Shown: piece after piece, positions 1-37,318 of the stretch | Numbering within the stretch: position 1 is the stretch's first letter | Layout of the letters: every line of letters starts with the position of its first letter | NCBI GenBank assembly: GCA_001802945.1 | Contig: MHAK01000138.1 | Coordinates: 1-37,318, forward strand | Direction of reading: 5' to 3' | DNA from: Ignavibacteria bacterium RIFCSPLOWO2_12_FULL_56_21 | Lineage (GTDB): Bacteria; Bacteroidota; Ignavibacteria; UBA10030 | Length of the DNA stretch: 37,318 nt | Translations under genes and position numbers: made by a program | Notes under the pieces: generated by a model | Seen by the model: only the letters and a program-made list of their open reading frames with translations | The model's database searches: none | Told to the model about the DNA's origin: nothing

Positions 1-3
1 AGT

Positions 4-26
4 CCGGACGACAGGCGAATGTCCGG
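4..26 (-). terminator. possible hairpin downstream of the 40-531 barrel gene
   Basis: CCGGAC at 4-9 pairs with GTCCGG at 21-26, giving a 6-bp stem with an 11-nt loop just after the stop of the minus-strand barrel gene. The window ends before any U-tract could be seen, so a terminator role is only a guess. Confidence 0.25.
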
Positions 27-39
27 CATGGCGAACGGG

Positions 40-531
40 TCAGAAGAAGTAGTAGTGAAGAGAAGCCTGAGGCAGCGGAAGCACAGTGCCGTTGGAAAAA
101 TACACAAACATTCCCTGGATCGTTACATGGACCGCATCTTTGACGTTGAATTCGCTCCCGAGACCGGCGCCGAGCCGAAAAGGACCCGTCAAGTCGTTCT
201 TGCTATAGCCTGAATAAAAGTATCCCAGGGCGCCGACAAAAAAGAAGCGGTTCGAGCTCCCACGGGTCAAATCGTGCTGGTACTCGGCACCCACAGACAT
301 TGACAATTTCGCCGTGGTCTTGATAATGCCGAATACTCCCTGAAAGGAACTCTTGGAAGGCAGATGTGTGCGAAAACTGAGTCCGATGCCCGAAGCGGCT
401 CCCGCTGAAAAGCCAAGCCCATACACAGATTTGCCCAGACTTTCCGCCTGGTTGAGCCCGGAAGTGCCGACTTGAGCGAACGATGGAAAGGAAACGGCGA
501 TCACAAAAGCGACAGCAGACAAAATTCGCAT
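40..531 (-). CDS. small outer-membrane beta-barrel-like protein
   Basis: No family is recognised by name. The protein of about 163 residues opens with a clear Sec signal peptide (MRILSAVAFVIAVSFPSFAQ, cleavage after AQ). Alternating glycine, serine and aromatic stretches typical of small barrels follow, and it ends in YYFF, the aromatic C-terminus expected of a BAM substrate. An upstream ATG at 573 would add 14 residues without signal character, so 531 is preferred; neither start has a good Shine-Dalgarno sequence. It stands alone, separated from the upstream aminopeptidase gene by about 225 bp holding heptamer arrays and a hairpin. By inference it sits in the outer membrane; substrate and role are unknown. 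Confidence 0.6.
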   Translation of the reverse strand: MRILSAVAFVIAVSFPSFAQVGTSGLNQAESLGKSVYGLGFSAGAASGIGLSFRTHLPSKSSFQGVFGIIKTTAKLSMSVGAEYQHDLTRGSSNRFFFVGALGYFYSGYSKNDLTGPFRLGAGLGSEFNVKDAVHVTIQGMFVYFSNGTVLPLPQASLHYYFF

Positions 532-582
532 GAGAGGATTGGGAGAAAAGTAGGTGTCGGTTCGAAGAAACATAAGGAAATT

Positions 583-638
583 AGACGACAGACAACAGAG
601 GCCGAAGAACAGAAGTCAGAGGTCAGAATTCAGATATG
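583..638. repeat. degenerate heptamer tandem array 1
   Basis: Eight consecutive 7-nt units run without a break: AGACGAC, AGACAAC, AGAGGCC, GAAGAAC, AGAAGTC, AGAGGTC, AGAATTC, AGATATG. Most follow the pattern AGAnnnC. The array lies between the barrel gene and the aminopeptidase gene. No coding or RNA role is apparent. Confidence 0.75.
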
Positions 639-653
639 CTCTTCCGCTACATT

Positions 654-702
654 CTGCAATCCGCGTTCCGCACTCGCCATTCGACACTCGAAAATCGACA
701 AC
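654..702. repeat. degenerate heptamer tandem array 2
   Basis: Seven 7-nt units are in register: CTGCAAT, CCGCGTT, CCGCACT, CGCCATT, CGACACT, CGAAAAT, CGACAAC. The unit drifts from CCGCnnT to CGAnAnT along the array. It is 15 nt from array 1 and abuts the hairpin at 702-737. Confidence 0.7.
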
Positions 703-737
703 CCGCCTGCCATTCGAGAACTCAGATGGCGGGCAGG
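702..737 (-). terminator. probable terminator hairpin after the aminopeptidase gene
   Basis: The 12-nt arms at 702-713 and 726-737 pair except for one wobble and one mismatch, around a 12-nt loop. On the minus strand the hairpin follows the stop of the 757-1713 gene by about 20 nt and is followed by TTGTCGATTTTCG, a weak T-rich tail. It may end transcription of the aminopeptidase gene. Confidence 0.4.
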
Positions 738-756
738 TCGACAATCCCTCCGTGCT

Positions 757-1713
757 TTACACAAGCATCTTCCCGTCTTCCAATATTTTCCTCCCATCAA
801 ACATAACTGTCGGTTTTGTTACCAAACCGTCGAGATGACTCTGCACCCTCACACTTCCTCCCATCGATATGTTGTCTCCGAACGCCACATGAATTGTCCC
901 CATCACTTTCTCATCTTCCAGGATCACACCGGAGATGACCGCCTTGTCGTTCGTTCCAATGCCGAATTCAGCGACATTCCGGGCGAGCCTTCCCTTCTCT
1001 TCCCAAATGCGAAGGAGTTTCTCAGCTTCCGGACCACCTGTGACTTCTTCGCCGTACCCCTTTTTCACGACGATACGCAGCGGACGAGTGACTTTGCCGA
1101 GTGCTGCCATGGACCCGTCGACAACCAGAATTCCTTCCGATTCTCCTTCGAGCGGTGCAAGGAAGGCTTCTCCCGTCGGCAGGTTTCCACCCGTTCCTTT
1201 TTCGCGGAAGAGTCCATGACTTGCGATCGCCTTCCGCCCTCTCACGGGCATTGTAAGGTTGGTTCCGGCAGGGGCCGTGACTTTTACGACGGACGTTCTG
1301 TCAAGCAGGTTTGCAAGTTTGTTGGTTCGCTCGGCGATGGCGAAGTAATCGGCATTCATGCACCGAACCATTACCTCTTCAGTGATGCCGGGAAGCGTAC
1401 AGATGCGCACGCCCAACGCCTGTGCAGACCTTTTTGCGTCCGTGTGGGTCATCGACATGCTTGTCGGACAGAACACAAGGTCCATCCGCTTCATCAACTC
1501 AGCAACTTCGGCCGGCGGTTCTTCTCCGGGGACTCGACGTGGTGTCATCTCGACAAGGAAGACCTCATTTCCCTGTTCGTGCACTACATCAAACAGTGCT
1601 CTGCCAATAGAGCGGCACGGCTCGTCTGTGATAACGGCGACTTTCTCGCCTGGACGAAGTCCCATGCAGTCCCGTACTGCTATCAAAGCGGCATTCTGTA
1701 ACGGAGTCGACAT
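757..1713 (-). CDS. M29-type metallo-aminopeptidase
   Basis: This 318-residue protein resembles the thermophilic aminopeptidase (AmpS/aminopeptidase T, peptidase M29) superfamily, cytosolic dimetal enzymes that remove N-terminal residues from peptides. Candidate metal ligands lie in GGNLPTGEAFLAP (175-187, E182), AEFGIGTN (248-255, E249), TIHVAFGDN (H275) and SHLDG (H293, D295). It is shorter than the classic enzymes of about 410 residues, as in the short bacterial/archaeal branch annotated as leucyl aminopeptidase; exact substrate is not predictable. The ATG at 1713 has no clear ribosome binding site. It lies downstream of an MFS gene and the REP-like element, in a region that also encodes a peptide transporter and proline dehydrogenase, which suits peptide breakdown. 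Confidence 0.8.
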   Translation of the reverse strand: MSTPLQNAALIAVRDCMGLRPGEKVAVITDEPCRSIGRALFDVVHEQGNEVFLVEMTPRRVPGEEPPAEVAELMKRMDLVFCPTSMSMTHTDAKRSAQALGVRICTLPGITEEVMVRCMNADYFAIAERTNKLANLLDRTSVVKVTAPAGTNLTMPVRGRKAIASHGLFREKGTGGNLPTGEAFLAPLEGESEGILVVDGSMAALGKVTRPLRIVVKKGYGEEVTGGPEAEKLLRIWEEKGRLARNVAEFGIGTNDKAVISGVILEDEKVMGTIHVAFGDNISMGGSVRVQSHLDGLVTKPTVMFDGRKILEDGKMLV

Positions 1714-1733
1714 AGTATTCTGGGCGTTGCGTC

Positions 1734-1845
1734 GGTGCTAGTGCCGTTCCCAATAACCAATCTTGTGTTCTCGTTTACAGAAGCATTGGGAACGAGCACT
1801 AGTGCACGCTCCCACACAGTCTTTATTAGTGGGAGCGGCACTAGT
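1734..1845. repeat. REP-like double palindrome
   Basis: Two imperfect hairpins lie back to back. AGTGCCGTTCCCAAT (1740-1754) pairs with ATTGGGAACGAGCACT (1785-1800). AGTGCACGCTCCCAC (1801-1815) pairs with GTGGGAGCGGCACT (1829-1842). ACTAGT motifs mark the junction (1798-1803) and the right edge (1840-1845). Short palindromes containing TTGGGAACG are typical of REP elements moved by TnpA_REP/RAYT proteins. No transposase is in the window. The element may also stop transcription from the MFS gene at 1854. Confidence 0.6.
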
Positions 1846-1853
1846 TATCTTCC

Positions 1854-3188
1854 CTACTTCGACTTCGCACGTACAGCAATCGTCTCTAACCCGTGAGCAT
1901 TCGGACCCGACTCCACCCGTCGCAACAAGAATGCGAACGCGAGTCCGATACATCCGAGCGACGATAAGATCCACATGCCGGCAGAATATCCATCGGGATT
2001 CGCTGGCCCGGCCGCCCCCCAATCATTCGCAGTACCGATCGCGAGGTTCATCGCAAACACCCCTACCTGCTGAACCAGCGTCATCAATGCATACGCAGTT
2101 CCCAGACGCTTCTGATCGACTATGTACGCGACTGAAGGCCACATGACGGCTGGAATAAGCGAAAAAGAGATGCCGAGCATGCTGACAGGGAGCCACAGCG
2201 TGACGTCGCTGTACGCCATGATGAGATACACGGGCATGAGCAGAAGCGTCGCCATCATCATGAATGTGGCACGCTTTCCCACCCGATCGACAAGTAGCCC
2301 GAAGAGCGGCGTTGCGAACATCGCTGAGAGGGGCAGTAAACTGTTGAAGAATGATGCGGTTTCGCGTGCGGTTTCCGGCTCGACTCCTGCAAAATGTGTG
2401 TCGAGGAAGAACTTCACGGCGAATGTCCGGAACGGGAACACTCCCGAATAAAACGTGAAGCACAATGCAACGACGAACCAGAACGAACGGTCGAATTTCA
2501 AGAAATTCTTCCAGTCGATCTTATCGGTTTCAGCTGCGGGACCAAGCTCATACTTTGTTTCAGCCTGCCGCTCCAAGATCCAGTAGAATGCCGCTGCGAC
2601 GAGGCATACGACCCCGGTCACAACTGCGATCCACATCGGACCCTCCCAGCTCGGTCCGGCTTCGGGGCCGTTCGGATAGAACGCCCATCCCGCCCAAGAA
2701 GGCGCGTTGTCTGCGGCGACAGAGGCCATTCTTGCGATCATGAGATTCACGCCGAATGCGAACCCGAGTTCTTTCCCCTTGAACCATTTTGCTATCGCCG
2801 TCGTGATCGCTACGATCTGCGATTCCGCTCCAAGACCGAGTATGACCCGGCCAATAACCATGGTCGTGAACGAACCCTCGACGACCATGAGCAGCGCGCC
2901 GAGCAGGCACAGCGCCGAGAAAGCCGCGATCGAGCGCTTCGTTCCCAGCCGGTCAACGATCAGTCCCCCGATCAGCAGCGTCAAGAGCGCAGCAACGCTG
3001 TAGGCGGAATTCAGCCAGCCGATCTCCTGATTGCTGAACCCGAGCTGCTTCTCAAATACATCGACGACCGGATTGATCGAATCGTAGATGTAGTAGTTCC
3101 CGAACATGGCCAGACTCAGGAACAAGAGGATCGACCACCGGGCGAGTAACGTCGGTTGAGGTCGTAGGCCAGAGGATCCAGTTATCAT
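1854..3188 (-). CDS. MFS transporter
   Basis: A 444-residue polytopic protein with about 12 hydrophobic segments, the usual length of a major facilitator superfamily permease. The loop between the second and third helices has the MFS signature form (GGLIVDRLGTKR, near residues 74-85), and a second copy, GLLVDRVGKRAT, opens the C-terminal half. A soluble tryptophan/proline-rich insert of about 25 residues (APSWAGWAFYPNGPEAGPSW) interrupts the N-terminal half. It is an inner-membrane secondary transporter; substrate cannot be read from the sequence. The start at 3188 has no strong Shine-Dalgarno. It lies downstream of the OPT gene with an 84-bp gap holding two hairpins, so it may be transcribed separately. 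Confidence 0.85.
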   Translation of the reverse strand: MITGSSGLRPQPTLLARWSILLFLSLAMFGNYYIYDSINPVVDVFEKQLGFSNQEIGWLNSAYSVAALLTLLIGGLIVDRLGTKRSIAAFSALCLLGALLMVVEGSFTTMVIGRVILGLGAESQIVAITTAIAKWFKGKELGFAFGVNLMIARMASVAADNAPSWAGWAFYPNGPEAGPSWEGPMWIAVVTGVVCLVAAAFYWILERQAETKYELGPAAETDKIDWKNFLKFDRSFWFVVALCFTFYSGVFPFRTFAVKFFLDTHFAGVEPETARETASFFNSLLPLSAMFATPLFGLLVDRVGKRATFMMMATLLLMPVYLIMAYSDVTLWLPVSMLGISFSLIPAVMWPSVAYIVDQKRLGTAYALMTLVQQVGVFAMNLAIGTANDWGAAGPANPDGYSAGMWILSSLGCIGLAFAFLLRRVESGPNAHGLETIAVRAKSK

Positions 3189-3212
3189 GTAGGACTCATG
3201 GAAAAATAGAAA

Positions 3213-3230
3213 GCCACAAAGAGCACAAAG
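3213..3230. repeat. short nonamer repeat, two units
   Basis: GCCACAAAG (3213-3221) and AGCACAAAG (3222-3230) are adjacent 9-nt units. The same unit, inverted, occurs at 25831-25858. The array lies in the 84-bp gap between the OPT and MFS genes and overlaps one arm of the hairpin at 3223-3242. Confidence 0.5.
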
Positions 3231-3258
3231 ATACGTTTGTGCGGCAAGAGAACTTGCC
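3223..3258 (-). terminator. tandem hairpins after the OPT gene
   Basis: Reading the minus strand after the OPT stop, GGCAAG-TTCT-CTTGCC (3258-3243) is a perfect 6-bp stem. It is followed directly by GCACAAA-CGTATC-TTTGTGC (3242-3223), a 7-bp stem, and then a pyrimidine-rich tail containing TATTTTTCC. This is a plausible intrinsic terminator between OPT and the MFS gene, though part of it coincides with the nonamer repeat. Confidence 0.45.
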
Positions 3259-3272
3259 AGCTCGCCTCCACG

Positions 3273-5330
3273 CTAATGTGCCAGCGGCTTCCGGCCTACG
3301 CGATACAACGTGAAACCCATGAGCGCGAAGCATGCGACGCCGAGCAGTTCATAACCGCCGACACCGAGCAACGACGTCAGCCAGGGACCGATGTTCACGC
3401 TTGCGATCAGGTTCTCGCCGAATTCTGTCACGGAGATCAGCGCAACGATAACTCCCAGGAGCGCACCACCGGCAACAAGGCCCGTGGCGAACAGCCCTCC
3501 GGGGCTGAGTTCATCGTCATCCACGCTTTTGCCTTCCCTCTTTGATTGCATATCGACAATTCCCTTGATCGCGCCGCCGACGAAGATCGGCAACGTTGTC
3601 GAAAGTGGCAGATACGCACCCACCGCGAACGACAGCGATTTCACGCCGCACAATTCCACGGTGATTGCAAGAAACACGCCGACCAGCACGAACTGCCAGT
3701 CGAGGTTGAACGACAGAAGCCCCTTGATCAGAGTGGCCATCAACGTCCCCTGTGGTGCGGGGAACTTGTCGCTTCCGATCGCGTGGGTCAGCCCTTGGTC
3801 GATCATGACACTCGTCGGCGTATCGAGGATCTTCACGGTCGCGCCGATGATGATCGACGATACGATGGCGCCGACGAACAGGCTCATTTGCTGGTATCTC
3901 GGCGTTGCGCCCACGATGTAGCCGGTCTTCAGGTCTTGCGATGTTGCGCCGCCATTCGCCGCCGCGACGCAGATCATGCTGCCGACGACGAGGGCCATGG
4001 GTTCGTAGAACATACCCGTCCAGCCCACGGCGATAAACACCAGACTCGTTCCCATGAGCGTTGCAATCGTCATGCCCGAGATCGGGTTGGAGGACGATCC
4101 GATGATGCCCACGATCCGGCTAGAAACCGTGACGAAGAAGAATCCAAAGATGATCACCAGCACGCCAAGCAGGAGTTTCGACAGTACCGAATCGCCCGGG
4201 ATCATCGGGAGGAACGCCATGATGACGACCAGGCCGATGCTCCCGCCGATCACTGTCATGAATGACAGATCATTATCCGTGCGCGCCTGCGATATTCCTT
4301 CTTTCCGCTCTTTTAAGGAAGCAACGCTTGCCTTGAACGAAGAAACGATCGTTGGCAACGTCTTCAACAGCGTGATGAAGCCGCCCGCTGCGACGGCGCC
4401 GGCACCGATCTGCCGCACATAGGCGCGATAGATCGCCTGGGTCATGTCTCCAAAAGTCTGGGTGGCAGGGTCCCAGGCCCCCGGTCCGCCAGCAGTAGTA
4501 ATATTTGCCAGATAGCCGAGCTTGACGAGTTGGTCTGCGATCACCGTCGTCGGAACGAGAGAAGCAAGCAGCGGAATGATGCCGAGCCATCCCAGCACGC
4601 CGCCCGCAACAAGTACACCCGCGATCCTTGGACCGATGATATAGCCGACACCGAGATACTCCGGCGTGATCGCCGCGTTGACGGTAGCCGAAGGGAAGTA
4701 TTTGTTGGTCTGCGCCGTCACCCATGACGGGACAGCCGCGATCGCCTGGAACACGAGCTGAGAGATCGCATAGATCCCGGAGAACGCGAGTCCCTGGTAA
4801 GCAGTCTTCGCAAAGTCTCCCCCCTTCTCGCCGGCAATAAGGACGGACGCGCATGCAGTTCCTTCGGGATACGGAAGAGTTCCGTGCTCCTGAACAATGA
4901 GCGAGCGTCGCAGCGGGATCATCATCAGCGTCCCAAGAAGCCCGCCGAACATCGCTATGAAGAAGATCGTCCAGTAGTTAAAGTAATCGGCCGACGACGC
5001 CCCTCCATCCGCCACCGACAGGAACAGGAATCCCGGCAGCGTGAACACGACACCCGCGGCGATCGACTCGCCGGCGGAGCCTGCGGTCTGGATAATGTTG
5101 TTCTCGAGGATGGTCGTTTTGAGGAATTTTCGGCCGAGGGAAATGGCCAGCACGGCGATGGGAATGGAGGCGGACACGGTCAGCCCTGCCCGGAGCGCGA
5201 GATACACCGTCGCTGCTCCAAACAGAACTCCCATGAGCGCACCCACGACGATCGATTTGGCCGTGAACTCCGGGATCGATTGCGTAGCCGCGATGAACGG
5301 CTGGAAGCGCTTTATCTGAGTCTCAGCCAT
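3273..5330 (-). CDS. OPT family oligopeptide transporter
   Basis: The 685-residue protein has about 15 hydrophobic helices and the features of the prokaryotic oligopeptide transporter (OPT) family: a glycine-rich first helix pair, QTAGSAGES at 81-89 and FTLPG at 96-100. OPT proteins are proton-coupled inner-membrane importers of small peptides, or of metal chelates in some branches; which applies is not readable here. The start at 5330 is well supported by AAGGAG five bases upstream. It follows the proline dehydrogenase gene across a 190-bp gap with inverted nonamer arrays, and its neighbours (aminopeptidase, proline dehydrogenase) suggest peptides as substrate. The length matches the family and no break is visible. 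Confidence 0.9.
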   Translation of the reverse strand: MAETQIKRFQPFIAATQSIPEFTAKSIVVGALMGVLFGAATVYLALRAGLTVSASIPIAVLAISLGRKFLKTTILENNIIQTAGSAGESIAAGVVFTLPGFLFLSVADGGASSADYFNYWTIFFIAMFGGLLGTLMMIPLRRSLIVQEHGTLPYPEGTACASVLIAGEKGGDFAKTAYQGLAFSGIYAISQLVFQAIAAVPSWVTAQTNKYFPSATVNAAITPEYLGVGYIIGPRIAGVLVAGGVLGWLGIIPLLASLVPTTVIADQLVKLGYLANITTAGGPGAWDPATQTFGDMTQAIYRAYVRQIGAGAVAAGGFITLLKTLPTIVSSFKASVASLKERKEGISQARTDNDLSFMTVIGGSIGLVVIMAFLPMIPGDSVLSKLLLGVLVIIFGFFFVTVSSRIVGIIGSSSNPISGMTIATLMGTSLVFIAVGWTGMFYEPMALVVGSMICVAAANGGATSQDLKTGYIVGATPRYQQMSLFVGAIVSSIIIGATVKILDTPTSVMIDQGLTHAIGSDKFPAPQGTLMATLIKGLLSFNLDWQFVLVGVFLAITVELCGVKSLSFAVGAYLPLSTTLPIFVGGAIKGIVDMQSKREGKSVDDDELSPGGLFATGLVAGGALLGVIVALISVTEFGENLIASVNIGPWLTSLLGVGGYELLGVACFALMGFTLYRVGRKPLAH

Positions 5331-5381
5331 AGGAACTCCTTACGCTGATGAGGAGATATGTGGTGGGAACGTGCGTATTGC

Positions 5382-5387
5382 AGTATA
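5382..5387 (-). promoter_or_regulatory. possible -10 box for the OPT gene
   Basis: On the minus strand TATACT lies about 50 nt upstream of the OPT start, just downstream of the nonamer array at 5396-5422. A TTGGCG from the array lies 19 nt further upstream and could act as a poor -35. It is a candidate only. Confidence 0.25.
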
Positions 5388-5395
5388 TAAAGAAA

Positions 5396-5483
5396 ACCGC
5401 CAGGGACGCCAAGAAAGACGGAGATTGGTTGAAAAATCCGGAGTCGGTCTCAAAGGCTTGACAATCTTGACGTTCTTGGCGGT
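5396..5483. repeat. inverted pair of nonamer arrays
   Basis: The left array has three 9-nt units: ACCGCCAGG (5396-5404), GACGCCAAG (5405-5413), AAAGACGGA (5414-5422). The right array is the same family on the other strand: CTTGACAAT, CTTGACGTT, CTTGGCGGT (5457-5483). The arms could fold together between the proline dehydrogenase stop and the OPT start. The same unit occurs a third time at 6574-6602. Confidence 0.7.
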
Positions 5484-5520
5484 GCATGTTTGCCGAGCAC
5501 TCGGAGTGCGGGGGTATCCG

Positions 5521-6429
5521 TCACGCCGGCCGCGAAAACATTGCCTTGAACACATACCCGGCGATCTGCGGGTTCTCACGCAGCCTCCGCACGCTGTATG
5601 CGTACCAGTGCTCGCCAAACGGCACATACACGCGAAGTGAATGGCCCGTGGACAGGATGGTATTCCGCAGTCCTTCCTGAACGCCGAGCAACATCTGAAA
5701 CTCATACTCATTAGGCTTCAATCCGTGCCGCGCGATGCTGCCGTAAGCCTTGTCCACAAGCACATCATCGTGCGTGGCTATACCCACACGGCAGCCGCCG
5801 TCAAACATGACGTCCAGAAGTCGCGAAAAGTTGTTTCGCACATCTTCCCGCGATTTGAAAGCGATGCTTTCCGGTTCGACGTAGATGCCTTTGCAGAGAC
5901 GGATCTCTCCGCCACCCCGCGAGATCATTGTCCGGATGTCGGGCTCCGCGCGGCGAAGATACGCCTGCGATACCATGCCGACGTTCGTCAAGCCCTCGCT
6001 GCGCAGCCGGTAGTAAATATCCCACGTTGCGTCGACGGTCGAAGAGTCCTCCATGTCGATCGTCAGCCTGTTCCCGAGGGACTCGGCGAGAACAACAATC
6101 GACCGCACATTCCGGTAACAAGCTTCCGTATCGAGAAGAAGGCCAAGCTGGCTTAGTTTTACCGATGCCGTCGACAGCAACCTGTGCCGGCCGATCGTTT
6201 GAAAGATCGATTCGATCAGCTTCTCGTTTGCTCCGGCCTCTTCGAGGCGCGTAATGTACTCCCCCAAAAGGTCCGTTGTAGCAACGAACCCACGGGAATT
6301 CAACGATCGGATTTGCACAACGGCTTCTTCGAGGGTAACACCCGCGATATAACGGCGCGCAACTGCGCCTACAATTGGCTTGGGAACGAATGGAAGGGTC
6401 GCAACAACAAGACGGTTCAGCAAAGACAT
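5521..6429 (-). CDS. proline dehydrogenase (PutB/PRODH type)
   Basis: The protein oxidises L-proline to delta-1-pyrroline-5-carboxylate with FAD, feeding electrons to the quinone pool. It is the monofunctional short form (302 residues, close to Bacillus-type PRODH), not the PutA fusion. Recognisable segments are KLSQLG (91-96), DMEDSS (125-130), RLCKGIY (177-183), IATHD (217-221) and WYAYSVRRLRENP (275-287), whose arginine pair binds the proline carboxylate in characterised enzymes. A longer frame reaches 6549 but would read through the terminator at 6491-6516, so the ATG at 6429 is chosen despite a weak ribosome binding site. No P5C dehydrogenase gene is in the window. The OPT transporter lies downstream. 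Confidence 0.9.
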   Translation of the reverse strand: MSLLNRLVVATLPFVPKPIVGAVARRYIAGVTLEEAVVQIRSLNSRGFVATTDLLGEYITRLEEAGANEKLIESIFQTIGRHRLLSTASVKLSQLGLLLDTEACYRNVRSIVVLAESLGNRLTIDMEDSSTVDATWDIYYRLRSEGLTNVGMVSQAYLRRAEPDIRTMISRGGGEIRLCKGIYVEPESIAFKSREDVRNNFSRLLDVMFDGGCRVGIATHDDVLVDKAYGSIARHGLKPNEYEFQMLLGVQEGLRNTILSTGHSLRVYVPFGEHWYAYSVRRLRENPQIAGYVFKAMFSRPA

Positions 6430-6460
6430 GCGCGAAAGTGGGGGCTCAAAGGAACGCGTC

Positions 6461-6489
6461 AATATACCCAGAGACGCAGGAAGAAGCAA
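6461..6489 (-). promoter_or_regulatory. candidate promoter of the proline dehydrogenase gene
   Basis: On the minus strand TATATT (6466-6461) is preceded after exactly 17 nt by TTGCTT (6489-6484). The -10 box fits sigma-70 five of six; the -35 fits only in TTG. It begins right behind the upstream terminator and would give a leader of about 25-30 nt before the ATG at 6429. Confidence 0.4.
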
Positions 6490-6490
6490 T

Positions 6491-6516
6491 AAAAAACCCC
6501 CTGATGACAGGGGGTT
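6491..6516 (-). terminator. intrinsic terminator of the 6618-7943 gene
   Basis: On the minus strand AAACCCCCTG-TCAT-CAGGGGGTTT forms a perfect stem, followed directly by TTTTTATTGC. This is a textbook rho-independent terminator about 100 nt after the barrel gene's stop, and it separates that gene from proline dehydrogenase. Confidence 0.85.
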
Positions 6517-6573
6517 TCTGTGCGATGACGTCCGTAGGAGCCATCTCAAATCTGAATTTTATTCATGCGTTTT

Positions 6574-6602
6574 CTCTTGGCGTCCTTGGCGTTCTTGGCG
6601 GT
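6574..6602. repeat. nonamer array, third copy
   Basis: Three 9-nt units in a row: CTCTTGGCG, TCCTTGGCG, TTCTTGGCG, then GT. This is the same unit as the arrays at 5396-5483, in the orientation of the right arm. It lies between the terminator and the stop codon of the 6618-7943 gene. Confidence 0.65.
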
Positions 6603-6617
6603 ACTCTTTTTCTATTC

Positions 6618-7943
6618 TCAAAAATTGAAGATGAAACTCACCTTCGGTTCGATCCGACGCTGCTGTTCGTATCCGATGACCCGACCTGATGGTTCCTCTT
6701 TTTTCTCCTTGAAAGTCCATTGGTACAGAGTTGAGACCATCATGAACGGATACGGTTTGTATCCCACTTCCGCACTCAATATGGAATTGTTGTCGAGCTT
6801 GAACACAGACCCGACATTCCGCTTGTCATATCCTGCGCTGAATTGAATGACGGGAATGATGTCTCCTGTCAAAAGCTGGAAGTGCATCGTGCCCCGGTTC
6901 TTGACGCCAAGCGGAGCCTGGTAGTACCCTCCGATGAGGTGGAACGTCCCGAGAACGCTCATCACCACTTCGCCGTAATAGCCCTCCTGACTTTTTGCGT
7001 CTCTCAGGGCCATCGCTTTGCTCTCGAATGTCACACTGTCGGGTACGTATCTTTCCCGCTCGTACAGGGCGTCGAAATACGAGGGAAGGAATTGGTCGCC
7101 CAGGAATCTCCGCTCATACTTTCCGCTGATCGTCACCAATCCAAGGCCCGAGAAATGCATATCGATACCCGCCACGGCCCCGGTCCCGTAATCCATGATC
7201 GTGACGTAGTCGAAGTAGAGCGACGACTTGAAAATCTTATATGAAATGACCGGCAAACCCAAGTCTATCCCGACGATGGAAATCGAGCTGTTGTCGGTTA
7301 CCTGACCGGTGGTAAAGTTGTACAGTTTGTGCGCGTTTTTGTCGACGTCGGTCGCGTAGGTCGCACCTATTTCAAAATTATTGATGACGGGGACCTTCGC
7401 CAGGGACGTGAATTTGAGCGGTTTGATATACCCACGCATTCCAAGGACGCTCGCACGGGCTAAATCGCTGTAGAGCATCTCCGCGCCGAAGCTCTCGAAG
7501 TTGACATCCAGTTCCAGGCCCACCTTGCGCAGGTCGACGCTTGCGCTGTTCCTGTAGTTGTAGACAATGCTGCCGTGGCCCAACCGGGAATAGTCCAGTT
7601 GGCCCAGGCGAATATAGAACGGATCGCCTTTCTGGGCCCACCGCACATACCTTACCATGCGGAAGTAATCATAACTTTCATCGTAGTCTTCTTTGCGGAT
7701 AGTTCCGTCAGTCCCTACGCGCAGGTTGAGGTCCAGGCCGACACCCAGGTTCCCAAACGCAACTTCCGGAGCGATGTTGACGAGGTAGTATGTCTTTCCG
7801 TCAATGAAGGTGGCGCCGAATCCGACCGGCATCGAGCCGCCGTTCTGTTGTCCGGCCATCGCCGCGGCAGTCTGTGTATCTTGCGCCGGAAGAGAAACGG
7901 CGCACAGCGTCACCGCGAACAGAATGACAAGTAGTCGTTGCAT
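6618..7943 (-). CDS. outer-membrane beta-barrel protein, unknown role
   Basis: No named family is recognised. The protein of about 441 residues has a signal peptide (MQRLLVILFAVTLCAVSLPAQ) and ends in KVSFIFNF, with the terminal phenylalanine of an outer-membrane barrel. Long alternating hydrophobic/polar strands rich in Y, G and F run between. The start at 7943 is set by CGGGAG eight bases upstream; an in-frame ATG seven codons earlier lacks one. The barrel could be porin-like with 14-18 strands, but that is inference. It follows spmB after a 28-bp gap, so it may share that transcript, and ends in a strong terminator at 6491-6516. Its place beside peptide and proline genes hints at nutrient passage, nothing more. 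Confidence 0.7.
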   Translation of the reverse strand: MQRLLVILFAVTLCAVSLPAQDTQTAAAMAGQQNGGSMPVGFGATFIDGKTYYLVNIAPEVAFGNLGVGLDLNLRVGTDGTIRKEDYDESYDYFRMVRYVRWAQKGDPFYIRLGQLDYSRLGHGSIVYNYRNSASVDLRKVGLELDVNFESFGAEMLYSDLARASVLGMRGYIKPLKFTSLAKVPVINNFEIGATYATDVDKNAHKLYNFTTGQVTDNSSISIVGIDLGLPVISYKIFKSSLYFDYVTIMDYGTGAVAGIDMHFSGLGLVTISGKYERRFLGDQFLPSYFDALYERERYVPDSVTFESKAMALRDAKSQEGYYGEVVMSVLGTFHLIGGYYQAPLGVKNRGTMHFQLLTGDIIPVIQFSAGYDKRNVGSVFKLDNNSILSAEVGYKPYPFMMVSTLYQWTFKEKKEEPSGRVIGYEQQRRIEPKVSFIFNF

Positions 7944-7971
7944 GTGATACTCCCGAGTATTCATGATTGAT

Positions 7972-8520
7972 TCACACGCCGAAGAGAATCCGGCAGATCA
8001 GGAGGGCCCCGATCATTCCGAAGAAATCGGCTATGAGACCCGCCGGCAGAGCATGACGCGTATTCTTGACGGCCGCAGAACCGAAGTAGACCGCCAATAC
8101 ATAAAACGTCGTTTCAGTACTTCCGTACATCGTCGAGACGAGCACCCCGAGGAACGAATCCGGTCCGTGGGTTTTCATGATCTCTGTCATCAAGCCGAGT
8201 GAACCGCTCCCCGACAAGGGCCGTAACAACGCCATCGGCAGCGCCTCGGCAGGCATGCCGATCAGCGATGTCGCAGGCGTCAGGAGCGTAATGAGCACAT
8301 CCATGGCGCCGCTCGCCCGAAAGACCCCGATGGCGAAAAGCATCGCGACCAGATACGGGATGATCCGTACTGCGGTCTGGAATCCTTCTTTTGCCCCCTC
8401 AACAAACACCTCATACACCTTCACCTTCTTCACGAAACCCCAACCCAAGAATACCACAATTAGAGTCGGTATCGCTATGACGGAGATAACATTCAAAAAT
8501 GCCCGAAATAGCTCAGTCAT
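7972..8520 (-). CDS. spmB: SpmB-like membrane protein (nucleoside recognition/gate domain)
   Basis: The 182-residue polytopic protein matches the SpmB family in length and in motifs such as RPLSGSGSLGLM and TMYGSTETTFYVLAVYFG. In Bacillus, SpmA and SpmB act together in dehydrating the spore core. Homologues are common in non-sporulating bacteria, where the role is not known and transport has been proposed from the gate domain. The ATG at 8520 is preceded by AGGGGGG; a TTG six codons earlier overlaps that ribosome binding site and is rejected. Its start overlaps the end of spmA by 8 bp, so the two are translationally coupled. Confidence 0.85.
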   Translation of the reverse strand: MTELFRAFLNVISVIAIPTLIVVFLGWGFVKKVKVYEVFVEGAKEGFQTAVRIIPYLVAMLFAIGVFRASGAMDVLITLLTPATSLIGMPAEALPMALLRPLSGSGSLGLMTEIMKTHGPDSFLGVLVSTMYGSTETTFYVLAVYFGSAAVKNTRHALPAGLIADFFGMIGALLICRILFGV

Positions 8521-9490
8521 GGCCTTTTCCCCCCTCAACGCGATACATGGGAAGTCGTTGCAGCAGCTTCACCGCGATAAGTCCGGCAACTGTAGCGCAC
8601 CCCGCCCCGATGATCGACGTTCCAATGATGATGCCCGGATTCGCCGAGCCCGCGGCAGCCCGGACCGCAATCGCCGTCGCCGGAATGAGCGTCAGCCCGG
8701 ACGTATTGATGACCAGGAACGTGCACATGGCGTTCGTCGCCGTGCCGATCTTCGGATTGATCTTGTTCAGCTCTTCCATCGCCTTGAGCCCCATTGGCGT
8801 CGCGGCATTGTTAAGACCGAGCATGTTGGCGGCGATATTCATGATCATCGCTCCGACCGCGGGATGATCGTGCGGCACATCGGGAAACAGACGCCGTGTC
8901 AGCGGACGCAGTGCCCGCGTCAACAAAGCGACCAAGCCAGCCTCTTCCGCTACTTTGATCAGACCCAGCCACAACGCCATGATGCCGATGAGACCGAGGG
9001 AAATGTCGACTGCGGTATTGGCGAAATCGAGGGCGGCTTGCGTGATCGCACGCAGTTTGACGAACCGGATCGATTCGAATTCTACAGATCCGCCCGTCGG
9101 TATGCCGTCGACGACTTGTATGTTCGTCAGTGTTCCGGAGAGCTTGCCTTTTATCGTTCCCGACGCCGCCATCGTCTTCCACAGACCCGAAGTCGTCTCG
9201 CCCGGCGTCAAGAGCAACGTTCCCTTCCCCTCCCGCACTGTCACTTGGACGGACTGACGCACAACCGGGCCGGGGGCAGTGACTCCGTAAAATGTCCCAA
9301 AGATCTCTCCCCCGACAACGAGGTCCCCTTCCCACCTCGTGCGCTCGTCGTCAAGCTGACGGCGAAGGTCCAGCCGGACCTCCAGCGCTCTTCCGTTCCT
9401 GTACGGATTGGCGATCTCGTCGGACACATCCTTCCCGACGCCAACCACGATGGCGATCGCGATCATCGAGATCCAAACGTAATTCAGCAT
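8513..9490 (-). CDS. spmA: SpmA-like membrane protein with large inserted domain
   Basis: The C-terminal part (about 155-325) is a clear SpmA match: LGLIKVAEEAGL, LFPDVPHDHPA, LGLNNAATPMGLKAMEEL and NTSGLTLIPATAIAVR. The first helix is residues 3-18. Bacillus SpmA has about 196 residues with a short loop after helix 1. Here residues about 20-150 form a soluble segment rich in charged and beta-prone stretches (for example LEVRLDLRRQL, VQVTVREGKGTLLL), adding roughly 110 residues. It should sit in a loop outside the membrane, and I do not recognise its fold. GAGGA lies six bases before the ATG at 9490. It is followed by overlapping spmB; together they probably form one membrane complex. Confidence 0.85.
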   Translation of the reverse strand: MLNYVWISMIAIAIVVGVGKDVSDEIANPYRNGRALEVRLDLRRQLDDERTRWEGDLVVGGEIFGTFYGVTAPGPVVRQSVQVTVREGKGTLLLTPGETTSGLWKTMAASGTIKGKLSGTLTNIQVVDGIPTGGSVEFESIRFVKLRAITQAALDFANTAVDISLGLIGIMALWLGLIKVAEEAGLVALLTRALRPLTRRLFPDVPHDHPAVGAMIMNIAANMLGLNNAATPMGLKAMEELNKINPKIGTATNAMCTFLVINTSGLTLIPATAIAVRAAAGSANPGIIIGTSIIGAGCATVAGLIAVKLLQRLPMYRVEGGKGHD

Positions 9491-9550
9491 CTTCGTCCTC
9501 TCGGATCAGTGGATGACTGGCGTTACGTCCCATGAAACGTAATATAGAGA

Positions 9551-9590
9551 AGAAAACCGCGAATACACGCGAATACACGCAAATGAATAT
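9551..9590. repeat. decamer array upstream of spmA
   Basis: Four 10-nt units: AGAAAACCGC, GAATACACGC, GAATACACGC, AAATGAATAT, the middle two identical. The same family occurs as an inverted pair at 18091-18200. It fills much of the 142-bp gap before spmA; no convincing promoter was found there. Confidence 0.6.
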
Positions 9591-9632
9591 TGCAGGATAA
9601 TTTCAATTTGGGTGCATTCGCAGTTCCAGATC

Positions 9633-11129
9633 TTAAGGATGCATCAGTGCCGCAACAACCGCCCCCGTTGCCGCGCATATCCAATTTACTCCATCGTTTC
9701 CCACCAAGCGCCGGCCGCCCGTTACATCGGCGGCCGCGCCGCAATGCTCACGCCGTTCCGTGTGCTTCCCGCACACCGTGCATCGATACTTTGCCTGCAC
9801 CAGTTCTCCGGCGAGGCTGTCCACGATCGTGCCGCTCAGCCCACCGAGCAACCCTGCCACCGCGGTCGCTGCGATGCCCGTCCATTGTGCCCCGAGAAAC
9901 GAAATCAACAATGCTCCGGCGACGGCCGCTGCGCTCCCGGCTATTGAAACGCCCCCGCTGGTTCCGCGCGGTACTTCCTGCAGGGACACGAGCGACACAG
10001 TCTTCCCGCGTGAAAGTACGCCGACCTCGGTGCCCCAGGTATCAGCAGTCACCGCGGCGATCGCGCCGATGTACGCCGGAAAGAAATTCGTTCCCGGAAA
10101 TGCATACTGTGCGAGCGCCAACCCCCCTGCGATCGCACCGTTCGCGGCAACCTGCCCGTGATCTCGTATGGAAGATTTCTCAAATACCGAATCCAGATCG
10201 CTCTTCATCGTCATGCCCACTCGCGACAGTAAGCTGGAAAAGACAAAAAAGACGACGATGGGAATCGACCACTTCCATCCTCCCAAACCGAAGATGATGA
10301 CGGCCAGAAGTACGGCCGCGACAGACCCGCTGAGTGTCAGCATGCGAAGCCGATGCGCCAGAGCTGCGACCGCAATCGATAGCGAGATTCCCAGGGAAAA
10401 CTGCCGGATCGGCGCTTGCGTGGAGGGGAACAAGAACACCGCGAGCACGAGCGCATTGGAAAACGGGACAGTGAGATTGTCGAGCGCTTTTGACGAAATC
10501 GCCTCCCACATCGTCGCCAGGACAGCGGCCGATGCTGACATGACCACAAGATACATCGCCGAGTCTCCCTGGCCCGGCCACAATATAACGGCGCCAACGG
10601 TAACGGACGCCGCAGTTGCGATGAACATCGCTATCGACCCTTCGACCGATTTTCGATCGCCGGTCAGCGTATAAGTTCTTGGCCGCGGGAGCGACTCGCC
10701 GACGAGCGCAGCCGCAGCATCTCCGACTGCAAAGCTGAACATAGCAAGCGCCACTAGTTCCGGCGACCGCTGCCAAAAAACGACCGTCAGGACCAGCAAA
10801 GAAACGGGAAAATAGACGGTGCCGAAGGATCTCCGGTCAGGACCGTGGATCCCGGGAAGCCAGCCTTTCCACACCGCGAGAAGATTGATGGGGATGAACA
10901 CCAGCGACAGGAGAATGAGAGGAACGGGACTGAGGAATAGCCGTGGAGAAAAGAGAATGCCGACACCGATTGCGAAATGGACGAACTTCCGCGACACCTC
11001 CGACGGAAACCGGGCAACGTATCGCAATCCTTCGGTGAGTCCGATCAGCGCAAGAATGCCCGTGAAGACAACGCCGATGCGAAGCCATTCGGCGTCATCG
11101 GGCCAGACAATGGACTCAAACTCTAACAT
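9633..11129 (-). CDS. fused isoprenoid-alcohol kinase (VTE5-like) and DUF92/VTE6-like kinase
   Basis: Two families are joined in one 498-residue polytopic protein. Residues 1-235 resemble the phytol/dolichol kinase and CDP-diglyceride synthetase-like group: RKFVHF (47-52), AVGDAAAALVG (134-144) and KSVEGS (160-165). Residues 250-498 are a DUF92/TMEM19 domain: GQVAANG (325-331), ADTWGTEVG (362-370), VPRGTSGG (387-394), DSLAGELVQ (437-445), plus a C450/C453/C463 cluster. In plants VTE5 makes phytyl phosphate and VTE6 makes phytyl diphosphate, so the fusion would carry out two consecutive phosphorylations of a long-chain alcohol; the substrate here is unknown. The start overlaps the 3' end of holA by 14 bp. 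Confidence 0.75.
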   Translation of the reverse strand: MLEFESIVWPDDAEWLRIGVVFTGILALIGLTEGLRYVARFPSEVSRKFVHFAIGVGILFSPRLFLSPVPLILLSLVFIPINLLAVWKGWLPGIHGPDRRSFGTVYFPVSLLVLTVVFWQRSPELVALAMFSFAVGDAAAALVGESLPRPRTYTLTGDRKSVEGSIAMFIATAASVTVGAVILWPGQGDSAMYLVVMSASAAVLATMWEAISSKALDNLTVPFSNALVLAVFLFPSTQAPIRQFSLGISLSIAVAALAHRLRMLTLSGSVAAVLLAVIIFGLGGWKWSIPIVVFFVFSSLLSRVGMTMKSDLDSVFEKSSIRDHGQVAANGAIAGGLALAQYAFPGTNFFPAYIGAIAAVTADTWGTEVGVLSRGKTVSLVSLQEVPRGTSGGVSIAGSAAAVAGALLISFLGAQWTGIAATAVAGLLGGLSGTIVDSLAGELVQAKYRCTVCGKHTERREHCGAAADVTGGRRLVGNDGVNWICAATGAVVAALMHP

Positions 11130-12168
11130 CCGTCGCCTCGAATGTTGCAGCGGCCAGGGCCCTGCTCCGTACTATGGAGTGAACAAGGAGGTCGAGCTCC
11201 GTCGCCGCGTCCCCTCCCGTGGATTTCATCCTGCTGTCCGCGGTGCGAAGGGCCACAAAGGCCGCTTCCACTTCGCCGACCGTGAATTGCTGAAGGAACG
11301 CCGGATACCCGCGCAGGAAGAACGGCGACATGCGTAGCTGAGATGCCATTTCGCTTTCCGATAACCCCTGCTGCTTGAATTCCCTGAATTTCCACAACTG
11401 CGTGAAGAACCTTGTCAGCATGACAACGATATATTGCGGTGACTCTCCCGATTCTACCATCTTCCGGAGGATCGACGACGAGGCCCGATAATCTCTTCGT
11501 CCGATCGCGTTTTGGAGGTCGAACACGGTAAACCCGCGCGATGCGCCGGCAATCGCCGACACGTCGTCGACGGAAAGCTCGGAGCGGTCCCCCACGAACG
11601 TTATCAATTTCTCCAATTCACGCTGGATCGACATCAACGAATCGCCGACATATCCCTGCAGCAAGCGGGCCGCGTCAAGGTCGATCTTCTTCCCCATCGT
11701 TCTGCATCGTTGAACGATCCATCCCGGGACCTCGTTCTCATACAGCTTCTTGAATTCGACGACGTCGGCGTGCTTCTTGAGGTCGGTGAAGGGTTTCTTG
11801 CGGAAATCCGGAGCCTCGGCAATCAGGACGAGTCGTGTCGAATTCAGCGGCCGAAGGACGTATGCAGCGAAAAGTTCCCGGGCCTTTTCGCCGGCGACAA
11901 GCCGCTCGAAGGACTTGACGACGACTGCCCGTCGATCGCTCATCATCGGAAACGACGATGCTTTGGCGAGAACGTCCCGAACATCCGTTTTGGCGCCGTC
12001 GAGGATATCCAGGTTGAATTCGCGCATCGGGACGTCGACAGATGCGCCGACGATTGCATCGACACACTCGTCGATCAGCAGGGCCTCTTCACCCACCAGC
12101 AGCGTAACCGGGCCGATTTCGCCCCGGGCTACCCTGACGGCAAACGCGTCGTGTTTGTGGGCCGGCAT
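11116..12168 (-). CDS. holA: DNA polymerase III delta subunit
   Basis: The protein of 350 residues has the length and domain order of HolA: an N-terminal clamp-loader AAA+ fold without a working P-loop (LLVGEEALLIDECVDAI, near 24-40), a middle lid domain, and a C-terminal helical collar (LWKFREFKQQGLSESEMASQ and following). In the clamp loader delta opens the beta sliding clamp; it is essential and cytosolic. GAGG five bases before the ATG at 12168 supports the start. It lies 18 bp after the cyclophilin gene and overlaps the kinase-fusion gene by 14 bp, so it is probably part of the long run of genes. The N-terminus (FAVRVARGEIGPVTLL) is typical of the Bacteroidota/Chlorobiota versions. Confidence 0.88.
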   Translation of the reverse strand: MPAHKHDAFAVRVARGEIGPVTLLVGEEALLIDECVDAIVGASVDVPMREFNLDILDGAKTDVRDVLAKASSFPMMSDRRAVVVKSFERLVAGEKARELFAAYVLRPLNSTRLVLIAEAPDFRKKPFTDLKKHADVVEFKKLYENEVPGWIVQRCRTMGKKIDLDAARLLQGYVGDSLMSIQRELEKLITFVGDRSELSVDDVSAIAGASRGFTVFDLQNAIGRRDYRASSSILRKMVESGESPQYIVVMLTRFFTQLWKFREFKQQGLSESEMASQLRMSPFFLRGYPAFLQQFTVGEVEAAFVALRTADSRMKSTGGDAATELDLLVHSIVRSRALAAATFEATDVRV

Positions 12169-12186
12169 GCGGCCTCAGAGTTTGGA

Positions 12187-12777
12187 CTATTTCTTGATGG
12201 TGACGGACTTGATCACGATATCCTCGACCGGCTTCCCGTCGTTCGGACCCATGACCGGCGTGATCGGAGCGGCTCCGATGGAATCAACTACGTCCATGCC
12301 AGAGGTCACGCGCCCGAAAATCGTGTAATTTTTCGGGAGCCACTGCGCATCCTGCAGGACAATAAAGAACTGGCTGGTGTTCGTATTCGGTCCGGCGTTC
12401 GCCATGGCGAGAGTGCCGCGAACGTAACCAGTCATGTACGAAGGGGCATGGGGAAACAACTCATCCTCAAAGCGGCCGCCGTAAATGCTCCGTCCACCTC
12501 TGCCCGTTCCCGTCGAGTCGCCCGACTGCACGACGAAGCCCTTGGAAATGCGATGGAACAGGATACCGTTGAAGTAGCCCTGCTCGGCCAAGCCGACAAA
12601 ATTGGCGACGGTCTTTGGAGCATCGCTGGCATACAATTCCAGTTCAACAATCCCTTGCGACGTCTGCAGTGTGGCGTTCACGATGGTGCCTTTCCCTGAA
12701 GTTTGACTCATTTGTTGACACCCTGCGGAACTTCCTGCGACCATGCTGCCCGCGAGGAGGATGGAAATCATGCGCAT
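12187..12777 (-). CDS. cyclophilin-type peptidyl-prolyl isomerase lipoprotein
   Basis: Catalyses cis-trans isomerisation of peptide bonds before proline. The signal peptide ends in the lipobox GSSAGC (C20), so the enzyme should be a lipid-anchored periplasmic folding factor. The cyclophilin core is complete: FHR (74-76, catalytic R76), VQSGD (83-87), TSQFFI (134-139) and W146; the histidine usual after W146 is replaced by tyrosine. At 196 residues it is a single-domain enzyme. AAGGAG eight to nine bases upstream fixes the ATG at 12777. It lies between uppP (15-bp gap) and holA. Confidence 0.9.
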   Translation of the reverse strand: MRMISILLAGSMVAGSSAGCQQMSQTSGKGTIVNATLQTSQGIVELELYASDAPKTVANFVGLAEQGYFNGILFHRISKGFVVQSGDSTGTGRGGRSIYGGRFEDELFPHAPSYMTGYVRGTLAMANAGPNTNTSQFFIVLQDAQWLPKNYTIFGRVTSGMDVVDSIGAAPITPVMGPNDGKPVEDIVIKSVTIKK

Positions 12778-12792
12778 GCTGAGCTCCTTACG

Positions 12793-13608
12793 TTAGATCA
12801 GAATAATGCCGAATATTCCTACGACCAAACAATAGACAGCGAACAATCTGAACTTGCCGCGGGCAATCACCTGCAATAGGACGCGGATCGCGACATAACC
12901 GGATACGAACGCTGCCGCTGTTCCGATGAACAGGATTCCCAAGCTGTCCAACGTTGTACCCGTCGAGATCAATTCCTCGGTTTTTAAAAGGGTTGCACCA
13001 CAGATGACAGGCAACGACATGAGGAATGAGAACCTTGCGGCCCGTTCCGGCAAGATGCGGCAATACATACCCGCGCTGATCGTGGAGCCGGAACGCGAGA
13101 TCCCGGGTATGATCGCAAATGCCTGTGCACATCCGACGGCCAGCGCGACGGCCAATGACTGTTGCCGGTCTGGCGAGGGGCGTGCCAATCGCGTCAGGAA
13201 AAGGATCAGCCCGGTGACGACAAGCATCGTTGCGACAAGCTTTGGGTCGGTAAAAGCCGCCGCTATGTCCTCTTCGAAGAGCACACCGATGACGCCGGCG
13301 GGAACGGACGCAACAAGGATCTGAACACCAAGTCGGTACATCTCATCTTGCCGGTATTGTTCCGCAACATGGAGCGGGTGAAGCGAAGCTTTTGCGAACG
13401 ACCGAACGATCGCGACGAGGTCGTGCCAATACATGACTGCGACGCTCATCAGCGTCCCAAAATGCACGAAAACTTCGAACGTCAAATCTGAATTATGCTG
13501 CACGCCGAGAAGATGGCCCACAAGCACCAAATGGCCCGAACTGCTCACTGGAAGAAATTCCGTCAAGCCTTGAACGATACCGAGCAACAGAGCATCGAAA
13601 TATGACAC
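12793..13608 (-). CDS. uppP: undecaprenyl-diphosphatase
   Basis: UppP/BacA removes one phosphate from undecaprenyl diphosphate, recycling the lipid carrier for peptidoglycan and surface glycans; the active site faces the periplasm. The 271 residues carry both signature motifs: LTEFLPVSSSGH (15-26, with E17 and H26) and PGISRSGST (168-176, with R172). About eight hydrophobic helices are visible. The start is GTG at 13608 with AGGA six bases upstream, inside the stop region of the preceding barrel gene. It belongs to the run of envelope genes from rng to the kinase fusion. No anomaly is visible. Confidence 0.93.
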   Translation of the reverse strand: MSYFDALLLGIVQGLTEFLPVSSSGHLVLVGHLLGVQHNSDLTFEVFVHFGTLMSVAVMYWHDLVAIVRSFAKASLHPLHVAEQYRQDEMYRLGVQILVASVPAGVIGVLFEEDIAAAFTDPKLVATMLVVTGLILFLTRLARPSPDRQQSLAVALAVGCAQAFAIIPGISRSGSTISAGMYCRILPERAARFSFLMSLPVICGATLLKTEELISTGTTLDSLGILFIGTAAAFVSGYVAIRVLLQVIARGKFRLFAVYCLVVGIFGIILI

Positions 13609-13616
13609 AAGTTATC

Positions 13617-14279
13617 CTAGATTTGGTAGAACATGCCAAACTTCAATTCCAGAACAAAGAACTGGAGATCCGCCGTTGCCCCGCCGTACGTCGGACTGCG
13701 TCCCGCACCGTTGCGAAGCTTCTTGACGAACGACCAACGGAACCCCGCTTCGATCGTCCCATAGAAGTTGTTGTCGAATGGCGTATACGCTGACGCTTGA
13801 AGCAGGAGACCCGGCCCTCTGCCCTCAAATGTGTTCTTGCCTCCCACGGAGGGGTACCACTCCGTCAGGACCCCTGAATACCATCCGCCGCTGACCGAAC
13901 CTTCGACGATCGCCCCCTCTTCTATAAACACTCTTCGCAAACTGACCATCGGCATCGTCACATCGGCCGTCATTTCTGTACCGGTCGCCTCGTTGGGCTG
14001 TACTGATTTCACGAGCCGGCTGTATTCCAACCCCACGGACCATACATTGTCGACGCGAACAGCCGCACTGAGCACGAGCTCCGCTACAGACGTGAATTCC
14101 TCCATCCGTCGATCGGGTGACGGAGATGTCACGACGTTGACATAATCCGAAAGCGCCGGCATCGATGCAAGGCCAACCCCCAACCCGCCGCCAAAGCGCA
14201 CCGTCCAGGATTGTTGAGCCATTGCAGGCCCAACCGCAGCCAGCATCACGGCGATGTTACAAAGAGATCGGGCCGCCAC
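13617..14279 (-). CDS. secreted or outer-membrane beta-barrel protein, unknown
   Basis: No family is recognised. The open frame extends to 14396, but its Arg/Ser-rich beginning merely overlaps the end of the oxidoreductase gene. A GTG at 14279, with GAGGAG ten bases upstream, gives about 220 residues starting with a proper signal peptide (AARSLCNIAVMLAAVGPAMAQ). The mature part alternates glycine-rich and aromatic strands and ends in FGMFYQI, consistent with a small barrel. It overlaps the upstream gene by 23 bp and ends 8 bp before uppP, so it is probably co-transcribed. Role unknown. Confidence 0.6.
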   Translation of the reverse strand: MAARSLCNIAVMLAAVGPAMAQQSWTVRFGGGLGVGLASMPALSDYVNVVTSPSPDRRMEEFTSVAELVLSAAVRVDNVWSVGLEYSRLVKSVQPNEATGTEMTADVTMPMVSLRRVFIEEGAIVEGSVSGGWYSGVLTEWYPSVGGKNTFEGRGPGLLLQASAYTPFDNNFYGTIEAGFRWSFVKKLRNGAGRSPTYGGATADLQFFVLELKFGMFYQI

Positions 14280-16425
14280 GTTTGAGCGACTCCTCGACGG
14301 CAAACGTCGCGCGCGTAGCCGCGACAGACTCCGCAAACGTGATCGGACTCGACGAGCCCATACGTACCGCTTCCATGAACGAACGGACTTCTGCATGATG
14401 ACCTTTGTCTACGGTCGACCACGCGCGTTCAAAACGCTGCTCCTGCCGGTAGGTCGTCAGTCGGCGGTAATTATCGAGCACGGCCGTCCTGCCTCCGCCG
14501 AAGACCTGAAGATACTCTTTGGGGACGTTGACATCACCGTTTGCCAGATAACTGACGGTTGCCACGGACCCGTTGTTCAGCTTCAGCGTACATACAACAG
14601 AATCGTCGTCCGCAGAGGTTGTCGCCGACCCGATGTGTTCGGCAAAGACTCTGGCCGGTTCCGCTCCGCACACAAACTGAATGATGTCGATGAAATGGCA
14701 CATCTCTCCGACAATACGGCCGCCGCCTTGCTGAGGATCGCGCGACCAATGCGACGGAGGCAAATATCCCGCGTGTATGCGCATATCAACAGCCAATGGT
14801 GCGTCAACCGAAGCAAAGAAAGTACGGATCTCACGGATAGAAGGAGCGAACCGTCTGTTGAAACCGACCATCAGCAACGGGCGCCGGTCCTCCGACATGC
14901 CGGCATACAACCGCTCCACGTCCAGCAATTCTTCCGGGCGCATGACGAGGGGCTTTTCCACGAAAACATTCTTGCCCGCTGACAGCGCCGCGAGCACAAT
15001 GCGCGCATGCAAATCGTGCCGGGAGGCGATGAAGACCGTACCGATCTCCGGCCTGCCAAGCACATGCTCGAACTCCGTCGTGCTGTGGGCAAATCCGAAC
15101 TGCCGGGCAACATTCGTGGCACTCGGACCCGTAGCGGTGCAAACCGATACGAGTGTGACTCCTTTGATCTGCTTCAGCGGGGGGAGCAACATCGATTGTG
15201 CGAACGATCCAGCGCCGATAAAACCGATGTTCAAGGGATCTCCGGCCGTCGGAGCGGATCTTCCGATGGAATGGGACTTTTTCGGAACGACTGGCGGTGC
15301 GTCGCCGTATGCCAGGACCACTCCGAACGCACGTTTGCCCTTCGACGGTGCCGTCAACGCGGCGAACGCATCGCGCACCTTCTCGATCGGATACCGATGC
15401 GTGGTCAGCGTGTCGGGGTGAATACTTCCTTCGGCGACAAGCCGGACAAATTCCTCCATGTTCCTGCGTTCTGTCCACCGGACGTACCCGATCGGATAGT
15501 CTGTGCCGTGATCTTCATACGAGGGGTCGTAGCGACCGGGGCCATACGAACGTGAAAGTCGAAAGTCCAGCTCTTTCATGTAGTACGGGGCTCGTGGAAG
15601 CCTCAATCCGACATCCCCGACGATCACGACCCGGCCGCGGTCACGAGCGATGTCGCCCGCAAGCCGAACCGGATCGTCGCTTTTTGTCGCCGCAGTAATG
15701 ATCACGGCGTCTGCTCCAACCCCGCCGGTCTTCGTTCTCACGAGGCGCCGAACATCGTCCTGACGACCGTATGCCGAATCGGCGCCCGAGGTTTTTGCCA
15801 GCGTCAGCGCAGCAGGGTCCGGATCGATGCCAATGACCAGGCAGCCGTTCGCCTTGAGCAACTGAACCGTCAATTGCCCAACGAGGCCGAGACCGATGAC
15901 GGCAACCGTCTCGCCCAGCGTCGGCGCGGCCTGACGAATACCCTGCAGGGCGATCGCGCCGATCGTCGTATACGCGGCGGAAACAAGGTCCGCGTTTGCA
16001 GCAACTTTGACGCACAAATTCCGTGGAACGACAATGTACTCCGCATGGTTTGCAAGTCCCGCCCCGCCGCACGCAACCCGGTCGCCGGGTTTGAACTCCT
16101 GCACTCCCTCGCCGACCGACACGATCTCGCCGGCGGCGGAATAGCCGAGAGCCGCCAGCGTTTCCAGTTGTCCTTTCACGCGACGGGCGGTCGCCCGAAG
16201 TCCATTCTTTCGTATTTGATCCAGAACTTTTGCAACAAGGTCGGGATTCTTCCGCGCGCGCTGTAAGAGCGATTGTGACCGTTCGGCGATTGACGACCGC
16301 TCCGTTCCTGCACTGATGACGGAAAATCGTACCTGCACAAGAACATGGCCTTCTTTCAACGCGGGAATCGGCAATTCTTCCAGCTTGATCTCGCCGGTCT
16401 TGACGTATTGCACGACCTGTTTCAT
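14257..16425 (-). CDS. bi-domain oxidoreductase (MDR dehydrogenase plus Gfo/Idh/MocA)
   Basis: A 722-residue fusion. Residues 1-375 are a medium-chain dehydrogenase: a GroES-like part, then a Rossmann fold with GLGLVG (178-183). The cysteine/histidine zinc site of true alcohol dehydrogenases is not conserved. Residues 397-722 are a Gfo/Idh/MocA sugar dehydrogenase: GFIGAGSFA (401-409) and the EKP motif (490-492) that contributes the catalytic lysine. Both halves should bind NAD(P). This fusion is known from surface-polysaccharide loci, where sugar oxidation or epimerisation is presumed but unproven. It overlaps the flippase-like gene by 4 bp (ATGA), indicating coupled translation. No glycosyltransferase is nearby. 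Confidence 0.85.
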   Translation of the reverse strand: MKQVVQYVKTGEIKLEELPIPALKEGHVLVQVRFSVISAGTERSSIAERSQSLLQRARKNPDLVAKVLDQIRKNGLRATARRVKGQLETLAALGYSAAGEIVSVGEGVQEFKPGDRVACGGAGLANHAEYIVVPRNLCVKVAANADLVSAAYTTIGAIALQGIRQAAPTLGETVAVIGLGLVGQLTVQLLKANGCLVIGIDPDPAALTLAKTSGADSAYGRQDDVRRLVRTKTGGVGADAVIITAATKSDDPVRLAGDIARDRGRVVIVGDVGLRLPRAPYYMKELDFRLSRSYGPGRYDPSYEDHGTDYPIGYVRWTERRNMEEFVRLVAEGSIHPDTLTTHRYPIEKVRDAFAALTAPSKGKRAFGVVLAYGDAPPVVPKKSHSIGRSAPTAGDPLNIGFIGAGSFAQSMLLPPLKQIKGVTLVSVCTATGPSATNVARQFGFAHSTTEFEHVLGRPEIGTVFIASRHDLHARIVLAALSAGKNVFVEKPLVMRPEELLDVERLYAGMSEDRRPLLMVGFNRRFAPSIREIRTFFASVDAPLAVDMRIHAGYLPPSHWSRDPQQGGGRIVGEMCHFIDIIQFVCGAEPARVFAEHIGSATTSADDDSVVCTLKLNNGSVATVSYLANGDVNVPKEYLQVFGGGRTAVLDNYRRLTTYRQEQRFERAWSTVDKGHHAEVRSFMEAVRMGSSSPITFAESVAATRATFAVEESLKRGGPISL

Positions 16426-17453
16426 GCTTCGGACTCCTGTGGACGGGACTCGGTGATCTCCATCTTCCCCACGCGTCCATGATCGACGACATAATAGTAT
16501 GCCCCCACGATCATGACCAGTACGAACCCGACTTCATGTGTGACGACCGAGAAACCAAGCGCCGCGGTTTGATCGACGCCATACAACTTTACCATGGCCA
16601 CCGTGAGAAAGGAATGGTATGTCCCCATCGCACCAGGTGCGGGCAAAACCCAGGCGATCGACGAAATGACGAGCAGAACGACCGCCGCGCCGGGACCAAG
16701 GTGCAGCGAAGCGATTGACGAGAACATGAAGAAGGGAACATAGAGTCCGAGAGCATAGATGCCCCAGATCGCCATGCTCCACCCGGCGACGGCCGGCCAG
16801 GACTTCCGAAGATGTGCGACACTTACCCCGGCGCGGAACGAGTCCAACATGGACCCGATGCGAGGACCGAGCGTTCCCGGAAGCCGGTGACGATAGCGGG
16901 CGACAAGTTCGACCAAGGCTTCAAGTTTGAGAACGAGCGCCAGAAAAATTCCGATCGAGATCGCCGATGCCGCAAGGAACACCGGCCGCCACAGATCAGG
17001 ATCGTCAACAAACGGGTCGATGGCGGACGGATACACAAAGAGCGTTATGCCAACGACAAACGAGAATGTCAGAAAATCGAGAACTCGCTCGATCACCACC
17101 GTTCCAAGCGCAGCGCTGCGCGAGATATTCTCGAGCTTCCCAACGACGACCGGGCGGACCACCTCGCCGACGCGCGGAAGCACGTTGTTCACCGCGTACC
17201 CGATCATGACCGAAGAGAAAAGATTGCGGAGAGAAACGTTGATCTTAAACGGTTGCAGAAGAAGTTTCCAGCGCACGGCGCGGAGCCAATGCCCGGTTAA
17301 CCCGATCGGGATGAGCAGGAAGACCCACAACGGTTCAGCCTGGAGAATCGTGGCCCAGAGAACGTCAAAATCCGTCCCGCGAAACGCCAGATACAAGAAT
17401 AGCGCGGCGATCGCGAAACTGATCACGGCTTTTGTGGCGGAGGAGAGGCGCAA
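16422..17453 (-). CDS. flippase-like membrane protein (LPG synthase transmembrane domain family)
   Basis: The protein of 343 residues has about eight hydrophobic helices and matches the lysylphosphatidylglycerol synthase transmembrane domain/UPF0104 (YbhN-like) family without any soluble aminoacyltransferase domain. Typical segments are HWLRAVRWKLLLQPF (55-69), LPRVGEVVRP (93-102) and LPAPGAMGTYHSF. Members are thought to move or bind lipids in the inner membrane; the true substrate is unknown. Its stop overlaps the start of the bi-domain oxidoreductase gene by 4 bp, so the two probably act in one envelope lipid or glycan pathway. It starts 19 bp after lolA. Confidence 0.85.
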   Translation of the reverse strand: MRLSSATKAVISFAIAALFLYLAFRGTDFDVLWATILQAEPLWVFLLIPIGLTGHWLRAVRWKLLLQPFKINVSLRNLFSSVMIGYAVNNVLPRVGEVVRPVVVGKLENISRSAALGTVVIERVLDFLTFSFVVGITLFVYPSAIDPFVDDPDLWRPVFLAASAISIGIFLALVLKLEALVELVARYRHRLPGTLGPRIGSMLDSFRAGVSVAHLRKSWPAVAGWSMAIWGIYALGLYVPFFMFSSIASLHLGPGAAVVLLVISSIAWVLPAPGAMGTYHSFLTVAMVKLYGVDQTAALGFSVVTHEVGFVLVMIVGAYYYVVDHGRVGKMEITESRPQESEA

Positions 17454-17472
17454 GGACGGGCCCGGTCGTCGG

Positions 17473-18183
17473 TCAGCGGAGGTCCACTACTTCCGAGCCC
17501 GCAGGGGGCGTGAATTCGAAGGCAGAATCTTTCACGTTAGTATTGAGGCGAACCGCGTTGATGGCATATGTTGTCTCAGTTTCGTTCTGATCGACGATCT
17601 GAATCTTCCGAACTTCCCACGTCGACTCGAGCACCCATAACCTAACAGTCTTAATGAATGACCGGTCGTCTTTTGGCAGCAGTTTCAGCTGCAGGGCCGT
17701 CCCTTGCGGCAGCTGCTCCCGTCCCAGCACCGATGTATAGTAGCTTTCCGGGAGATTCAGGAGAAATTCTTCCGGCGAAACGGAATTTCGCCGTTCCTTA
17801 TACGTGTCCACAACCACCTGCTTGTTCGCCGGCGTGTAGGCCCACACCGTCGCGCCGTCTGTGATCAGCGTCTGGTGTTCCGATTCCAGGCGGTATCGCT
17901 TCGGCTTCTTAAAGACCAGGCTTCCCTTGAATGTCTGTTCGACGTTGGCATATCCAAGCTTCACGGTCTGTTCGAACTTCGCCGATACGTCGTCAATCAT
18001 GTCGTATCGCCGTTGCAGTCTGTCCGTAACATCCTTGACACCGGGTAGAGACTGGGACACTGCCAGAGTCATGGACAGCAGTATGAGAAAACACACCGCG
18101 AATGGACGCGAATACGTGTGTTGAGAAACACTGCTCGAATGAAGTGGCTTCCCTATGACTTCCAGGATACTATTCGCGTTCAT
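17473..18183 (-). CDS. lolA: outer-membrane lipoprotein carrier protein LolA
   Basis: LolA carries lipoproteins across the periplasm from LolCDE to the outer membrane. The family pattern is clear: SAKFEQTVKLG, GSLVFKKPKRYRLES, LITDGATVWAYTPANKQVVVD and SPEEFLLNLP. The frame opens at ATG 18183, giving 236 residues, but its first 28 codons run through a decamer repeat and spacer, and the hydrophobic signal (VCFLILLSMTLAVSQ) begins only at residue 30. A GTG at 18096 would start there but lacks a charged n-region and a ribosome binding site. The true start is uncertain. It lies 33 bp after ftsK, an order seen in many Gram-negatives. Confidence 0.88.
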   Translation of the reverse strand: MNANSILEVIGKPLHSSSVSQHTYSRPFAVCFLILLSMTLAVSQSLPGVKDVTDRLQRRYDMIDDVSAKFEQTVKLGYANVEQTFKGSLVFKKPKRYRLESEHQTLITDGATVWAYTPANKQVVVDTYKERRNSVSPEEFLLNLPESYYTSVLGREQLPQGTALQLKLLPKDDRSFIKTVRLWVLESTWEVRKIQIVDQNETETTYAINAVRLNTNVKDSAFEFTPPAGSEVVDLR

Positions 18184-18200
18184 TAGCGTTCATTCGCGGT
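18091..18200. repeat. inverted pair of decamer arrays around the lolA start
   Basis: The left array has three 10-nt units, ACACACCGCG, AATGGACGCG, AATACGTGTG (18091-18120). The right array (18171-18200), read on the other strand, is ACCGCGAATG, AACGCTAATG, AACGCGAATA. The two are inverted copies 50 nt apart. The right copy supplies the ATG annotated as the lolA start; the left copy overlaps the codons before the signal peptide. Confidence 0.7.
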
Positions 18201-18216
18201 GGAATCTTCTTCACGG

Positions 18217-20667
18217 TCATGGAATGCTCTTAAGGATGGCTTCAAGTTCAGCCTCTGATTCGCACAGCACCTGCCGCGCTTTGCTGCCGTCGAACGGACC
18301 CACGATCCCGGCCATCTCGAGCTCGTCCACCAGCCGGGCGGCACGGGAATAGCCGACCTTGAGCCGCCGTTGAAGCAGCGAAACGGAGCCTTGCTGGTGA
18401 CGAACAATGATGCGGGCCGCCTCCTCGAACAGATCGTCCCGGCTGCCATCCCCCGAGCCTCCTCCCGACCTTTTTCGTTCGAGCACTGACGGCAACGTTG
18501 CCGGCGTGCTGTAGCCCTTCTGTTTCCCGATATGCGTGGTAAGGCGCTCCACTTCGTCCGTCGAAATAAACGCATTCTGGATGCGGATGGGTTTCGAGAT
18601 CCCCGGAGGCAGGTACAGCATATCGCCGTTCCCCAAAAGCTGCTCCGCCCCGTTCATGTCCAGGATCGTGCGCGAGTCGACCTTCGAGGACACCTGATAC
18701 GCCAAACGGGCCGGGAAATTCGCCTTGATCACACCTGTGATGACGTCCACAGACGGCCGTTGCGTCGCCAGGACAAGGTGGATGCCCACCGCCCGGGCAA
18801 GTTGAGCGAGCCGGGCGATCGGTTCTTCCACTTCCCGCGCCGCGGTCATCATGAGGTCAGCCAATTCATCAACGATGACAACGATGAAGGGCATCTTCCT
18901 GTGTTTGACGTTGTCTGTGTCCCTCAGCCGTCCCTGAAGAAATCGCTCGTTGTAGTCGGCGATATTGCGGACGCCGGCCGCGGCGAGCGTATCGTATCGC
19001 CGCTCCATTTCGAGCTCCAACCCCTTCAACAGCAGAACGGCGTTTTGTGGGGTCGTGACGATCTCCTCATCGATATCCGGCGACACAATCAAATAGTGCT
19101 TCCGCAGCCTACCGTATAACGACAACTCGATCTTTTTCGGGTCGATGATCGCGAATTTGAGGTCGCTCGGATGCAGCCGGTAGATCAGGCTCGCAATGAT
19201 CGTGTTGACTCCGACGCTCTTTCCCGAACCCGTGGCGCCTGCAATGAGTATGTGGGGTAGGCGTCCCAGATCGTCCACATAAACTTCACCAGAGATCGTC
19301 TTTCCGACTGCAAGCGGGAGGACCGCTTTGGCGTCGCGAAATTTCGCCGAGTTGATGACGCTACGTATTGTGACGAGCGACGGATTGTGATTCGGTATCT
19401 CGACGCCGACAGTTCCTTTGCCGGGGATCGGCGCGATGATCCTGATCCCTTTTGCCTTCAACGCCAGCGCAATGTCGTCCTGCAGACTTTCGATCTTACT
19501 GATCTTGACCCCGGTCGCCGGCACAAGCTCATAAAGCGTAACAACGGGCCCCGGGGTCACCGAGACGCTTTCGATAGCCACGCCAAAATCCGAAAGCTTC
19601 GATCGCAGGAGTTCGGCGTTCGCCTTCAGCTCGTCCTCATTGACGTCCTCGGAGGCGCGATGTGTGTCCAATAGCTCAACCGACGGAAAAACATAGTCGA
19701 TCTCTTCCTCGACGGCTACGCCCTGCTCACGCTCGTCGAAATTCACTTCCTCCACCCGAACCGCCCTTTGAATGTCCAAACGCAGGTCTTCACCGGCATC
19801 ATTCTGGATCTCCTTCGCAGGCGCAGGTCGCTGCGCGGGGACGGTGTGTCCCAAAGGCATCGTGTCTGTCCTGTGAACTGCCTGTTTTTGAACGGTCGGA
19901 ACTCCGGCCTTCTTCTGTGCAGCTAATTCATCAGCGGGCCGCCGGATCTCGACGGCGAGATCTTCGGCCTGACGATGACCTTCCCGTTTTTCTTGTAGCG
20001 CCCGAATTCTGTCTCCGACCGCCTCCGTGCCGCGTTCAGACCACTCCTGTATCCGATGCCAGAGTTCCTTGAGGTCAATGTTCAGCATCAGCGTAACCAT
20101 CGTCAGGAATACGGCGACGAGGAGAATGATGGTGCCCGCCAATCCTACCAGGCTGATGGAAACGTGGGCCATAAAATGGCCAACGACGCCGCTCCATTCC
20201 AGCGGGAGCGAGTCGTCCAGATGCTTCAACGTTCCGGAGAAGGCGGAGAACAGGAGCGCGAGTGCGAGGATATACGCCGTCAACATCGACAGACGGCGTA
20301 CGTTGCGTGGTACGATCAGATGCAGCGACCACAAGGCTAGCAGCAGCGGCACGACAATGACCGCGAATCCAATGGTTGAATTGATCCACCAATTGGCCAG
20401 GATCGCGCCAAGCAGACCGAGCAGATTCTGGGTCGTCGCTGCCTTGGCCGCCACTGCATCATCGTTCGTGAAGACCTTCCAAAGGTCTACGATCGCCAGT
20501 TCACCGCTGGCCTGGTCGGCAGATGAATACGAGAACAGGCTCAGAAAGAGCATGATGGAAACGACAATCCCCGCGAAACCCAGCAGCTGTCGTCGGGGCG
20601 CTGCGGCGCTCTTCTGGCGAGGGATCCGTGGACTATCGGAGGTCTGTCCGTTCAAGGTAGCTGGCAC
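18217..20667 (-). CDS. ftsK: DNA translocase FtsK/SpoIIIE
   Basis: A septal, membrane-anchored hexameric motor that pumps chromosomal DNA and resolves dimers at division. The 816 residues show four to five N-terminal helices (about 28-192), a charged linker (200-330), the motor with Walker A GATGSGKS (477-484), Walker B VVIVDELADL (596-605) and TQRPS (636-640), and a C-terminal winged-helix gamma domain (745-802) that reads orienting DNA motifs in characterised homologues. The linker is short compared with E. coli FtsK. The start is GTG at 20667, 6 bp after the comB-like gene, without a strong ribosome binding site. LolA lies downstream. Confidence 0.95.
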   Translation of the reverse strand: MPATLNGQTSDSPRIPRQKSAAAPRRQLLGFAGIVVSIMLFLSLFSYSSADQASGELAIVDLWKVFTNDDAVAAKAATTQNLLGLLGAILANWWINSTIGFAVIVVPLLLALWSLHLIVPRNVRRLSMLTAYILALALLFSAFSGTLKHLDDSLPLEWSGVVGHFMAHVSISLVGLAGTIILLVAVFLTMVTLMLNIDLKELWHRIQEWSERGTEAVGDRIRALQEKREGHRQAEDLAVEIRRPADELAAQKKAGVPTVQKQAVHRTDTMPLGHTVPAQRPAPAKEIQNDAGEDLRLDIQRAVRVEEVNFDEREQGVAVEEEIDYVFPSVELLDTHRASEDVNEDELKANAELLRSKLSDFGVAIESVSVTPGPVVTLYELVPATGVKISKIESLQDDIALALKAKGIRIIAPIPGKGTVGVEIPNHNPSLVTIRSVINSAKFRDAKAVLPLAVGKTISGEVYVDDLGRLPHILIAGATGSGKSVGVNTIIASLIYRLHPSDLKFAIIDPKKIELSLYGRLRKHYLIVSPDIDEEIVTTPQNAVLLLKGLELEMERRYDTLAAAGVRNIADYNERFLQGRLRDTDNVKHRKMPFIVVIVDELADLMMTAAREVEEPIARLAQLARAVGIHLVLATQRPSVDVITGVIKANFPARLAYQVSSKVDSRTILDMNGAEQLLGNGDMLYLPPGISKPIRIQNAFISTDEVERLTTHIGKQKGYSTPATLPSVLERKRSGGGSGDGSRDDLFEEAARIIVRHQQGSVSLLQRRLKVGYSRAARLVDELEMAGIVGPFDGSKARQVLCESEAELEAILKSIP

Positions 20668-20673
20668 AATCGT

Positions 20674-21459
20674 TCAGACGTTCACGGCCGCCTGGGGCTC
20701 GGTGGTCGCGTCGGCACTGCCGCTGTCCCGACGCAACTTGATGACCGTTCCCTGCTGGAACGGGAGGACGGGGATCGAATCGATCTCGGCGCAGATCTTC
20801 AGGTCTTCTCCCATGCCGATCTCTTCCAGGTATTGACCATGGTCCGAAGTCTTGAGCATTTTCAGAATGGAACGGCCAAAGGTCTTGAAGAGTGCGATGG
20901 CCGCACGCGAAGAGTCTGTCAACTCTACATCCTGCCCTTTGTCCTTTGTCAATTCGCTGATCATCATGCCTGCGCACACAGCGTCCTCAATGCTGAAACT
21001 TCTGAGTCCGTTCGACTTTCCAGCACAGATGATCAGAAAATCACTCTGCTCTTCCTTGATGAAATTCACTACGGCACTCATGTTCACGAATCCACCGACC
21101 ACAAGCCGACGCGCATATCTGCTCCTGGACATTGCCACGGAGCCGTTGGTCGTGCAGAAGATGATCGATTTACCACGAACGGTCGCTTCGGTATATTCGC
21201 GCGGGGAATTCCCCAGATTGAATCCTTCGATGATCTTGCCGTTGCGTTCTCCGCCGCGAAGGGTCACTTCGCCGAACAGACTGCCGGAGATCTTGACGGC
21301 CGATTCAATGCTTGCGACCGGTATGATCTCGCGAGAGCCGTTCGCAAGCGCGGTGGCGACGGTCGTGCTGGCTCGCAGTACGTCCACGACGACCACGTTG
21401 CGGTCGCGAAGTTGAAGCTCATCAAGATGATTCGAAGAAAAGCTTACATCGATTCTCAT
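20674..21459 (-). CDS. comB: ComB-family 2-phosphosulfolactate phosphatase
   Basis: The 261-residue protein matches the ComB family, magnesium-dependent phosphatases that hydrolyse 2-phospho-3-sulfolactate in coenzyme M synthesis by methanogens. Family segments visible are VVVDVLRASTTVATAL (22-37), FNLGNSPRE (79-87), IIFCTTNGS (98-106) and EDAVCAGMM (157-165). Homologues are widespread in bacteria that do not make coenzyme M, so the physiological substrate may be sulfolactate-related or different. GGGAGGA five bases upstream fixes the ATG at 21459. It sits between gcvT (11-bp gap) and ftsK (6-bp gap); no ComA or ComC is present in the window. Confidence 0.85.
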   Translation of the reverse strand: MRIDVSFSSNHLDELQLRDRNVVVVDVLRASTTVATALANGSREIIPVASIESAVKISGSLFGEVTLRGGERNGKIIEGFNLGNSPREYTEATVRGKSIIFCTTNGSVAMSRSRYARRLVVGGFVNMSAVVNFIKEEQSDFLIICAGKSNGLRSFSIEDAVCAGMMISELTKDKGQDVELTDSSRAAIALFKTFGRSILKMLKTSDHGQYLEEIGMGEDLKICAEIDSIPVLPFQQGTVIKLRRDSGSADATTEPQAAVNV

Positions 21460-21470
21460 AGTTCCTCCCC

Positions 21471-22562
21471 TTACCCGTTGCCGGGTCGCTGCACAAATGG
21501 CAGCGGTACAACAGTAGCGGGCGTGGCCTTCCCTCGAATGACCACGTGGACGGTTGCGCCAGGCGTTGCGACGGACGGCGGTACATACCCCATGCCGACC
21601 GATCGCTGCAACGTTGGAGAAAACGTGCCGCTGGTGACTGTCCCAATGCCGTTCGTCCCGTCTGAAATGGCGTATCCGTGCCTCGCAATCGTACGGTCGG
21701 GGAGAACGAATCCGACCAACTTTCGCGGAATACCGGCAGCCTTTTCACGGTCAAGAACCGCCTTGCCGATGAATTCCCCCTTCCCCAGTTTCGTGATCCA
21801 GCCCAAACCTGCCTGCAACGGCGTTGTCGTGTCGTCGATATCGTTGCCGTACAGGCAATATCCCATTTCCAGCCTCAACGTGTCGCGTGCGCCCAGACCA
21901 ACGGGCTGAAGTCCGTACGACTTTCCCGCGTCAAAGATCGCCGACCAGACACCGGGCGCATCCGGGGACACCGCAAAGTACAGCTCAAACCCGAGCTCTC
22001 CCGTGTACCCCGTGCGCGAAATGATCGCCTCCTGACGGGCAACGATCCCGCGTTTGAACGTGTAATATCCGATCTCCCGCAACGGAACCTGCGTGAGATG
22101 CTGCAGTATCTCCAGGGAGCGCGGCCCCTGAATTGCAAGCAGGGCGATCGTGTCGCTCACGTCAGTCAACTCGACGTCCCCCTTCAGGTTGCTCTTCAAC
22201 CACGCAAAGTCTTTGCCAATGTTCGAGGCGTTCACGACGAGCATGTATCTATCGCCGAAATGATATATGAGCAAATCGTCGACGATTCCGCCATCGACAT
22301 TGCACATCGCCGAATACTGCGCTTTACCTTCCGTCAATCGGGATACATCGTTGACCGTCACACGCTGGAGAAATCCGACGGCATCTCTTCCCCGCACTTC
22401 GAACTCCCCCATGTGCGACACGTCGAACACTCCCGCCGCATTGCGAACCGCCGCGTGCTCTTCCATGATGCCGGCGTATTGCACAGGCATTTCAAAGCCG
22501 CCGAATTCGACCATCTTGGCGCCGAGCGACTTATGCAGTGCATTGAATGGGGTGACCTTCAT
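21471..22562 (-). CDS. gcvT: glycine cleavage system T protein (aminomethyltransferase)
   Basis: GcvT moves the aminomethyl carbon of glycine from lipoyl-GcvH to tetrahydrofolate, giving methylene-THF and ammonia. The 363 residues fit the family. Visible segments are MPVQYAGIMEEHAAVRNAAGVFDVSHMGE (N-terminal folate-binding half, whose aspartate in FDVSHMGE lies in the active site), SRTGYTGELGFE and the C-terminal GYVPP barrel motif. It has no gcvH or gcvP neighbours in this window, so the rest of the system must be encoded elsewhere. The ATG at 22562 has no clear Shine-Dalgarno; the 69-bp gap upstream shows no glycine-riboswitch features. Confidence 0.95.
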   Translation of the reverse strand: MKVTPFNALHKSLGAKMVEFGGFEMPVQYAGIMEEHAAVRNAAGVFDVSHMGEFEVRGRDAVGFLQRVTVNDVSRLTEGKAQYSAMCNVDGGIVDDLLIYHFGDRYMLVVNASNIGKDFAWLKSNLKGDVELTDVSDTIALLAIQGPRSLEILQHLTQVPLREIGYYTFKRGIVARQEAIISRTGYTGELGFELYFAVSPDAPGVWSAIFDAGKSYGLQPVGLGARDTLRLEMGYCLYGNDIDDTTTPLQAGLGWITKLGKGEFIGKAVLDREKAAGIPRKLVGFVLPDRTIARHGYAISDGTNGIGTVTSGTFSPTLQRSVGMGYVPPSVATPGATVHVVIRGKATPATVVPLPFVQRPGNG

Positions 22563-22631
22563 GTTCGTAGGAGTGGTTATGGTGAAACTGTTTCTGTACG
22601 GCGGCTGTGAAAAGAGATGCTCCGACCGCGA

Positions 22632-23279
22632 TCACGCTCCCGGCCGCTTTTTCCAGTCCGCCAGGAATTTCTCGAGGCCGATCGTTGTCAGCGGATGCTG
22701 AACCAACTGATCGATCACCTTGAACGGCATGGTGCAGACATGGGCGCCGATCAACGCCGCCTCGACAACGTGCATCGGGTGCCGCACGCTCGCGACGAGC
22801 ACTTCCGTCGCGAACGCATAGTTCTTGTAGATCGTCACGATCTGTTCTATGAGCTGCATTCCTTCGTGGCTGATATCGTCGAGCCGGCCGATGAACGGAC
22901 TGATGTACGCCGCCCCGGCCTTTGCAGCCAACAGCGCCTGGTTCGGCGAAAAGCACAATGTCACGTTCGTCGGAATCCCCTCCTGCTTCAGCACTTTGAC
23001 CGCCTTCAATCCTTCCTTGATCAACGGCACCTTGACCACGATGTTCCTATGGATCTTCGCCAGCTCGCGTCCTTCTTTCAGGATGCCGTCGACATCGGTC
23101 GCCACTACCTCCGCGCTGATGGGACCGTCGACGATCGCGCATATCTCGCCCAGAAGTTTCCGAAAGTCCTTCCCTTCCTTTGCGACGAGGCTGGGATTGG
23201 TCGTAACCCCGTCGAGGACTCCGAGCGCCGCTGCTTCCTTGATTTCGCCGAGGTTCGCTGTATCGATAAAGAATTTCAT
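22632..23279 (-). CDS. tal: small transaldolase (TalC/MipB-like)
   Basis: Transfers dihydroxyacetone between sugar phosphates in the non-oxidative pentose phosphate pathway. At 215 residues it belongs to the small transaldolase/fructose-6-phosphate aldolase group. The Schiff-base lysine is K83 in NIVVKVPL. Two residues favour transaldolase over the aldolase: E57 in SAEVVA, where the aldolase has Q, and F129 in [10 protein letters not shown], where the aldolase has Y. It closely resembles Bacillus-type enzymes along its whole length. It starts 16 bp after rng. No other pentose phosphate genes lie nearby. Confidence 0.92.
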
Positions 23280-23295
23280 GGTCGTGTTCCCGTGT

Positions 23296-24930
23296 TCATG
23301 CCGTATGCTCGTCCGTGATATCCTTGTTGTCGCGCGCGGAAAAGAACTTGAAGTCGTCCGAAGCGATGTTCTGGTCGGCGATGAGCTTCACCTTTACGAG
23401 AAACTTGATCTGGATCTTCGTCAACCGGCTTATCGTACCGTGAGTCAGGTGCTCGGCAATCGAAGGATTGACACGAAGTTCCACGCGCCACCCCTTCCGC
23501 TCCGTCGAGAACCGCCGGATCCAGCGTTCGATCTCGTTAATCGTGGTGTTCTTCGACTGCACCATGCCCGTGCCGCCGCACGTGGGACACGCTTCGCTGA
23601 AGCTCATCGACACCGTTTGGCGAATACGCTGACGCGTGATTTGCACAAGCCCGAATTCCGTCATCGGAAGCACCGTCACCTTTGCACGATCCCGCTTCAT
23701 TTCTTTCTTCATCTCGTCGTACACCTTCTTGCGGTTCCGCTCGTCGTCCAAGTCGATGAAATCGATCACCACCAGACCGCCGATATCTCTCAACCGGAGC
23801 TGCCGGCACACTTCGCGCGCCGCTTCAAGGTCGGTCTTCAGAGAATTGAGCTCCTGCTCCCGTTTCGCAGCGTATCGCCCGCTGTTCACGTCGATGACGG
23901 TCATTGCTTCCGTTTTTTCGATGTAGAGATAGCCGCCGCTCTTCAGCCATACTTTCTTGTTGAACAGCGTCTGGATATCCTTTTCTACGCCATACTTGTC
24001 GAAGACCGGAATCCGGTCTTTATACAGTTCCACACGGTCGGCCATGTCGGGCGACGAAGAAACGACGTACGCACGGATCTCCTTGAACAGCTTTTTGTCA
24101 TCGAGGACAATACGCTCCACAGCTTCCTGGAACAAGTCCCGGATAACGCTCGACGTCGTGTCCATGTCTTTGTAGATCAGCGAAGGAGCTTTCGCATTCT
24201 TCACAGACTTCTCAATATTCTCCCACTGGGCGATGAGATTCTCGAGATCCGTCTTGAGCAGTTCATCAGACTTGCCTTCTGCTACGGTCCTGATAATGGC
24301 GCCGTATCCACTCGGCAGCATGCCCCGAACAGTCTTCCGGAGACGACGCTTTTCCTTGAAATTGTTGAGTTTCTTGGAAACGCCGACTTTACCGTCGAAA
24401 GGAATAAGGACGAGGAACCTCCCCGGCAGGGAGATCGCCGAACGCACGCGCACCCCTTTCTTTCCCTGGGGTTCTTTGGTGATCTGAACCAGGATCTCCT
24501 GGCCCCGCTGAAGATTGACCTCCGGACGGCGTTCCTCCCGCCGCCGATAGCTGTCCCGCTGCTCGCCGGCCGTCGCAACAGCGACTTCGGATTTCGGTTG
24601 TTCGGCGCTGCCGTCGCCGTTGGTCGGCACGTGATGCGCCGTCCCGCCGTTTCCCTCCTCTTCATCTTCGTCGTCGTCGTCGAACATTGCGTTGAAGTCT
24701 TCCAACGAACCGATATCGGAAAAATGGAGGAAAGCATCCTGGCTCATGCCAATGTCGACAAATGCGGCCCGAATGCCGGGCATGACCTTGGCCACGCGAC
24801 CGAGATATACGTCGCCGACATTCCGTTCTTTGCCGGGGGATTCTACAAAGAGCTCCGCAAGTCTTCCATCTTCGATGATGGCGACGCGGTGCTCGTTAGC
24901 AGTGGAATTGATGATGATCTCTTTGCGCAT
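23296..24930 (-). CDS. rng: ribonuclease G/E family endoribonuclease
   Basis: An endonuclease that processes rRNA and starts mRNA decay. The 544 residues cover the catalytic core: an S1 domain (35-75 and about 140-180), an RNase H-like and DNase I-like core with magnesium ligands D347 (VIDVNSG) and D390 (VIDFID), and the zinc-link CPTCGG (C448, C451). No long degradosome-scaffold tail follows, so it is RNase G-like in length. An acidic, low-complexity stretch (about 78-138, including a DDDDEDEEE run) interrupts the S1 domain. [10 protein letters not shown] is the family N-terminus and fixes the start at 24930, although a frame continues upstream. The gene is preceded by a 333-nt untranslated stretch. 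Confidence 0.92.
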
Positions 24931-25263
24931 AGGTATGGAGTGTCCGCTTCGCTCGCAGTGGGCTGCAGTCCATCGATGCCGTTCGGCGCACATGACGCGC
25001 CTTCAGTCGATGTGTGAGTCCGGTGCGAAGCGGAAGGCTCCCTGCGCCGGCGAGAGACCGTCGGGGGGAAAACACTCGTGCGTGTGCCGTTCCGAACCGC
25101 CCGGACGCCAACCTGCTTCCCCTTGCGGGAAGAAGGCGGACGAATTGGGTGGTGATGGAAGAAGAGCGTTCCACGGCCCGCGTCGGGCCGAGACGCATGC
25201 GGGACGAGATGAGCCCAATGATCAGGCCCATCGCGTAAAGAAATGATGTCCAATAAATACAGA
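24931..25263 (-). other. 333-nt non-coding stretch between SRP RNA and rng; possible structured rng leader
   Basis: No protein family is recognisable in any frame. Several short inverted repeats lie close together: CATCGA (24971-24976) with TCGATG (25007-25012) enclosing GGCGC/GCGCC (24985-24989, 24997-25001); CCGGTGC/GCGCCGG (25020-25026, 25044-25050); CTTCCC/GGGAAG (25116-25121, 25127-25132); CGGCCCG/CGGGCCG (25174-25180, 25184-25190). It could be a long folded 5' leader of rng. Conserved motifs of RNase P RNA, tmRNA or 6S RNA were not found. Confidence 0.35.
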
Positions 25264-25361
25264 GGTCAAGCTTCCCTGCGTCACACAGGACCTTTTGCCG
25301 ACCGTTGCTTCCTTCCGGACCTGGCGGGGTTAGGCAACGTTCCGTTGCACAGGACTTGACC
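25264..25361 (-). ncRNA. ffs: signal recognition particle RNA, small 4.5S type
   Basis: The strand carries the universal SRP RNA core CAGGTCCGGAAGGAAGCA (25323-25306), which binds Ffh in domain IV. The ends pair as GGTCAAG with CTTGACC, giving a hairpin of about 98 nt. That is the short Gram-negative form without an Alu domain. It directs co-translational membrane targeting with Ffh and FtsY. It lies between tRNA-Ala and the rng leader, on the same strand. Confidence 0.93.
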
Positions 25362-25484
25362 TCCGAAATGCTTGAAGGGATGATTGACGATACTCCTTGT
25401 GCCAATTCCGGGATCCACTCTTTGAGCGGCGAAGTCTTTTTCGCGATGCGCCGTATGCCGATGAACAGCGTTGGTGGTCGGAAG

Positions 25485-25557
25485 TGGAGCTGATCGGGAT
25501 CGAACCGACGACCTCTTCGTTGCGAACGAAGCGCTCTCCCAACTGAGCTACAGCCCC
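25485..25557 (-). tRNA. tRNA-Ala (anticodon CGC)
   Basis: A 73-nt cloverleaf: acceptor GGGGCTG/CAGCTCC, D-arm GCTCAGTTGGGAGAGC, anticodon stem CTTCG/CGAAG with loop TTCGCAA (anticodon CGC, reading GCG), and T-arm with GGTTCGATCC. The discriminator base is A and the CCA end is not encoded. The body is close to other bacterial alanine tRNAs. Confidence 0.95.
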
Positions 25558-25911
25558 GCGAATGACCTACACCTTCGAGCTGCGGTGCCCCCAGAATGTC
25601 CTCTGTCGGCACCGAACTCTTGATACATTACATGAAATGTACGAAACAAGCCTAACAGATACAACCGATTGCTTCAACGGGGATAATTGCCCAAGTTCCC
25701 CCATCTGAGCACGTAAAAGCACGCCGAAGAACTTATAAAATCTTGCCGCGAAGGCACCCCGCCCGACCGTTGAACTGACACTCCGTTCAGGCGGGCAAGA
25801 CACGAAGGACGTAGAATGACCCCATTCTTTTCTTGGTGTCTTCGTGACTTTGTGGCCCGTGGATTTCAACTTTCTAAAACATTTGGTGACGGTATTTCCA
25901 AAGGAGCACGT
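25558..25911. other. 354-bp gap between tRNA-Ala and mazG
   Basis: Nothing coding is recognised. It separates leftward RNA genes from the only rightward gene, so it should hold divergent promoters, but no convincing -35/-10 pair was found for either. It contains an imperfect inverted repeat (CCCGCC near 25760 with GGCGGG near 25793) and the nonamer repeat at 25796-25858. The last 20 bp include AAAGGAG, the mazG ribosome binding site. Confidence 0.5.
25796..25858. repeat. inverted nonamer-type repeat upstream of mazG
   Basis: CAAGACACGAAG (25796-25807) faces an inverted, longer copy (25831-25858) built of units of 8-9 nt: CTTGGTGT, CTTCGTGAC, TTTGTGGCC. The last unit, inverted, matches the repeat at 3213-3221. 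It lies about 55 bp before the mazG start. Confidence 0.5.
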
Positions 25912-26688
25912 ATGAATCAGTCGGTAACGGACGAGTTTCGGGCCTACGTCGAAGTCGTTCGCAGACTTCGAAAGGAATGTCCATGGGACAGAGAACAGAC
26001 CCATGCATCGCTGAAGTACCACCTCCTCGAAGAAGCCTACGAGGCCCTGGAAGCCATCGACCACGGAGACATGCCCCATCTGCGGGAAGAGCTCGGAGAC
26101 CTCCTTCTCCATGTGACACTCCATGCAGTCATCGCAGAAGAATCGGATGCCTTTGATCTGGCCGACGTCCTTCGGTGGAACCGGAATAAGCTCGTTCGAC
26201 GGCACCCGCATGTTTTCGGCGAAGCGACGTTCGCCGGAACAGATGAGGTAAAGCGCAATTGGGAACGGACGAAAATGAGCGAGGGCCGAAGGTCGGTCAC
26301 GGACGGCCTGCCCGCCGCACTCCCCGCTCTTTTGCGCGCCCACCGACTGCAGGAAAAGGTCTCAAAGGTCGGGTTCGACTGGAACAGGAAAGAAGACGTT
26401 TGGTCGAAAGTGGAGGAAGAGCTGCGGGAACTCCACGAAGCGGAAAACGAAGGCAATTCGTCGCAAATAGAGGAGGAATTCGGCGACGTGTTGTTCTCCC
26501 TCGTCAATTATGCGCGATATTTGAGCGTGCAACCCGAAGAGGCACTTCGCCGATCGGTGGAAAAATTTAGCGACCGGTTTCGAGTTGTTGAGGACACCCT
26601 CCGCGAGCAAGGAAGGTCACCTGAACAAGCTTCTCTCGAAGAAATGGACAGGATCTGGGAATCTACGAAGCGGGCTCCGGGCGCATGA
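25912..26688 (+). CDS. mazG: nucleoside triphosphate pyrophosphohydrolase MazG
   Basis: MazG hydrolyses NTPs and dNTPs to monophosphates and pyrophosphate, cleaning non-canonical nucleotides. The 258 residues hold two MazG domains: ECPWDREQTH at the start, EEAYE...EELGD in the first, and EEELREL...EEEFGD in the second. These are the EExxE...ExxD magnesium sites; both copies look intact, as in the E. coli enzyme. AAAGGAG just before the ATG at 25912 decides the start, although the frame is open from 25816. It is the only plus-strand gene here and converges with phoH (9-bp gap) with no visible terminator between. Confidence 0.95.
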   Translation: MNQSVTDEFRAYVEVVRRLRKECPWDREQTHASLKYHLLEEAYEALEAIDHGDMPHLREELGDLLLHVTLHAVIAEESDAFDLADVLRWNRNKLVRRHPHVFGEATFAGTDEVKRNWERTKMSEGRRSVTDGLPAALPALLRAHRLQEKVSKVGFDWNRKEDVWSKVEEELRELHEAENEGNSSQIEEEFGDVLFSLVNYARYLSVQPEEALRRSVEKFSDRFRVVEDTLREQGRSPEQASLEEMDRIWESTKRAPGA

Positions 26689-26697
26689 CCCGTAAGC

Positions 26698-27708
26698 TCA
26701 GGTTCGTACATCCCCCTTTCCCGCGCCCGAGGCGCCGTTCAAGGATTTTTGGTATCGTTCGTATGCGTCGATGATGTCCTTCACGAGCCGGTGACGCACA
26801 ACGTCGTTGCGGTCGAGATACGAGAACGACACTCCCTGGATATCCTTCAGAACCTCCTGGATCTGCACTAACCCTGATACGGTTTTCGTCGGGAGGTCGA
26901 TCTGCGTGGTGTCGCCCGTAATGATGGCGCGCGAGTGTACGCCCAGCCGCGTGAGGAACATCTTCATTTGCACGGCGGTCGCATTTTGCGCCTCGTCGAG
27001 TATGACGAAAGCGTTGTGGAGCGTGCGGCCGCGCATATATGCCAGTGGGACGATCTCAATGATCCTCTTTTCGAGATAGCTTTTCAGCTTCTCGGCCGAT
27101 AGCATGTCGTCCAAGGCATCGTAGAGGGGACGCAAATACGGGTCAATCTTCTCGCGGAAGTCGCCGGGGAGGAATCCGAGGCTTTCGCCGGCCTCGACTG
27201 CCGGCCTGGCAAGGATGATCTTCGTGACATCTCTGTTCTTCAGGGCGGCGACAGCCATAGCGACAGCCATATACGTTTTGCCAGTCCCCGCCGGTCCGAT
27301 CGCAAAAACAATATCGTTTTTCCGAACCTGTTGCAGATACGCTTTTTGTCCGGGCGTTCGCGCCTTGATGATGCCGATCCGCGTGTACAGAATGGCGTTC
27401 TCGGGGTCGTCGACGGACGTTTCGCCTGGAGGAAGGGCGGGAGTCGAGCCGTTCACGGTGACCAGGTCGATGACCGTTTCCACATCGCCGGGTCCGAGGT
27501 TTCCGTTCTTGTTGAGGATGAAGATGAGTTCTTTGAAGATCTTTTCGACCTTGGCCACATCCTGCTGCGCGCCGCGCAATGTCACTTGGTCGCCGCGCAC
27601 AGATACCGTGGCATCGAATTGATCTTCAATGAGTTGTAGGTGGGCATCGTTGAACCCCAGGAGTTGTACGGGGTCAATGCCGGTCAGCTGAAGCTTTCGT
27701 TCAGTCAA
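26698..27708 (-). CDS. PhoH-like ATPase
   Basis: A cytosolic P-loop ATPase of the PhoH/YbeZ family, associated with RNA metabolism and ribosome maturation together with YbeY. With a TTG start at 27708 it has 336 residues. Walker A is GPAGTGKT (138-145) and Walker B VILDEAQN (235-242); a KH-like N-terminal region (about 1-75) precedes them. The frame continues to 27762, but that part lies in the terminator hairpin of the preceding LysM gene, and the family N-terminus is TERKLQL, so the TTG is preferred; GGAGG lies 13 bases upstream. No ybeY is adjacent. Its 3' end converges with mazG. Confidence 0.9.
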   Translation of the reverse strand: MTERKLQLTGIDPVQLLGFNDAHLQLIEDQFDATVSVRGDQVTLRGAQQDVAKVEKIFKELIFILNKNGNLGPGDVETVIDLVTVNGSTPALPPGETSVDDPENAILYTRIGIIKARTPGQKAYLQQVRKNDIVFAIGPAGTGKTYMAVAMAVAALKNRDVTKIILARPAVEAGESLGFLPGDFREKIDPYLRPLYDALDDMLSAEKLKSYLEKRIIEIVPLAYMRGRTLHNAFVILDEAQNATAVQMKMFLTRLGVHSRAIITGDTTQIDLPTKTVSGLVQIQEVLKDIQGVSFSYLDRNDVVRHRLVKDIIDAYERYQKSLNGASGAGKGDVRT

Positions 27709-27745
27709 GTTGCGGAGTTGTCCTCCCGGGCGTGATGAAAAGACA

Positions 27746-27783
27746 GAACGCCCACGGCACACTTTCGTGGCGCGCGGGCGTTC
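27746..27783 (-). terminator. intrinsic terminator of the LysM gene
   Basis: On the minus strand GAACGCCCGC (27783-27774) pairs with GGGCGTTC (27753-27746), enclosing a smaller GCCAC/GTGTGC-type stem. It is followed by TGTCTTTTCATC. It lies about 50 nt after the LysM gene stop and just before phoH. Confidence 0.7.
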
Positions 27784-27833
27784 GTCTTGAAGGTCTCATT
27801 CAACAGCAGAATACTCGCTGTAAGCTCCGTTCG

Positions 27834-28592
27834 TTACTTCGTTCCGCCAGCCGGAGCGGCGGCCTGCTTTTTATTCCAGTATGACCGGACCGCAGACTTC
27901 TCCTGACTGGTCAACGCTGCCTTGGGTGGGATCTTCAGGTTCTGACCTGGATGGATCACATCCGGATTCTTGATCTGATCCCGGTTACCCTGCCAGATCT
28001 TCGGCCAGAGGAACGCGTTGTCATACACTTTCGGCTTCTTGGCGATGTTCCAGAGGCAGTCTCTGTCCTTCGCCCAAGTGCCGACCGTATACGCCTGCAT
28101 ACCCTGACCCGATTCAAGGATCTGCTGCAGGGTTCGCTTCAGGGCATCGACGCGGCTCTGCTGGTCTTTAAGTCTATCTGCATACTTCGGAAGGACGCTC
28201 AGTCGATGCTGCTTGGCGGCGTCGATCCACTTCTGCACGGAGTCCACTTCGCCCCGTCGGGCGTACAGGTCCTGGTTCGACAGACGTGACAACTCGTTCA
28301 AACGCGCGTCGATCTTGTCGAGCGAAGCTGCATAAGGAGCCTCTTCCGCACCAACCATGGCCGCCAGCTCATCCTGACAGGTCTTTAATGCGGCCGCCTT
28401 GTCGGCATCCTGCTTCTTTAAATTATCGATCTCCGTTTGGACAGCCGCAAGCCTGTTCTTCAGGTCATTCCGCTTCGACGTCAGTTCGGTGATCTGTTTT
28501 TGCCATTCGTCCTTCGTCAATTCCTGCGCGACGGCGCTGACAGCAAACGCCGCGATCAGGAGTACGGCGGACAATATGCGTGTTATCGTCAT
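27834..28592 (-). CDS. periplasmic coiled-coil protein with C-terminal LysM domain
   Basis: The 252-residue protein has a signal peptide (1-23, ending AVAQ), a charged heptad-rich coiled coil (about 30-75), a second helical stretch (90-162) and a LysM module (about 167-223: YTVGTWAKDRDCLWNIAKK to NLKIPP), which binds peptidoglycan glycan chains. The tail is basic and alanine-rich. It is probably periplasmic or peptidoglycan-associated. Cysteines 72 and 179 could form a disulfide. GGGAG lies near the ATG at 28592. It follows the small lipoprotein gene by 19 bp, probably under the same promoter at 28921-28949, and ends in a terminator at 27746-27783. The biological role is unknown. Confidence 0.8.
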   Translation of the reverse strand: MTITRILSAVLLIAAFAVSAVAQELTKDEWQKQITELTSKRNDLKNRLAAVQTEIDNLKKQDADKAAALKTCQDELAAMVGAEEAPYAASLDKIDARLNELSRLSNQDLYARRGEVDSVQKWIDAAKQHRLSVLPKYADRLKDQQSRVDALKRTLQQILESGQGMQAYTVGTWAKDRDCLWNIAKKPKVYDNAFLWPKIWQGNRDQIKNPDVIHPGQNLKIPPKAALTSQEKSAVRSYWNKKQAAAPAGGTK

Positions 28593-28611
28593 GTTCGTCG
28601 TCTCCCTGTGA

Positions 28612-28869
28612 TCACATTCCGCCCGGCGTGCTTTTCAGGGCGTCTTTGTCTTTCATGCACTGGGCCAACTGCGCATCCTTATCTGCGATCGCTTTCAGAA
28701 GCGCCTGCTTCTCCGCATCCTTGTTCGCGATCTCCTTCTCCAGAGACGTTACTTCTGCCTTGAGATCCTCCAGTTGCTTCAGCTCTTCGTCGGACAGTTT
28801 ACTGCCGCATCCGGTGAGCATCGAAACGGAGAACGCTCCGAGCAGGACTAGCGTGCACAGCTTTTTCAT
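28612..28869 (-). CDS. small coiled-coil lipoprotein (Lpp-like in form)
   Basis: An 85-residue protein with a lipoprotein signal (MKKLCTLVLLGAFSVSMLTGC, C21) and an almost wholly helical, charged remainder. Two 14-residue units are visible (EIANKDAEKQALLK, AIADKDAQLAQCMK). Size and shape recall the murein lipoprotein Lpp of enterobacteria, but the C-terminal lysine that links Lpp to peptidoglycan is absent (it ends STPGGM), so homology is not claimed. Cysteine 71 might crosslink subunits. AAGGAG upstream of the ATG at 28869 sets the start. It is the first gene behind a consensus promoter and is followed by the LysM protein gene. Confidence 0.75.
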   Translation of the reverse strand: MKKLCTLVLLGAFSVSMLTGCGSKLSDEELKQLEDLKAEVTSLEKEIANKDAEKQALLKAIADKDAQLAQCMKDKDALKSTPGGM

Positions 28870-28920
28870 GAGTGGGTCTCCTTGCAGTTCATCGGGATCG
28901 ATCAAGATCCGTCTCCCGAG

Positions 28921-28949
28921 AGTATACGGAGTTCTCGACCGAATGTCAA
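28921..28949 (-). promoter_or_regulatory. sigma-70-type consensus promoter for the lipoprotein/LysM pair
   Basis: On the minus strand TTGACA (28949-28944) is followed after exactly 17 nt by TATACT (28926-28921). This matches the -35 fully and the -10 five of six. Transcription would begin near 28914, about 45 nt before the ATG at 28869. It is the best promoter visible in the window. Confidence 0.8.
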
Positions 28950-28979
28950 GAATTTTTGAAATTCGTGGCCTGTTTCGGG

Positions 28980-29666
28980 TTACAGAAGGTGACGGTCGGC
29001 AAGACTGGTGAATTTTTCTCCCGCAATGATGACATGATCGTGAACCGGGATTCCAAGGATCCGACCCGCCTCTGACAGTTGACGCGTTAACGCCAAGTCT
29101 TCGTGTGAAGGTTCCGGGTTACCACTCGGATGGTTGTGTATAAATATAACGCTCGCCGCGCGCCGTTGGACCGCCTCGGCAAAGCATTCGCGCGGGTGCG
29201 CCAACGAGGCATTGAGGGTTCCACTGGAAATGCGAATGTCTGCCTCTACCCTGTTAGCGGAATTAAGCAGAACGGCCCAGAATTCTTCGTGTCGCAGGTC
29301 ACGTAACAACGGCCCATACCGGCATGCAACGTCTTCGGGTGATCGCAGAACCGGCCGGTCCACGCCGGCATCGGCCGAGCAGCGACGCCCAAGTTCAAAT
29401 GCCGCGACGAGCGTGGCGGCATGCACCGGTCCCGATCCCCCCGCGATGAAGTCCCGATGGCTCATCTTCGCCAGATCGCGTAAACTTCCCGCCTCCGTCA
29501 ACAGGTCACGGGCAAGGTCGAGCGCATTAATTCCCCGTCGCCCGGTTCGCAACAGTATTGCCAGTAAATCGGCGTCACGCAATGAGCGCGGACCGTGCAG
29601 CAACAACTGCTCTCGCGGACGTTCCGAAGCCGGCCATTGCTTGATCGAATGGCGGCGCACCGTCAT
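28980..29666 (-). CDS. radC: RadC-family JAB/MPN domain protein
   Basis: The 228-residue protein has the two parts of the RadC/YeeS family: an N-terminal helical domain (RPREQLLLHGPRSLRDADLL, LLRTG) and a JAMM metalloprotease-like domain with an upstream glutamate in HEEFWAVLLN, HNHPSG (177-182) and D190 of SHEDLALT as zinc ligands. The family was named for DNA repair, but that role is disputed and the biochemical function is open. The ATG at 29666 is preceded by GAGAGGGGG; an ATG five codons upstream sits inside that site. It stands 91 bp after the TPR/binding-protein gene. Confidence 0.88.
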   Translation of the reverse strand: MTVRRHSIKQWPASERPREQLLLHGPRSLRDADLLAILLRTGRRGINALDLARDLLTEAGSLRDLAKMSHRDFIAGGSGPVHAATLVAAFELGRRCSADAGVDRPVLRSPEDVACRYGPLLRDLRHEEFWAVLLNSANRVEADIRISSGTLNASLAHPRECFAEAVQRRAASVIFIHNHPSGNPEPSHEDLALTRQLSEAGRILGIPVHDHVIIAGEKFTSLADRHLL

Positions 29667-29757
29667 ACTACCCCCTCTCACTGTGGATCAAAAGGTGTTC
29701 ATCCAGAAGCCAACACATCATATCATTCGCCCCGAGCCGCCGGTTCTGAGATGAATT

Positions 29758-31773
29758 CTACTCAGGTTGGCTGGAATCGGAAGTTTCGTCCGGAACCGTC
29801 AGATCTATTTCCCCTTCGTGCACGATCGAACCTCTGCCATACCGTAGCACGGTCAATGCAGCATTCACGCGCTGGGGAGAGAACGAGATCGTCGAATGAA
29901 GTCCTTTATAGCCGCGGACCTGCGACAAGCCTTCCGCAATCTCCGTGCGCAGCGTCGCTCCCTTTTCGATCACGCGCAACAGCAGGTCGGCGGCGTCGAA
30001 TCCGAACAATGCGTTAACCGTCGGCGGACGCTTTGTCGCTGCCTGATACCGCGCGACAAACGATTGAAATCGGGAATCCTTCGGCTGGAGATACGCATCC
30101 ACCAGAAAAATGACGCCGTCGGCATAGCGCCGATTCCGGTCAAGCTCGGCCGGATCGTTCCAATCGCCTGTGCCAAGGATCCTTGCAGTGAAGTTGTAGA
30201 ACTTGATCTGCGAACTTGCCACGGCGATCTCTTCCGACGACGCGATCGGTACGAAGATCACATCGATGCTGTCCACCACGATCTCAAGACTGTCATACGG
30301 AATCGTAGGGATCTCCACGGGCAGCCTCAACGAATCAGCGATCTGTCTCCCGGACGGTCCGAACAATGAATCGACCGACATCGCTCCGCCGATCTCCATC
30401 AGCGAATCGAGCGTTTTCTGGCTGGCCCCCGCCATGGACATGGCGACGACATCCTGATGCCGGATGTTCTTCGCGAAGTTCACGACAGGGACCTCTTTCT
30501 TCTTCAACGCCGTCCTTCGCATCTCCTGAAGCTGTGACCGGAGATCGGTCGCGCCGGAATAGTACCATTGAACGGCGACCATGTCTCCCTGTCTTTGGCG
30601 GACCTCTTCCACGAATCCGTCCGCCATAAGTTTGCCGACCGCATCCGTCGGCGCAAGAACGGCAAACCTCCGCGCACCCAGCGTCTTCCATGCATACGCG
30701 GCCACGGCGCGGCCGCGAATGTCATAATCGGGATTCCCCTGGAACACGAACGGTCCGATCGCCGAGATGCCGTTGGACGTCGCCGTCGGCGTCAACATCG
30801 GTACGCCGCAGGCATTCGCGATCCCAGCCGCGGCGAAAGCCTCGTTGCTGGAAATCGGCCCCACAATGGCGACAACATTCTCGTCCCCGCACAGCGACGA
30901 AGTGACCCGCGCCGCAGCAGAAGGGTCCCGCTCGGAATCCCGGGCATCCAGCGTGACTTTGACGGGAGAACGCCGGTTGAAATCGTCGACGGCGAATCTG
31001 ATCCCCTCGAGAAATTCAATGCCGAGTTCTCTCGTACCCGGCCGATCGGAAGCAAGCATCAGCGGAAGGATCGCACCGATCTTCATTGTGCGGCCCGCCT
31101 CAAGCTGCGCCAGCATTGTTCTCGCCTCGGTCACATGTCCGGCCGAATCCGGAAAACCGGCCACCGACTTCAGCACATCTACCGCCGACCGCTGATCGCC
31201 AGCCGACTGCAACTGTTGTGCTCGTCGCAATGCCAGCAGCACGATGACCGCGGTGTCCTTCGCAGCAGTCCGGACAGCATCGAGCTGACCTCCCAACAAA
31301 TGTTCCGTGGCCAGTTCGCTCAACATCTGTTCGGACCGGCGAGCAAGCGTCGTGTCGTTCGTAGATTCGCGTGCCGCCAGGAATTCATTCGCGGCGTCTT
31401 CGTACCGTAGCATCCGAAAGAATGACAGCCCGAGCGAATACTGTGCGTCGTCGACGTATGCCGAGGAAGGGAAGAGATCGATGAGGTCCTTGAGCAGCCT
31501 GATCGATTCACGATGCCGGTGCGATGCATACAGCGCCTTTCCCCCCATGATGTACGCCCCCGTCGTTCTGTGACTGCGCGGGAAATCCTTCAGGTTTTGG
31601 AGGAAAAGCGTCGCGGATGAATCGTACAGCCCGGCCTGGAACATCCTCATCGCGGCGACGAACGATCGTTCTGCACCAGCATCGTACGCAATACTGTCGC
31701 TGGACCACTGCGCGACGGCCATGCCGGGCCACACACACGCAAACAGCACCGCTCGAAAGCACCGCACGCTCAT
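29758..31773 (-). CDS. TPR plus type I periplasmic-binding-fold protein (LpoA-like layout)
   Basis: A secreted protein of 671 residues: signal peptide (1-22, PGMAVAQ), TPR-like helical repeats (about 28-225), then a Leu/Ile/Val-binding-protein fold from KIGAILPLM (231-239) with AIVGPISSNEA (302-312) and the typical tail. The TPR-then-binding-fold order recalls LpoA, the outer-membrane activator of penicillin-binding protein 1A, but there is no lipobox here. Ordinary branched-chain amino-acid binding proteins lack the TPR part. AGGAGGG before the ATG at 31773 fixes the start, and an earlier frame to 31866 is rejected. It overlaps the TPR gene by 4 bp. Role unproven: ligand sensing or envelope assembly are both possible. 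Confidence 0.8.
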   Translation of the reverse strand: MSVRCFRAVLFACVWPGMAVAQWSSDSIAYDAGAERSFVAAMRMFQAGLYDSSATLFLQNLKDFPRSHRTTGAYIMGGKALYASHRHRESIRLLKDLIDLFPSSAYVDDAQYSLGLSFFRMLRYEDAANEFLAARESTNDTTLARRSEQMLSELATEHLLGGQLDAVRTAAKDTAVIVLLALRRAQQLQSAGDQRSAVDVLKSVAGFPDSAGHVTEARTMLAQLEAGRTMKIGAILPLMLASDRPGTRELGIEFLEGIRFAVDDFNRRSPVKVTLDARDSERDPSAAARVTSSLCGDENVVAIVGPISSNEAFAAAGIANACGVPMLTPTATSNGISAIGPFVFQGNPDYDIRGRAVAAYAWKTLGARRFAVLAPTDAVGKLMADGFVEEVRQRQGDMVAVQWYYSGATDLRSQLQEMRRTALKKKEVPVVNFAKNIRHQDVVAMSMAGASQKTLDSLMEIGGAMSVDSLFGPSGRQIADSLRLPVEIPTIPYDSLEIVVDSIDVIFVPIASSEEIAVASSQIKFYNFTARILGTGDWNDPAELDRNRRYADGVIFLVDAYLQPKDSRFQSFVARYQAATKRPPTVNALFGFDAADLLLRVIEKGATLRTEIAEGLSQVRGYKGLHSTISFSPQRVNAALTVLRYGRGSIVHEGEIDLTVPDETSDSSQPE

Positions 31774-32675
31774 CCGTCCCTCCTGCGCGTTGTACGTGAC
31801 AGCGTTCTCGCTCCGGCAAGCGCCCGACGATGACCGGGGTCGGCAGCCAGCGCCCTTTCGAACCATTCGCCCGCCCGCACGTAATCGCCCCGTTCCAATT
31901 CAAGATAGCCGTATTCAACGACCGCGTCGATCATCGCGGGATTCAGCTCCAGGGCCTTGCGCAAGTAGTGTTCCGATTCCGCCAGCCGCCTCATAGCGAT
32001 CAGCGTTTCGCCGCATTTGTGCCACCCGCGCGGTTCATGCGGGTCGATATCGACTGCCTGAACGAAAGATTCCAGCGCTTGTTCCCAGCGTCTGCGGCGG
32101 GATTCCAGAAGCCCGCGGAGATAATGTCCCGTCCAACTGTACGGTTCCTCCGCCAACGCCAGGCGCAGATGTCCATCCGCTTCGTCGATCTGTCCGCGCC
32201 TCAACAGCACCTCCGCCAGCGATTCATGGATCCGCGGAAATGTCGGTTCAACCTGTACGACCGTTCGGAAATGATATTCCGCAACCGACCACTTGTGCTG
32301 CTCGCCGAAGATGGCGCCGAGAAAGTAATGCAGACGACTCCTGACTTTCGCGTCCAGTCGCTGCTCGACCCGGAGTACGCGCGCAAAATGCCGGTACGCT
32401 TCCGTTGTCCGGCCGGCACGGTAGAGAATGGACCCGAGGATGAACAGAAACGGCTCGGGACTCTCGGCGGCGGCGGCACGCTCCATCAGCAGCACTTCGG
32501 CCGCGTCCGGCTTGTGCAACGCGGCGTACGCCGATGCCAGCTCTATCCAAGCGTCGTCGCATGCGGGCTCCTCATTGATGATGGATGTGTACACCTGGAC
32601 GGCATGAAGCCACTTCCCCTCATCGGCAAATTGTCGCGCGCGCTGCAAGAGACCGTACATCGTCAGCTCATCCAT
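31770..32675 (-). CDS. tetratricopeptide repeat protein
   Basis: The 301-residue protein is built almost wholly of TPR units (for example WLHAVQVYTSIINEEPACDDAWIELASAYAAL with the W-G-Y-A-P pattern). It has no signal peptide and is probably a cytosolic or membrane-side scaffold. The frame is open to a TTG at 32714, one base from the permease stop; ATG 32675 is chosen as the first ATG before the first repeat, but neither has a strong ribosome binding site. Its end overlaps the start of the TPR/binding-fold protein gene by 4 bp. No enzyme domain is visible; the partner is unknown. Confidence 0.75.
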   Translation of the reverse strand: MDELTMYGLLQRARQFADEGKWLHAVQVYTSIINEEPACDDAWIELASAYAALHKPDAAEVLLMERAAAAESPEPFLFILGSILYRAGRTTEAYRHFARVLRVEQRLDAKVRSRLHYFLGAIFGEQHKWSVAEYHFRTVVQVEPTFPRIHESLAEVLLRRGQIDEADGHLRLALAEEPYSWTGHYLRGLLESRRRRWEQALESFVQAVDIDPHEPRGWHKCGETLIAMRRLAESEHYLRKALELNPAMIDAVVEYGYLELERGDYVRAGEWFERALAADPGHRRALAGARTLSRTTRRRDG

Positions 32676-32714
32676 TCGTGCGTCCAAGATAGCGGTCGGC
32701 AGTCTGAGTTGCAA

Positions 32715-34418
32715 TCACCAGTCGCGTCGGAGGGAGCGCAATCCTACGGCGAATGAAACGCCGCACACAGCCGTCGAAATCATGCCGGCAAGCGTTCCAG
32801 GAACGACAATGCTCCACCGGTCGAATGGACGGAAGATAAACAGGGATTGGAAGTAAACCGACAGCGGATACAGAAAAATCACGACGAGTACAATCAAGAA
32901 AACGAGCGTGCAGAGAAAGGTCAGCGTCGCCCCTTGTGTCGATGCGACACGGATGGGGTTTTTCTCATTGTAGTTGGCAAAGTACCCGCCCAGGCCAAGG
33001 TTGAGACCGACAACGGCGAGCGACATCCAGAACGCGCTGAACAATCCAAACCATGGCAACAACGGGGTCCGTCCTGAAAATCGAAGGAAGGGAACGTTCG
33101 ACGCGAACGAAACCACAAACGCCAGAAAGAAAACGATGAAGAATCCGATCGCGAATTTCAACGCCAGGATCGCCTCCGGCCGCACCGGTGCGCTTCGGAG
33201 CGCCCAAAACGCATTTCCTTCCAGGCTGACCGCCGGATATACAAACCGCAATGCGACAGAGCTTACGAGAAAACCTCCGAACGCGAAGAGTACGAGATAC
33301 GTCACCAACTGGATCTCCGTCACGCGGATGCGCAGGTTCAGATTTCCAATGCTCGCAACAAACAATGTCGTAAGCACAAGCATGACGATTAGATGGATCA
33401 CCTGGCTCGGCTCGCGCACAAAGGTCAAATACTCTTTCTTCACCAATGATTCAAGGGCTCCCTTCAACAGTCCGGAGCTTCGAAAATCGACGACGTTCGC
33501 TTTTTCCGGGTCGTACGGGGCGGAAGCGGCCGCTTGGATTTTCAAACTGATGAGCCAGGATTTGTAGTAGTATCGCGATGCAACAAGCACCAAGACCGCG
33601 AACATGCCGGCGACCGTGCACAGGAGGATTCCTGCATGTGATACCCCGCGCGCAACGTCGCCACGGGCCAGGAAAAACAGGAACTCCGCAACCCAATGAC
33701 TGGGCAGATAGTTGAGGAAACCCGGGTCGAGCTGGGACAGGTAATTGTCTACGTTCGGATAGTATCGATTCACCTGCTCGATAAGCCGGACAGGATTCGA
33801 CGAGCGGAAGAAGAGTGCGATGAAACCGACATACACGGCGAACAATCCGCCCATGACAGGACGGAAGCCAAAGCGTCCGGCGAGCCGCATAACGCCCATC
33901 AGTACGAGCACCGCCATGCAAGCGGCGAGAAACATGAAGGGAATGAGGACGAAGAACATCACTCCCGCAAAAAAATACCACGAATATCCGAAGTAGGTCC
34001 CGTAACCGAGCAGCACCGCAAATGCCACCAGGAAGAGGGTTGTAGAGCTGTAAAAGAAATTGTCCAGGAATTTGTGGAGGAAGATGGTGATGTGCGGTAT
34101 CGGTTTTGTCATGAAATACGACACTTCGCCCGACCGATACAGCGTCGAATACGACACGATGACGTTTCCCATGTTCACTGCAACGAAGAACACAAACAAC
34201 ATCATCGAAATGAAACGGTGATAGAGATATAACCCCGTCCGCGTCTGTTCCAGCACAAATGCGGTAATGTTGTTGGAAAAGTAATACGCACCGACGGCGA
34301 ATCCACCGAAGACAAGCAGGGACCCGATGCCCCGGATCACGGATATGGACGAAACCTCGAACGTGGCGTTTAAAAACGAACGCACTTTGTAACGCAGGAT
34401 GTGCAGAAACAGCGTCAC
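32715..34418 (-). CDS. ABC-2-type exporter permease
   Basis: The 567-residue integral membrane protein has about 12 hydrophobic helices in two halves separated by a soluble stretch (about 285-330), matching the large bacterial ABC exporter permease family rather than the six-helix ABC-2 type. It starts with GTG at 34418, sharing GTGA with the stop of the ATPase gene, so translation is coupled. With the ATPase it should form an inner-membrane exporter; substrate unknown. TPR and TPR/binding-fold genes follow directly, suggesting that all four work together. Confidence 0.85.
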   Translation of the reverse strand: MTLFLHILRYKVRSFLNATFEVSSISVIRGIGSLLVFGGFAVGAYYFSNNITAFVLEQTRTGLYLYHRFISMMLFVFFVAVNMGNVIVSYSTLYRSGEVSYFMTKPIPHITIFLHKFLDNFFYSSTTLFLVAFAVLLGYGTYFGYSWYFFAGVMFFVLIPFMFLAACMAVLVLMGVMRLAGRFGFRPVMGGLFAVYVGFIALFFRSSNPVRLIEQVNRYYPNVDNYLSQLDPGFLNYLPSHWVAEFLFFLARGDVARGVSHAGILLCTVAGMFAVLVLVASRYYYKSWLISLKIQAAASAPYDPEKANVVDFRSSGLLKGALESLVKKEYLTFVREPSQVIHLIVMLVLTTLFVASIGNLNLRIRVTEIQLVTYLVLFAFGGFLVSSVALRFVYPAVSLEGNAFWALRSAPVRPEAILALKFAIGFFIVFFLAFVVSFASNVPFLRFSGRTPLLPWFGLFSAFWMSLAVVGLNLGLGGYFANYNEKNPIRVASTQGATLTFLCTLVFLIVLVVIFLYPLSVYFQSLFIFRPFDRWSIVVPGTLAGMISTAVCGVSFAVGLRSLRRDW

Positions 34419-35134
34419 TTCGTAATCTCCAGGAATACGGACTCGAGTTTTCCGTCCATACTGGCCTCAAATGCCCGCATGCCATCCTTGGTGTCGCAAT
34501 ACACCAGTCGCCCATTATGAATGATGCCTATGCGATCGCAGAGTTCTTCGGCGACCGGAAGACTGTGCGTCGACATCAGGATAGACACGCCCGCTTTCGC
34601 CTGCTGCCGAAGCGTCTCGCGGACAATCTTGGAGCTTCGCGGATCGAGCCCGATCATCGGTTCGTCGACAATGATCGTCTTCGGCTGATGCACCAAGGCC
34701 GCCGCAATTGAAATGCGCTGCCGCATTCCCTGCGAATAGTCCTCCGCTTTCTTGTCCACCCATCTGCCGATCTCGAAATGTTCGATCACTTCGGCAACCC
34801 GGCGATGGACGAGGTCCTTCTGCATTTTGTATAATCCTCCCACAAAATACAGGAATTCCCTTCCGGTCAGCTTGTCGTACAAGAACGGCTGGTCCGGCAC
34901 ATAGGCGAGCGTCCGCTTCGCGTCGATAGGGTGGGTGACAATGTTGAACCCGTTGACGATCACCGTTCCGGAAGTCGGTGCGAACAATCCGGCGATCATT
35001 TTGATCGTCGTCGTCTTGCCGGCGCCGTTCGGACCGAGAAAGCCGAACAGCTCGCCGGGCGGGATTGTTATGGAAAGATTGTCGACGGCCGTGAATGTGC
35101 CGAAGGTTTTGGTGACGCTGCGGAGTTCGATCAT
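34415..35134 (-). CDS. ABC transporter ATP-binding protein
   Basis: The 239-residue nucleotide-binding domain has all motifs: Walker A GPNGAGKT (34-41), signature YSQGMRQR (133-140, Q replacing S in the LSGGQ pattern), Walker B TIIVDEP (153-159) and the H-loop in STHSLP. It energises the downstream permease. The ATG at 35134 overlaps the guaA stop as ATGA; a GTG two codons earlier is an alternative. Related ATPases serve drug, lipid or Na+ exporters, so the substrate cannot be named. Confidence 0.93.
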
Positions 35135-36675
35135 TCCCACTCGATCGTTGCGGGGGGTTTGGAAGTGACGTCGTACACGACTCTGTTGATGCCCCTCAGT
35201 TCATTCGTTATCCTCGTCGAGACGCGCGCCAGCAGGTCGTGCGGCAGAGGGGCCCAGTCGGCAGTCATACCGTCCACACTCGTCACCGCACGCAATGCAC
35301 ACGCATTTTCATAGGTCCGTCCGTCACCCATGACGCCGACCGATTGGATCGGCAGCAGTACAACGAACGCCTGCCAGACAGTATCGTACAACCCTGCAGA
35401 CTTGAGCTCCTGAATGAACACGTTATCCGCCTCTCGCAGGAGGCCAAGCCGATCCCGCGTAATTTCGCCGAGGAGGCGCACAGCCAGACCGGGACCCGGG
35501 AAGGGATGTCGGCCAATAAGCGATTCGGGCAAATCCAACAGGCGGCCAATGGCGCGGACTTCGTCCTTGAAGAGCTCCCGAAACGGTTCAATGAGCTTGA
35601 ATTTCAGGTCTTTCGGAAGTCCGCCGACATTATGGTGGGTCTTGATCGTCTCGGACGGACCCTTGAAGGAAACTGATTCAATGACGTCTGGATACAGGGT
35701 CCCTTGAGCGAGGAACTCGACGTTTCCCTGCAACTTCGCTGCCTCGCTGTCAAAAATGTCGATAAATGTCTTCCCGATGATCTTCCGCTTCTGCTCCGGG
35801 TCTACAACGCCCTTTAGTCTGTTGAGGAACGTGTCTGATGCGTCAATATATCGCAGATCGATGCGGAATCTGTCCCTGAATGTCTTGACGACATCTTCGC
35901 TTTCGTCCTTCCGCATCAGGCCGTTGTTGATATGGATGCAGACCAGTTGTTCTCCGATCGCCTCATGCAGCAGAACGGCAAGAACTGAAGAATCGACGCC
36001 GCCGCTCAGCGCGCAGAGGACTTTGGACGACCCGACGCGAGAATGAAGTTCCATCTTCGTCTGCTCGATGAATGAAGATGGGGTCCAGCCGCCGCGTAAT
36101 CCCGCTACCGCAAAAAGAAAATTACCAAGGATCTTCTTCCCATCTGGAGTGTGAACGACCTCGGGATGGAACTGGACTCCGAAAATCCGCTTCGTTTTAT
36201 TACGGATCGCGCAGATCGGGGAATTGTCCGAATGGGCGATCGCGTCGAACCCCGGCGGCATCTGGCTCAGCGCGTCTCCGTGACTCATCCACACGGACGT
36301 CGACGCATCAAGTCCTTTGAAGAGGTCCTCGTGCCTGTCGATCCTCAGCGCCGCCTTCCCGAATTCCCGGCGTGCGGATGGATCGACCTTCCCCCCAAGT
36401 TGATCGGCGATCAGCTGCAGGCCGTAGCAAATGCCGAGTACAGGAACGCCAAGTTCAAACACGCCGGAATCGGGCTTAGGAGCCTGTGCATCATACACGC
36501 TGGACGGTCCTCCGGAGAGGATGACTGCCGAGGGATGGAATGCCTTGATCTTGTCGATCGGTTCATTGAAGGGCCGGATCTCGGAAAACACACCCAGCTC
36601 CCTCACCCTGCGGGCAATGAGTTGCGTGTACTGTCCTCCGAAATCGAGAACGAGGACGGATTCTGTGTGAGTCAT
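35131..36675 (-). CDS. guaA: GMP synthase (glutamine-hydrolysing)
   Basis: GuaA converts XMP to GMP using ATP and glutamine. The 514 residues hold an N-terminal class I glutamine amidotransferase with C83 (GICYG, 81-85), H170 and E172 as catalytic triad, an ATP-pyrophosphatase domain with SGGVDSS (224-230), and the C-terminal dimerisation domain ending PPATIEWE, as in the whole family. The frame continues upstream to 36777 through the octamer repeat, but [15 protein letters not shown] is the family N-terminus, so 36675 is used. It has a 4-bp overlap with the ABC ATPase gene. Complete and unremarkable. Confidence 0.96.
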
Positions 36676-36720
36676 ACAGGAAAATACGGAAAAGAGAGGG
36701 AATAAAAATGAGGTAAAGCG

Positions 36721-36766
36721 GGAATGATGGAATGATGGAATATTGGAATAATGGAATGGTGGAATC
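36721..36766. repeat. octamer tandem array upstream of guaA
   Basis: Six 8-nt units in perfect register: GGAATGAT, GGAATGAT, GGAATATT, GGAATAAT, GGAATGGT, GGAATC. The GGAAT core is invariant and the last three bases vary. It lies in the 145-bp gap between guaA and the synthetase gene. Confidence 0.85.
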
Positions 36767-36800
36767 ACACAGCCCAATGCTGTCAGAATGTCTTTCTCTT

Positions 36801-36828
36801 TACTGCTTACTGCATACCGCCTACTGCT
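36801..36828. repeat. heptamer array overlapping a stop codon
   Basis: Four 7-nt units: TACTGCT, TACTGCA, TACCGCC, TACTGCT. The last 8 nt form the stop codon and the last two codons (K, Q) of the minus-strand synthetase gene, so the array begins inside the gene's end. Confidence 0.75.
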
Positions 36829-37318
36829 TCATCCTCTCCCTCACCATGTCCGTCACCTTCCTGAAGTCGATCTTTCCGCTCCCCATCTTTGGCAGCTCTT
36901 CAATTACGACGAATTGTTTCGGCAGTGCGATATTGGGAAGTGAAGAGCTCATCTTCTTCGTGACATCCCGCTCGTCGATACGACGAGTCACGGCAGCGAC
37001 GATCTTGGCCCCTTTGAGGTGGTCCGGCACCTCGACCACGCAACACGCGGTCCCCTCTGGGAGCAGTTTTTCGAGGACATCTTCGACTTTCACGAGCGAA
37101 ACCATTTCTCCGCCGATCTTGAGGAACCGTTTTAGTCTTCCGACATGCCACAGATATCCGTCCGCATCCATCCACCCCATATCTCCCGTATCATACCATC
37201 CGTGACGAATAGCCAACGACGTCTGTTCGAAATCGTCGAAATATCCCTTCATCACGTTGTCCCCCTGCACCAGGATCTTTCCGATCTCGCCGACAGGACA
37301 CTCTTCCCCCGTTTCATA
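36821..37318 (-). CDS. acyl-ACP/acyl-CoA synthetase, Aas-like, C-terminal part (cut by window edge)
   Basis: The C-terminal 165 residues of an AMP-forming (ANL) acyl-activating enzyme; the gene runs off the right end. Visible motifs are [25 protein letters not shown] (substrate and ATP binding), [16 protein letters not shown] (hinge and C-terminal domain) and [14 protein letters not shown] with the catalytic lysine. The GGEMVSL sequence is typical of the Aas family (2-acylglycerophosphoethanolamine acyltransferase/acyl-ACP synthetase), so activation of fatty acids for lysophospholipid repair is likely. The acyltransferase half, if any, is outside the window. Its stop codon lies within a heptamer repeat. 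Confidence 0.85.

What the first reader, a model, noticed from the sequence alone, without database searches (positions are those of the whole stretch)
583..702. Two adjacent heptamer arrays with different units
Eight AGAnnnC-type heptamers (583-638) are followed after 15 nt by seven CCGC/CGAC-type heptamers (654-702). Seven is not a multiple of three, so they are not codon-driven. Two arrays with the same period but different units side by side suggest the period, not the sequence, is what the generating or selecting process sees.
Basis: seen in the sequence. Interest (0 to 1): 0.55.

Follow-up and report, generated by a model that had tools for sequence, protein, structure and literature searches.

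The report
Genome-wide seven-base repeat arrays between genes
Two short stretches of DNA that repeat every seven letters between two genes turn out to be one example of a large class of such stretches between the genes of this uncultured bacterium, resembling little-understood repeats reported before in Geobacter and Xanthomonas.

Summary
In detail: lag-7 identity over 560-760 is 87/194, reached by 0 of 4000 dinucleotide shuffles. The arrays lie in the spacer between an M29-peptidase-like gene and an unknown ORF. Array 2 runs on in register past a dispersed 38-bp hairpin (701-738).

The locus is typical of its genome. In 995,704 bp of the same assembly I found 59 lag-7 arrays (52 non-coding) against 0.67 in shuffles; non-coding arrays of period 8-10 are rarer and of 5-6 nearly absent. 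E. coli gave 0 in 150 kb.

Period 7 is shared by many words, but sequence matters: words recur across loci, conservation inside at least three words is uneven by position, arrays lean purine-rich after stop codons and pyrimidine-rich before starts, and the two ends of a spacer are inverted copies more often than chance (not here).

Closest precedents: paired MTYCTGA heptamers of Geobacter metallireducens and GGGAATC repeats of Xanthomonas. Best mechanism: constrained multi-site binding arrays at gene borders, remodelled by slippage (0.4). Slippage alone and spread as dispersed elements remain live. Copy-number change at this locus could not be tested.

The parts
583..638 (.). array 1: eight degenerate heptamers, core CAGA..T on the + strand (TCTG on the strand of the genes)
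   Evidence: lag 7 30/49, 0 of 4000 shuffles; same word at 25+25 places of the genome with up to 3 mismatches, backward control 1+0
   Evidence: lag 7 28/42 in 654-702, 0 of 4000 shuffles; same words elsewhere
701..738 (.). dispersed hairpin ACCCGCCTGCC-N16-GGCGGGCAGGT sitting inside array 2
   Evidence: 28 pattern copies in the genome, backward control 0; 93% over 58 nt to L033
738..746 (.). continuation of array 2 (TCGACAATC) in register after the hairpin
757..1713 (-). M29-peptidase-like gene upstream of the spacer in the direction of transcription
   Evidence: Pfam PF02073, E 1.7e-10
40..573 (-). unknown ORF downstream of the spacer; start uncertain
   Evidence: no Pfam match up to E=1

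Best explanation
The two arrays are one spacer of a genome-wide class of degenerate direct-repeat arrays at gene borders, mostly of period 7, less often 8 to 10. Shown: the arrays are real, many, mostly non-coding, favour period 7, share words between loci, show uneven conservation by position in at least three words, lean in strand relative to the genes, and are rare between divergent genes. Inferred: they are held as rows of short binding sites, one per unit, for a nucleic-acid-binding protein acting on the transcript or on the DNA next to gene ends; slippage changes the number of units and mutation drifts the free positions. No binding protein is identified.
For: Frequency and period; E. 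coli 0 in 150 kb. Uneven positions, frame set by the full 7-letter word: CGATTGT (26 arrays) neighbour identity .79 .59 .86 .85 .84 .54 .56; GTGAATA (28) .96 .78 .61 .93 .84 .85 .60; CAGAAGT (21) .82 .88 .82 .76 .62 .66 .68. Free letters of neighbours in exact-core CAGANNT arrays are no more alike than any two units of the same genome: 96 of 299 pairs, 103.1 expected. Period-10 word CGCGAATNNA: 0 of 10 neighbour pairs alike, read. Strand: purine fraction .567 near the upstream stop (n=24) and .373 near the downstream start (n=31), p=8e-5; same direction beside the M29 gene in relatives.416 before (n=11) and .531 after (n=8), p=.033. Ends of one spacer inverted in 9 of 195, 0.80 expected, direct 1. 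Divergent spacers 0.23 arrays per kb against 0.67-0.76.
Against: Within single arrays, unevenness is not beyond a duplication-tree null (p<.05 in 3 of 52 own and 2 of 34 relatives' arrays). Identity falls with unit distance (.604 .533 .485 .421) and neighbours exceed shuffled order (.652 to .565), as slippage predicts. Three of six words are less clear (GCGCTTT .68-.82). I chose the words after seeing them. Some relatives hold near-perfect runs (G026, G200, G179, G058). Array-free spacers lean the same way in purines, more weakly (.522 and .443 against .602 and .391). Periods 7 to 10 fit no single helical spacing. Spacers with arrays fold no better as RNA than others (z -0.87 and -0.99, p=.54).
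Confidence: 0.4

Rival explanations
1. Slippage alone: replication favours gain and loss of about seven bases, and the arrays are neutral products in spacers that decay by mutation. The idea is credited to Mrazek and colleagues 2007 (not held; seen only as told in PMC4679880 and PMC4692102).
For: Period 7 over many words; fall of identity with unit distance and excess of neighbour identity; seven identical CAGAGAT units running in one own array; near-perfect runs in some relatives; duplication-tree null mostly not rejected.
Against: Words shared between loci, strand lean, inverted ends, position-dependent conservation pooled over arrays, neighbours' free letters no more alike than chance in the genome. 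Non-coding arrays of period 5 and 6 almost absent, which a simple cut-off by mismatch repair would not give (recalled knowledge).
Confidence: 0.27
2. The arrays are worn arms or landing places of small dispersed elements: composite words and hairpins were copied from place to place, and the seven-base rhythm is part of the copied sequence.
For: 1654 hits between spacers against 2 in shuffles; recurring word order (5 copies, 0.03 expected); hairpin with 28 copies whose flanks agree across it at lag 7 (108/196) and 14 (182/392); forms with and without hairpin; inverted ends; seven Y1 transposase matches.
Against: Different genomes use different words at the same period (0 identical consensus of 1768 own-relative pairs). 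In 30 hairpin copies of relatives (two listed twice) the heptad register is absent (lag 7 .295). Target duplication cannot be told from a heptad. Of 7 Y1 loci only L237 has a like hairpin nearby, about 580 bp away.
Confidence: 0.23
3. The spacer is a structured RNA or transcription terminator and the heptads are incidental.
For: RNA of 575-757(-) folds with z -2.09, 6 of 200 shuffles as good; the hairpin forms its own stem in that fold.
Against: No terminator-like site by scan, no Rfam family, no excess structure in array-bearing spacers (36 with, 148 without, p=.54).
Confidence: 0.06

Closest known systems
[quoted passage not shown] passages seen)
   Same: Tandem heptamers MTYCTGA (TCTG core as in array 1 read on the genes' strand), dispersed; sister classes with units of 8-9 nt; pairs on opposite strands, as found here genome-wide
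   Different: Array 1 fits MTYCTGA only in part (by reading); here many words, more and more degenerate arrays; the two arrays of the window are not an inverted pair
GGGAATC repeats of Xanthomonas and GGGGA(C/T)T repeats of Nostoc (PMC4692102; passages and the Discussion seen)
   Same: Heptamers with free positions, same strand rule around genes, inverted pairs in Xanthomonas, scarce between divergent genes
   Different: One G-rich quadruplex-forming word there; the window arrays lack runs of G and many words occur
TAACTGA repeats of Beggiatoaceae, cyanobacteria and some Bacteroidetes (PMC4679880; abstract and three sections seen)
   Same: Intergenic heptamers, mixed with other heptamers in some genomes
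   Different: Other unit; in the Maribeggiatoa genome mostly right before start codons, here on both sides of genes
REP elements (PMC3733652; passages seen), for the hairpin only
   Same: Small dispersed intergenic palindrome in a genome with Y1 transposases
   Different: No GTAG or CGTC end in the listed array-borne copies, by reading; not found flanking the Y1 genes

Membership tests
Geobacter class 3 heptamer sites | about five tandem heptamers of consensus MTYCTGA | tested here: inconclusive
   eight heptads with TCTG core in most on the genes' strand; full consensus only in part, judged by reading
Geobacter class 3 heptamer sites | pairs on opposite strands | tested here: not met
   array 1 against reverse complement of array 2 scores 6, shuffles average 6.06; genome-wide such pairs exist, 9 of 195 spacers, 0.80 expected
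Xanthomonas-type GGGAATC repeats | G-rich unit able to form quadruplexes | tested here: not met
   no runs of three G in the listed units
Xanthomonas-type GGGAATC repeats | strand rule at gene ends and scarcity between divergent genes | tested here: met
   as a tendency over the genome
TAACTGA repeats | unit TAACTGA | tested here: not met
   no such unit in the split of either array
Cyanobacterial STRR heptamers (recalled) | own set of heptamer consensus words | not tested
   only a listing was seen
REP element (hairpin 701-738) | GTAG or CGTC tag at one end and matching transposase gene | tested here: not met
   flanks by reading; Y1 loci
Intrinsic terminator | GC-rich stem followed by a T run | tested here: not met
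Protein-coding repeat | open frame with a known domain | tested here: not met
   the period is not a multiple of three
Known RNA family | Rfam match at gathering score | tested here: not met
   only a tRNA and an SRP RNA elsewhere in the window

The most novel reading that the evidence does not exclude
Bacteria of several phyla share one strand-aware way of marking gene borders with rows of short words spaced every 7 to 10 bases. The spacing is common while words differ between loci and species, and only the core and the spacing are read, so other positions run free. The Geobacter, Xanthomonas, Beggiatoaceae and cyanobacterial heptamers would be special cases.
Probability: 0.15. Interest if true: 0.8.

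Novelty: new variant of a known kind. Interest (0 to 1): 0.5.

Why it matters
Why seven-base repeats are the commonest longer simple repeats in prokaryotes is open. This genome carries many words at one period, so it can separate what depends on spacing from what depends on sequence. The strand rule at gene ends, reported before for one G-rich word, appears here over many words without G runs, which weakens quadruplexes as the general cause.

Tried and rejected
Rejected or not supported: coding origin, known RNA family, terminator or promoter by scan, excess RNA structure, arrays 1 and 2 as an inverted pair, genes rather than spacers flanked by inverted arrays (4 of 324, about 1.7 expected), the hairpin sitting in heptads in relatives as a rule, and a core-and-spacer rule within single arrays.

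My first count of CAGANNT spacers (43 of 189 identical neighbours in nine genomes) left out genomes with near-perfect runs. One search repeats it with the listed rows of 38 genomes, of 50 distinct genomes with matches (my count): 96 of 299 identical, 103.1 expected within genomes, 55.6 from one common pool. The listings were capped, so G041, G054 and others are missing and G181 has 6 of 17; one listed row of G035, not identical, was left out by a slip.

Sampling: 20 stretches were every seventh contig; with the window these 352,343 bp gave 16 lag-7 arrays at 26/42, one of them a run of N. The 40 stretches include contigs known to hold the word (C16, C48, C106, C134), so 59 per 0.996 Mb may lean high. 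Genes were called by a script of mine; starts, contexts and distances are approximate. The 99 loci of relatives include at least one genome twice (L070 and L138).

Full report
Observation. Lag-7 identity is 87/194 over 560-760, 30/49 over 583-638 and 28/42 over 654-702, with 0 of 4000 exact dinucleotide shuffles as high in each case. Six of eight units fit AGANNNC, and the second array drifts from TTCTGCA over TTCCGCA to ATCGACA. The arrays lie between an M29-peptidase-like gene (757-1713, minus) and an unknown ORF (40-573, minus), both pointing the same way. Array 2 is interrupted at 701-738 by a hairpin and goes on in register to about 746.

Not a local curiosity. The window is a contig of a 3.36 Mb, 138-contig assembly. 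Of 231 loci encoding a relative of the M29 protein, the best 80 are mostly MAGs named Ignavibacteria, Ignavibacteriales or Bacteroidetes, with Acidobacteria, some other names and one Riflebacteria. A scan that ignores the unit, over 61 stretches (995,704 bp, window included), finds 59 lag-7 arrays, 52 of them non-coding, against a shuffled mean of 0.67; totals at lags 5, 6, 8, 9, 10 and 11 are 1, 15, 15, 16, 7 and 2, of which 1, 2, 14, 11, 6 and 1 are non-coding. By proportion the genome would hold some 175 non-coding ones, fewer if the sampling leans high. E. coli K-12 gave none at lag 7 in 150 kb. In 99 loci of relatives (692,777 bp) lag 7 gave 25 arrays and shuffles 0.

Period and sequence. 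One period carries many words, among them CAGANNT, CGATTNN, GTGAATN and GCGCTNN. But words are not random: of 1326 pairs of own arrays 13 share a consensus, 1.2 expected; between own and relatives 0 of 1768 do (1.1 expected) and 50 lie within one mismatch (30.4 expected, sd 6.3). Spacers share sequence far beyond shuffles, other repeats included (1654 hits to 2). CAGANNT three times running occurs in 32 of 61 genomes of relatives, own included, and in 21 of 61 over the class (three positive genomes in both), the backward control in 2 of 61 each time. A period-10 word of the type seen in the window, CGCGAATNNA, occurs ten times in this genome and in none of 117 others of the phylum at this strictness.

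How units relate. Identity falls with distance between units and neighbours are more alike than in shuffled order. Both fit local duplication; both also follow when an array is built of blocks of different words. Pooled position profiles, with the frame set by all seven letters, are uneven in CGATTGT, GTGAATA and CAGAAGT and less so in three other words; an array may count under several words. With an exact core, the free letters of neighbours are no more alike than any two units of the same genome (96 of 299, 103.1 expected). For CGATTNN, 2 of 23 neighbour pairs are alike, counted by eye. G026, G179, G200 and G058 hold near-perfect runs, and one own array holds seven identical units, so slippage does act. 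Within single arrays the unevenness is not beyond a duplication-tree null. I read this as constraint plus slippage; the case is not closed.

Place and strand. In co-directional spacers, arrays nearer the upstream stop have purine fraction .567 (14 of 24 above one half), those nearer the downstream start .373 (6 of 31), p=8e-5; array-free spacers lean the same way more weakly.522 and .443. Beside the M29 gene in relatives the direction repeats.416 before (n=11, in 78 upstream flanks) and .531 after (n=8, in 80 downstream flanks), p=.033; array-free flanks show .509 and .483. Divergent spacers hold 0.23 arrays per kb against 0.67-0.76. The two ends of one co-directional spacer are inverted copies in 9 of 195 cases, 0.80 expected. 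The window pair is not such a case.

The hairpin. ACCCGCCTGCC-N-GGCGGGCAGGT has 28 pattern copies. Flanks agree across it at lag 7 (108/196) and 14 (182/392), while the other lags from 3 to 15 give .19 to .34. By reading, about 18 of 28 lie in heptads. The same words occur without it. The family is common in relatives (26 of 41 genomes, own included) but without the heptad register, so it looks like a separate element that often sits in these arrays here. Of seven Y1 transposase loci none was shown to own this hairpin.

What is known. In Geobacter metallireducens 16 sites, 15 of them with five MTYCTGA heptamers, in eight pairs, were called predicted binding sites of an unidentified global regulator, IHF/HU proteins being suggested, with sister classes of 8-9 nt units (PMC2700814, passages). 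In Xanthomonas and Nostoc G-rich heptamers follow the same strand rule and are scarce between divergent genes, and in Xanthomonas they form inverted pairs (PMC4692102, passages and Discussion). TAACTGA arrays are known from Beggiatoaceae and others (PMC4679880, abstract and three sections). That heptanucleotides are the commonest class, and the slippage idea, go back to Mrazek 2007, seen only through these papers. Against this, a 2025 survey finds no general enrichment of short tandem repeats in bacteria (PMC12699852, passages), and a 2019 survey derives some bacterial satellite families from heptamers (PMC6749651, abstract and one section). Nine searches, of which only named Ignavibacteria, listed no paper on such arrays in that group; most subscription journals are not held.

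Verdict. A real and typical member of a genome-wide class. The kind is known; this many-worded form I did not find described. Best mechanism: rows of constrained short sites at gene borders, remodelled by slippage (0.4). Slippage alone (0.27) and spread as dispersed elements (0.23) are not excluded.

Noticed in passing
window 1734-1845: Dispersed element with inverted repeats in the next spacer: 98% over 112 nt to L172, about 82% to other copies in L160 and L172.
   Followed up: no
window 36721-36765 and 36800-36829: Period-8 array GGAATGAT beside a period-7 array TTACTGC; GGAAT..T octamers recur in the genome sample.
   Followed up: partly
window 9558-9584 and 18172-18198: Period-10 repeats CGCGAATACA and ATTCGCGTTC; three exact-core units occur ten times in this genome and in none of 117 other genomes of the phylum, and the two free letters of neighbours never agree in those ten.
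   Followed up: partly
L234 and L235: Y1 transposase genes with the same palindrome on both sides.
   Followed up: no
L248, L258, L259, L265: In relatives the same hairpin family appears to sit inside other short repeated phrases, judged by reading.
   Followed up: no
L073 8305-8502 and L090 519-615: In Acidobacteria-named MAGs, heptamer arrays stand next to inverted copies of the same word.
   Followed up: no
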